NCBI GenBank assembly: GCA_019055375.1
Contig: JAHQIW010006425.1
Span: 1 to 64,000 of the forward strand
Length of the DNA: 64,000 bases
From: Parelaphostrongylus tenuis
Lineage: Eukaryota; Nematoda; Chromadorea; Rhabditida; Metastrongylidae
Direction of reading: 5' to 3'
The first letter of the stretch is position 1, and each line of letters starts with the position of its first letter. A program made the translations under genes and the position numbers. Positions 1 to 64,000 of this stretch are shown here, piece after piece. Under the pieces are notes generated by a model, which saw nothing but the letters and a program-made list of their open reading frames with translations, was not told the origin of the DNA and did no database searches.

Positions 1-225
1 ATGAAGAATTTTCGACTATATGACATAGATTGATTCAAATATATTTCTCAAAGAAGGGGATACATGAACAGTCAATATGGACGAATTCTTGTTTGCTGCT
101 CTGACGCTGCAAAATATGGGTAGCGCGCGATACTGTCCTTGTCTATACAAAGAACCATGCAACTACTGATGTACTCCCGAAAGACCGATTTTAGCCTCGG
201 CATATTGAAATTGTAAAACTATTAA

Positions 226-1273
226 ATGAGAAGAAAGCTTAAGAACTAATCTTTATTTAAAGCTTCACGGGGTTGGCATCCCTTTTCGCGATCGATTGTT
301 CTTCTTTTCGGTCGATAGGTTTCCTGGTTGCTTGTGGCTGACGTTTCGGCTAATACGCCTTCTTCAGAGCCTGAACGTAGTATTCATTGTGACATTACTT
401 ACATTATTATGTAATATGGAAAAATTAAAATCTAAAGCATTAATAAGCAGTAGTTGATTTAGGGAAAACCACTCACCGTGCAATCTAGTCTAGAGACTAC
501 CTATTTTGCTAGAGCAGTGTGACGTATAAATTCGCCCCCCATGTCACTAGGTCAAATTAATAATAGTGTCAGCTGATACCCAGGCTAGATGCCCTAGATA
601 TATACCTTATCTCTAGTAGGACATGTGGTGACATACTTTGGCAAAACAAGTAGACCACTTCACATCCGCATAGAAGAACACCTAGACGAAAAAACAAAGA
701 AAGGCTCTAATAAACCTCTAGGAACACACAGGATACAAAGGCACAATAATGGCGATTTCGAGGTAGGGCACGAAGAGAACACCGGCGCGAAAAACCCTTG
801 AAGCTTTTTGGATAAATACCAAAAACCTCATATAAACGAAAAGGGAGAGTGCCCTGACATCACCAATCATTAGTCACCTTATCTCGGATTGATTTTCTCG
901 GCAGGGTATCAGTTGACACCTATTGATATTTTTGACCTAGGGACATCGGGAAGGGAGGGGAGACGGATTCATACCTTACACTGCGCTAACAAAATAGGTA
1001 GTCCCTAGACTAGATTGCACGGTGAGTGGTTCTTCCTGAATCAGTTGTCGTTTATTAATGCCCTAGATTTTCATTTTATCACAGTACATAATAATATAAG
1101 TAACTACAATGGATAATACGTTCAGGCTCTGAAGAAGGTGTATTTGGCGAAACGTCAGCCACAAGCAACCAAGAAGACCCATCGACCGAGAAGAATAACA
1201 GTCGATCGGAAAATGGATGCCAACCTCGTGAAGCTTTAAATAAAGATTAGTTCTTAAGCTTTTCTTCTCATTC
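226..1273. mobile_element. Penelope-like element remnant with long inverted termini
   Basis: About 350 bp at 226-580 reappears as its reverse complement at about 908-1273. Shared landmarks are a CTTTATTTAAAGCTTCACG-type outer end, a GCTGACGTTTCG segment beside CTTCTTCAGAGCCTGA, and an ACCACTCACCGTGCAATCTAG segment. The roughly 330 bp between the arms encode a decayed GIY-YIG nuclease fragment. PLEs are known for terminal repeats that can lie in inverted as well as direct orientation. The reverse transcriptase is absent, so this is a deleted copy. Confidence 0.75.
631..870 (+). pseudogene. GIY-YIG endonuclease fragment of a Penelope-like element
   Basis: One frame runs from 631 to a stop at 799-801 and includes TYFGKTSRPLHIRIEEHL followed by KPLGTHRIQRHN. 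This matches the C-terminal nuclease region of PLE polyproteins, where a YIGETGRPL-type motif precedes an EHL and a PLGTH motif. Similarity continues in another frame after the stop (GECPDITN, then YLGL). The usual YIGET is changed to YFGKT. The frame breaks and missing upstream part make it non-functional. Confidence 0.75.
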
Positions 1274-1299
1274 AGCAGTTTTATATGAATGTACTGATA

Positions 1300-1478
1300 C
1301 TCAAAATTTCTAGTATTTACTGCGTTTTTGCAGTGTTATTATGTTACATATTCATCTAAGAGAATTGAGTGGTGAGCAGAAACACGGTCTCAGGCGGAAA
1401 TCGATCCCGCGTTTCATCTTATCCGAGGACGAGTGCTCTACCACTACACCAGCAAAGCGCATTTGGGCCACCATTTAT
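1300..1478 (-). repeat. tRNA-derived SINE, family A
   Basis: On the minus strand a tRNA-like head (1384-1475) carries a TAGTGGTAGAGCAC A-box-like stretch and a decayed B box. It is followed by a tail containing TTGCTCACCACTCAATTCTC-like sequence and a CACTGCGAAAAA-type segment. The same head plus tail recurs at 1580, 1790, 7310, 7505, 24165, 35548 and 42893. Confidence 0.65.
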
Positions 1479-1579
1479 TTTTCAACATCTTTATGTTACC
1501 TGTCAGCCACCAGCCTTTAATAGGTTCGGTTGAGTATGTGATTTCGCTTTATGAACCTAGTTGACCTGACAGCTATTGC

Positions 1580-1760
1580 ATTAACTAATACTCGAACTTC
1601 CTAGTATTTAGTGCATTTTTCGCAGTGTTATTATGTGTCATAATATCTAAGAGAATTGACTGGTGAGTAAAAACGGCGTCAGCTGGGAGTCGAACCCGCA
1701 TTTCATCCTATCGGGGGACGCGTGGTTTACCACTACACCACCGTGGCTGATACCTGATAT
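1580..1760 (-). repeat. tRNA-derived SINE, family A
   Basis: Second minus-strand copy with the same head (B box region AGTCGAACCCGC as read on plus) and the same CGCAGTGTTATTATGT tail segment. It faces a plus-strand copy that begins only about 30 bp away. Confidence 0.65.
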
Positions 1761-1789
1761 AGAGATGTTGAAGAATAAGTGGTGGCGCA

Positions 1790-1905
1790 AATGTGCCTCT
1801 GTGTTCTAGTGGTAGAGCACGCGTCCCTGGATAGGATGAAACGCGGGTTCGATCTCTGCATGAGGCCGTGTCTTTGCTCATCACTCAGTTCATTAGGGAA
1901 AGGTA
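1790..1905 (+). repeat. tRNA-derived SINE, family A
   Basis: Plus-strand copy with A-box-like TAGTGGTAGAGCAC and B-box-like GGGTTCGATCTC, followed by GGCCGTGTCTTTGCTCATCACTC. It is head-to-head with the preceding minus-strand copy. Confidence 0.65.
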
Positions 1906-1909
1906 CTGA

Positions 1910-2600
1910 CAAGAAGCACATGCAATTATGGTGTTTCTTGAAGGACCCATGAGCAAAGTGTTGAAGATGCACTAATAATACGCACAAGCCATAGAACTCT
2001 TGAGCTCGTATCTCTAAACAATACATAGGCAAGTTCAGCTAGAACACAATTCTTGGGTTATACTACAATCTAAAAAGAACGTTCATCGTTTTCGCAGGAG
2101 CAGTTGACAACATGAGCAAAATTTCAGATCGGCACCACTGAGTCCAACGGGTCAGAAAGCCAGCCTTTTTCAGCCATTATTGATGCAAGAGCTGAATAAT
2201 CAAGAATCTTTCTGTAATGTCAGTTGTTCAGTACTTGAATAGAGGTTCCAGTAAGCTTTATTACAAAATATGTTCAGATTTCCGAGCTACCGTCGTACAC
2301 TAACGCTGCATCACCTATGTTTTGACAAATTTGAGAATTCTGATTCCGAAGATTCACTGGATTACTGCAGTGATAAGTAAGTTCGATTCTTCGTATTCCA
2401 AAAGTAGGTTGGATTTATGCATTGTTAAAAATACCAAATGTCAATTTAGGAGCAGAGCAATGTTGCCCGATAGAAAAGAGAGTTTAGTTGAAGAGATTAA
2501 GAGATTGCCACCAGCAGAACAGGTCGTCAGGTATTTTTACAATCAATGAGATTTCTTCAAAGTTTTCAATGATACATCTATTTTTATGATATACTGCTAT
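1910..2600. other. no recognisable gene
   Basis: Only short chance reading frames. I see no splice-bounded coding segment or familiar repeat here. Confidence 0.4.
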
Positions 2601-2622
2601 ATATTGAACATAGCAATTGCTT

Positions 2623-2674
<52 letters not shown>
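2623..2674. repeat. (TA)n microsatellite
   Basis: Alternating TA tract with one phase shift. Confidence 0.95.
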
Positions 2675-2677
<3 letters not shown>

Positions 2678-2679
2678 AA

Positions 2680-4690
2680 AGTACAGGATAACATGTGATG
2701 TTGGGTCATGTTGAAGAACGACAGTTTTTCCAGAAATGCTCCTTCCTGTACTCCAGTCGCAAATGCAACTCAAGGGTGCACCTTAGGCACCGTTTCACTA
2801 AATGGTTCCAATAACAATACATCGCACGCGTCCATGTCGGTGGCAGTTCATTAAGATTGGGATTGAGGTGTAGTGTATGGCACTAGGGCGACCTTTCCAT
2901 CAATTTTAGGCAGCAAACTAATCGTGAACGCCGATTGCAATACACCCAGAGTGAAATCGAGGAACTTCACAATTACCCAAGTGTTACATTTACTAAAAGG
3001 TCAGCCTAACTATCAACCTTGTAACTCTTAAACCAAAATTTGCAATTCATCTGATGCTTCCTTTCAATGACATGCGACCTGTGTAGCGTGACGAAAAAGA
3101 GAATCAGCATAATTATTATGATAGAGACTTAAGAAATCTGTGGAAACTTGTATATCAAAGCAATCCCAGAGTGCCATAGTATGCTCCATTCGAGTAGTTT
3201 TCTAACGTTTTTCTATTTATATTTTCCTCCCTCAAAGCAATCTGTCAAGCAGTAGAGACGAAGGTTGACTACAACCACGTCAAGAAGTCTACGCGCCATT
3301 CACAGAGCACTTGAAGAACGTCTTCTCAAATTTAGTCGGAGCTCGTAACTTCTAACCGGCTTGCTCAGCTCATATCTTCGAAACCTTTCCCTTCTTCGTG
3401 AAGAAAAGATATCTACATTGAGAGCTAAAGATAGATGAGCCGGTCAGACAATAGAAAAAACAGATCAAAGACATACGCAATGAGCAGTGTGTTGACTCCA
3501 AGAGAACGCAAGTACCCTCTTGGAAGACCACTCGAGCGGTCGTCATACGTGTTTGAATTGATGTCAACGACCTGTATCCGCAGATGAGAGCGAGATTGGA
3601 TTTACGAATGTGCCCCGCGTACATTGCCATGTTTGAAATAGGCTATCAACATAGACGATGTTCGCGTGTGTGAAAAACGAGTGGAGACTTTGCAGGACAT
3701 CACACTACCAGTGGATAAGGATGTCCCAATATAGAAGTATTATTTTTCTTAACATAAATTTGACATGTGCAGCGATAGAGACAAATTTATGAAAGAAAGA
3801 AAACGACTGCATGTGAGTAGCAACATGGTTATGAAGCGCTTGAGCCGAAGACGACCAGCTTTCCGTGTGAAGAGTGCCGACAGTTGATTAATGTTCAATG
3901 TGGAAACACGGTTAGAAGTGTACAGTCCTTGATCTTCTACAAATGTTACAAATGAGATGCGAAATTTATTGAATTGAGCAAAAGCAAAGATAGAATTTTT
4001 TCTGAAAAGAATATGCTGTTGTTTTACTTAACAATACACACATCTAACCACTTAGGAAGTGGCTCAGTAGTGGTTAGAGATACTTTACCAAAATATGCAA
4101 GTAGCGCGTTGAAAGAACGTCGCGCTATTTGGAGAATGTAGTTCACAAGTAAGCGTGTAGTAACCGCGCTTTCTAATATAACAGATATCACTTGAATAAT
4201 TTTACTTCATAATTTCAGAGAAATACCCTCCGACGGCGGAAACGTGGCACCAAAGGGGGTTGGTGAAGGTAGTAAACCAAGCCGAATTACAGAGGTGATG
4301 GGTAGAGTCATAATCGGGATCATATAACGGCTTAATTTTATGATTTAGGGCAGGGACAAATCAGACGGGTAGGCTTTTTTTCCTCTCGAGATTGGTTTCC
4401 AAAGAAGTGGTAAGATGAACATACCGCAGTTTGCCGTTAACGCTTCTACTATGAGTTTCTATACAATTCTATGCAGTTTTCTTTAGACAGGTGTATATTT
4501 ACTTATACAATTGCGTCGCACAAATCAGTTTGAATGTCTGCTTTTTGAACCCAATTCTTTCTTTCATTATGTTAGTTCTGAGTGGCATTTTGCTTCAGCT
4601 CTCCAGAAGCTCCCCTAGTACGGACATAAGGAAGCACTTCAACTCATTGCACATTTTGAAAACATATTCATAATGTTCAAATAATTCTTT
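2680..4690. other. no assignable gene; possible decayed coding at 3230-3700
   Basis: The stretch 3230-3700 is less AT-rich and has broken open segments on both strands. I could not tie it to a protein family. The rest shows nothing recognisable. Confidence 0.3.
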
Positions 4691-4835
4691 GATCCACACC
4701 GCAGCAGCCGTATGCAAGACGTCGATAATCATTCACTCTAAGCCGCAGCATCAAGTGATGCATTCACTTGACTTAGAAAATAGGACTTCTTCGGCGCAGA
4801 TCGCTATGAATAGTAGAGGTGAGGTGAAGGAACTT

Positions 4836-4881
4836 GACACTGATGAGGCGTGCGAGAAAGCCGAAACGTACGTATACCACC
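4836..4881 (+). ncRNA. hammerhead ribozyme motif, stem I degraded
   Basis: The core CTGATGA is at 4840-4846. Stem II is GGC/GCC (4847-4849 with 4860-4862) with a 10-nt loop. GAAA is at 4863-4866. Stem III is the two pairs A-U and C-G around a GTAC loop, with the GUA cleavage triplet at 4872-4874. The 3' stem I strand is TACCACC, but the 5' side (CTTGACA) pairs poorly, so activity is doubtful. Confidence 0.6.
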
Positions 4882-5119
4882 GAGATGCCATAGCAGACCT
4901 CTTGAAAGACTTAAAACATTCTGTCAGACTATACTGAATTTTTGTGTCAAAATAGTCGATTAGAAGGTATTGTTACATATATTACCGTATCAGCCGTAAG
5001 CAAACCATCAACAATCAGTCACTTTAGACCGAAACGTCAAGTGATCGCTTCACTTGACGCAGAGCGATACTTCTTCAGGCCGACTGTTAATACTAGAAGT
5101 GGTAAGTCGTGGAGCGTGT

Positions 5120-5166
5120 TATATTGATGAGGCGTGCGAGAACACCGAAACGTACGTATGCCACCG
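5120..5166 (+). ncRNA. decayed hammerhead ribozyme motif
   Basis: Second copy of locus 1. TTGATGA at 5124-5130 has the invariant C3 changed to T. Stem II is partly broken (GGCGTG facing CACC). GAAAC with the GTAC loop and the GUA triplet (5156-5158) is preserved. Confidence 0.5.
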
Positions 5167-5399
5167 AGATGCTATGCTAGACCTCTTGGGAGGCTTAAAA
5201 TTATCAGACTATGTTCAATTGCGATTTGAACGACAGCTCTTGTTGCAGAAACACTTGCTTGTTCAAGAACTAAAAGCACAGGAGCTTAAATTGACTTTTT
5301 TAGGAAAGAGGAGGTCTTTCTACCTTCCGCAGCATGTGTTCCGGTGGGGACATCTGAAAGCGGACGTCAGTTTGAAAATCTCATAGCTCATTTCCTGTT

Positions 5400-6175
5400 C
5401 CACAGTTTCTTCACCCACTTGTGAAATGAAGGTTTAGTGCCTAGATACAAAAAAATAATTGACGTGTTTTCTTTCAGCTAAAATTTTCATGTCACACTAC
5501 GCCTTATGAACGTACCACAACGACACGCAACGATAATTTCTGAGGAACACGACATCATTTCGTTCATTTTAGAAATTGCAACACAATCATCTTTCTTGAT
5601 ACTTTGAGGAAGGAGAAGAAAAATAAAGTGTCTTACATGAATACATTGTTCAAATTACTCTAAAAATAATGTCACAATTAATAATCTTCATCTCCCCACT
5701 TTTTTAGCAGTTGCAAAATGTCCAACGGTTTTTTTCTGTTTAGGGGGGAAAAAGAAAAAAACGACCCATGTCGATGGACAAAGATTTTCTATCGCACTTT
5801 ACTAATCATTTGAAAGCTTAGATTTCCAGCTACAGCACTACATGACCTCTCCATAAAAAGCCTATTCATAACACTTAAGTGAGAAGAAAACATTTGTGTT
5901 TCCCATATGCGCTTTCCTCACAGGATAGAGCTCCTTCTTCAGGATATTATTAACCGTTCGATAACATTCCACGATTCCAACGCTGTGCGTGTTTTTTGTA
6001 AGGCTTGTTTTACTGCAATGTAGGAGGAAAAATGAGACTGAGTTTCATATAATCGGCCCGCATTTTTACCGGCTAATCTACGGATGAAGTGTCCGATGGC
6101 CCCAGATTCGGTGCAGCTTCTCGCTATCAATCGATAGAGATACGCTAGCCCGTCACGCGTGAAGTGCGATTTTTG
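5400..6175. other. no recognisable gene
   Basis: AT-rich sequence with homopolymer runs. No supported feature. Confidence 0.4.
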
Positions 6176-6179
6176 TGAT

Positions 6180-6497
6180 TCAACTAAAAATTTTTTTCTC
6201 CGCTTCCAATGAATCTCCAGACGAAGCGTATAACTCTAGTACTGCGAGATTTCCTCTACACTTGCTATGCTTATCGTTTTCCAGCGAAGTAATGGAGTGC
6301 GAGGCCGACGTAAAACATAATTTTGTTCTGAATGCTACAGTGCTGTAAAATGGTCTCTTCTGATAATGGCTACGTAGTGTAGTATCCAGCGATTTAAGCT
6401 TTTGAATGCTTACCAACACTCTTATAAAAAATTCCTCTTCAGTAAAAGAGGTAGTTTTTTTCACTTCCTCCCAGCTAACAGAAATGAACCGTTTCAA
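6180..6497 (-). pseudogene. unidentified coding segment, copy 1 of a related pair
   Basis: An open frame of about 105 codons. Its middle part (TSFTEEEFFIRVLVSIQKL, then KRPFYSTVAFRTKLCFTS) aligns without gaps to the reading frame at 10504-10779 (TSFVGQKVFTGALVIIREL, then KKALYSAVKFKIKSCLTS). The nucleotide sequences are clearly diverged, yet the frame stays open in both copies. That argues for past protein-coding selection, either as exons of paralogous genes or as part of a mobile element. I do not recognise the family. No start, splice sites or neighbouring exons could be fixed, so its status as an active gene is unproven. Confidence 0.4.
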
Positions 6498-6682
6498 TCA
6501 CATAAAATGTTTAGTGATATATGAAACTCTGAACTTCAAGCGAGCGTCCATTTCGCGTTTCACCCTTTCCTTCAAATACTGAATCATTCAATAGTTGTCG
6601 GCATCACTGGGATAAACGTCAATACGTGCTTAGTAAGAGAAGCTATTGACGTCTGCTTGCTAACACAATCAATAAACCGCCG

Positions 6683-6790
6683 CACAGAAAGAGTGATAGC
6701 AAAACAGAAGCCGCTATTATGCGTTGGTTAAGCACACTCCCTTGGAAAGGCTGAGACGATAGTTTAGCTCTCGCACGAGGTTCAAAGTTT
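6683..6790 (+). repeat. SINE family A fragment
   Basis: GAAAGAGTGATAGCAAAACAG, then a tRNA-like GCGTTGGTTAAGCACACTCCC, as in the copy at 42893. Confidence 0.45.
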
Positions 6791-6836
6791 TGTATATCAT
6801 TCAACATTACTCAATATATAAGTACATTTTGGATAT

Positions 6837-7090
6837 ATGGGACGCCGTGGCCGACTGGTTGTGATGCTCGTCACGGCACTTGTAGAGCCGGGCTCCACCC
6901 CCCAACACACTCTTCGACAGTCAACAAGAACGCCCTATGGAGCGTCACAGCCAAGCTCTATTCGAAATTGCAAGGAGACATGTTCGACCAGTAGTCGACG
7001 TCATTCAAGAAGAAGAAAAAAAAACGAATCGAATGCTCGAAGGACTGGGATACGCACAGTAAAAATTGTGGTGACAGGTCATGTAAATAA
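6837..7090 (+). repeat. dispersed repeat C, copy 1
   Basis: About 250 bp similar to 49495-49745. Shared blocks are GGCGTCGTGG-like, GAGCCGAGCTCCACCCC-like, CGACAGTCAACA, CCCTATGGACGCCACAGCCA-like and TTGCAAGGAGAC, in the same order. The open frame through it is a repeat-borne frame, not a demonstrated gene. Confidence 0.65.
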
Positions 7091-7309
7091 ATGGATGTGA
7101 AAATAAAACTGAATATATATTAAATAATGAATTTGAATAATGAATGATGAGAATGAATATTGAAATTATACTATTTAATGTAGCAGTTATCCAGGAGAAT
7201 GACTGCTATTCTCCTTTTCGACCATGCTTTTATCTCAATATAATCAAATGCTTAATAATCTAATTGTAGATCCAAGTAAACATGATGCAAGCTGAACTTA
7301 TACTGTAAG

Positions 7310-7485
7310 CTATTCTTAGAGATTTCAGTGTTTTTACTGCATTTTCGCAGTGGCACTATGTTTCCAATACACCTAAGAGACTTGAGTTGTGAGCAAAAAA
7401 ACACGACCTCAGCCGGGGCTCGAACCCGCGTTTCATCCACACCGAGCATGCGTTGTACCCCTACATCATCGAGGTACATTTATGA
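7310..7485 (-). repeat. tRNA-derived SINE, family A
   Basis: Minus-strand head with B box (GGGGCTCGAACCCGCG as read on plus) and the TGCATTTTCGCAGTGG tail segment. Confidence 0.65.
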
Positions 7486-7504
7486 ATGAGAATCAGTGGT
7501 GATG

Positions 7505-7612
7505 CAAATATACCTCTGTGGTGTAGTGGTAGCATGCGCTCCAGGTATGAATGAAACGCGTAATCGACTCACGTCTGAGTCGTATTTTTGCTCACCACTC
7601 AATTCTCCTAGC
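7505..7612 (+). repeat. tRNA-derived SINE, family A
   Basis: Plus-strand copy with GTGTAGTGGTAGCATGCG and then a GTATTTTTGCTCACCACTC tail. It starts about 20 bp from the minus-strand copy, repeating the head-to-head layout at 1580-1905. Confidence 0.65.
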
Positions 7613-7619
7613 TATTCTT

Positions 7620-8580
7620 AGATTCAGTAATATCGCTTTCAAGTAGACATAGCAAAAGCTCAGTTGCATTTTCATCGTAGCGTCTGTTTATACTAGTTTT
7701 TATGCTCCTTACCATAGGTTGTTTTCCAGTAATCCTTTGTGCTCACACTTATTGTCTGCTATATGGCTTCTGTTTTCCCTTAAAGAAGCTGGTTGTCATC
7801 GGTCCTCATATAAGTGAGTCAAGAGTGCACAGAGGGGGTTCGTGGGTCTGTCCCTGCATTCGTGAGGTCATTTCATGTAGTCTGATTCAGTGTCTATTAG
7901 TGTTCCACTTAACCGTACAACGACGTATTTACTCGCTCAACTACATGTCTCCCGCTTACTTGTATTGTGTTGTCATTATTGCTATGAACATTAATAATTC
8001 AAGCGTGAAATGTTCTCCGTAAAAGTCCCAGTGGCGATCTCGCACAGAATCGAGCATTATCCTTCGATTTAGTAACTTTCGATGCTAAGGCCTAACCGGA
8101 AACACTCTACTAAACACGCATTATAAATAATGAATATTGTTACGGCTCCCCATCCTTTCTACAATGTTGTTTCTCTCAAAAATCAAAATTCTTTGGTATA
8201 TTCTCTGCTTGATCATCTTCTCCGTAAGAAAATTCAACCAGAAAAGTATGCAGATCCTGTGCTTTGTCTTCAAAAGTTCCACTACTATTATTGGTTGAAA
8301 TTTTTATCAAATTCTCGTTTTCTTTCAATAATTGTTCAACTGCTTTATCAAACATTGGTAAGTCTCGCCAAGATCAATCAGGTATCTTCCCCCTTCTCGT
8401 TCCCTATGATTAACCTCTACTATTAGGTCGTGCAGAAATTAATGAAGAATTTCAACTTACAACCCTGAGGTGACATGTTCTTGTTTGCAGTAACCATTAC
8501 CATTGGTGAACTCATAAAACCATCAAATTCCACGAATTATAGCTGAAGAGAACCAATTTTTTCCTACGTTGCTCAACTCC
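7620..8580. other. no supported gene; two open frames of unknown meaning
   Basis: Open plus frames at 7702-8022 and 8130-8426 are about 100 codons each. The second ends near a GGTAAGTC donor-like site at about 8360. Neither resembles a family I know, and no partner exons could be matched. Confidence 0.25.
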
Positions 8581-8584
8581 AGAA

Positions 8585-8830
8585 GCGCATGTGACGTAGT
8601 GGTTAGAGGTGCTCAGCGACGCACACATGGTCGATGATTCTTCGATCCCGCCCTCATGGCATCACTTAACTAGACATTAGGACATTCACCCATTCACCCC
8701 CACCAGGGTTGGTTAATTGGTACTAAACATGTCTGGGAGAACAAAAGCACTGATTTGATACATCGCATCGGTAAGCCGCAGCAAATCTTTGTTTAAGCCA
8801 GATATGCATCCACTCGCTTCAAATGATGCT
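8585..8830 (+). repeat. tRNA-derived SINE, family B
   Basis: Begins GCGCATGTGACGTAGTGG with the A-box-like TAGTGGTTAGAGGTGCTC. It continues through TTGGTACTAAACATGTCTGG and CAGATATGCATCCACTC. The family recurs at 17127, 20800, 28770, 39047 and 42299. Confidence 0.65.
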
Positions 8831-9537
8831 CAGTGGAGTCGAATACATTCGAGGCACATTCTACAGGAACTGATCCACACCGAGAGTTTTTCTTTGCTCC
8901 TTTTGCTGACTTCAAAGTTCCCAGATTTTAAAAAGAAGTTCAAGTTTCTGTTTGATTTCTGGAATATTCCAACAAGTCATAGGGATGCTAGTAGAGTTTG
9001 TCAGTAAGCCAGATGTCCACCAAACATGATAAATGGGGAAGAGCTCCTAGTTCATATAGTTTAGTTTCTACAGCGTCGATAGTGAGATATAAGGCCGCAC
9101 GTTTTCCTAAAAGAGGACCACTGCCACAGGAGGACCCACAGTTCGTCGAGCTTTTGATGAAGCTTCTCAATTTGCTCAAATCATAATTCTTTCTAATGAT
9201 TTAATGCAGATTCAGGAAACTGCGATGGACCAATCTTGCATTACAGCCTTTAACATGACATGCGGACAACCGTTGAAAGTGCTTTAAGGCTTCATTGCGT
9301 AAAACCACCATTTTGTCAATATCATCACTGGGGAGTTCTTTCAGAGTGACTGTTTATCGGTTTTATAGCTCACGGCTGTCATAAAGCTTATTCAACAGTC
9401 TCTTTCAATTGATTATTTCAAGCCCTCACTTAAAAGCAAAATATTCTGATAAGATACTATGTTGGAACGGAGTCTCCATCGTTTGATAGAACATTCAAAA
9501 TCAATGCATACAATCAGACAACAAACAATAGCAACAA

Positions 9538-9970
9538 CTATTCTTCAAAATACAGGCTCTCATTATCCACCATCTTTTGCCATCGGTCCGCCAGGTTTCG
9601 GATCTGATCGAAGTAGCACTCCTTCGATTTTGATTAAAAGAACTCTTCACATGCCTCTTTAACTTCACCGAAAGATTCGATTTGGCGACCTTCCAAAAAG
9701 TGTTGCATTGATCGGAAAAAGCCGTAATCAGATGGAGCAACGTACGGACTATAAAGCGGATGCGGTAGAATCTCAACTCCGTCGAATTCTTCAAATTTTG
9801 CCTTGGTCTTTTGGCTGTGTGTGGTTTTGCATTGTCTTGCTGAAACAAAGTGCGCTTTTGGCAAACAAGTTCTGGGTACTTTTCGACCAACAACAAACGT
9901 TTCTGTTTCCTGGACAATTCCATTTTGCAGCAGATGAAGACAAATTATATATCAACAGATGCGCAGAACT
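9538..9970 (-). pseudogene. mariner-type transposase, C-terminal fragment with frameshifts
   Basis: Three frames of the minus strand together give the catalytic C-terminal half of a mariner transposase: LFQQDNAKPHTAK around the second catalytic Asp, then VEILPHPLYSPYVAPSDYGF with the third Asp, then MQHFLEGRQIESFGEVKEAC, and finally DRWQKMVDNESLYFEE before a TAG (9538-9540). In this family the protein is a DD34D cut-and-paste transposase of about 340 residues. Here the N-terminal DNA-binding half is missing or unrecognisable, and at least two frameshifts separate the motifs, so this is a dead copy. YSPY replaces the usual YSPD. No terminal inverted repeats were identified with confidence. Confidence 0.85.
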
Positions 9971-10503
9971 AATTGAAAGTAAATCTGTGGCTGAAGCAGT
10001 ACATGAGTGGTTTTTTAGCACTCTTTTTAAAAGCTGTAAAATCCAAATAGAATTATATTTTAGGCGACCAATCGTTTTGTTCTTATCTCTCATATATTTC
10101 GCTGACAGCTAGTATTGTTTCAATAGCACAAGTCTCAAAGAACTCAAAAATGTGTTTGCTTTTTGGAAAAGCTCTTTTGATAGTGCTCTAGGAAAAAGGA
10201 AACATTTCTGTTTTGCATCTCGCCGGATAGAGTTTTTTCTATAGATCATTAGGAATTATTTGATAACGTAAGATTCAACGAAGCCAGCGCTTAGCTTTGT
10301 GTAAAGACAGTTTCTCTGCAGTTTAACAGAGAAAGTAAGATTGATCCACGTACGCAATCATGTGTTCTTTAACCTATTCACGGACGGCGGGATGAGGTGG
10401 CAAGGAGGGCTGAAGCGACAATCGGTTGATTTTCACCACATGGAAGTGTCATGTTTGTTATTCAATTAGAAATTGCTTCTCTGCTTTTAAAAAAAACCTG
10501 AGA

Positions 10504-10779
10504 TTAAGCTTTCGACCATGGTACTACAATATTTTTTTCGCACGTTTCTAAATTTTTCGTGCTCTCAACGAAGTAGTACTTGAATTCTAGAGTCGATGTA
10601 AGACATGATTTTATTTTGAATTTAACAGCGCTATAAAGGGCCTTTTTGAAAAAGTGGCTAAATGCTGCTTTAGCCAGACATTCGAGCTCACGAATGATCA
10701 CTAACGCTCCTGTGAAAACTTTTTGCCCAACGAATGAGGTCGAATAATAATTTTTTTCGGATAACGGAAGAGAAACCAC
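10504..10779 (-). pseudogene. unidentified coding segment, copy 2 of a related pair
   Basis: An open frame of about 91 codons that aligns with the frame at 6180-6497 over some 60 residues. Shared positions include TSF, F..LV.I..L, H..K..YS.V.F..K.C.TS. An overlapping frame extends to 10891. The protein is predicted basic and mildly hydrophobic, with no signal peptide or membrane segment that I can define. Function unknown. The pair lies either side of the mariner remnant, with about 4.3 kb between copies. Confidence 0.4.
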
Positions 10780-10899
10780 TATAGTAATGTAACCAATCGT
10801 TTTGTTTCCATAGAAGGTGCATTAATAGTATCTTAATATGATGATTTCTTCGACTTTCAATCAATTTGTGCAGGTCGGGGTTCTTCCACATTCCAATTT

Positions 10900-12970
10900 T
10901 TTATGTGTTTCAAGACACTTAATTCGCAGAGAACGAGGCTTTTTGCAGTTCTAGGTCAGCTGTGCACCCATTCGCATCCACTAAGGGTTCAGTTACATTA
11001 ATCTCATCAACAAAAGAATGTTTGCGATCTCCTCTATCTTCAACATCTCCTTCATTACGTGAAAATTTTCCAGACCAGTGTTGGCCTGTGCGTTTTATTT
11101 ATACCTCTTTGGCCTCATATCTCATTTAAGGTCTCAAGCTGCGTGCGCAACATTACGTCTGAGTTCTATTTTGTAGCATCAGATTTGTCGAACTGCTATT
11201 TTTACATCTAGAATTCCTATCTTTATTATCTGCTCTGAATGTAATTCGGATTACATCTTAATTGCAGAGAGTGTTTGTGAATAAAATAAATCTTGTATTA
11301 TTACATGACAGTGCAGTTTAGCTAAAAAGAATTATTGCATCATTTGATTTATTATTATTTTACATGACGTGTCATCACATCTAGTGTGTGGAGTCCAGCA
11401 CTTTCTGCTTTCGATTTATAACCTCGCGTTTATTTTCCACAAAGGTCGTCGGGCACTTTCAATATAATTACCCAAATCTGAGAGAGCAATGCTCGCTTTT
11501 GTTGGCAATGTGGTTCACTCGAGCTGAACGCTCTGAAAATATCTCCTATTGTTTGATGGGGCTTCTCACGTTGTATCAACTGCTACATGAGGAATTTTGC
11601 TCCTTGAATGTTGTGAAGTGCTAGTCATGTTGAAGTTCCTTGCCATATTTAAGAGCAGAGCTAAGGCGTTTTCACGTCAATGCAAGAAATATTGGCAAGG
11701 AAGTCGAATTTGCACCTTGTTTCTAATAGCCTGCATCACTGACCATTCCGCTCCTTATGCGCTAATCTCTACCAGTTTAATATTTTGCAGTGAGATTCAT
11801 CGCCACATTCGTGTGTGCTTCATTTCGCGCCTTATTTCTGTTTAGGAAAGAGCTATCAGATTTGTTACAATGATTTTGGAATGGTATCATCTATAAGCTA
11901 GGCTTCATCCTTTTCATCTCTTTAAATTGAGTCTTCTCGTCCTCCACTTCTGATTAACAATATGGGAACAATTTCTGCGAATCGAAGATGGTGTAGATTT
12001 TAGCCGTTAACCTTTAGTGTCATACTTCCCCTTATCAGTCTAATGTTGACTGGCCTTAAAGTCCACGAAAGACACAGAAGTGTTTCCCCAAGTGATTTCT
12101 TTTGCCTACTTTACCTTTCCCATGTTGCTAATGATTCACGACGGCGAAATTTCGATAGAAAACTAATATTTAACTCATGCAATCTTCAAATCAGCGCTAG
12201 TAGTATCTTGGTCACCTAAAAGCTTTACGGTTTCTATCAATTTAAACAAATTCAACATTAATTTTTTTTATGAACAGTCTCCAAATTATCAATACAAGCC
12301 CTTTTCGCACTAGCTAGCGTCTCAAGGAATTGGTCTTCTTTGAAGCATGGAAATGATCAAATTGATTTACAATCAATTTAGCCAAATATGTTCATAGTTT
12401 CAACAGTTGAACGCGATGTCGAAATTAAGCAGCATAGGAAATGGCATTCCAAAAACCCATCGTCTTTTGCTTGCTATCTACTAAGTGAGGGACATCATAT
12501 GCACAAGGTTACTTGGGTAAAGAATGCTTCCCTTCAACTCAAAAACGAACTTGAGGTATGAGAAGAGATCATGCGTGCTCTGTGCTTATCATCTTACGAT
12601 TTTGGAAATTACACAAGATGACTCGAGAGTTTTACGCATTGATGTTCCGGATTTTTGGGTGAGGATCTGAACTTTGACTGCAAAATGTATTGTTTGCGTC
12701 TTGTCCTTTGTGTGCCTAATAGATTGCCTGCGAGTTCCCACCGACCATTCCTTATAAAGGAACACAATGGTCTACCCATGGTTGCCAGCGTATTCTTCCT
12801 TTCACGATTTACAAAAAATCGTCAAAATCATGCACGAACTTATGCAATCAGCGCCTCTACTGCTGATCAAAAATATGTAGCTTTATGTTGGCAAGTGAAA
12901 AAATTACCTAACGTGGAGTCCTTTCAGTGTGATTGGTTGACGATTGTTGCTTGCCTGGCTCACGGCTTAC
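10900..12970. other. no recognisable gene
   Basis: Scattered open plus frames (11388-11845, 12655-13095) without family similarity or clear splice partners. The last one runs into a TA microsatellite. Confidence 0.35.
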
Positions 12971-12974
12971 GTCA

Positions 12975-12975
12975 G

Positions 12976-13007
<32 letters not shown>

Positions 13008-13034
13008 TATATATATATATAGTATATATATATA
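12975..13034. repeat. (TA)n microsatellite
   Basis: Alternating TA tract with two interruptions. Confidence 0.95.
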
Positions 13035-13102
13035 CCAATCGCTGAAAGAAAGTCACTTTGAGAGATCTTTTTACTTTGAGGAGAGTGTAACTTAAACGGG
13101 AA

Positions 13103-13192
13103 CGGCATGTTCTTCCGATGACGCTTGCGAAAAAGCTGAAACGTGCATCTAGTACTCGAAGTGCCATACCAGACATCTGAAAGGCTCAAGCA
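13103..13192 (+). ncRNA. decayed hammerhead ribozyme motif, single copy
   Basis: Has the same flanks as locus 3: CGGCAT upstream, then TAGTACTCGAAGTGCCATACC and CTGAAAGGCTCAA downstream. The core is CCGATGA (13115-13121, U4 changed to C) with GAAAC at 13138-13142, a GTGC loop and an AUC triplet ending at 13149. Stem II is weak. Probably an inactive, diverged copy of the family at 46817. Confidence 0.5.
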
Positions 13193-13199
13193 AATTCCA

Positions 13200-16100
13200 T
13201 TAGATCCTGTTTTAATTGGGCTACTATTTTAAGGCGAGCAGATTTTACAACTATACACTCAACAATGTTAAGCTCAATCAACTATTATTCATTTTCTATT
13301 TCCTCTTCTCTTGAAAAGATTTATGCATAATTCATACAAAAAAGAACGTGTATCATTATTACCGCGTATGATGAACCCAAAATCAACAACTCATATGAAC
13401 ATCAAAAGTCAACACAACAGGGAATGAGGCAATTTTTGAGACTAAAGTTGATTTACATACATTCTGAAAAATAAAGCCATCTACGGAATATTGACATTAC
13501 ACAATAAATCAAAGATTTGGCGGGCTAGGAAAAGAGAGTGTGCGTAGGTTACGAGAATGAAGGCAAATAATGTTGAAAGCATCTCCTCTGAGATTTCCCG
13601 CATTGTTCGAACGCTCTCATTAATACATTGCTCTACAAAGTTTCGTTCAACTCGCGGTACTCATAATTAATGCCATTTTCCAATGAAGAGTGTTACAAAC
13701 TTTAATTCGGCTGGACTTTCGGTTTCATTTGCGCAGTGGCCAACTCCAGATTTTTGCAATGTGTAAATTTCTATTAGGACTTCAAATTAGCTTATCAGTG
13801 AAAAAAGGCGTATTCGTTGATCTTCTTCCACATTAACTGCTTCATATCAATCCTGTTGACAACAATGATTACGTAGCTAGTACCTTAGAACGTTCACTAG
13901 GCTCTACTGTATGATCTAAGGGTTTTTTTTGCCTTATTAATCTATATTCACATAATTTCCCTAAAATATAATGGTCAGCTTACCACATGTCTTTCTAATT
14001 AGAGATATTTTTATATTTTGTTGAAATTAATCCAAAAAATTAGGCATTATTAGTTATCAAGCTAGAAAAAAATGCACGATGCTTCATCACACTGCTTGTC
14101 CTACACTCAAATTTCATGATTTCGCACTCATCCATGTAGAATTGTCAGGAGATAGCAAGTACGCTTCTTTCTACTTTTAACTTCGCTCATGAGCCCTCTG
14201 TTTATGATCTAAGGTGGTCGTTTCCTAAACCACTTTCATATCCCAACATTTTTGCTGTTTATGTGCTCTGGATAAAGCGAGAATATATTTATAATGGCAG
14301 CTAAGTAACCCAGCGCAGCATAATCGTCATCCGTATCTGCGTATCACTCAGTGCTTCTCAATAGAAATAAGAAGAGGCTAAGTTGATCGCAAAACGACCA
14401 GTAATTTTAATCGTATTGCTGCTGATCCAGTACAACTGATGATGTTCTGTTAACTCTTTCTCCTCGATAATTGTAATTGCATCACGAATTCCAGTGGGCG
14501 AACAAGTGGGAGAGCGTCAAGATCTGCTCTTCTTGGTCTAAAGTGATGCTTCAATTAGCAAGTGGTGTTGTTGACTCGTTTCTCCTGAGGAGGGCTTTCC
14601 ACTATTGTAATCATTGGAGTATCATTCTCGTCTATCATCGATGGCACGTTCACTGCAGAATGACGGCTACGGTTCAACATGGAATTCTGAAACAAAAAAG
14701 ATCAAGATCATTACTACTTCACTATTTCAAGTCTATGTGTCAAGGAAGAGATCCTTATGCAGTCAGCGAACAATGAGATTGTCAAAGCTTTTTGCCTTTC
14801 AGGACATATATGATATCAAATTTCTACCTTCCATTCAACTTCTAAACAAAAGAAAATTCACGTAGTCGCAGAAAGAGCGAGAGAGGCCTCTGTAATGTAT
14901 AGGCTATCACACGCACTTGGTAAGGGCGATACACGGGTTGTGCAGCCTAGGGCTCCGCGCCTGGGGTTTCGTTTACCACTTAGTATTTTTGGATGTTATA
15001 ACATGCCAACATTGCTATTAAATTAGCAGAACATAGCATATTTGTAGAATATATAGACGTTCTTTTCTACAAGAATTATTAATTCTGGGAATCTCAAAGT
15101 GCTTCACGACTCATCTAGCTCCAATCCATTTTTTTCGCATAAAAATACCCTACTAGTATGTGCAAAGATGAACGCATGTGGCGGTGGTCAGAGCTGCCCC
15201 GCAATACAGTAGTGATCTTTATTTTGAGTGCTTTATTAAGACCAAGCTCAAATTTCAATAAATCCTTTCATTTTGAGTCAACTTGTCATGTGGTCTGGTA
15301 AGGGCTCTTGTGCTGCCTTAACTGACTACATGACAAGTTGGCGCAAATAATAATGAAAGGACAGCAGTGATCGTTGGTTTGATCCAGAGCACAGAACTCA
15401 GCGAGCCTTCCATCACTTTGGCTTTGAGAAGTGCTGTGAAGAGGAACTCTGGTAAGATTTCAATTTTAGCCAAACTTGGTCGCTATAAAAAATAGACTTT
15501 TATTGAGGAATTCTATATAGATTTATTTTTGGTGAGAAGAGCTTGCCCTACAAATTATCTCTTTCCATTACGAATTGTATGTAATGCACACGCATTGCGT
15601 GGAAGCACACCCGTTTGCACTCCTTTTTTACTCAGTGGAGCATTTTCACTAGCCTGTTAGTAGTCATTCGATAGTTTAGAAAGTGAGAATTTTGATACTG
15701 AGCTTATTTTCTGGAGAATACTTTCATATTCTGTTCTTTCTTCCTTCTTTTTAATACAATAGCAACATCAATGGAACGGAATCGCATTCCAACTCTGTCC
15801 ATATTTCTTTTCTTGCTTTTACTTGATTCATATCCGTCGGAAGTAGGGAGCGGATCAGGTCTCTCATGCAGTGATGGACAGACTTAACCAGTTGCATATG
15901 GTCTCACTGAAGATATGGGGGAGGCTGGAATTACTCAAAGTACAGAAAGGTGCCTTTATGGCATTCAACTAAAAAGAAATTTGTAGGGCAAGTAAAATTG
16001 GTGCGCATATCCAGTGGCAAAAGTCATCATGATATTAAATGGTATGAGCATAGAATAAGTAAATAATGGAAGTACTCACATTCAGAAATCAGCCAAATTA

Positions 16101-17120
16101 ATCTGTTTTGAAATCCTAGTTGTGAAGTACACTAATATTCAAAACCTGTCGAAAGTTGTCGATGCGGGGCCATCCTATGCAACGCTCACTACCGTTCTCC
16201 ACATATCACTCATCGTTTCTCATTCAAACACTATGACAAATTTTGTAGTATACTATGTTAGAGGATATCAAAAGTAGAAAATTTATGTCGCCGTCTTTGA
16301 TTGTAGAAATGGAGAATGATGATTTACTAGATTGAGTAAAAGTGGATCTATAGAAATTTTTACCGATTACTATAGAATATAGCCTCGTCTACAACTCCGC
16401 AGAAGAGTGAACTCCTGAAGTACATTGCTATTACAAAGCTCCTCCGAGCTGTCTATGAAATGACATTGCACTACAATGTGTAATATCAGCTTAACAACTA
16501 TATCATTGTTTTGTGAACAGCTTGGCGTGTTTCAAGGAAAAATGAGCTTTTGATGTTTCTTCAATCCCACCCTTCGCTGATGACAAAATTTCTTTTATTG
16601 ATGGGAAAGGTCTGGCGCGCTCCAATCGAGGTCAATCGCCTCAACTATCGCACGAAAGATCAGCGCAACGCCGCTTTTTATCAACGATTGGTGTGAGAGG
16701 GTTGAGTTTACATTACTGTCAAGCATACGGTAGCGAATTTCTCAAGTAACCCGCAATGGATGCCCTCGCGCTACTTTTAGAAGGGATAGGTTTCCTATCG
16801 AGTTAGGAAACATAAGATAGAAAAATTACACATGCATGAATAGTGAGTAAGTCTATGACACAATTTAGAATTTATAACCATTAAAAATGACATCAAATGG
16901 GCAAGTGCAGTATTTGATTTACAAAAATAATCCCACAATCTGCGTTAGTAGCATGGACACTTTTCAAGTAGCATATTATACTGTTTGAGTGAATATGATA
17001 TGTGAAGGTGGATGACTTGTTCTCGTGCCACTCAACGAACCAAATATAAGAGTACGACGCTTTTTTCTTTGGTTTAGACTTTTCCATTTATGCTAACCTA
17101 TTTTTCATTTGGGATATGCC
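13200..17120. other. no recognisable gene; one hairpin
   Basis: AT-rich sequence without supported coding. An inverted repeat pairs CCTTTCATTTTGAGTCAACT (from about 15267) with its near complement ending at about 15361, around a loop of some 40 bp. Confidence 0.35.
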
Positions 17121-17126
17121 TGATGT

Positions 17127-17428
17127 GCGCATGTGGCGCAGTAACTAGAGGTGCTCTGCGTCGCAAACAAGGTCGATGGTTCGACCTCGCACTTATGGCT
17201 CACCAGCCATCCATCTCTTCGAGGTTGATATATTGGTACCCAGACTGGTCTCAGACTTGTCTGGGAGGATAAGCAGCACTGACTCGATACAGCGGGATGC
17301 CCCGCGAGCCTTTATGAAGGCCACATTTGCATTCAAATCGCCTTGAATGAAGTTAAAAATTGAAGGAGAATGCATGGCACATCCCTTAGAGGTTGATCAA
17401 GAAAATTTTATCCTTCTTTACTTTTTAT
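17127..17428 (+). repeat. tRNA-derived SINE, family B
   Basis: Starts GCGCATGTGGCGCAGTAAC, with B-box-like GATGGTTCGACCTCGC. It continues through GGTACCCAGACTGGTCTCAG and ends near GGTTGATCAAGAAAATTTTA. Full-length-looking copy. Confidence 0.75.
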
Positions 17429-17429
17429 A

Positions 17430-18890
17430 TAAGTGATGCTGATGCCTGAAATTAGTCTTCTAAGCCGTGAATCACAAACCTTCCTAATTTGGCTGCCCTT
17501 TGATGCTTGGCTCACGGTGCTGCGCAGTATAGTTTCCTCGCACCCTCTCGTACCTAAGTATGGCAATAGTTCAGAAAAAGTCCGCATCAATTATTCACAA
17601 TAACTTTGCCCTGATACTCACTTAGACTGACAAGGAAGCAAGAGGATTTTATGAAAAGCTCGACGGTATTTATGGCTATAAGCAATGTATATAAGTGGAT
17701 TCAGTGAACTGCTAAGCAACGAGAGCCATTGGAAGAATGGCCGAAGTACCTGAAAATGGATTCAAGTAAAGAGATAGGTCTGTATTCTTGGTGAGCTGAC
17801 GCGAGATGGTCGACATAGCACTTATTTCGCAATATCGTATCACCCCGATACATTTCGCCATCACTGAAGGGATAAAATTAACATCAACCTACTCGATTGA
17901 AAAAATTCAATGCTGCAAAAGGAAAAACAGAAACGATTTTCAGCTGAACTTGAGCAGATTTGAAAACAGGGACAGTTCTTTGTCGCTCATTTTCAAGCAG
18001 AGATAGCAGTTAGAGAGAGTTAAATTGGTTTTAGAGGATCAGTTCAAGCAAAATTCAAATTCAGCCCGATACATGGTATACAAAGTTATTTGGCGACAAT
18101 TTTGCATTCAATTTAATCCAGAACACTTCAGAGTAGTTCCAGCCGATATTTTCCGCTTTTACACTAGGAGAAACACTAGAATCTCATAATGTTCACCGAT
18201 GCACTTATGTCTTATATTGTTCCACTGCATTTCGACCACTGCTACCAGTTCATTTCTCCAAAGTCATTTAAAATTGCCCCTTAATTTGGTTCGATGCTTA
18301 GTTCATTGAAAATAAGTAGAAATGAGATAATTGTTTGCTCTTGAATAATCATTTTACTGGATGGTTTTTATTAAGCTATTTATTCATCTCGCACGACTCA
18401 CAATACATTTTTTTCCATATTTGCGGATCCCTCCCATTCATCTTCCACTAAGGTTTTCAAACATTTATTTCGCATGTTGTACTGATTGCCGCTTGAGAAC
18501 TCTGCTTTATTCATGGTGTCATAAAATACAGGTTAAATCAAGACACCGTGTAAACTTGAGGGCAGTCGAGCTTAGGCGTTCCCACGTGGTCGTGGGGAAG
18601 TGATGGGAGAGAGCGATTGAAATAACACTTTCTAGTTGATAGCTTGCACCATTAACCACTTGACCACTTTCATATTCTCAACCGAACTGCCTAATAATTT
18701 GTTGCCGATGAATATAGTTGACAAATTGAAGCGATTCAATCTTCCTCTCAGCACACACCAGAGAAGTCTGGGAACATGTTTTTAAGAAGACCCTTTTCTG
18801 CATCCCAAAAAAATGTATTAGACAGCATGTCCGTGGCTACCATTCTATGGCATAGAGGTTTCTGAGAAGGATTACTTGAAAGATTTGTAA
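17430..18890. other. no recognisable gene
   Basis: No frame here could be assigned. The 5' part of the PLE that follows may begin in the last few hundred bases. Confidence 0.3.
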
Positions 18891-18899
18891 ATTTAGAAT

Positions 18900-20447
18900 T
18901 AGGAGCTAATCGCAAACGTTGCCTGTATGCTCGCGTAAGTTGCACTCACCGGCTCGAAACACTTCCTATCCACCATTACGTCCCGGTTTACACTTACTTA
19001 TCAAGACCAATAAGTTAGCATGCACTGATGTTCTGCCGTCAACTAATCCATCATAATTCAAAGTTAGACCCACCATCAGCTGTGTAAACGAGCCGACGGA
19101 CAGATTCACGTGGTTTATAAACCCACGACTAGTCCAATACTGAAACACATTCCAACTCATCTCACAAATTCCAAATGCCTCTAGACGGTTGACGTAACGC
19201 ATCTCCCAATAACGCGTACGTAATGGAGTCCTTCAACTGACCACACTTTATAGTGTCAAATGAGTGCGCAATGTAAAGTCATCTGCGAGCTCTTGAGGGG
19301 ACACGAAAATCACAAACGTGTATGGCTTCTTCATTCGGCTGTTCATGGCTTTTTTGAAAAAATGCCTAAACTGCTCATTCTTATGGACCGGGAATTATCT
19401 CGCACAAATAAGAGAGCCGGCAATGGGACAAAGACTAGCCTCAACCCTTTTTATAGCTTTTATGTCTAGAATAGAGGCTCCAATAATGGATCTCCGGCTG
19501 TTACTCTACTGTAGGTATATAGATGATTCTGTTGTCGCCTGCTAAACGCAAGAGGAGATGAACAAATGTTTTGAGTTGCTGAATATTCAGGCAGAGTACA
19601 TGGAGTTTACCCGCGCGAAACCGAAAGCAAATTTGCTTCCATTTTTGAACGGTGATCCAAGCAACAAAAACATCTTGGTTAATTACCTGTCTTCTCATCC
19701 ATCACACACAGAACAGGCACTTGTTTAAAACATGCTTCAAACAGCTTTCAGTGTGTGCACAGGAAAAGAACATAAAGTAGAGTCCTCAAGCTTGGAGCGA
19801 ATAAAAGCCATCTCTAAAAGCCACGACATGGTAGAATCTCCTTAGCTTAAATTTAGAGGAAGCTCGACGCCCCTCAGCCTAAAGCTCACAAGAATAATGT
19901 TCCATTCATCCTGCGCTTCATTTCTAACGGAAAAAGTGCAGCTGTTGAAAGCTGCCTAAAAAGAGCAAATTCGAATAACTCGGTAGCAGTAGTTGAGATG
20001 GCACCAAATATACTAAAGCGCCAATTAGTCCGCAACCAACTGTATCACCTCCTCTGCGAAACGAAAGACTGGCAAGTTTGTTCAAATGGTAGAGACGGCG
20101 ACTGCATGATATTTGGTAAAATTTATCTGATCTCTTGCGAGATATGCAGGGATGAGTATATTGGCGAAACGGGTGGACCACTCTGCATCCGCGTAAAAGA
20201 GCACCTAGCTGAGAAATGTAATTTCGACCCAAAACACCCACTAGGCACGCATAAGGGACAAAGCATAAGGGAGCCAGTTTCGAGGTTCAATTCACGGTTT
20301 TTGCACAGGAATCAAGAACATCCGAGCTTAAAACTTTGGAAGCCTCCTAGGCTACATAGGAAAGTCCCAAAAATAAACTGTAAAGAGGAGTGCCTCGTAG
20401 TAACGCGTGACCGCGCACCACACCTAAGGCTATTCTTTCCGGCCTGA
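18900..20447 (+). pseudogene. Penelope-like element reverse transcriptase plus GIY-YIG, decayed
   Basis: A multi-frame relic of a PLE polyprotein. In order: a KVRPTISCVNEPTDRFTWFI segment (about 19055-19115), corresponding to the RPIIS..GGPTDRISWF region of these reverse transcriptases; an AMGQRLAST block with IAFMSRIEAPIMDL and the catalytic YCRYIDD (about 19430-19525); QEEMNKCFELL and FTRAKPKANLLPFLN; ILVNYLSSHPSHT; and a GIY-YIG nuclease frame (19998-20447) with IYLISCEICRDEYIGETG, IRVKEHL and HPLGTHKG. Many stops and frame changes interrupt the RT part. The nuclease frame is still open over about 149 codons and retains YLIS and YIGET. PLEs copy RNA at chromosomal nicks, often at telomeres or dispersed sites. 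No complete terminal repeat is visible next to it. Confidence 0.85.
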
Positions 20448-20794
20448 GTCAGGCACATTCTCACTTAAGCACTGACTCTAAACGGCTGGTCTCCAATGCT
20501 TAATTGGAAGACCTAAAACTTCTAAACGGTGAATATTTTAAAATGAAGCTTATTGCTACGCAATCCTAAATTGCCTTCGACGTTTTCTGCCGGCGTTCTG
20601 GAGGTGTTTGAGTGAGTGAACTGCAGATCAATTTGATCTTTCAAGCCGTGAGGAGGGCCAAACTCGTCGAATCTCTAGTCACTGTACTGTATTATATTAT
20701 TGTGCTAAACTACTGCATTGCTATACTGTTTTAATGTACTACATTACTAGCACTCAATAAATAGGATTATTACCAACCTAGGAACAGCTTATCA

Positions 20795-21107
20795 AAATAT
20801 AAAAAGGATAAAGGATAAAGCTCTCGGCGTTGATCAATCCTTTAGGGATGCGCCATGCATTCGACTTCAATTTCTAACTTCGTCTGAGGTGATTGAATGC
20901 ATATCTGGCCTTTACAATGACTCGCGGTGGCCTCCCGCTGAACCGAGTCAGTGCTGCTTATCCTCCCAGACAAGTCTGAGACCTGCCTGGTACCAATTTA
21001 CCGACCCCGGAGGGATGGATGGCTTGGTGGTCCATGAGCGCGAGATCGAACCATTGACCTCGTGTGCGACGCAGGGCACCTCTAACCACTGCGCCACATG
21101 CGCTCAT
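20795..21107 (-). repeat. tRNA-derived SINE, family B
   Basis: Near full-length minus-strand copy ending GCGCCACATGCGC (plus strand). It starts in AAAAAGGATAAAGGATAAAG, which on the minus strand forms the tail. The 78-codon frame inside is a repeat by-product. Confidence 0.8.
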
Positions 21108-21109
21108 CA

Positions 21110-24100
21110 AAATATAGGCCACTGATTTATTCTAACTATGCTGAGGTTAACAGATAGCCGGTTCTTGGTTTTTTTGCTACATTGTAGCGTAGAGCACATG
21201 ACAAAACATTCATCGATGTTCCCGCGGGAGAGCAGTAGGAGTGCGAATATGGAAGAGTACATCTTCTCTGTGGGAGATAAAGATAATGTCAGAGACGTGA
21301 TGTCATTGCTGTTTTCGATTCGATGCCCTTCATAATGAGCGTCTGTCCGAACAATGTCTTAATAATTCCGTACTGCGCTCACTACGACTTCGCAGATGTG
21401 GGGACGACTTCCAATGATATCATTCTCATACTCCTAACGAAGTGGCAATAAACATGCATGACTAGCCGATTCGGCATCTCGTGCCTCATCAGCCTTCTTA
21501 AAAGGGCATATTGACTGTTTAATGAGTCTAAAGAGTATTCCCTGGGCTTGGAAGTGTTGTGACATATCGTCAAAAGGATTGTGATCGCTCAGAAGAAGAA
21601 ACTAATAATAAAAACATCTCTTATATTAGTCCACCTTTCATTCTTCACACGGAACAGATCATGTGAAATCTCTTTTCGAAAGGGTAATATGGAAACGCAT
21701 GGGGAAGAAGAGGAGAATGTTTCAAAGTAGCACAAGAAGTAATTATCTTCAATGCCAGAATTTATTCGAAACTTAGGTTGAGCAAAGAATAAAAGTTGTC
21801 TCCCTCGAGGGAATCATCGCAGCGTGGATAATATCTCGTGCTCTCCATTATCGATAAAGTAAGAATGTCGTTAATAATTAAGATTTATAACTCAAAAAAA
21901 AGATGTTGTAAATAAGTGAGTTCAGAGTTCTCTTTACGTTCTTCGTTGTACAACACAGTAAGTGGTCTTCAGTAGGGCAGTGATGGGTATCGATGTTTTG
22001 GTTCAAACAGACTACTTCTATTTCGCGTCCAGTTAGATAAAGATTTTTCTAATTTTATTTGATTCGTCTCACTGTTTTCCTTCTTTTTCATTGAGCAGAT
22101 CCCAGTAATTCTAACATTCTTTTTGTTTTGACGTCTTCTTGAAGATCGTAAAGTGCTGAGTTAGCAGTTTTCCTTATAATATCGAAGACAGCCTAGGTGT
22201 GGCGCTTCATAGGACATTCGTGTTGATTGCTGGAGATTATTGGGGTTAGGGATAGCGTTGCCACGCCGCGACGAGCATTACAGCTATTAGCCCACGGTCC
22301 CCGATCAGGATTTATACCTTTAAAAAATCAATAGAGAAATCAAAATAATTATTCAGATAACCGTGTTGTCATAAATATATTGACGAAAAGGAAAGAGTAC
22401 GTCAACTATATGAAAAGAAATACCTATACGATAAATTCAACTACGGCAAGCGGTATGCTAGTGGAGTGCTTAGTGGTGCAGGTTTGACAGAAATAAGGTG
22501 TGAGTTCGACTCTCTTTTTAATATTCTTTTGCAATAACGTGGGGGAAACGCCTTAGCTCAGCTATTTTCATGATTGCAAGGAAATCGAGGCAACCAGAAT
22601 TCTAAGGCATCCAAAAAGAAGATGAATTTTCCAAGCAACTGTCGAGGCAATCCACTAAAAGTCTGAAGAACTATGGGGCGGTAGCGAGGAAGCGAACAAT
22701 AAATGCTGTAATGTGCGAAGCAAATGTGATGACGTGCTGTGTAGTAAAAATAAAATCTTGACAAATTAGTCCAAAATATAAGACACCAAAACGTGAAGGT
22801 GATAATTTTGGAATCCATGGCGAAACTTGGCGCAAAAATTGAGAACGTCATCTGGTCAAATGTCAAGTCATTTTGGATCAACTTCAGTGCCGCAGAAATT
22901 TACAGCGCCACCGATTGTGTGAAAATTGACCTTGCCTTTATCTTGGTTAATTTTTAAGCCGAGATGAGGACTTCTTTTCCGTATTAATTCACAGTTCTGG
23001 AATTAGTCCTCAAAAGTAAAGAAAAGGAACTGTTTACGTTTACAAGGATATTCGAAATATGTTTCTGATTTAGGTTCGAGCCTATCTCGTTTGAAGATCT
23101 CTACAACTTTCACTACATGTCCCTAATTAATCATCATAGATTCTCAATTTTCTCTATCGAATAAATACCTTCAGCTTATTCTGTTTGAGTATCGTGCGGC
23201 CAAATAACATCTAATGAGTAGTTTTCTCCTTACACTGGGAATGCAGTCCCTCGGGGAATCACATACATCTAAAGGACTACAAGCACTCTAATTCCACAAA
23301 AAGATTATTTGCGGATGAAAGGTTTGCTAACATCGTGAAAGTAACAATAAGAATGCCATGACGTTACTGAGAAACGAGTTTTGAAACTATCAAAATCTCA
23401 ATACCATTTTGTGACACCTATAGTATAAAAGCTTTTTAAGGCAAGTCAAAACATTAAAAATTTCACTGTTGTAATAATTTAGAGATTCATTTTCTGCATA
23501 CTCTGGTAGTTTCTAAGATTTGGAGCCAGAATCTTGCTGTGCTTGGTTAAAAGCTAAACAAAATTGGTTCCAGAAGCCTTCCGCTATGCTCCCTACATTT
23601 TCTTCGCAAAGAAGTTTCTCGTAGTTATTATTTTCACAATGAAGTCTCTCGTAGTCTATAAATGATTCTGTGTGTGGAAACATCAAAGTTACCACACCAA
23701 GACACTCATTATTGCTAGGAAAACTGAACCAAAGGTGTTACCGTATTCTTAACAGCATTTGTTCACCGCTCGCGGCAGTATTTCTTTTCCCGAAAGTAGG
23801 GAGGTTTTCCCGTAAGCAACTATATAGCAAAGTGGCTTCCTTAAGCAGAGTCTTTAGAAATTTTGACGAGGTTTACTTCTCACTAATGTTTTTTATTGCA
23901 GAGAATAAGCACGACTTTATAGCAACGATTACTACGAAAAAATCATAAAACTGTTTTAATAGTATTCGACGATTGCCATTAGAAAGTGCTCTTAGAAGTG
24001 CCCTGCGTTAAAAGTATGAATTTTACGATTTTTTTGAAAAAGAAGGTTACCTGAGAGGCCAGCATGAAAACGTAAGAGCTATTGTCGGCGAAAAAGAAAA

Positions 24101-24160
24101 AGTAGGTGTAAATACCTGAAAAAGGGTTTGTTCAAATATAACCCACCGAAACTATTATAT
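21110..24160. other. no assignable gene
   Basis: A weak tRNA-like patch lies at 22450-22510 (GAGTTCGACTCT B box). A minus-strand frame ending in a stop at 23513 (LLCEENVGSIAEGFWNQF) follows a CACACAG acceptor at about 23673. It could be a terminal exon, but no gene was joined to it. Confidence 0.3.
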
Positions 24161-24164
24161 GTAT

Positions 24165-24242
24165 AAATAAGAGAATTGACTAGTGAGCAAAAACACGGCC
24201 TCAGACGGAAGTTGAACCCGCGTTTCATTCATAAAGGGGACG
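24165..24242 (-). repeat. SINE family A fragment
   Basis: AGAGAATTGACTAGTGAGC, AAAAACACGGCCTCAGACGG and a decayed B box match the family A head. The upstream part is truncated. Confidence 0.55.
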
Positions 24243-24249
24243 GAAACTA

Positions 24250-26480
24250 TTACAACTATTAACTATCAACATTAACATAGATTGATACAGTCTTTTCTTC
24301 GCTTTTTGCCTTATGATGTTTGTAAAAATTATTGCTTGGTTAACAATGGCTAAATTTGTCAGCCAAAGGTTTCTATAGAGTGAATCCATGTGCTAATGAT
24401 TGAAAAGGGCAGCAAAAAGCTTCCATGGAGTAGTGAGGGTCACTTGCTCACCTTTGAGTTAATTCTATAGATAGAAATGGGGCATTTCAATACGGACAAC
24501 ACATATTTCATCCAAATCCAACGGCTTTATTAAAACTATTTATTCGTCTAAAAATGATACCAGAACAATTCAAAGTGTAGTTTGCCATAGTGCACAAATT
24601 TTATACATCCTTTGTTATCTCGCTCTCCTCTCTGTTACCTACGATGGTTGCAATGGGTGGGAAAAAATCGTCAAATCAGAGACACTTCGATGCTTAGAGT
24701 GGTCAATTTCCTGACTTTTGACGCGTTTTTAATGGCTACTTAGCCAGTCTTACAAAAATAACAAGAATTATATCGATCCGTGTTTTTGTTGATTTGGCCA
24801 CTAGGAAGGGTAATAAAATTTCGTCAGCAGAATCGAGTTGTCTACATCCACCGAGATCCATCGAGTCCTCAAACATCCTATGAAATACTTGTAAGTGACT
24901 ATAAGAATCGTTGCTGAATGATATTCATTTGATTTAATCTATCTGAAGTATTTACGCAGTGAACAAAATTAACTTAATTCCCCGCTCAACCTGTTGGTCT
25001 TTTCAATTTTCTCCGCCTGGTCTCCTCTAAGTGACGAAATGAAAGGATATTGTTAGATATCATGAACATCAACAATACATGCACACTTTGAAAAGCTTTC
25101 TCGACAAAAATATGATGTTTCACAAAAACACGAGTTCAGCGAACGACCATTGCCTTTTTAGGAACGCTGTAATGAGAAGAAAGTAGGGCATAAGGCAAAG
25201 TGGCGGAATTAAGCACATCTGATGATGAGAAAAAGGTTCAGCACACACTTTCTTTGAAGAGCATAGTTATAAAAGTCTTTTACGTCACAAACATATGGAA
25301 TAAAGTGACTATTGAATTGTAAAAATAAACGAAAAAAGGAACAAATCAAACACCAGTCTATAACGAACGTGCTTCCATCAAGGAACCTTTTCCTCATGAA
25401 AGGCTCTAGTGTACGGCTATTGCAAACTGCGTGAGACAGCTCAATTAAAGTCGGTGATTTTACTGCCAACATTAGTTTGTTCCATATCGAAACGGCGCTA
25501 TTACGGTTATAATTTAATCAACATTTTTATTTCAAAGCCCCCATAGGCATTTTTGAGTATTCCTTATTCTATCAACCATGGAATAGTGCAAGAATCTGAA
25601 GAAATCAGTTAACTGCCTCAATAGTGATTACTGGTGACTAATCGATGCTGGTTCCAATATGATGCTGTGATTGAACGGTACAGAATGGATTAAGTAAGTA
25701 TAGAGAAAGAAATGGTCATTATAGTAAATACTTTTTATTTTTTATTTATGAGTGATTTTTTATTTTTTTTTCGTATAAAAAAAATAATTTCTGCTTAGAT
25801 ATCATGCGCACATCCATGTTTCCTTCTTTTTGGTGGCTTCTTCAGTAAAATGAGTGAACAGGACTGTTTCTTTGCTTGGGCAAATCTTGAAATAGTTGCT
25901 GTAAAAAGTTCATTGACTTCCAATTAGCATCTGCTCAACGATTTCCTTAGTGTGTTAAATATATGGGGAAACTTACATCAATCTGATATATAATATTTTG
26001 TGAAACAAATCTGCAAAGATTCTCTACTCCGTCATCGTTCATCTATAATTACATTGAAATCAAAAGTGTGAAGTTAGTAATAGAAAATAAGTTGGCTTTA
26101 ATCCCACCTCCTGTCAGTCGTTGTAATCGTCATTTAGAAAAAAACAAATACACTTTGTCTTGACAATGAATCAGGATGACTTTTCGAGAAACCTCTTGCT
26201 CTGTTACTTAAGCTCTTGCTCAGAAAAAAATTCACAATATGAAAAGAAAAAGTTAGCCTAGATATAATTTCAATTAAAAAATATTACAGTAAATTAAGTT
26301 TCAAGAAAACACGTGTTTTTGAATTTTTTCTAATTTGAATTTCGAACTCTTTCATGTATAATAATATTCAGATATCTGAAGAAGAATGAACACGAACAAA
26401 TTTAAGAAACAAACTATCTAAGGAGATAAGAGAATTTGGGATAGATTCTGAGAAAAATAGTTAGAAAAAAGCCTGAACTC
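24250..26480. other. no recognisable exon
   Basis: The GPCR's seventh transmembrane exon would be expected downstream of 26483 on the minus strand. I did not find a convincing NPxxY-coding segment here. Confidence 0.3.
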
Positions 26481-26482
26481 AC

Positions 26483-29400
26483 CATATAATGGTAGCCAAC
26501 ATAGGGCAAACACTACAATCACCGTTAACATCATTGTCGCTACACGAAGTTTTGTTCGCTCGTCGCGAATCTGAACACATTGCTTCATTCGTTAACTCAA
26601 AGTGTGAAAATCAAATTGAATGAGTAAGGTATGCTGGGAAATATAGTTGACTTTACGCGTTCGAAGCTCGATGACCAAAATCAAAATCGATAGATGTCAT
26701 CCAGTGTTCCAGATCTACGAGCTTTCTTTTTCGGAAGAAAATATTAGTGAAATCTACGGAAATTGAATTATTTTTGTTGTTGCCAGTCATTCTTGCTTTA
26801 CTATAATAGAAAGCCGAATGTAGTACGAACACTTGAATAATAGGCGACATTTCTCCTTTACACATTATGAGACGTTCTCCTTTAGACATTATTAGCTGAG
26901 CTACACCTATCCTCCGTTTTGTAATCAGATCTTCAGAAAAAAAATTAGACCTGTTTAGCTTGTGGCAATTCTACTATAACTAAATAAGCAATGATAGTAT
27001 AATTAAGGCAGGTGTATCGTGAAGATCACTTGAGTTCTATTCCTATCGTGTCTTCAAATTCTATTGTTGCTAAAGATCAAGCAGTCGTTAAAAGTACAAC
27101 TCGAGAACGATTACTATACTGGCTCATAGTACTTGAGAAGCATAGGATCGACGAATTTAGTTCACATTTCTAAATAGCTTAGAACATTATTTTCCTTCAT
27201 TAGTTGGCGTTATTTCGGCAATTTATTACAAAATAAGCTCCTCGAACGCGATCAGGCCACCTCATCGCCGTTATTCCCAGCTCAGAAATAATTTTCACGA
27301 CAAAAGAATTATTGAGCATAGCATTCATCAAATGTATGTCTGTATATAATAGAAACCCTGAATAGTCAACTTAGTCGACTTCCATTTTCCTCACCAGTTT
27401 GAGAATTTTGTAATGATGGAAAAATGAGCTCATTACTAAAGATTGGTTGAAAGTAGTTACAATGTTATCAAACAGTTACAACCTGGTTTGAGACTAGTTT
27501 CGAATACTCTTCTGTAAAACTTTCAATTTTGATATGCTGACTATACTTCAATTAGACGTCGATTATTAAACGTTATGGAAGTGAAATGCTAGAAAATCTA
27601 AATTTGTTCAAGCTTTAAATTCCTAAACTAACATGTGCATCAACAGCGAGGCTTCGATGGTTCGATACGGTGTAGAAGATTTTTGTATAGGAGACGGAGA
27701 TGAGCATAAACGGGACAATAAATGCGAGAATCAGGTTTACCACCACGAACTGCAGTTTCTCATTCGTTCTGGACGCACAGACACAGAGCGTATGATTACC
27801 GTACTCGAAGTATATCTGTAAGTTCAATGATGTTTGAAATAAATTCTATAAAAACTCTCTAATTCTGACTAATTACTGATATTAACTGTATTACTTTTTT
27901 CTTAATTTTTACTTGCTTTTTTACTTTCCTAACTGATACTAAATCCTTAACTCCTTAATTCTCCTCGGAAACTCTATAGAACTCTTCAAACTCTCTTCGA
28001 GTTTTTAGATTACTGCTGCTATTAAGGGTGAAAGCAAAACTGAAAATTATGAAGATTCGAACAATAAGTTTGTCCAAGTAACGTGCACTTTAATCTAGGC
28101 ATAGGCTGATTGAATTTTTCGACTGTAGCATTATTTTTAAATATGTCAGCGCCATGTTTATCATCATCCCTTTATTACGCTTAAAATCATTGGCAGCAAC
28201 TAAAATTGTTACTTGATTAGGCAAATTTTCATGCTAGTTTTTCTTCAAGAAGCCAAGCGAATTTCTACTGACAATTATGTGGAACATTCTAAGAAGTCGT
28301 CATATCAAATTACACTCTAATGACTTCAAATTAGCTCAAAAAGAAACGAATTTAGACTAGAAGGATCTGCATCTTGTTGTCACAGAGTGCTCGACTGAAC
28401 AAGATTGCCAACATTCTTTAGAAGGGTATGATTGAAAAGATTGCAACTCTTTAGTAAAGGGATTTATCCTAAGATAAGCAAGTAAATCTTCTAAGCATTT
28501 TGACACATACTATGAGCTGTTGTAATATTGAGAAGTAGAAGAAATGGAGCAGAATGATAAAAAAAAAGCTGTCAGTTTCACTGCGTTTAATTATGATGTG
28601 TGCTTACTAGACGAAATCCGTTATAGTTTGCTTGCCTACAGCCTTGAAAGTTTACATCGAAGAAGGAATGATAGCAAAGCGGTGGTCTTGGTGGCGTATT
28701 GGTAGCTGGCGTTCTCCGGTATGGGTGAGATAAGCGTTAGAATCCCTCTTGGGGTCAATCACTTTGCATAAAAGGATAGAGAATAAAGCTCTCAGCGTTG
28801 ATCAATCCCCGAGGAATGAGCCATGCACTCGTCTTCAATTTTTAACTTCGTTTGAGATAATTGGATGCATATCTGGTCCTTATAATGGCTCGCGGTGGCC
28901 TACCGCTGTATCGAGTCAATGTCGCTTATCCTCCGAGACAAGTGTGGTACCAATTAATCGACCCTGAAGGGATGGATGAATTGGTGAGCCGTGAGCGCAA
29001 GATCGAACCGTCGACCTTGTGTGCGACACAGAGCACCTCTAATCACAGCGCATGAGCTCCGGCCCTTTGCAAACCACTCAAAATTCTTGGACCAATCATC
29101 ATCAGTTTTCTTTCTAAATTTACCCAGCACTTATTCGGTATTATCAGTTGATCTTTGAACAAAAGCTGACCTCGTCATATCCGTAGAGATTCGGTGTCGC
29201 TAGTGATCCGCTAACGATCCATATTCCAGCGATGACGTACAAAGTGTAGCCGACTTCCCATAACGTGTATCTAAGAGGATTTACGCATCATCACAGCATC
29301 GAATGATTTTAAACGTCCGCTTCTGCTTGTCAATGCTACATTGGACTCACTTTAAGGTATGGCATATTGCTAAATAGCGATCAGCTGTTACTGCCACCAA

Positions 29401-31602
29401 AGTATATATAGATGCACACGACGTCGTCGCATTTATCCATGTCGACATCTTGCAGAATAGGGCGCCGAGCTGCCATTCTGAACAGACGCTTTGCTTCAGA
29501 ATAATGTGATTATGACAGCTGTGTTAGAAACAAATCATTTCACTACATGATCCAAGCAGAGTAACTACCAACAAAGGCATTTTAGCCAGTCACTAATTAA
29601 TTTCGTATCCAATATTGTCCTAAATTCCATTTAAGACTACTTAGGGTCTAATTACAATTACCACTGGCAATTTGAATAATTTCTGCATACTTCCTCATTA
29701 CATTACTTTGTCATTAAACTTTTCAATCATTATGCAGATGAACTAAACAGTGCTAACAGCTATATGATTTGCCTAGAAAATCATATTCGAGAATGAAAAC
29801 TTTTTTTGATCGATCTGTGACATATTAAAAACACTAATAATGCTATAATGAAATTTAATCAATCATACAGAGAACTAGAGAAGCGGAAGAGAAATCAATT
29901 CCTATATGACAGAGAGCTCACCCGCAATAAGCACGAAATATCACAAATTATCTGATTGCGATAAGGAGTGTGTAACTTCATTCTCATCCGCTTTTTTTCA
30001 ACATTTGTTGCTTACAACGTAAATGCCTGGCTTTCGAATAGGGTAAGATGTGAATTCTCACCGATGAAGAAAATTCCAGTCCAAAATACAAGTTGATTTG
30101 TTAGCGTATTAGGCAGTACTCGTTGTAAAAAGCTGCAGAGTCAATGTATGCATGATATCCAGACGTACTTCAAATTCCCGTCTCTTCATGCAGCAATTAT
30201 ATTCGTTCATTGGTTTGGCTGCCCAAATTAGTTAGCATCAGTATAATAGCATAATAGCATCAATGTCATAGCTTTGTCTAGAAGAGAAGTGCTTCTAGGC
30301 AGTGCACTGTGCCACTCTTATAGCTTTGTTTTAGGGCGGTAGTGATTTTGGACTGTAAATCAAAAATAATTATAGTTAGGATTCTTGATTTTCTTCTTTG
30401 AGCAGAACACGAGGTGTCACATTAAACTTTATTCGATAGCTGACGTTTCGGCAGTTCGCCTTCTTCAGACCCGCTTTTTATATGTGTTCCACTGGATCAC
30501 TTGATGATCTCCACTTGGATCATCCAGTGGAACACATATAAAAAGCGGCTCTGAAGAAGGCGAACTGCCGAAACGTCAGCTATCGAATAAAGTTTAATGT
30601 AACACCTCGTGTTCTGCTCAAAGAAGAAAATCAAGAATCATACTGAAGCATGCCGAGGTTAATAGACAGTCGGTCTTGGGAGTTATTATAGTTAGGCTCA
30701 AATAAAACTTTACTCATCAGAATGAAAATCCTGAGGGCTCATACGTTGACTAAATTCATCTGGATGCTATTTTATTAATTACGACAGCGTAAAATTTGGT
30801 GTACTTGGTCGACGAATTTCCTCGAAGGCATCCTTAACAGCCATTTGATTGTAGAAGTTTGCTTAACCAGGAGTATAAGAGATTTTTGTGAGAAATGGTA
30901 GTAGAATGGCGAGAAGAACAGCGGAGATGGTAAGCAAACTAACTTTTTCACTGTGATTGTTTCATCAGGATTGAAAATATCATGTTTCCCCATACCAAAA
31001 AAAGAAAGAGTCATCATTGCCGTTTTTAGCGCAAGTTAAACTCAAAAAAGGTTTTGAGGCTTTGAAAGCATTCAAGCTTCTCTACTTAGCATCTTCGTTT
31101 GTCAAGGGGGATCCACATTTCATCTGACGTCACAATGTTATCGGAAAGTGGGTCGTTTTTGTTGCGTAAAAAAAAGTAGACTTTTATAGAGATTTCGTTG
31201 CTGTTCGTTCAACCGATGTCGGCTGATCATGACCCTTAGCCAAGATGGCTCACATTACTATTATTCAATCTCACGTATCCCCTATTAGTGCTGTGCTCAG
31301 AAGTCTCTTGGTGGCTTTTTCAAAAGGGGGCACTAGTAATCATATCAAGGCCTAAAATGACGAAGCAAAGCATGCCGCTATAAAGTCATCCTACAGTAAT
31401 GGAAGTGTATAACATAACAATTTGTTTAGAAGAAATTAGTTCTTGAGTCAGAAGTAGGAATGATACAGCATGTATTGCAAATCTTATGATGGAAAATCTG
31501 CAACAGGCTGACATTACCCTTCATCTTAAAGTATAAATATCCATGAAACAAGGTGGTAGGAAATCAGAGGGCGAAATTGTTAAAGATATAACGATTGTAA
31601 AG

Positions 31603-31701
<99 letters not shown>

Positions 31702-31920
31702 CACGTATGTACAAATTATGAAGTGACACAAACCAAAAATCAAGATGGGAAGAAATCATTTAACAAAGAAGCCCACCTGTCAGAATATTATTGAGCAATG
31801 TGGTCGGGAGGCAAAAGATCATTATGAGCAAATCGGCAATTGCCAACGACGAAATTAAGTAATCAGTTGTACTTCTCAATTGTGATTGTGAGACAACGGC
31901 CAACACAACGAAAACGTTTC
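26483..31920 (-). CDS. rhodopsin-family peptide GPCR, partial (five exons)
   Basis: Five minus-strand exons join in consistent phase: 31777-31920, 29351-29477, 29171-29270, 27633-27815 and 26483-26570, 214 codons in all. They give the end of TM1 (GNVFVVLAVVS), TM2 (YLISSLAIADLLIMIFCLP with the conserved Asp), the TM3 Cys and DRY motif (LGALFCKMSTW, then TLVAVTADRYLAICH), TM4 (YVIAGIWIVSGSLATP), an extracellular loop with a Cys pair and an NHT glycosylation site, TM5 (LILAFIVPFMLISVSYTKIF) and TM6 with CWLP. This is a class A receptor of the neuropeptide type, a plasma-membrane G-protein activator. Its ligand cannot be named. The N-terminus/TM1 exon and the TM7/tail exon were not found. Introns hold a SINE, TA repeats and a palindrome. 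All ten inferred splice sites have GT/AG. Confidence 0.9.
28770..29057 (-). repeat. tRNA-derived SINE, family B (in GPCR intron)
   Basis: Near full-length copy running from AAAAGGATAGAGAATAAAGC to CTCTAATCACAGCGCATGAGC. A second, shorter tRNA-like segment (28690-28755, GGTGGCGTATTGGTAGC) abuts it. Confidence 0.8.
30380..30639. repeat. 260-bp near-perfect palindrome with PLE-end/hammerhead-like motif
   Basis: Two arms of roughly 115 bp are almost exact reverse complements around a short centre near 30510. Each arm carries CTGAAGAAGGCGAACTGCC followed by GAAACGTCAGC (minus strand in the left arm, plus strand in the right). The same CTGAAGAAGG...CGAAACGTCAGC block marks the termini of the PLE remnant at 226-1273. 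The arms differ by only a few bases, so the insertion or its conversion is recent. Confidence 0.85.
31604..31700. repeat. (TA)n microsatellite
   Basis: Alternating TA tract of nearly 100 bp with two phase breaks, in the GPCR intron. Confidence 0.95.
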
Positions 31921-31999
31921 CTGTAGAGACGAGAAATCATTTCCCATATTCTACTCTCAATTTCAATTTTCATTTGCATTTTTATATCATTTTAGACGA

Positions 32000-34900
32000 T
32001 ACAATAAAATCTTGATAACTTACAAGATATCTGGAGTTCGTACGGAAGCATGAGTTATAAAAATTCTTGGCGAAATCATTACACTCAACCTATTACAATT
32101 TTCCTACTTAGTTTATTGGCTAAAATTACGTGTTTACGCGCGCTTTACGAGTTCCGAAAGCTTAGACATGAATAGAGATAAATTTTCTATAGTGACAACC
32201 TTTGAGAGAGCGGAAAATAGCTGAAGTAGGTGAAAAAGTGAAAAATGGCCACTTAAGTTTACTGTGAATGTGAGCTGTAGTCTTTTGTTCTAATCAAAGT
32301 AGAAGAAAAATTACAGGGAGATGTTTGAAGAAAAACGGGATAGAAGTTTCCGATCTTTGTTTATTTGAAATCCGATGGTAATTGTTTGCTTGCGGAAAAC
32401 GGAAATATGTGTTATGTTTGCTGGAATTGGTGGAAATTTTGAATTTCATCATCAGACTGGAGTGGCCGATTTATTAGCTCAATTTGCGAATTGCAGTCAT
32501 TGACGTATATGCTAACAAATTCAGCTCTCCGACCTTGATTCACTGATTATTCTAGTATCTACCTGCGTGGATTTCGCTAATTTCTAAGTGCAAGCGCTTC
32601 AAAATCTCCTTTTGATGCGACTATATGTCTCTTTTTAAGACTCTATGGCATGATAACTGAATATTTAGCAGATAACTGACGCAGTCCTTTTAAATAAATA
32701 TGGTGGCATTGATAATGAGTTCTCATAAATGCGTTCAGTGGGATCCATGGCATAAGGTACAGTTTGATCGTGAATATCGTGATTGGAAAAAGGTTCAAGG
32801 AAATAAGTAAAATAGACACTACAGTAACTTTATCGGCAGTTGAATTCTATGAATTGAATATTTTGAAAGAACTGTCTTTCTTCGATAAGAAAAGTTTGGA
32901 AATAACATCCTTGTCGTTTTATCTGTTATCTTTTAGTTTGACACAAGGTTTTTCTCACTACCTCTAAGAAACGAACACTAATGATTGTTACTATGCAAAC
33001 TGTGTTCTGAGAGCCGGACAGTTTTGTTTAAGTGCAGTCGGTTTCGAGTGGAACAGCACTTTGAGCTAGACAACGACATAAGTGCTCTACATACGGAGTG
33101 CAAGAGTAAAATTACTCCTCGATCTTTATAAGGGCGATAAACAAATAGTGCTCAGACCTCGCACACAATATGAGAATTTAAAAACCAACCGAAAAAACCG
33201 GTGACGAACACACTACCGTAAAAAACTGACTGGAGTATCACCATATACATTTCTTGACGAAAAAATGGCAGTGGACCATTTTCTGGTAGCTCCATAATTT
33301 ATCATGCGTCTGGTACTCTGAAAAACACTCTACGCTATTTTCATAATGGCAAAGGTTTGTGAATAAGTTGGCAGGCCTGAATGTAATACAATTGCATTCA
33401 TTCTACTGTTTGATATTATTACATTTGTCTACTGACTCAACAGTGTTCAATAAGGTTTGCCGTAGAGGAAAGAAAAAGAAAAAGTAGTGGGAAAAGAAGT
33501 AAAGACAGAAATATCAAATTAGAAAGAATCTCAAAACACCATAAGCTTAGAAGCGGTGAAACACTAAAAAAACCGTATCACATCGCATATGCCTAAATTA
33601 AATCAGATGACATATTTTTAGCGAAGTAGGTGAAGCTTATGTAACCAATATGTTGGCGGTATGATATGATCAAATAATTACCTAAAGTCACAAGTTACTG
33701 CCTAAATCAAATCTATCTTAACGTAATGCTTAGGTTGTGAACGAGAATTTGAGAACTAGAAAGATTTACGAGTGCCACTGCCACTGGTCTAGCCAGTATT
33801 TCATTGTTCGCAATCGAATTTGCTACCAATTAACCAACCCGAAGAGATGAGGGCCCTAGCCGGGATAGGTCTATCGAATCTACATCAATGCGTGGGATAG
33901 CAGCATCTTATAGTGGTCGGCTGGCTGCCATCTCAACTCACATCTAAAGTGAATGATTCGAATGTACAACACATGTCAGGTGCTATTCAATAAAAATTTA
34001 CTTCTACACTGTGTAATACGAACAACAGCTAGGTAGCAACTTTCTTCAGATAAAATACGATTGGAAACTAGTACTTTTTACAATCTAACAATCGGGCTAG
34101 ACATCCGGCAGTTGGTGATCATATTACGATAATTGATGACTTTCCAGGAAAGAGATTATGCCTCTCTCGGCAGATGCCAAGAGTAAAACAGAATCGCGTT
34201 TTGTCCTCTCGCTAACAAATTTATAAAGCTTTAGCCAAAAAGGATTACAACGAAAGACATTTCTCGTTATTTTCGTTTCGTCTGCAAATGTGCGAATGTT
34301 CGAGATCTATGAAGCAGATTTGAACTATTTCCGATCATGACTATTCAACATAATCGACATCCGCCGCAAATGCATAAAAACAATTGTATAGTATCATTGG
34401 AAATATGGTTAAATCGATGAGCAGGCAGTCAATGGGTGCAGAAGAAACGAAAATCTGATCAGATCGGAGCTTTTAGTGTTTGGAACAAAAACAAAGCTAT
34501 GTAGACGCGCACCAGAAGTCTAGAGTTGCCGAAATAAGAGTATCTTAACTAAAAAGTAGTAAATGAATGAAGAGATGGCGACGAGCGCGAGATGGTTAGT
34601 TCTAAGATACCGAAAGCCAGAAAAGAAGTGAGCTAAACGGTTTTGCTCCACAAGAAATCATGGCTCATTTCTTCTAACAGCATATAAGCGCAAATGCTTA
34701 TGTGAATCATGACATTTCCAAGCAGTGTCAAAGCTCATCGAAGTGTAATCACATGGAAGACATTTGTAGCAATCTCACGTATTCCGAGGTTCAAGCATAG
34801 AAAAAACTGTGAACAACTGTTTTCTAATGGTGGTTTACGAACCAGCAATATCATATTCCTATAAACAGGCCCGGTGAAAAAACGTGGTACCAATTATTTT

Positions 34901-35540
34901 GGAAAATTTATTCTGGAGCCATCTACTCAAGGACGTTGACCTAGTGACCATGAAATGATTAGATATCGGAATTTTCCAGCGATGAGAGTGAAGGTCCTAG
35001 CTTTGCATCATGAAAAAACTAATTTTTGCTTTTCAATGCAAAGAAAAGTTCAGAAGAAAGCCTCTGAAAATCTCAAATTGTTTGGTGCCCGTATGCTTTA
35101 CACACTGTCAAGGAATATTTTTGCTTTTATCCTCTCAACAATGATCTTCTTACTCATGGAATATCTTACTAATCGAAGTAGGCAACATGGAAATCTAAAG
35201 AATTTTCATAACTACTTCTGTATTTATTTCTTTTTCACAGTGATCAAATTTTGATTTTACGGTTTTTTGGAGCATACAGAGATTATCATTTTGCTTTTGC
35301 CGTCGTAGCCTAGACAAGAACCGGAGGTACGAACAACAACAATTGCATACGATAGGACAATGACTCTGCAAGTACAGCGAAATCGTTGATCGCTGAAGCT
35401 TGCGTTGAAATATTTTGAAAAATTGATTCGTAATTTTCTGATATATGTATGGAGAGCTGGAATTAAAGCATTGGAATAATAACAGGGTACTCTTTTACGC
35501 GAAGGCCAAGTCTAAAAGTTATAATTATTGATGAATTAGT
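32000..35540. other. no recognisable gene
   Basis: The receptor's first exon may lie in or beyond here but was not identified. A fragment at 33790-33860 (CTACCAATTAACCAACCCGA) resembles part of SINE family B. Confidence 0.3.
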
Positions 35541-35547
35541 CAGCAAA

Positions 35548-35645
35548 AACGGTTTAGCATATGCTCCCGCAAAGCGTAGGATCTGGGTTCGAATCCCGGC
35601 TGACGCAAAAGTTTTTGCCCACCACTCTACATCATTGAGTTTATC
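35548..35645 (+). repeat. SINE family A copy with well-kept tRNA-like head
   Basis: GTCAGC pairs with GCTGAC as an acceptor-like stem. ATGCT/AGCGT forms an anticodon-like stem with loop CCCGCAA, and the T-arm is CTGGG-TTCGAAT-CCCGG. It lacks a normal D arm and U33, and runs into the family A TTTTTGCCCACCACTC tail. It is therefore a SINE, not a tRNA gene. Confidence 0.65.
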
Positions 35646-35649
35646 AAAA

Positions 35650-38600
35650 CATCATAACACCGCAATAGGCGGCCAAATAAAAATGATTTCCGAACTAGTT
35701 AACAACAATCCAGCAAGGTCATATCCGTGATGAATAATACACTTAACAAATTCTAGACATGAATCCGTCCGCCGGTGATCGTAGACTATTAGTGGTCCTA
35801 CCACATAGTAATACTTTGGCTAAGTGAAATGCATAAGTCGAACAGTAGAAATTGGAGTGTCATGCGCCGAGAGGTTCATGTATCTGTTAGATAAGTTTTC
35901 TAGTTAGAATTAGTGAGGTAGGCTGGGCATACACGATATGCGGAGACGCTAAATTACGTGATATCGGTGAACAGTTGAACGCCTCGCCAAACAAATGATC
36001 TTCCTCATTGCTCTCGTTGATGAAGTTAGCCAGAACAATCCTCCGCCGTCCTTCTTCAATTTGAGGCATTTATGAGTGCCAGCCGGAAAGGAGAGTCTCG
36101 CGTCGCACGAGCTATTTTTTCTCCCAAAAAACTCAAATTCCTAGAGACCTTCATTTCTCAAAGTAAGAAACTAGCATGGGTACATTAAATTTCAACGTCT
36201 ACTTCTCAATTGAATACTTAGTTAATGCTAAAATCGTAGTTAACATAATGGCAACGGGGTAAATCACTTATGTCTCAAGGGTTGCTCTACTAACAGATTG
36301 ATGTAAGTTGAAAAAGCTTTACTCCAAATCTAAAAATATACAAGACAATATATTTTAGGGTGAAAAAATTAACCGCAAAGTTTGTTGTTATTCAGCACTT
36401 TTTCAGTCCAATAATTATTATAGTTATCGTATAAGAAAAACAAGTATTACAAGTACATATGTAGACACAATATATTCCACAAAACTCTTGCCGAAGCTGA
36501 CATCAATACGTTTGCATGATGGAGCATAGCAAGACTCTGTAAATAGCAGCATACATTATAAGCCAGCCTCTAGAGGCCTCTAGTGTGATAGAGTAAAGTC
36601 CTTTATACAATATTGTTGTTATTTGAACTTCAAAAATCCTTTACTCATCGAAAAATAATTATCTCTTGCCGAAAGCCTAAGAAGTCAGCACATACATAGA
36701 ATCAGACGTCTTCCCGTACGATCACCACAAAAGAATAAGCTCTGGTAATTTGCGTCAATTCGCACATATTGAATCTAAAAAATTAGGCGTTGTTTTGATG
36801 TAATGCAAAAATAACAACGCATTGCATTATTTCACTAATTAGATTTCTAAAAAATATTCCAATTTTTCCAGGGCATCAGTGAAAGTGGAGGAATCTCACA
36901 AAACGTTGAGAGATTGAGTAAAGAGTTTTGATCCTGGTAAGAGGGTTGAGATAATTTCAACGATGGCTAGATTATTGTGATTTTCATTCGGCGAAATCCA
37001 CTAGAGTAAGATGAGATGAAATGAACTTTGTCGAGTTAAAAAAACATCGGACAGATTTCATTATTGCCGTGGCAAACATCGGAATTCATCAAGGATTCCT
37101 TCAACTTTCAAGGATGTCCAAGGGTTATCACTGGATTGCAAATTGAAATTCATTACCGAAAGTGGTCCAAGTCGACGCCGCCATTTCTTTTATGCAGCCG
37201 GTGGGAAGAGATACGTTTTAGTATTTGAGTGAACTAACAGCGTTTTACTACAGCTGATGTTATGAATGCTGCAATGGCTTTGTAGTGAAAAATCAAATTA
37301 TGCGCTCAACACACCAAACGAATATTCAGTCAGCTCTATCGATAACTGCTACCCTTTTCATATCGGCTCTAAAAAGTGATGAATAAATACCAAAGAATTT
37401 GCCTACTCATAAGCTGTGACTTCTACTGAAAAGAATAATGCTCACTCTCTTCTACTGTCTTTTGAAGCGAAACTTTGAGAAGGAGATTAAAGAAATTGTT
37501 GAGCTCAACACTCGACTTTCAAAAAAGCAAGGTCAAAAAGTTTCAATATTCAACAAAATTTTAGGACTAGTTTCCAACCGTCAGCTGTGCTTGAGTGAGA
37601 AAAAAAGGGGAAAAGGAGTAAAAGAAAAGATGTTTGATAGAAAGGGAGCTCTATTGTGAATGGTTTTTGTGATTTTCCATTTATACATCTATGCAGCATC
37701 TAATTCTCTGCTGAGAATAACTTTGTTTGATTACTATTTGCAAACAATTCGACGTTCATTCATATATGGCTGCCAAGAAAATGGAATTAACGGAAAGAAA
37801 TAACCTAACTCCACCCCAAGTCTTCAAATTCGACAATATTCAAAAATCTCCTGGAATTCAGACTGACAGTGATTCAGAGTCTTCAAAGTTCACATTATTT
37901 GGAGCGTTCATTATTCAACATCCACTCAATATGACGATACTCTACTATGGTATTCACGCGACAAGGGCATAATGGTCTTAGATCTGGATTCAAATAGTAA
38001 CGATATATTGAAGAAACATTAAATTTGAATCAAGATATGGATCCATTCAATTTCAACTTCACATTCAAGCCAGTTTATTCAAAACAAGTTTTATCAGTAT
38101 TTTTCGCCGCCTGTTTTTGCTCACCACCCAGTTCTGTTAGATATATATGTAACATCACAAGACTGCGAAAAAAGCAGTGAAAATACTAGAACTTCGGAGT
38201 ATTACCGGTTATAAAAAGTACTACGATCTGAATAGTTCTGCCCTCAGATTCAATTATCAAGTCTTTTCACAAAACTTCTGATTTCCTAAAGTTCATAAGC
38301 ATGTTCAGCCTTTTCACCATGTGGCCCGTATTTCAAATAGGAAAATAATCTAAGAAGAATAATTTGATTTAGCTGGGCACGACGCTTCTCCTCAATGCTG
38401 GCTTTTGAACTTGATCCTCTTACGTGAGCAAATCTAAATACTTGAATTTCGCTATCACTTTTGTAAAAGACTGAATTCTAAATATATTTATACTTAGAAG
38501 GGCGCTGTGTAAAATCAATGGCACGACTAATGCGACAAAGCAAAAACTCTTTGATGAGTTCACAAAGTTTTATACTTCTGAAACACTCCACTGGTCGAGA

Positions 38601-39045
38601 AATTGCCTTTGGTTCAATGTAAGAAGCTTTACGATGAAAGGGTAGTAGCTGTGCCTCCATCGTATGCAGTCCCTTAGACACTAGCTACAGAAAGGACACG
38701 GTTGAATATTTCCTAGATTTAAGATACAATATTTCATAAGGAGACTCAAGTAGAAAACCTGAGACCTGGAGAAATCTAGTGTGATAATCTCAAGCGTGAA
38801 ACATACGCAAGCCGTCAATTTGATATAGAAGTGCGCTGTGGGAAATTCGGCGAAGTGTTGTTGGCTTTATCTGATCATCCCCAGTCGACTTTCAAATAGC
38901 GAAACGAATGGCTAATAATAGAAATAACGGCATACGAAAATTTCTGGCGAAGTAGCTAAGTTCGGCTATTCCAAGGAAGCTCGACGAGAATATCAGCCTT
39001 AGTAAATCTGTACCATAACGTTGCGAATAGATATTGTGTGATCAC
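35650..39045. other. no recognisable gene; SINE A tail near 38115-38210
   Basis: Contains GTTTTTGCTCACCACCCAG and a reversed GCGAAAAAAGCAGTG block from SINE family A. Otherwise AT-rich with short chance frames. Confidence 0.35.
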
Positions 39046-39046
39046 A

Positions 39047-39362
39047 TAAAGAGTAAAGGATGAAGCTGTGAGCGTTGGTCAATCCCTGGGGAATGCACCA
39101 TGCATTCATCTTCAATCTTCAACTTCGTTTGAGGTGACTGAATGCGTATCTGGTCCTTACAATGATTTGCGGTGGTCTACCGAAGCACCAAATCAGTGCT
39201 GCTTATCCTCTCAGACAAGTCTGAAACCGTCGAGTGTCAATTTATCGACCCCGGAGGTATGGATGGCTTGAAGAGCCATGAGCGCGAGGTCGGCTCACTG
39301 ACTTTGTGTACGAAGCAGAGCACCCCTAATGACTACACGTACCCTTGCGCCACGTGCTCTCC
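39047..39362 (-). repeat. tRNA-derived SINE, family B
   Basis: Near full-length minus-strand copy, from AAAGAGTAAAGGATGAAGC to CCTTGCGCCACGTGC, with all internal family B blocks. Confidence 0.8.
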
Positions 39363-39369
39363 TTACGAT

Positions 39370-41400
39370 CACATAATGCCAAAAAAGAAAGTCTGAAGTA
39401 AACATGGAGATGTAGAAATATGAAATAAGAAAAATACAGAATACTGAATATTTTACAATGTGAAAGCCCTGCAAGTTTTCGTATCTCTGCTCAAAACAAA
39501 ATCGTCAATATTGCAAGCTCTGTGGAGTGAGTTTATCAAACGGCCTGTTACAGAAAACTTGGTGGCTCTACTATAATTGTACGAGATCTAAATCGAAAAA
39601 GTCGCCTACAAATTAACAAATTTCCGAATAAACAATACAATAATCTCGAAATAATTTATGACAATATTGGCTTTCTTTCAATTGCACGTCTGTACTTGCA
39701 GTGAATAACTGTTTACTCTTTTCGACAAGTACTCGATAAAATGAAGTGTTTTTTTTCCTCATTTGCGGAATTGAAGAATTAATTTCATCTTATGAGTAGA
39801 AGCTTATAGTCACTCGAATTTTAAATGGAATAAAAAGACTTCCTTAGTTTGCGGTTGCACTGAAGCGTAGGACGAAATATAATCACGGGAATATGGGGAG
39901 AAGTGGAATCAAATGCGGGGTTCGATGATTTGTGACCGACATCAGAGGGAAGCACTTCTCTTCAATTAATGTAGCTAATTTAATTGATGAGTTCAGCAGT
40001 GTATGACACCAGATTATTAGACGATGGTGTGCCAAAGTCAAGGAATCGAATTCAGAATTTTTGAGAAGCCTAGTGAGTCCATGGTTCGTTGAAGTTTGGA
40101 AAATAGCCATACAGTTACTTCTAGGTAGGACGTCCTAATATTATGGGTAAACGGAAAATGAGTACAGCTATGTTGACCTATTCACTTAGATAATCACTTC
40201 ACGAATCAATCACATATAGTATAGATCCCAGCGTAACTTTCATTCGTTTCATTATATTCCAATCGCCATTTACTATGGTGGGCGGATTCGCGTGTTGCTT
40301 CGGCTACGACTTGAGGATCTCTCTTCCCTCTTTATGTTCAATACTAGTTGGGAGTCATTTCCACTGGGATCTTGAAATGGTAGTGCTAGAGCGTTTCTAG
40401 GTCCTTACTTAGGGCAGCCATCGACTCCGCGAATAGGGGTGAGGTCAATGTTGGGCCTACCGCATTTTTCTAAGACGAATACGAATCTGTACTCAGAAGA
40501 TCGACGTCTCGCGAAAAATGTAACAATCAAAAAGCACTATTTTTGTTTTTTAATTAAAAAATTTCACAGAAACGAAATATTGGTTTTTTCAATGCGTACA
40601 ATTTTTTTAGAGATGCATTGGATTGGATTCAATGAAAACTAAGTGAGAAAAGTCAGTGGAATAAAATGAGAAGATGAGAAAGTTTTGTAGGTGAAATTTG
40701 GAAAAGTCGCTTGTACTGTAATACCAAACGGGTTATGCCAGACAAATAGAGGAGAAAAATTTTCTATTATTCAGCTGCAATTCAGGGCAGCAATTGATTA
40801 TATAGAACTGGTCTATCTTGGTTGAGATATTTTGAATTCTAACATCACAATAAGCATAGATTAGATGAAAGCTTAAGGATAATTGGAAAAAATTACAATA
40901 AAGCCAACTCAAGATTGGCCATCGGTTTCTCAAAATTACAACGTACTAGCAGTCTCCATTTATTAGGATAACGTATACCCTTTCATCTATCCTTTTATAA
41001 CAATAACAAACCGCTTCTGACAATAAATTTTGCGCGCATTTTTCAAAGTACGACGGAGCTCAAAAGAGAGAAGTTCGCAGACAAACGATGGCAATTAAAA
41101 TGCCTCAATGGTGCGTGCTCAGTGGTCCCTAAGCAATTGGCGTCGGCCGAGTTGTTGCCGGGGGATTATCGGCAATTTCGCCTTTGGTCACAGAACTCCA
41201 CACTACCTGCGCCCTATAGCCTGAGTTGATGGATTTTCTAAAGTAATCATCCCTCAGGCCACCGCAATTCATCGCAAGCACTTATGGGTAATTTCACTCT
41301 GAGGCACGATTTTACGCAGCATCGCTCACTGGAATGCACTCCTCAGTAAATGTGTTCTTTCAGAAACAATCACCATAGCGAAAAAAAAACTTTCTGAACA
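39370..41400. other. no recognisable gene
   Basis: Two less AT-rich patches (40270-40445 and 41085-41300) look like old repeats, but I found no second copy in the window. Confidence 0.3.
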
Positions 41401-41438
41401 CGTATGAGATTATTTCAGTCAACTAACCACTCAAGGGC

Positions 41439-41633
41439 ATGGAAACTGATCCCAAAATCGAGTTACAAGAGAATCATGTGGTACACATCAACTTCGAGAG
41501 TTCCGATTCGTGCCCATCTATGAGTTACTTGTTAACACCGGATCTCATGGCTCTTCCAGGAATTATTGTTAACGGTGATTTAGTCCTCATGTCTTTATAT
41601 CAACTACTGCTACCGACCTTTAGCGATAGTTAA
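41439..41633 (+). CDS. candidate small gene or terminal exon, unknown function
   Basis: A 64-codon frame starts at an ATG 21 bp downstream of a strong nematode-type acceptor (TATTTCAG ending at 41418). It ends at a TAA and is followed by AATAAA at 41661-41666. An in-frame stop lies between acceptor and ATG, so it would be either a trans-spliced small gene or a frame downstream of a 5' leader exon. The protein is acidic at its N-terminus and ends in a hydrophobic stretch (LVLMSLYQLLLPTF). No family recognised. Splice site, frame and polyadenylation signal together are suggestive only. Confidence 0.3.
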   Translation: METDPKIELQENHVVHINFESSDSCPSMSYLLTPDLMALPGIIVNGDLVLMSLYQLLLPTFSDS

Positions 41634-42298
41634 CTCAATTTGATTTTAGTGATATATGTAAATAAATATTTTCTGTGACAATTAAATGACATTTTTCAGT
41701 ATTCGTTCTTCAACAATCCTCATTTTGAGCACAAAATATATCTTCTTGCGGCTCCTTTTCATAAAACATTCGTTCCTTCTACCCCATCAACTAATTGGTC
41801 CGACTCCCTACGCAACGCTCTCTTGCGATAGCGTAGGAACGTCATAGCTCGGTCATCTTCAAGGTTATAGCGTGAGTTGACTGACCAGAATTCTACGGCC
41901 TTCATAAATCAGGCAACATCTCCAAGCAGCGGTCAAAACAACACCAGAAATGTTTGAGGGCCTTTGAGACGATGAATGCGAGACAGTGAATCGAACGCAA
42001 AAGTGTTAAAATCCGCACAATAAATTTAATGACTAGTTACGTAAATTATTTCACAGGAAAAAATATTCTCTTTTTGTTCAGTAGCATTTTGCTTCCGTCT
42101 TTTACTTCGTTTCTCCCTTACAGCCTCTTCTCTGCAAATTTCGTCTAATGCATATTTTATTTCATTGACTGCAGTTCTTTTAGATTCCATCCTCAGCAAA
42201 AACCGCAGAAGTTCATGTTATTTTTGGTTCTACTTATGTAACTGCTGCATAAGCATGCAGAAGTAATATTTCATGATAAAACATGGCATTCAATATTT

Positions 42299-42575
42299 GC
42301 GTGTGGCGCAGTGGTTAGAAGTGCTCTGCGGCACACATGAAGTCGATCAATCGGTAGTTGATGGTTCAATCCCTCGTTCCAGGTTCATCGAGTCTTCGAT
42401 CTCTCTAGAGCCGATAAAATAGTGCCAGACTTGCTCGGGAGGACAGCAGCACTGGCTTGATACATCGGTAGGCCACCGCAAGTAATTGTGATGAGCAGAT
42501 ATGTATTTAGTCACCTCAAACACGCAAGATGAAGACGAATGCAAGGCGCATCTCTCAAAGATTGATAGACAGCGA
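42299..42575 (+). repeat. tRNA-derived SINE, family B
   Basis: Starts GCGTGTGGCGCAGTGGTTAG. Internal blocks are GATAAAATAGTGCCAGACTT, GAGCAGATATGTATTTAGTC and a GCGCATCTCTCAAAGATTGA tail. Confidence 0.75.
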
Positions 42576-42884
42576 GTTTTCTTTTTATTCATAAATGCAG
42601 ACCTTTCAGAACAAAGGTGCCATCACTACTACATGAAGTGGTATGATTTTTCTGAAATGATTGAAAAAAATCACTCTTGGTCATCAAATGTTTTACATGC
42701 GCAGAAAACTTCTAATATCTTTTATGAACACTGGATGTATCTATAAAATCTCACCACCGTTCAAAGTAGTTAAATAAAAATGATCCTATTTGATCATCCA
42801 ATACCCAATATCTCTCAGCGTGAGTGGGATCAGTGCCGATACCAACTACATGGGCCAAACCATTGATGGTTGGTTGCTGATAGA

Positions 42885-43025
42885 TAGATGTATAGTAGTG
42901 TAGAAAGAGTGATAGCAAAACAGGCGTTGATAGTGCAACGGTTCAACACGCGCTCCCGGAGAGAGTGAGATGCGGGTTCGAGTCGCGCCTGACCAAAAGC
43001 TTTGCACATCACTCTACATCACTGG
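42885..43025 (+). repeat. tRNA-derived SINE, family A
   Basis: GAAAGAGTGATAGCAAAACAG, tRNA-like CAACGGTTCAACACGCGCTC, B box GGGTTCGAGTCGC and a CACATCACTCTACATCACTG tail. A partial minus-strand relative lies at 43490-43555. Confidence 0.65.
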
Positions 43026-43559
43026 AATGTCTTATGTACTATTGAGTATGCCTCCAATGCTGCCAATGCATGTTCAATCTTCGCCTGGAGGAAGGTGTAG
43101 AGAAGCATAATGAAATAGACGGTCTGAGAATGAACCATTTTATCTCCATACAATTCGTGAATGCACATCAAAGCTGCCATGTTCATTTTCGCAGGTCCAC
43201 TTGGGGTCCAGACTTATACTGGAGAGCTATTGCTCCACTTTAAATCCAGAATAATTCGACTTTTTTTGCAGTTCATCATCAGTCTTAAAAAAATGTTCCT
43301 CCTTATCATTTCGTTGATCGTGTTCGTTCGTTAAAAAAAAAAAATCGTGTTGATGTGCTCTAACCAACGAATACAACTCTATCCGCACTTACAGAGCAGC
43401 AAGGGAGACAAACATTGCCGCCATCAGATAGAATTTTCTTATCGCTTTTAGTGATGGTATAATATTTAGATATACCAAGTGATCTAGAGTGATGTAGGAA
43501 ACTTTCGTATCAGGCGGAACTCAAACCCGCATCTCATCTCATCAATGTTAATACCGATA

Positions 43560-44980
43560 CCTGGGCCGTTCACACTTGATTGTCGTCATCATTGGCTAAA
43601 ACCTCACTTTCAAGCTTTCTCTTTCAACAGAAAAACCATTCGAAGGCTAAAAATCTAACATTTTCCAAATGCGCGAATGAGTAAAATCCACCAGTAATTT
43701 AATTGTCGTTAAATTCACAATGAAATCTTCAATCTTTTTCCTGATCAAGGCGCTCATCTCTGTTACAAAGTTTTTTTTCGAACAATGGGACTGAATCACA
43801 GTAATTGATGTCAATAAAACGTTGAGAACTATGTCACATGAAGACATGATCTTCATAGAATGTCACTGACGCTTACTTTAGCATACGTCTTTTCGTTGTT
43901 CATCTTGTGGACTCGTATTATTTTAACCGATTGCCTTAGGACAACTCCTTCTTCAAATTTCGGAAATAACGATGCCTTCAGTTGTTTCTAGTTCAGTAAA
44001 GTGATCAACATTAGTCAATATGTAACAGATGTAAATAATTGTGCTTAATTTCTAATTCAAAATTTGAGCTTGTAATTATTAAGTGGTACAGCAAAGTAAA
44101 GAACCGGTTTGCAAAACTCCGTAGAAATTTCAGTTTAAAAAGCTTGCTAAAATAAGAGTGGCGCGTTGAAATCAATATGATTTACTAGTCAGTAATCAAC
44201 TTTGACTCAGCGATATGACTTATTAAGATCACCGCTCTAATGCTTGGCGTACAATGACACTGTGTCATCACCATTTCTCAGTCAATGGATTTTGGCTGGA
44301 AGAACAAAACTGATCCATCGCATTGACTATTTCAAAACCTCACAATAAGCATTCAAAATAATTTCAAAAAGAAAGAGTGTTCAAAGTTTAAGCAAAACAC
44401 GTGTGTATGCCCTCTTTTTTATTAATGGTTTTCTTGCCATCTTCTATTGCTCTGCAAAGAAACTTTATAGAAAATAGCCTACCCATCTATTTGATTTCGA
44501 GGCTTCTATTTGAGACCTTCAGATATCTATCAGAGAAAAAACTACTTCGTTATTTTCATTTTTGTGCACAGTCTACGACCAAAATTACGAAGAACAATGT
44601 TTCTGAATGCTTTGAAAAATAATGGCATATTTGCATCAAAATGAAAACTATCATAATTGAATGCTACATGAGAATAAATCGCCAAGGTGAAAAGATGCCC
44701 TGACCATCGGATGAGTGAGCGGTGAGATGATGAGCGATTATCGTGCGCTAGAAAGAGTATATGGAGAAATCCTAGACAGCATAGTTTGATTTCCTTCTAT
44801 TCACCTTTAATAAACCCTCGCAAGGATTCCTCTTCCTACGTCAAGATATTGAGTCGGAGCTTATCAGCTCCTTCAGGAGTGCTGCTAAAGAGGCTGATGG
44901 TAATCGATTCAGTAAACACTTGTTTAAAAAATGCTGCTAAAATCACATACCGCAAGGCTGTTAACGTTTTGACGTTTTCG
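43560..44980. other. no recognisable gene
   Basis: No supported coding. At 44950-45000 the reversed CTGAAGAAG...CGAAAACGTC block of PLE ends appears (GACGTTTTCGTCTTCTTCAG on plus). Confidence 0.35.
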
Positions 44981-45160
44981 TCTTCTTCAGGCCGGCGATT
45001 CAAGTCGATTGCCTACAGTCGTTCGACGTCGAAGCCTTCGCCTTCGCTATCGTTCGAGTCGAGTCTACGTGCTTAAGTACAAAAGGAGTTATTATTGCTA
45101 TCCTAAAATAAAAGGAGTTATTGAGATCCTTGCTTCAATGCAGGGCTGAATGTGGGGCGG

Positions 45161-45208
45161 GGGTCACTGATGAGGAGGACGAACCTCCGAAACACCGGTG
45201 TATGACCC
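45161..45208 (+). ncRNA. hammerhead ribozyme, complete, copy 1
   Basis: Stem I is GGGTCA (45161-45166) with TGACCC (45203-45208). Core CTGATGA is at 45167-45173. Stem II is GGAGG/CCTCC (45174-45178, 45184-45188) with loop ACGAA. GAAA is at 45189-45192. Stem III is ACA/TGT with loop CCGG. The GUA triplet is at 45200-45202, with cleavage predicted after 45202. All invariant core positions of the family are present, and the order of strands is type I (open at stem I). Confidence 0.88.
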
Positions 45209-45428
45209 TGGGCGTACCAACCCCTTTTTGAGCTTAAATCATTCTTTTTTGGAATTATATTGAATGTTTTTTGGGGGTTTCAAAAACAGTTGATCTTTTG
45301 AATTAGTTTTGAACTAACAGCAAAAATCTATCGACTGAGAGGTGGTTATGGTACAGTGTCATAGTACACTGTGCCATCACCACATACGCCTCCCTCCTTG
45401 CTTCAATGCAGGGCTGAATGTGGAGCGG

Positions 45429-45476
45429 GGGTCACTGATGAGGAGGACGAACCTCCGAAACACCGGTGTATGACCC
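45429..45476 (+). ncRNA. hammerhead ribozyme, complete, copy 2
   Basis: Identical to copy 1 over all stems and core: GGGTCA (45429-45434), CTGATGA (45435-45441), GGAGG/CCTCC, GAAA (45457-45460), ACA-CCGG-TGT, GUA ending at 45470, TGACCC (45471-45476). The flanking sequence has diverged slightly, while the 48-nt ribozyme has not changed. Confidence 0.88.
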
Positions 45477-45534
45477 TGGGCGTACCAACCCTTTTTGAGC
45501 TTAAATCATTCTTTTTTGGAGTTATTATTGATTA

Positions 45535-46045
45535 GTATTGCCGAGGACAAAGGAAAATCGCCTTCAAAGTACTGTTGAAGGCTTTGAAGTGATGTCAAAA
45601 CGATGTTAAAATAGTACGTGTGAAAGCTTGAAAAGGAAATTGAAAAAATTGTGTAAACTCACTATTCAGAAGTTAATGCATCACCTACTTCATAATGCAT
45701 CAGCTAGTATAATTCGAGCTACCGTAAAATGGATGGTCGTGGAGCACATGAACTCGAATGGACAATTGAGCAAGAACCAAATTCTAGAGATGATATTCCT
45801 CGTGAAGTCGTATGTAAAGTCATACGTAAAGTGTTCTATTCACGAGATACGACTCGATTCGATCAGAAAAACTCCCAAAACTCAAGAAATAGATGGAGTA
45901 ACAACCGCAAGGAAATGAAATAACCAGAATAAAGAATCGTCATCTACATGCTACAGATATGATAGCTTATCAGTAAATAAATTTTTCTGTGACCATACAG
46001 CAACTAGTCAATTATAGTGCCACGCTGCACCGCCGAAAGGCCATA
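45535..46045. other. no assigned gene; open plus frame at 45628-45918
   Basis: Two overlapping plus frames of 64-96 codons cover a small internal repeat (TCGTATGTAAAGTCATACGT). No family recognised. Confidence 0.3.
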
Positions 46046-46048
46046 TAG

Positions 46049-46197
46049 ACTGGAAGGATATAAGGATAAAGCTTTCAGTGTTGATAAATCCCTGAGGGAT
46101 GAGCTATGCATCCGTCATCAAATTCTAATTATGAGCGCGAGATCGAACTATTGACCCTCTGTGCGACACAGAGCACTCTAACCCTTGTGTCACATGC
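46049..46197 (-). repeat. SINE family B, internally deleted
   Basis: Keeps the tail side (AAGGATAAAGCTTTCAGTG, TGATAAATCCCTGAGGGATG) and the head side (GAGCGCGAGATCGAAC, CTTGTGTCACATGC). It lacks the middle 150 bp. Confidence 0.7.
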
Positions 46198-46239
46198 TAC
46201 ATACAACCTAGCCTATGACAGTCCTAAATTTTGACCTTG

Positions 46240-46770
46240 TTAGATATACGATAATAACGTCTAACTGTACATCTAGCTGCTTATGAATCACAAAAATGCA
46301 GCGCCTAATTCCTTTCACATGTACGTCTAAATGCTTATGAATCAGAATGGCTGTAGCGAAATCGCGTTGCACTGGAGACATGGGTTAATCTTTTGCTAGT
46401 ATATAAGCTCGGCCACGTCCATCACGATCAGAGGTCCAAAAACTCTTCTGCCACGCTGAACAGCGTTTATTTCATGTCTCTTTTATTGACTAAGCCGACT
46501 TCTCCAAGCTGTTATAAAGCAATTCTATTCGCAGCTAACGTTCGACGCGTTCCGTTTTTTGAGAGGCGATTGAGTAATGCCGGTGCTTCACAGTCGTTCC
46601 TCCTCGTTGTGGCTTTGTTGTTGTTTGAGTTGGATCTTCTCTAGAGGGGAACCGCTCAGTGTTTATTTCCCTTCTCCTCCTCATCTCGTTTATTTTATTT
46701 GCAATGATTCTGTCTTATCTCGGCTGATTCTGCAATAAAACACGGACAGCTCAGTGTCAGGTACGAAAAA
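46240..46770 (+). promoter_or_regulatory. LTR-like block with TATA box and polyadenylation signal
   Basis: A TATATAAGC box at 46400-46408 is followed, about 330 bp on, by AATAAA at 46734-46739 and a GTGTCAGG-rich stretch. This is the spacing expected in a solo LTR of a retrotransposon or in a short transcription unit. Possible TG...CA ends are near 46240 and 46770, but no target-site duplication was seen. The enclosed 83-codon frame ends in a Leu/Val-rich stretch and is not recognised. Confidence 0.3.
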
Positions 46771-46816
46771 CAGTCACAATATAACCCATAGGTGTTGGGA
46801 AACGGCTAAATTAAAC

Positions 46817-46881
46817 GGCATGTGCTACTGATGAGGTTTACGAGAATAAGCCGAAACGTACGTCAACTAGAGCAGTCATGC
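46817..46881 (+). ncRNA. hammerhead ribozyme motif, intact core
   Basis: CTGATGA is at 46828-46834. Stem II is GGTTTA/TAAGCC (six pairs, one G-U) with loop CGAGAA. GAAA is at 46853-46856. Stem III is A-U and C-G around GTAC, with the GUC triplet at 46862-46864. Distal stem I is GGCAT (46817-46821) with ATGC (46878-46881). The proximal stem I pairing is disturbed by AA right after the cleavage point, so efficiency is uncertain. Confidence 0.65.
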
Positions 46882-47096
46882 TAAACCTCTAAAAGGCTTG
46901 AAATATGCTATCAATTATTCTGTTTCTATGCGAGGGCTCAAAACCAGTTGATTGGAAAAGTATTGCTATAAACTTTTACCAATCATGAGCAATAGATTGT
47001 GCATCACTGCAATGTCGGGAGATCTTTTAACTTAACGCGCAGCGATTTATGTTTGGCGTCGCTACCCTTAACTGTAGGAGAACGGCTGAACCGAAT

Positions 47097-47165
47097 GGCA
47101 TTTGCTACCGATGAGGTTTGCCAGAGTAAATCGAAATATACGTCTAGTACTAAGGTTGCCATGCC
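47097..47165 (+). ncRNA. hammerhead ribozyme motif, one core change
   Basis: CCGATGA is at 47108-47114, with U4 changed to C. Stem II is GGTTTG/TAAATC, which keeps six pairs through G-U changes relative to the copy at 46817. GAAA is at 47133-47136, and GUC ends at 47144. Stem I is GCTA/TAGT plus distal GGCAT/ATGCC, better paired than in the upstream copy. Probably inactive because of the core change. Confidence 0.6.
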
Positions 47166-47199
47166 AGACCTCTGAAAGGCTCAAAATATGCTATCGAAA

Positions 47200-49040
47200 T
47201 AATCATAATTTTTCAAATGACGTCTAGATACAACTTAAACAATGAAATCAACAACATTTGAGAACAGAGAATGGAAAAAGTTGGAGAAACAAGAGACTGC
47301 AAATGTGAAACTTATGGTGCACCGTGAATCTATTGATTGAAGACTGTGAGCTGATTCACAAAACACTTCTGATTTGTACTAGTTGTATCAGGCTTTCGAA
47401 GACTAGAAAAGCAAATAGGACATGTATTGAAATCTTCTACAACTCGTGAGAAGAATAGCCATGCTCATGAAAGATGTTCAGCCTTTCAGAAACCTCCCTT
47501 TTTTATTTTAAGCAACTATGAAAAGATAATCTTTTTCAAACAATGAGCGTCAACGTTTTATCAAACGAGATACTTTCGACAAATGTCAGTGGGTCATGAG
47601 ATTCCTGAGAATAGTGCAACATTGTTGGGAGTTTCACTTTCATTTACTGCGCTATTCCTAACCTTGACAGGATATTATGTGTAAGAAGTTCATAAGCACA
47701 TAGATATTGACATGCGAGCAAATCTTGAAGCCTTTAGTCGGCTCCGAACCCAACTGTAATTGAACTGCGGTGCCACAAATTTGTTTACCTAATGTGTCAT
47801 TGTTTTATATCTGAGCCAACACCGCATGTTTTACAAATTTGAACATTTCTTCACCCGTTCGACTTCCCGCCATCCATCATCCATGAATGCTGTCGGATTT
47901 GCGTGACTTCGATTGCTGCTTGATGATATTGGACTTGTCTACTGATGAACTTGAATGCTGATTTGGTTATTCTTAGATTGAATAGTCGACTTGGGTTTTC
48001 ACGTCAATATCACCGACATTCACTTTAGAGAGAGTGCGCTGTGATTTGTTCAAAAAGATGCAGAATGTTCCTTTTGTAGTACAGAATAGTTTCTGTGTCA
48101 TTTTAATACTCTGTAAGAAGTATCAAATAAGTAGTGCTATGATTGATCATTGTCAGTCATCACTACGGTTTGGAAAGAAGCTTGGTGAGACGGTGGCAAA
48201 ACTTTTCTAATTCACAAGCGGAAGATGTGATGACGATCTGAGACCATTGCAAAGTTTTTGAGAGTTTGAAGAAAAGACATTGAGGAATTACCGTCATAAA
48301 AGCTGAGTGAAAATGTGGTACTAGAACTCATGAAATTTTTTGTAAAGTTAGACCTTTCAGGTATTGTGAATTGGGCAGCGAAAAGAATTTTCAAAATTCA
48401 GGAAAGGACGAAAAGAAGAAAAAATCCGACTGACTAGTAATATAACGATTTAACAGAAAATATACTCAAGTACATTTCTTCAAGAAGATAAGAGTCAGTA
48501 GAGTATGACAATATGGATATGAATGCTCACGTGAATCACAAATAGACCAGATACCAGTAATGAACACCTGGAGACAACGACTTCCGCTAGAGCCGCAATG
48601 AAGTGGTTCATGTGGAGAAACCAGACAATCAGCAAAATGGGCTCTATAAATGTCCCATACATCTGGTCTTTGCGTATTCTTATCAAGACTCAGGTATTAA
48701 CTAGAGTGGATAATTTTCATGAAGTTCTGGTTTTACCAACATCACGATGTATATTTTTGGCATGAGATGCTTCAATCTCATTCCTTACATCAAAAGGTCG
48801 ATACGACAGCCTAGAATGGCTCTGCTGTCAAATTCGGACTCGTTTCAGGCTCTGCTGATCAGTGCTCTGTCTGCTCAGTGAACTGTCTGCTTCATACCAT
48901 AGTTCAATTTTCAGTAACAAGCGCACTAACGGCAAAAACGTACACGGTTTAGCCACTTATATTATATATAAATGAGTATGCTTTATTTGCAAGAACACCT
49001 TTCAAACGAGTTTTTGAGGCCTCTCTAAAAAACTTAATTA
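47200..49040. other. no recognisable gene
   Basis: AT-rich sequence without supported features. Confidence 0.35.
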
Positions 49041-49067
49041 TAACATGTGGATGTTTTTAGGCCTTGG

Positions 49068-49145
49068 AGAGGTCTGGTATGGTATCTCTGGTGGTAGACG
49101 CACGTTTTTGCTTTCTCGCAAGCCTCATCAGCACCGCAGACTTTT
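49068..49145 (-). ncRNA. decayed hammerhead ribozyme motif on the minus strand
   Basis: Reading minus: CTGATGA (49131-49125), GGCTTGCGAGAAAGC stem II, then AAAAC in place of GAAAC, a GTGC loop and a GUC triplet (49099-49097), followed by TACCACC. It ends in ATACCATACCAGACCTC, the same flank as locus 1. The G12 change and a shortened stem I make it inactive. Confidence 0.55.
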
Positions 49146-49494
49146 GGAAAGCTCAAAATTTTCTAACAGACTCTATATGAGCTGTTTGTTTGGCAATTTT
49201 TGTCATTTGCCCTTCAAGTGCACACATCTACTACATTCATAGTAGAGCATGCTTATTCTATCATGTTGGAGTACTAGGAAAAATACTAGAGAGAGACAAG
49301 GTTTTGAAGATGATTTCTGAAGAGCAGTATCGTTGCTGAACATTTTTCAGTTTCTAGCTAATAAGGACAGGTTATTCGGTGCGAAAAGCTTGGTAAAAAT
49401 AACAAATAAAGTATAGGCTTGCATTACAACTCCTCCAAATCTCCTCCAGATTTACGACACCAAAGCCGGCAGCAAAAAAAATGTTGATTTCTGG

Positions 49495-49745
49495 AGGTTG
49501 GGGCGTCGTGGTAGAGTTGTATTGATGCTTGTTTTAGCATGCGTGGAGCCGAGCTCCACCCCTTACCCCCTCTCCCTTCCCACCTCTCTCCGGCAGTCGA
49601 CAGCAACCCCCTATGGACGCCACAGCCAGGCTATCCGCTTATTGCAAGGAGACTCGTTCAACCAGTATTCTTCAACGTTCAAGAGGAAGGCGAAAAACGA
49701 ATTGAATGTTAGGAGCACTAGGATCCGTACATTGATAAAAAACAC
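49495..49745 (+). repeat. dispersed repeat C, copy 2
   Basis: Same ordered blocks as 6837-7090, with a short C-rich insertion (CCCTCTCCCTTCCCACC) absent from copy 1. Confidence 0.65.
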
Positions 49746-50394
49746 TGTGAATACAGATCAATAGAGCCAAATTGTTTTTCACTTACGCTTCATTCTTACG
49801 TAAGCTCTCAAACCTGAGGCTGTTATTTCCACTGCAAAACCTTCAAGATTAACATTGCATCCACGACGGCTAGCTATTCTGTGCCCTAATTCAAAAAAAA
49901 CTATCACGCTTATTTACTTGTCGTCTGGGTTACTCTATGTTCCGGTTTGAATCAATTTTCTAACGACTAATCATGTAGAGTACCTGAAAACTCTTTACTA
50001 ACTGAAATTTGTGAACCAAAAAATTTATGTCTAGAGAATGGCGGCCTCTTTGCTTATCGCAAACATATCATTCTTGAATAAATTTTTTTGGCAATAAACA
50101 TTGTATTTTTGAAAACTAGAAGTCTGTAGGTTTAGAACTACACCTTTATATAGGAGATGCTTTGTTTTATCTATTCATCGTTGAAACATTGGTAATATAT
50201 GCAAAATTTTTTGATTCCCTGTAAAGAAAGTACTTTATTTTTTCAAATTTTATGTCTACTCCATCTCAAAGTATTTCGCTCACATCTCACACTATAACTA
50301 CTTTCTATTACGACAAAAAAATAAAAAAAATACTAAATTAAACATTAAACTCTCATTCTTCAAATAGGAAGCGATGCCGGTCTTCCAACCATAC

Positions 50395-51105
50395 TAGTAG
50401 AAAGGACTTTGTTTCATCCTTATAAAAAAATAGGTACCGTTACATTATGGCCACGCTACTTGAGGCTTTCAGTAAAAGAGTATCTTTGCTGTAATCTCAC
50501 GAATGTATGATTATCTGATAGCTCAAATGAAGTGAATTTTGATGGTGCATTTTACTTCTCATATTGCTTGTTTTTAACGCCGTACCAGTCAAAATGAGTT
50601 TTTGTTCCACATTTGAAAATTTCTCTTCTGATAAGAGTTTTTTTCAAAATAAAATTTTACCCATTGAATAGAGCAAATCTTTTCAATTAAGAAAATGTGT
50701 CTGCTCTTCAAAGAGAACTTTTTGGAGATCTGCAATTCGCACAAGAAGAGTGGGTTTGAAAGGTCCGAGTGTGAAACCAATGTTCTTTTGGCCGTGACAA
50801 AGCTGAAAAAGTCCATTCCGAAAGCCAAATATTATTATAATAGGAAAGATTTTTTATCTAAGTACCAAAAGTTTATTACAGCAAAACTTTTATTCAGTGA
50901 GAAATCTTCGAATGAGGAACGAAACAATTTTTGACTGGTAAGGCAGCAAAATAAACTATTTGGGAAATTAAACATGCCATTGAAATTCACTTGATATGAG
51001 TTATCGATACAGAAACATTTTCCAAAAGCAAAAAATACTTTTTTACCAAAAGCCTTAAGTGGCGCCGCCATAACAGATCAGTACCAAAAAATGAAATAAT
51101 TTTTC
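50395..51105. mobile_element. foldback element with long inverted repeats
   Basis: Left-arm blocks ATTATGGCCACGCTACTTGAGG, AGTATCTTTGCTGT, GAAGTGAATTTTGATGG and TACCAGTCAAAATG recur in reverse-complement order from about 50935 to 51075 (CCAGTCAAAAATT, AGTGAATTTCAATGG, GTATTTTTTGC, CTTAAGGC, GTTATGGCGGCGCC). The pairing reaches close to the centre near 50760, so almost the whole element can fold on itself. Frames on both strands arise from this symmetry. Probably a non-autonomous DNA transposon of foldback or MITE type; the ends are approximate. Confidence 0.65.
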
Positions 51106-51109
51106 TAGA

Positions 51110-53300
51110 ATGGAGATTTTATTTTGAGTTTATTCAGAGCTCAGGCCTTCGTAAATAAATTGCATTCTATTGGCTAAACAGAAAGTTTACATATGTTGAC
51201 GGAAGCCTCCAGAACTTAGTGGTTTTGATTACTATAAATAAAGCTCACCAAAACTCAGCTAAGCTGGCTGAAAGTATGAGATGCCATTCTCAATAAATGG
51301 GCGATATTTCACTCAGTTTTCAGCATATGAACTATCGTAATTACTCTATGACTATAACTTACTTGACAGTGCCGAGACTAGTAGAACGTTGATCCTAAAA
51401 ATTTCCATGTAATTCTGGACGAAAATTCCAGAGGATTGGCCATAGAGGTACCTGCTTTTTTTCTTGAGGCTATCGTGATTCTATGCTCCAATCGTTCGGT
51501 GTCTCTTCTCTTTCCTCATGTTATTTTTTGTCCAATCGATTTCTCATGAAGAGTTACAATAAGATGTTGGAAATAAAGAGCGTACCGTAGAACATCGTGG
51601 GCTTTGTGTCGAATTACCTCAAGAAAGCGAAACGGACAAAGAATATGAAGTCCTTGGAAGAGTAAACTGCTGAGTAACTGGTTGAGTCAAGTGATGCCTC
51701 ACAATTTCTTTGACATTGCTTATGTCCGGATTGGTATGAATTCATGACTACCACGTGGGTGCTCAATAGAATCGATAGATTTTTGAGCTGCTCACGGTTG
51801 TCGTTGAGAAGTTGATCGTAAATGAAAAGATTAGACATGCACTTTAGAGGGATGCACTTTAGCGAAGCGACAAGTGCTGACGAGGTGAAAAATTTCTTCG
51901 GTTGTCGACTCAAATCAACCATCGATAAGCCGCCGCATCATGGAGGATTATCGCAGTTTGCAGTCTGATTTCGCATGTTATCTCATTGCAGTCCTTGTTG
52001 CGATGACAATGAGATCTGAAGGTTTGTTGATAAAACTCCACTTCATCAATAACGAAAACAACGATTCAAAAGACGGGTAGTAAAAAATTGGGCTCCGAAT
52101 CCAGGTTGTTTAGAGAAAATGCAATATAGTACACAGATCTAGAAAATACGTATATAATGACAATTCTAACGCGTTGCTTTGAAGTGGAGTCATTTTCCAC
52201 GGCCCATTACGGCATAAGAGATACAATTACTGACTCAAGTTATTCAAATTGCTTACGAAAAGTGCTGACATTTGCAGATTTTGGTATATACTGCTAGCAA
52301 TTACTCCATGATTGAAAATGTAACCTAAAAAGTAATTTTAGAGTTCGAATCTGACTTGTCAAATATTGGTGGACGTCTATACATCTAGGTCAATATCACC
52401 AAAGGAGACTGAAAAGGCAATCAAAGAAAAACTATATGTAGGCACATGTGATCAAACGGTGACTCAATGTTGAGTTCTAGAATTAGCAGCCAATGCCAGA
52501 TATATATCTGCTTCACTATCGCTTAGACTCAGCTTTTTTCACCCACTCTTTAATCGCCTACGGAATTCTTTTTAAGGAAAAATTGGAGTTCTCTGGATGC
52601 CAGCTTGAGTCATGCGTCACTCAACCAGACGACAAGTGACAGAAAAAATGTACAAATTCTGAATCACAAATTGTATACTAAGTGTAACATTGTCCTAGCA
52701 GCTTTAAAATAAGTGTCACTATTATAGTGCGAACTTCGTTTGGCTACTTGGGATTGAGCACAAAAATCTGGGAATTTATTGAAAGCTTCGTTTTTATACG
52801 AAAACTGTCAACAAAAGCAACAATCACTATTTTTCAAGGTAAAGACTACCATTACCTACTATTTCCTGCCATCGTTCTGCAAGATTACGAATCTGTATAA
52901 AGTAAACTGGGTGCAATTTGTTGACAGCGCTCCGATGCGAAACATGAAGCTGTTCAGCTAAATTAGCAATGCTCGCTGAAGACCTAGAAACTAAAGCGGC
53001 TCGTAATCATTTACATCCCACAGATGGTTAGCCAGATCGAGGTATATCTTCAGAGATTAAAATTGCCATCTTTTAATCTTTCCAACCATCTGCCCACAGT
53101 CGAGTTAGTTGCATATCCTGAGAGATTGTTCCAAGCTTTTTAGAAATTTAGATTGCCAATGGCTCACTTAATTCGGCGCTCTCTCCCGCCTCACCAGAGG
53201 CACACGTTTCATCAGTTAACCAGACGGAGTAGGGAAGGGGAAACACATTATATTAAGGCCACACAAAGTGAAACTTTGTGTGTTTTCACAGTCAAGGTGA
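51110..53300. other. no recognisable gene
   Basis: Short chance frames only; the longest (51614-51922, minus) has no family similarity. Confidence 0.35.
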
Positions 53301-53314
53301 CACGCGATGGCTGT

Positions 53315-53390
53315 CTAGATAATCATTGACAAAGCGAGCATGATCGTCGAAACGTACGTAACCAGTGGCATACCGAACCTCGTGAAGACT
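53315..53390 (+). ncRNA. strongly decayed hammerhead-like motif
   Basis: GTCGAAACGTACGTA (53346-53360), followed by ACCAGTGGCATACCGAACCTCG, matches the 3' half of the locus 1 family. The CTGATGA core is replaced by CATTGAC. Confidence 0.4.
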
Positions 53391-53479
53391 CTAAACAATT
53401 TTTCAGAATATATAAAAGTTCTAAAACAAGGTTTCTAAGTATATTCGATTAGACAGCAATATCTATATTCATTTAGATA

Positions 53480-54340
53480 CTTGGACGCCCCGTCCTCACG
53501 AGTTGTGCATATTTCCTAGGTGGCCAAACTACCAGCCTACTTCTGTGCTGCATAGCAGAGCGTTGTGAAGCGTGTCCAATCGAATAAGTGAGCACGCAGC
53601 TCAAAGTCGTTACTTGGTAGGTGACTTCTTTAGAAAGACCGAATGCGGCCCATGCTGCTCCTCTTCTTCCATCCAGTTCCTCCTTTATATTGACCTGCAT
53701 ACTCGACAAGTGCTTATTGTACACGTACGAGGTGGTTTCTGTGACTAGGGAACCATGTATTGCGATTTATTCACCAGTGCATAATGGTTCCCATGAATCA
53801 TAGATCTCCTTGCGATTCATGCTCGGTCTGATCTTTTTCTTCGCTTCCTTGAGTACACTGTGCACCGTCTATAGTTTACTGATGCTTTTCAAAAAAATCA
53901 TAATGGCATCTACGAATCTAAGGTTTTATAGGATTTTCCAGTGAACTGTTATTATCTCCTCGTCTCGATTGATCGACTTTCTTATGTACTGCAGTCTGGC
54001 AGTAGACAGTTTTGATGAATTCGCATCGCCTTATTGAACTCCTTTTGCATTAGTATGACAATGGATCATAAGAAAGCTATATTTTCGTGAAGCGGTTTTG
54101 ATAGTCTGATAGAATTTTCATGTAGGACTCATTCATACCTTGCTCAACAAACGCTGATTGGAATGCATTTGTTGAGACGCTGTCGAAAGCTTTTCATAGG
54201 CAACAAAAGTCACGATAAGGAGAACGAGATATTTTCGAAAGACTTCTTTGGCAATAAATGCGGTTCAAAGGGGCCCATGCAATAAAATCCTTCCGAATTT
54301 CAGCTTGCTTAAACGCTTGTGTCTCATTCAAGGTTCGTAA
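53480..54340 (-). pseudogene. RTE-type LINE reverse transcriptase remnant
   Basis: Minus-strand frames give ordered reverse-transcriptase landmarks: ETQAFKQAEFRKDF, then LLIVTFVAYEKAFDSVSTNA (motif A, normally FVDYEKAFDS), VEQGMNESYMKILSDYQN, a decayed RQGDxISPKLF region, NLRFVDAIMIF in place of the catalytic LRFADDIVLF, and finally KEELDGRRGAAWAAFG from the C-terminal part. Several stops and frameshifts break it, and the second catalytic Asp pair is lost. Such LINEs encode an endonuclease-RT protein copying their own RNA. The endonuclease domain is not visible here. The remnant may reach to about 54560. Confidence 0.85.
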
Positions 54341-54569
54341 TATTGTTTAAAAGGATAATCTTTATAAACAGTCTGCCACCTAACCAAATGTGTTGCATTT
54401 GGATCAAATCTAATCTTTTTTTTTTCGAGCAATGTCTTGTTGGTGGTAAGTACTATCTGAACTTGTTGAGTAACTGAAGAAAACTAGGTACAGCTCCTAA
54501 CTTTTTTGATAAAGAACTCGTACTCTTCGGTGGGGCTTCCATGATTTAGCTGACATGAAATTCATTTAG

Positions 54570-55280
54570 AATACCATTGTCATAAAGAGCCTGGCGTTCT
54601 CTTCTTGGTTAATGATATAAACTTTTTCCAGCATAAACTACATCAAATTATCGCGCGACGGTGGTGATACAAACTAGTACGGGATAATGAATGTGTTGAT
54701 TGGACACGATCTTTTGCTTGCATATATGGTGGATTTTCCCTTGTGTCATGCAGAGAAATGACTCCGAGTCAAGCAACGGCGTTTTCCTCCAAGAAAAATG
54801 AATTTTCGTTGGGAGACGTGATGCAGTCAGGCAAAACGGTTGTCATTTTCGTTGCTTCCTTAGAACAAAGATTTTCAATCGTATATTGTCTCCTGCTAAT
54901 CTACCTTATTCTGACGTTGACGTTAGAAAGACCGGCATCAAATATTTGATCTCCCTATCACTGCTTATAACTTAATTCAGCTGATAACAAGATGCAGCTA
55001 ATTCGTACTCCTCAGCTACACCTGTCGATAAGATGCACAATATCAAGAAAAGTCTTTTTGACAGCGATTCTCCAATCAATTTTCCTAATAAATGATTTGG
55101 CGACGATGTTATAATCGAAATCAAAACAAAAACAAGGGCAAAAAATGAAAGGCCGCTCTAAAATGATGAAAAAGTTGGAATCCTCAACTAGTTCTTTCTT
55201 TAATTTGTTAATATGTTATCAAAGGAACATGTAAAATACAGCGAAAATCTCTGTGAACCATTGAGCATCATCGAACCTTT
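54570..55280. other. no recognisable gene
   Basis: Short frames without similarity. Confidence 0.35.
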
Positions 55281-55283
55281 CTT

Positions 55284-55618
55284 GGTACTCGTTGTTCGGT
55301 ATGTGTTGACTGTGGCATTACTTCTCCTTCAAAATTGACATTCTGAAGTTTATTTGAATCCTTTATCAAAAAACAGGACCTATTAAAATTATATGCTCGA
55401 GTGAATCAAAGATATATTCCCACAACTGCTGTTTTTTTTTCAACTGACAAGGTACTCGTTGGTCGGTATGTGTTGACTGTGGCATTACTTCTCCTTCAAA
55501 ATGACATTCTGAAGGCTTATTCGAATCCCTTATCAAAAAACAGGACCTATTAAAATTATATGCTCGAGTGAGTCAAAGATATATTCCCACAACTGCTGTT
55601 TTTTTTTTCAACTGACAA
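55284..55618. repeat. tandem duplication, two copies of about 167 bp
   Basis: Copy 1 (55284-55450) and copy 2 (55451-55618) both run from GGTACTCGTTG through CTCCTTCAAAA and ATTATATGCTCGAGTGA to a T-run and CAACTGACAA. They differ at only a few bases, so the duplication is recent. Confidence 0.95.
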
Positions 55619-55987
55619 AAATTTTCCAACTAACAGAGTGGTGGAGGAATTGAGAGTAGATTTTGTGGGATGTTTTTTTGATAGATTTTTTTAAACAAAA
55701 ATCAGGGGACTGTAAAAGAAATTTTTATTTTGGAAATATCAACACACAGATCATCCAGGCAGCAGTAACATTGTCGGTGCATGCAAGAAGATGCTAAACA
55801 ATATTATGCTTGTTTGTTTGATTCAGTGTCTGATAAAGAAGTGTCGACCAAAAGTGAAGAGAAATATATTCCAGAAGTTCAAATAATCAAAGTAATATGT
55901 TAGCGGGATAGAAGAAACTGGATTTTGACGAAGAAGTTCTAAAGGTTGTCGTATCATTTGAGAGAATTTTCCAAAGTTGATATGTAA

Positions 55988-56310
55988 TAGCTTGAACTTG
56001 AAAAAAGGCCATCAGTTTGCACCTATGGTCTAAAATATATCGAGCATAAAAACCATGTCGGACATTGTAATGTTAACGATTTAATTCGCGTTAATCTCAA
56101 CTTCTTCAAGAAAAAAGAAAGCAATAAATTCCTCTTCTCCTCACTTTCTTTCCGCCAAACAGGTATCATTTTTTGTTTCTTCGGCGATGGAACAGAAAGC
56201 GCTGTCCTTTGCGAATTTCTGTGTCGAATCATGTCAAGGCTTACTGTTTCCTTTTTTGTTAGGGAGTCCACTATTTTGATTGTTGCACTCACTTATCTTC
56301 ATGATCATTG
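55988..56310 (+). other. open frame with a zinc-finger-like Cys/His cluster, unassigned
   Basis: A plus frame without ATG stays open for about 105 codons and contains CTYGLKYIEHKNHVGHC. The spacing is not a canonical C2H2 finger. It may be a transposase or zinc-finger relic. The minus strand is open as well, so coding is not established. Confidence 0.2.
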
Positions 56311-56427
56311 AAATACTTTTCCAATTTCTACACTTTGAAAATCGATCTCATCGACTGTTTTTGGAACCTCGCTAATAAATCCTGTACGAATGTTTAAAGC
56401 CTTACCATGGAGTTCAGTTTAGGGCGT

Positions 56428-56476
56428 GGAGCCACTGATGAAGACAGCGACACCTCCGAAACGTACGTATGGCTCT
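56428..56476 (+). ncRNA. hammerhead ribozyme motif with intact stem I, broken stem II
   Basis: Stem I is GGAGCCA (56428-56434) with TGGCTCT (56470-56476), seven pairs including a G-U. CTGATGA is at 56435-56441 and GAAA at 56458-56461. Stem III is A-U and C-G around GTAC, with a GUA triplet ending at 56469. The stem II region (AGACAGCGACACCTCC) no longer pairs. Single copy. Confidence 0.6.
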
Positions 56477-56479
56477 AGC

Positions 56480-57430
56480 GTAACAATCTCTGTAATGCTT
56501 CAAACATTCTTACACGATATACTTTGGAAAGCTTTTTTTCTGCAAGGGGTATCATAGCTGTACTCTTATAAGATTATTTGGATTTTAGAAAACTTTGAGC
56601 ATGCTTTAGGTCTGCGGATTTTGCTATCATAGAGAATCGTTGTTGTTAATTTAGTCGAATTTGGAAACCTAACTCAATTACACTGTATATGGCGACGTTG
56701 AATATTTGTGGGCCACCGCATTTGGTGATTGTGTTGTCGAGCACACCATTTCTTTGAGTTAAAGAACAGCGTTATCATTACAGACCAGATGATGGAACCG
56801 AGCTGAAAAAGCAGCCTTCTTATTACGAATTTTTTCGTAACCCCAGTATCAGTTTCTCATAAGAACTCAGAACCTCCATTCTTTCCATTCCCGAATTCGT
56901 CATGAGCGGTCAAGCTCGTATGTGAAGCCGGCTTCAAACTTAGTGACTGTTATCGCCTCTCATTAACACGATGAATTTAGCCGAGGTGTGATTTTATCTG
57001 CTAGCCCAATTTAATCGGCTTTAGACATCCCAGATCATCACCATAGATGGCTGTCTTGTGGACTATAGGAAAATTTACTGCTTCGAGCGACGAAATCATT
57101 CAAAACGACAGCGATGCTATGATGATATCAGACATATCAGACTGCGTGATTACCTGATTAACAGATCGATGACTATGTAGCAAGCCAAACTCGCCATCAG
57201 CATCCGCAGCGTAATTTCTTATATACATGCATAACGCTCTAGTAATCTCCTGATTAGGTCGAGCTAATTCAGATGAAAATTAGTGTGAACAGTATGAAAA
57301 TCGCGCAGTTGTTTAAGTTCTGTATTGCCGTAGATATTCTTTGGAATAACATTATGCCGCTCATTTGCCAGTCGCAACCGCTTCCTATAGCACTTCTTCA
57401 AAACCTCTAGGCATTAGGTCAAATGAAAAG
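56480..57430. other. no assigned gene
   Basis: A 57047-57180 segment is open in two plus frames after an ACCATAG acceptor-like site. It was not joined to the downstream gene. Confidence 0.3.
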
Positions 57431-57439
57431 ACGCGTACA

Positions 57440-57690
57440 GCTCGCTCATTGGTTAGGTATTGCAGTACAGACCTCGTCGGTGGTTCAACCATGCGCCCAG
57501 GATTCGCCAACATTCCGTCTTTCCTAGTGTCGTTATATTGAACTGAGTTTGTCTATAAGTAAGCTGCCATTGACCTGATACATTAGTAGGCCAATATATT
57601 TCATTGCACGGGTCACACACAGATTCAGTCATCTCTAATGCTGCTTAGTAAAGTCAAATGCACAATGTGTCTTCTAGGGATTAGCCAGCA
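57440..57690 (+). repeat. SINE family B, old copy
   Basis: Decayed head (GGTTAGGTATTGCAGTACAG) and blocks CCATTGACCTGATACATTAG, CAGATTCAGTCATCTCTAA and TGTCTTCTAGGGATTAGCC match family B in order. Confidence 0.5.
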
Positions 57691-58048
57691 CTGAGTATTT
57701 CTAAAACTGCCACTTTTATGTTCTAATACATGTTATCTCAAACGGGTGCGACGTCATAACTAATCACGGATCGTAACCTATTTTCACTTGAAAGAGGTCA
57801 CGAAATCCTCGCTGATTACGCTAAATGATACAATGTTTGCAACTGCAAAACGAGGGCAAAAAATGTGCTTGGGTGGTAGTTACTGTCTCATCAACCGGAT
57901 TACATTCGTCTATTCCAGTCATTCGTGATCACGTATGATAACATTACCAATACGTCATGATAGTCGTTGGCGCACATTTTGATGCGACAAGGAGGTCTTA
58001 GACGGATATCAGAGAACGAACGACAATTGTGCTTTTTGGGGTAACCAG

Positions 58049-59351
58049 GTCAAGGTTTCCTGCGAAGGTGCTCAGGGAAGAAAAACGTCACCCGCGTCGA
58101 CGCTTGGGTCCGCCTCATATGCAAGCCGGCCGACACTGGGGCCTTATTCGCGACAGTACACAGCCAAGGTAACGATCACTTACGTTTATCCCATTTTAGG
58201 ATATTCTCCTTTTATGTGTCCTCTGAAAAAATACTATTCCTTCGACGCCACATGAATTTTCCCACGTTTATTTTTTTCTACCCATCTCTGTTCCATTGTC
58301 GATTATAAACTTAATGAGAGTAGTTGATACAAATTAGTACTATCGTGAAATTTCGAGTTACCTTAAAAGAGTTGAATGGTGCGCAGGAGTGCTTTATACT
58401 AAGCAGTCTCAACAATCATGTAGTAGCTTCTCTGACAAAAGATACCGTTTTTGGGTGGTATTTATTGTCGTCTTCAACGACCTAAGCTTTGTATGACCTA
58501 CCAAAACAATTATGATAGGCACGCTATAAGCAGAAAAATTATAATGCAGGTGTTCCGATCGTTATCATGCTCTTTTTTACTCTTTTCTCAGACCCAGTTA
58601 GTCGTTTCTCAAGAAATTTCGTTTATTGAGCTTCAGGAATGCTGCAAGCAGCATTGATATTGTCGTTGAGTTCTGCAGCTTTAGCCGTCTTTGAGTGCTC
58701 CAGCCAAGAGACGACAGCATTCGTTCGTATAGCTCGAGCACGTTTGGATGGCACCCCAGTAGTTGTGTCCACGGCCGGTAGGCGTTATTCCTGCTAACTT
58801 CATTTTTTTTTTGGGTCAAAATGGTGATTAAAAGGAGATAATGACGAAAGCTGTTACAAAGAAAGATTTTTTAACAACTCATTCAACTAAGTTTTTCTAA
58901 AATTACAACAAGCATGTTCTCTTTGATATTCATCTCATTCAAAAGTGAGCACTGCACATACATTTCACAGTTGTACGACAGCAGATTGAAAAGGCTAAAT
59001 TTGAACTAGTAAAAGAACAAAGTCTTACAAAAGCACGTAAAAATGCTCCGCGTTTTTATTGTTCTATTTCGAAACTGTTCAAGATGACTTATCTTTTCAG
59101 AGAGTGTTATAATATATTCTAATTGTTGGCTTTTATGAAAGCAAATTTTGGCGAACCACCTGCGTTTAGGGCACGATCTCACCTGTGCCCAGTACTGTCG
59201 CAATAACATAGAACCCACTACCGGTGCTCAACGAGTCTGTGCTTCGTTCAACTTCGACGGACGGGAGACGTGCTATTTTTTTGACGATGCTGCTTCACCA
59301 GCAGGTAATTCGTAAAAATGTTATCCAAATTCCTTATTATAAATGCATATA

Positions 59352-59399
<48 letters not shown>

Positions 59400-62300
59400 A
59401 TATATATATGTCAACTACGTGATGCTGCAGGAACGAGTCAGCTTACGGCGAATCCGTCAGCGAACAATTTCTATTACGAGAAGACGTGTCTACCTGGAGT
59501 GTCTGCTCATGAGGCTTGCACTTATCGTTCGTTCTCCTTCGAGCGAATGCGAAAAACTGTTCTGGAAGGATTTGTCAAAAAAAGTATACAGGTTTGTAAG
59601 GATGTGTAAGAAAAATACGAGGGCCTTGTACTATGACTTGAAGGAATTTTATAGGAGACATGGTTAAAAATAAAGGTTGAAACGCTTGTAATGTACTCTT
59701 AATTAAACACTAAGACATGATAGTAGACTTTGCCAAAAAGGGTTTACTTTCATTTATATGGCCGATATTTAGCAACCCGAAGTAACATTGCAACGGATTT
59801 GAATCTTTCCCAGTAAAGTATTAGTATATCCTTTCCGACACCAAGGCCCCACAACGTTTCTGCGCGGCGAACTCGACTTGTTTGAAAAAGCTTCATCGCT
59901 GACAGTCCCATCAGATCTGCTTCAATTGACGTCCAGGCTGTTCCAGATCCTCTCATCTTCAGGACGGTTTTCCTCATCCCGAAACTTACGAAACAAGAGG
60001 TGTGCAACATTACAAGTAACAGTTCCTTAGGTAATAGCCGGCTTTGTCCGTGTCTGAATTTGCGCAGAAATTGCTACATTTAGCTATTTCTGTATCAAAT
60101 CCAATGAACTTTCTATCTTATTTCTATTCTGTAAGGTCTTACTATATTGTATCTTTGCATGCAAAAGTGGTTCCAACATCATAAGCACTCTCTCTAGCAC
60201 TTCACTCATTTACTCAATCTCTTTTGTTTGCATAAGGGTTCAGCTGCATCCTAATTATCTTGTCCTTTTATGAATGTTGCTGGAATTCTTCTTTGAACTT
60301 CTGCATAGCTGCGTTGAAGTGTACCTAGACGTTCACGACAGTAAGTTGCCAGTCTTTATAAATGAAAGTGAGCTTTCACTATAGCAAGCTCTTAGACCTC
60401 GAAAAAATAGGAGTGGTTAGCTCAGGCTGAAGTCGAACCAGCGACTATGTTCGTATTGTCAGAGTATCTCTAACTTTTGTACTAAAATGCGATTCAACTG
60501 AGACAACAAATTAGAATAAGAAACATGAATATCACACGGATTATTTCTGATGCAATCTTAGTGGTGCTCTGAAACACGCATCTGGCCGTTGATTCGATCC
60601 CAGTTCAAGTTTGACGAAGCCTTTCTCTCCTCGAGGATTGCCAGATCGGTAAAACTTATAACTCAGAGAGTAATAATGGCGTGATGTAGAGTCAAATGCA
60701 TGGCGGATTCCTTAGGGACTGGTTAACGCCAGAAGTCTTATCCTTCTAGCTTTCATCAATGCTATACGAATTTGTAGCCTCAAATGAAAAGAGGAAATAA
60801 TAGCTTCAGCTTGCCTTCCATCAATAAGAGCGGTATTTTCATCATACTGGAAAAAAATTTCCAAAAATGCTTAGCAACTGCTCACTGATTAGAGCATTTC
60901 CTTGCAATTAGGTCGGATTGATAACCATGTTTGAGTGGTTCTACATTGATGTGATGGAGAAATATGACACCTTGCCCGGAAATCGTATTGCAGTAACGGT
61001 TTGATAGAAAACGAGATTCTTCGCTGGATATTGAGGTCAATGTGTCATGAGAAGTGTGCAATCTTAAAGTCAACACTTCGTATCGCTTACCATCAATGAA
61101 AAAGTGGAGAGAAGAGCTTTTTTGAAGAAGTAAAAAACATTTGTTGTAACGATGTAGTTTCGTCGCAGAGATACCTCTTAATGTTCAATCTCAACATCAT
61201 TTCAGCCGTCCACGCTCATTCTCCAGGAGAGGTGAAAGTGAGGGGAATTTTTCTTCTGTTGTAATATAAGTGCTGACTGATGATTAGGTTTCATGAGCTC
61301 TAAAAATCTACTAGTACTTAACATTTGCGGCTGTTTAATGTTTTCCTTACAGAAAGTACCATACATTTAGTGGTTAGTCTATCGCTGCTATCACTGGTGA
61401 ATTTATTTTTCGCCTAGGGAAAAAGTATTCAGTGAGTCATGACAACAATATTTCAGTGGTAAAGCTTAATAGTTTACACAATGCTTTCTAAGCCGACGTT
61501 TCTCTAACCTGAACTATTAATCAGTAATAGTTTTTTTTAATTATTTGGTAAATACCACGCGACTAATATGAGAACTATAATCGACTAAAGTTTCAAAGTC
61601 TTAGACTTCTTCAGTGGCGATGAATCGAGTCGACAGTAGTCGACTGTCTCAACTAAATCATAAACTAATTTATATAGTTGAAAATTGAAGAGAACTAGTG
61701 GAATATAGGAGAAAAACTTTTCAAGTGTGCCTTAGTAACGAACTCATGCACTGTAGTAGCATTTCTTAAGGTCACTAATCGAGAACAGTGCTTATCCACT
61801 TGTCTGAAAGAAAAAGAATTCGTGTGCCGTTCCGTCAACTACAATTATGACTCCTATCTTTGTGAGCTAAGTACTGAAGACAGAAGGTTTGCGCTACTCT
61901 AGAGACACTCTATTTGAAAAAAACCTTCTTCTTTCATTTGAAAGAAATTGCCTTGTGTTAAGACATCACTCATTTCTTCTAGATCAAAGCCAACACACCT
62001 TCGAATGGCTGAGGGCGCTATTGATTACTTCGACAACAATTGCCTTTCTCGTTAGTTTAGAATTTTGGATAGTTGCTCTTCACATATCTTTGAAGACATG
62101 GTAGCCAATCTTTATAGGCCAGAATCGCTGTGGTCCATCCGGTGGAAATCTGGTGTTTGTGAAGACCACTAATTTCGAAATCAAATTCTACGATCACACA
62201 CAGTCTGTTGAGGCCCAAGAATCGTACTGTCTTCAGAAATGTCTCGATTCTCTGAACACTTTCTGCAGGTAAAGCTACTCGTATAACCAGATAAGGCATT

Positions 62301-62734
62301 AATAGATAAATGTTAAGACTTCAATATGCGAGTCTTTCCATTAATCTGGAACTGAATAACCATCATGAGGTTTTTAGACCCTTATATACTGCCGATATCA
62401 AAGCCCTTGAGTACTTTGTCACCAAAAACAGACGGTGAAATTGAAAGGACTTTTCTACTGAAAATGTGATTTTCCCTGTGCCTCGTCTAACGTCAGTGTT
62501 TGATTGTCAGTTTTGGCTCGTAAGAATAATGAGTGGGGGCTCATTCAAGTTTTTCAATGAAGAGCGCGATTACGAGGAATGCATTGACGTTAATAAGGGT
62601 TTTTTTTTATAGATCGGTCGAGTTCAACCCATCCGAGAAGAACTGTATTGTGTCCGACGAAGATACATTTTCACGTGCCGATCAACAAGGGCAGATTGTT
62701 GGCAAGGACTACTATGAGCCTATCTGTGTCGCAG
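58049..62734 (+). CDS. NOAH/NompA-like PAN-domain protein, partial (eight exons)
   Basis: Exons 58049-58168, 58679-58777, 59170-59304, 59431-59591, 61771-61886, 61983-62050, 62118-62268 and 62613-62734 join in consistent phase with GT/AG ends, giving about 319 residues. Three PAN/apple domains follow one another. The first runs from FECSSQETTAFVRIARARL through CAQYCRN and RVCASFNFDGRETCYFFDD. The second runs from ACTYRSFSFERMRKTVLEGF through CLSTCLKEKEFVCRSVNYN to DYFDNNC. The third runs from GGNLVFVKTTNFEIKFYDHT through CLQKCLDSLNTFCRSVEFN to DYYEPIC. The RSFSFER...VLEGFVKKSI segment is typical of NOAH/NompA apical-matrix proteins, which also carry a ZP domain and link epidermis or sensory cilia to cuticle. 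Signal peptide, further PAN domains and ZP would lie outside. The first exon's frame is chosen by phase, since all its frames are partly open. Intron 4 (2.2 kb) holds SINE sequence. Confidence 0.9.
59347..59409. repeat. (TA)n microsatellite in a 126-bp intron
   Basis: The TA tract fills half of the short intron between the exons ending at 59304 and starting at 59431. Confidence 0.95.
60540..60750 (+). repeat. SINE family B, old copy (in PAN gene intron)
   Basis: CTTAGTGGTGCTCTGAAACA, GATTCGATCCCAG, GTCAAATGCATGGCGGATTC and AGGGACTGGTTAACGCC match family B. A minus-strand SINE A-like B box (GAAGTCGAACCAGCGAC on plus) lies at 60428-60445. Confidence 0.55.
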
Positions 62735-62739
62735 GTATG

Positions 62740-63000
62740 ACTACACATGGAAGATGTATCTGTCAAATTAGAAAATAGAGAAATACTGTTCAGTCTCAAA
62801 ACTTTATCAAAGCTATTGAGGATGCAAAGTTTCTCTTTTGTATTCTTGCAGTCTCTTCAAACAAGCCGTAAAGAGTTGAAACTTCTTCTATTTTTTGAAT
62901 TTTGTCTGATACGACCCTTCTGTCATGCACTCGATTTCACATTCATTATATTACAGTCCAAATATTCCCAAGTTGCTTCGCTTGTTTCTTGAGGATTTCG
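62740..63000. other. intron sequence of the PAN gene; next exon not found
   Basis: After the donor at 62735 no exon in the required phase could be recognised. Acceptor-like TTGCAG (about 62852) and ATTACAG (about 62957) lead into frames with early stops or repeat sequence. Confidence 0.35.
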
Positions 63001-63004
63001 TCTC

Positions 63005-63185
63005 TTTATGGATGTCGTAGGAAGCTGGTCGAACCTGCTCTTCTTACAATCTTGAGAGTACCTGAGCTAAGGCATTCTTGCTTGATTTCAGCGGAGTGTT
63101 GGGGAAGGGGATTAAACCAACGCCTTTCCTCAACATGCATCTGACAAACCTCATCACTAACCGTTGCGCTACACCGTCTTAGAGC
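63005..63185 (-). repeat. tRNA-derived SINE-like repeat
   Basis: Reading minus: GACGGTGTAGCGCAACGGTTAG (A-box-like), then GTTGGTTTAATCCCC (decayed B box). The body is not clearly family A or B. The frames crossing it are repeat by-products. Confidence 0.5.
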
Positions 63186-63189
63186 ATTA

Positions 63190-64000
63190 TATATTACCTC
63201 AAGTAATTGTACTAGACTCAAGACGAACGAATTGAGAAAGAAAGCGTTCCATTAGAGAACGATCGTTTAATCTGAAATACTTATATGGGTCAAGCGCCTT
63301 TCTACGTTAGTCATCACCATTCCGGCTGCCGTTTCAGTGAAAACGACCTAAAAATCCGCTACTATTACGAAACATAAAGATCTAGATGGTTTTCGTGTTA
63401 ACCCTCATGCTAAAATCACAGCGCTCGGTGACTGGAAAAGAGTAGAGACTTTCTAAAGAGCTTTCTTTCATCAGAATTTGATCAGTTTTTGGTGTGAAGC
63501 AATACATGCGATATTTATCGCTAGTGGACACGTGATAAGATTTCTAATCGTCCAACAACCTTAAATATTCAACATGGAGATAGTTTTGAATTCTAGAAAA
63601 GCTTTGGTGAGTGTAAGCATAAATCTAAGGTAATATTTGTTCTCAAAATATTTACTGCAATGGAACAAATTTTTTTCCATTGCAGTAAATTTTTTGGTTT
63701 TATTTTGCTTCAATACGCATTTTGGTATTAATTTGTGGAAATTTAAGGTATTGGAAATATTAGAGTGATAACTACTATTTATCGTATAGAGAATTGATGT
63801 TGCATAGCTCCTACATCTAGTAATCGCGTTACAACTTGCTTTATTTTGACCACTTCCAGTTTTCTTCTTAGTCAAATAACGGCACAAAAACCATAGTCGA
63901 GATATGATGGTTGTTACTTGTTGGACATTGGAAGGTGAGGCAAGAATGATGAGATTTGGAGATAATGCGATTAGACGGCCTTCACCCCATTTGGATGACG
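63190..64000. other. no recognisable exon; one hairpin
   Basis: A 14-bp inverted repeat (TTTACTGCAATGGA at about 63650 and its complement ending at about 63689) surrounds a short T-rich loop. Otherwise nothing supported. Confidence 0.4.

Follow-up and report, generated by a model that had tools for sequence, protein, structure and literature searches.

A probable non-LTR retrozyme family in a strongylid nematode with insertion scars like those of Penelope-like elements

Introduction

Retrozymes are known from animals, and Penelope-like elements (PLEs) have been proposed as their helpers (PMC7229834, PMC7761336; sources named by PMC number are cited here and below from the part of their text available to us). 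The metazoan non-LTR retrozymes (Cervera and de la Pena 2020, PMC7229834) consist of tandem units of a few hundred base pairs, each with a type I hammerhead, a GC content below 50% and no protein, and they are flanked by target duplications of more than 4 bp. The same text reports dimeric cutting in amphibian retrozymes and names PLEs as a strong candidate for the enzyme that spreads these elements, both kinds of element having type I hammerheads and tandem copies and occurring in the genomes studied there. In the LTR retrozymes of plants, two ribozymes flank a non-coding region for which a circle model has been put forward (PMC4918200). Penelope copies of Adineta vaga carry inverted pLTRs arranged head to head between duplications of 8-10 bp, and one inverted pLTR may bear a 31-bp tail (PMC3846280).

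Here we analyse a locus of the nematode Parelaphostrongylus tenuis in a window of 64,000 nucleotides (assembly GCA_019055375.1, contig JAHQIW010006425.1, positions 1 to 64,000), where a preliminary description had read a pair of hammerhead motifs as a retrozyme. The nematode unit resembles the metazoan retrozymes in its tandem arrangement, type I hammerheads, GC content, lack of protein and target duplications, the last being 10-15 bp long. It is set apart by its host, the word 'nematode' being absent from the main text of PMC7229834, and by divergent arms, two preferred 3' ends and an apparently PLE-like 3' region, which were not found in the available text of that paper. With the plant elements it shares two ribozymes around a non-coding region and the circle model; those elements differ in their type III ribozymes, the roughly 700 bp between their cuts, their 4-bp duplications and their PBS and PPT (PMC4918200). 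Head-to-head arms, short duplications and a one-sided tail are common to the nematode element and the A. vaga PLEs (PMC3846280), whereas the retrozyme unit is non-coding and contains hammerheads, none of which was found in the PLE ends examined in this genome. Minimal hammerheads have been described for PLEs and Terminons (PMC7761336). In this genome, GAAACAC..GTGTAT around stem III is common to the retrozyme and to minimal hammerheads of short repeats; the stem III of the latter is ACACGTGT without a loop, in contrast to the CCGG loop of the retrozyme.

No report of a nematode retrozyme was found in the literature searched; an earlier notice is possible, key literature on PLE hammerheads lying outside that search. 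As to the enzyme that spreads animal retrozymes, the insertion anatomy and 3' sequence described here point to PLEs.

Results

Two hammerhead motifs bound a folded non-coding monomer

Two identical 48-nt type I hammerhead motifs, 268 nt apart, lie on the plus strand of the window (Table 1). Both have all core bases (CTGATGA and GAAA, with A as H17), a stem II of GGAGG/CCTCC, a stem III of ACA/TGT with a CCGG loop, and a stem I of six Watson-Crick pairs and a G-T. The preliminary description of two complete hammerheads with every invariant core base and with six, five and three pairs in stems I, II and III is thus borne out, the G-T being an addition. A type I scan with stem conditions returned exactly these two motifs in the window and none in 100 dinucleotide-shuffled windows, and the stretches from core to stem I (45167-45208 and 45435-45476) are identical where 0 such matches are expected by chance. 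It had also been noted that the ribozymes are identical while their flanks differ; the identity holds, but the contrast is weak, the 102 nt around the motifs being 98% identical. The direct repeat exceeds the ribozyme (45127-45263 against 45395-45531, 97.1% identity over 138 columns), and the window copy therefore comprises about 1.5 units.

The predicted fold of the isolated motif stands against the ribozyme reading: the lowest-energy structure of the 50-nt motif has -18.0 kcal/mol compared with -15.6 kcal/mol for the hammerhead, so that another fold is preferred. The covariance-model comparison with the Rfam type I hammerhead, which had been suggested as a check, gave no match to the window motifs. 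No hammerhead reached the gathering score, none was listed up to E = 10 in 901 bases of the locus, and the sole hammerhead match in 121 bases was a mis-paired type III at 14.4 bits against a cut-off of 48.5. When four loci were searched with Hammerhead_1 (RF00163), the matches were to other ribozymes, in L016 (29.5 bits) and L012 (28.5 bits) against a cut-off of 34; copies of the retrozyme's ribozyme in L016, L012, L031 and L043 were unlisted up to E = 1, as were the minimal hammerheads of L031 and L043. Since RF00163 also skips or under-scores other hammerheads of this genome, its miss says little about function. A scan of one viral contig returned no similar hammerheads.

The monomer between the predicted cut sites has the 268 nt given in the preliminary description, a GC content of 44% and, on the circle, a longest ATG frame of 41 aa. 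The unit contains no RT or GIY-YIG frame, which agrees with the earlier statement that it has no protein, and a Pfam search of nine window frames gave nothing above the cut-off. The strong 12-pair hairpin that had been reported is real and continues for five more pairs past a mismatch; in the locus-majority monomer it reaches 18 pairs. Folded as a circle, the monomer has a predicted energy of -84.9 kcal/mol, which none of 200 shuffles reached (-64.3 +/- 4.8 kcal/mol, z ~ -4.3), and the predicted unpaired fraction is 0.50 at site A and 0.60 at site B, two end sites defined below, against an average of 0.38.

Outside the repeat, the window copy has a candidate target-site duplication of 13 bp, within the size class of the 10-15 bp repeats found at all 20 two-armed insertions described below; the automatic repeat finder, which is tied to block ends, gave just 9 bp and 7 bp here. 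The resemblance of target and element at this point leaves the precise 3' end of the copy ambiguous. To judge by its sequence, the 29-nt filler at 45098-45126 is possibly the remnant of a second arm. The copy in L016 has a similar plan: it starts at c194, its filler measures 5 nt, its repeat is 13 bp long and its 3' end is of type B.

Table 1. Features of the retrozyme locus and of the PLE fragment in the window (c, position on the 269-nt locus-majority unit).
Feature	Position	Strand	Remarks
Hammerhead motif 1, type I	45161..45208	+	Motif and stem scan; predicted cut after 45202
Hammerhead motif 2, type I	45429..45476	+	Motif and stem scan; predicted cut after 45470
268-nt monomer between predicted cut sites	45203..45470	+	Predicted circular RNA
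Retrozyme body, one arm, ~1.5 units	45127..45517	+	5' end c195, type A 3' end
Candidate 13-bp target-site duplication, left copy, GGAGTTATTATTG	45085..45097	+	Exact match to right copy
Candidate target-site duplication, right copy, GGAGTTATTATTG	45518..45530	+	Exact match to left copy
29-nt filler between duplication and element	45098..45126	+	Includes second GGAGTTATT
3'-end region	45242..45310	+	Similar to PLE 3' end and tail of the genome (~c42-110)
Site A	45248..45264	+	End of the shorter arm in other copies (c48-64)
Site B	45298..45312	+	End of the longer (tailed) arm in other copies (c98-112)
Long hairpin of monomer	45341..45384	+	
Old relic of the retrozyme family, without ribozyme	44249..44412	-	Monomer positions 8-165, 69.5% identity
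Decayed PLE fragment, RT end and GIY-YIG region	19462..20444	+	Proposed helper class

The unit belongs to a dispersed family of tandem arrays

A 401-base query from the locus, run against the genome (5105 contigs, 481.5 Mb), gave at least 159 matches, 40 of 1018 candidates having been scored; many are spaced about 270 bases apart. The listed matches are 84-100% identical to the query, and many lie in tandem arrays, the longest of about 31 units (L030). The genome search that had been called for thus found tandem copies. The outcome named as speaking against a retrozyme, in which the block belongs to a longer coding repeat or to an unrelated one lacking tandem monomers, did not appear. The number of matches, the arrays and the flanking repeats of target-duplication type described below support that reading.

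Ribozymes were counted in 39 fetched matching stretches together with a 6-kb piece of the window. This set holds 172 ribozyme places with at most 10 substitutions, 149 of them exact (146 and 128 once duplicate loci are removed), and with duplicates likewise removed 101 of the 102 complete units measure 263-272 nt and the remaining one 160 nt. The fetched stretches are the best query matches, a part of the family, and are for that reason skewed to young copies. Relative to the locus-majority unit, the per-base difference is 0.0067 in the ribozyme and 0.0236 in the remainder; a vote by locus (33 loci) gives 0.0052 and 0.0151 per site. Constraint on the ribozyme, at which the preliminary description had hinted, does not follow from these figures, because a 52-position stretch covering the ribozyme ranks only 35th lowest in variation among 269. 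An array copied from one RNA should have units more alike within an arm than elsewhere, and this is what we observe: the mean number of substitutions between units is 1.1 within arms (16 arms) and 4.2 between loci (593 pairs). The family has the type I motif, the dispersed multicopy tandem units within the 150-450 bp range, the stably folded monomer, the GC content of 44% and the absence of coding capacity by which metazoan retrozymes are recognised.

Two-armed insertions are head to head with two preferred 3' ends

The arrays were mapped on the locus-majority unit, and 33 insertions were kept. Duplicates were removed (L017, L019, L018, L027, L038, L039 and L022), as were L030, whose left end is the contig end, and an older piece in L011; L001-L008 were not used, the same or wider places having been fetched again. 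Because L018 and L014 have a common right flank, L018 is left out of these counts; if it is kept instead, there are 34 insertions, 21 of them two-armed, of which 18 have A and B ends, with flanking repeats in 20 of 21 and in 6 of 420 control pairs.

The arrays are not plain tandems. Twenty of the 33 insertions are two-armed, and in every one of these the arms stand head to head, the minus array coming before the plus array and the RNA 3' ends facing outward. Seventeen of the 20 combine an arm that stops at site A (c48-64) with one that stops at site B (c98-112), about 45 nt further; L032, L034 and L044 break this rule. Across all 33 insertions, 49 of 53 3' ends fall within A or B compared with 5 of 53 5' ends, the two intervals having been defined after inspection on the same data that they count. 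No report of these end sites was found in the literature searched by title and start of abstract.

Flanking repeats of 10-15 bp, mostly 12-13 bp, border all 20 two-armed insertions, and repeats of at least 10 bp occur in 6 of 380 mismatched flank pairs used as a control. Of the single-armed insertions, 13 in all, four (L012, L016, L023 and L026) had a repeat of at least 10 bp according to the automatic finder. When the flanks are joined and the repeat is kept once, the resulting empty sites match uninterrupted sequence for L031 (95%), L042 (83-85%) and L012 (81%); for L026 the match is 72% and poor at the junction. Just 2 of the 20 two-armed insertions have arms whose inner ends are at most 12 unit positions apart, which favours two separate cDNAs over a hairpin copy. 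One arm spans about 16.8 units. Neither the head-to-head arms nor the two fixed 3' ends nor the PLE link formed part of the preliminary description.

By eye, the 5' ends of the arms gather near c25-43 and c177-217, which may reflect stops at structure or RNA 5' ends. An impression that arms comprise whole numbers of rounds was abandoned, two preferred 5'-end regions describing the data equally well.

Penelope-like elements of the genome leave similar scars

A PLE protein query against the genome gave 19787 first-look candidates. Among the 150 that were scored, open frames reach 902 aa and a number of matches are minus-then-plus neighbours. When the outer ends of 10 PLE pairs were examined, 7 had a flanking repeat of 12-14 bp, and in these a single arm of the two was extended, by 38-102 nt. 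As for the other pairs, L060 has a one-sided tail and no flanking repeat was found there, a retrozyme adjoins the pair in L062, and the arms of L064 reach the end of the fetched pieces. A PLE in L031 has the same anatomy, with a 13-bp repeat and a 40-nt tail. The insertion scars of the retrozyme thus match those of PLEs, which suggests that the machinery copying such elements is that of the PLE, and the retrozyme has the head-to-head arms, short duplication and one longer end of a non-autonomous PLE derivative.

The likeness extends, with less certainty, to the 3' sequence. We compared the tails of 10 of 22 PLE 3' ends, chosen for a previously noticed tail motif and comprising one arm from 8 of the 10 pairs plus the PLEs of L031 and L016. 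Aligned to the whole unit, the 3' 80-mers of 8 of the 10 fit best with a start at c42-53 and an end at c104-129, and the score of each was reached by 1-4 of 1000 shuffles; these eight represent about three subfamilies, and L063 among them has a retrozyme beside its pair. The tails of L031 and L016 had no similarity to the unit. The shared core is clearest in one PLE subfamily, which has GGTTTCAAGAA-AGTCGGTCTTTCGA where the unit reads GGTTTCAAAAACAGTCGATCTTTTGA. With most of the compared PLE 3' ends aligning best in this region, the unit appears to have a 3' end of PLE type that encloses both end sites.

A hammerhead inside PLE ends, looked for as a link between the two elements, was not found: there was none in 22 PLE 3' ends, apart from the retrozyme copy in L062, and none upstream of long PLE frames in 5 pieces. 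The ribozyme is accordingly not simply inherited from the PLE pieces examined. Within the window, the frame 19857-20444 of the decayed PLE fragment has its best match in P. tenuis (54%) and others in Ancylostoma, Necator and Heligmosomoides, and the PLE piece of L031 is 87% identical over 131 residues to the P. tenuis protein P0001. More decayed GIY-YIG fragments of PLEs were seen at 604-897 and 12541-12864.

Discussion

A proposed cycle of ribozymes, ligase and PLE enzyme

We consider it probable that the element in the window belongs to a family of metazoan non-LTR retrozymes that spreads in this strongylid nematode through the joint action of its ribozymes, a ligase and a PLE enzyme. In such a cycle, transcription of an array would yield a multimeric RNA, which the type I hammerheads would cut into units of 268-270 nt; the palindromic stem III ACACCGGTGT could pair between two motifs and so allow dimeric cutting. 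A host ligase would close the units into circles. The PLE enzyme, with its reverse transcriptase and GIY-YIG endonuclease, would recognise the 3'-end region apparently common to retrozyme and PLEs and make a staggered cut of about 12-13 bp in the target, whose two ends would each prime reverse transcription, at A and at B. The enzyme may traverse many units or only a fraction of one, and joining of the two cDNAs would leave head-to-head arrays between copies of the target duplication. The motifs, copies, arms, preferred 3' ends, flanking repeats and empty sites are seen in the DNA itself, and the steps from transcription to priming are inferred. We lean slightly towards the further view that animal retrozymes of this kind stand to PLEs as SINEs stand to LINEs, carrying the 3' recognition region of PLEs, with the PLE enzyme priming on an RNA circle from both target ends at two fixed sites. 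If so, the genomic arrays were produced by an enzyme that rolled around circular RNA. Because retrozyme and PLE are both present here in many similar copies, this genome provides the RNA and protein parts for testing priming on circular RNA.

As a less likely alternative, the template of this cycle may have been not a circle but a linear multimer that escaped cleavage, the rest of the model being unchanged. Fractional arms and clustered 5' ends could then be RNA ends or stops, and multi-unit arms are also compatible with linear uncut RNA. With 149 of 172 ribozyme copies exact, long uncut RNAs should be rare if the ribozymes work, and one arm reaches about 16.8 units; these points weigh against a linear template and are not decisive. 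How the two arms arise can also be read differently, namely by self-priming on an antisense template in place of priming from both target ends, as has been inferred for Penelope from palindromes at inverted junctions (PMC3846280). We regard this as improbable here, since inner ends are close in only 2 of the 20 two-armed insertions, so that most junctions are not simple palindromes, and it is the outer ends that are fixed and not the inner ones.

A different enzyme would be required if the units were mobilised by LINEs through target-primed reverse transcription and twin priming. LINEs are known for twin priming and for duplications of similar size, and the 15-bp duplications that flank Nematostella repeats have been likened to those of LINEs (PMC4918200). 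Two preferred 3' ends and one longer arm are, however, the anatomy of PLEs, both in A. vaga (PMC3846280) and in this genome, and the 3' ends of the genome's PLEs align to the unit, a comparison that covers PLE ends alone; we thus judge LINE mobilisation quite unlikely. Least probable of all, to the point of being hard to entertain, is plain satellite DNA shaped by unequal exchange and rearrangement with the ribozyme as a passenger. The array of about 31 units in L030 and the homogeneity of the arrays would suit it, but the short arrays are dispersed, and the flanking repeats of 10-15 bp at all 20 two-armed insertions and the preferred 3' ends, along with the empty sites, disfavour it. The retrozyme cycle with a PLE helper remains our preferred reading.

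Other repeats

At L016:2524-2820, and likewise in L022, another hammerhead element some 280 nt long is nested in the first; its type I ribozyme is a different one, which matches Hammerhead_1 at 29.5 bits, below the cut-off. A template switch between two retrozymes was considered for L016 and dropped, the duplicated TTATATTGAA around the second element fitting a nested insertion. Minimal hammerheads with the stem III given in the Introduction occur in short repeats of L012, L022, L031, L035, L038, L039 and L043, and the scan that lists them returned none in 10 shuffled sets; those of L031, of which L038 and L039 are duplicates, sit among inverted repeats.

In the window, remains of what we take, by its motif, to be a mariner-like transposase lie in two frames at 9504-9951 on the minus strand, for which Pfam gave no match. 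A repeat roughly 300 bp long, which may be a SINE, has copies at 20802-21094, 17121-17430, 28770-29051, 39048-39329 and 46054-46197. It also occurs within predicted P. tenuis proteins, and about half of a frame derived from it aligns to two P. tenuis predictions at 80-81% identity. At 55284-55618, a 167-bp unit stands in two tandem copies, with matches of 95%.
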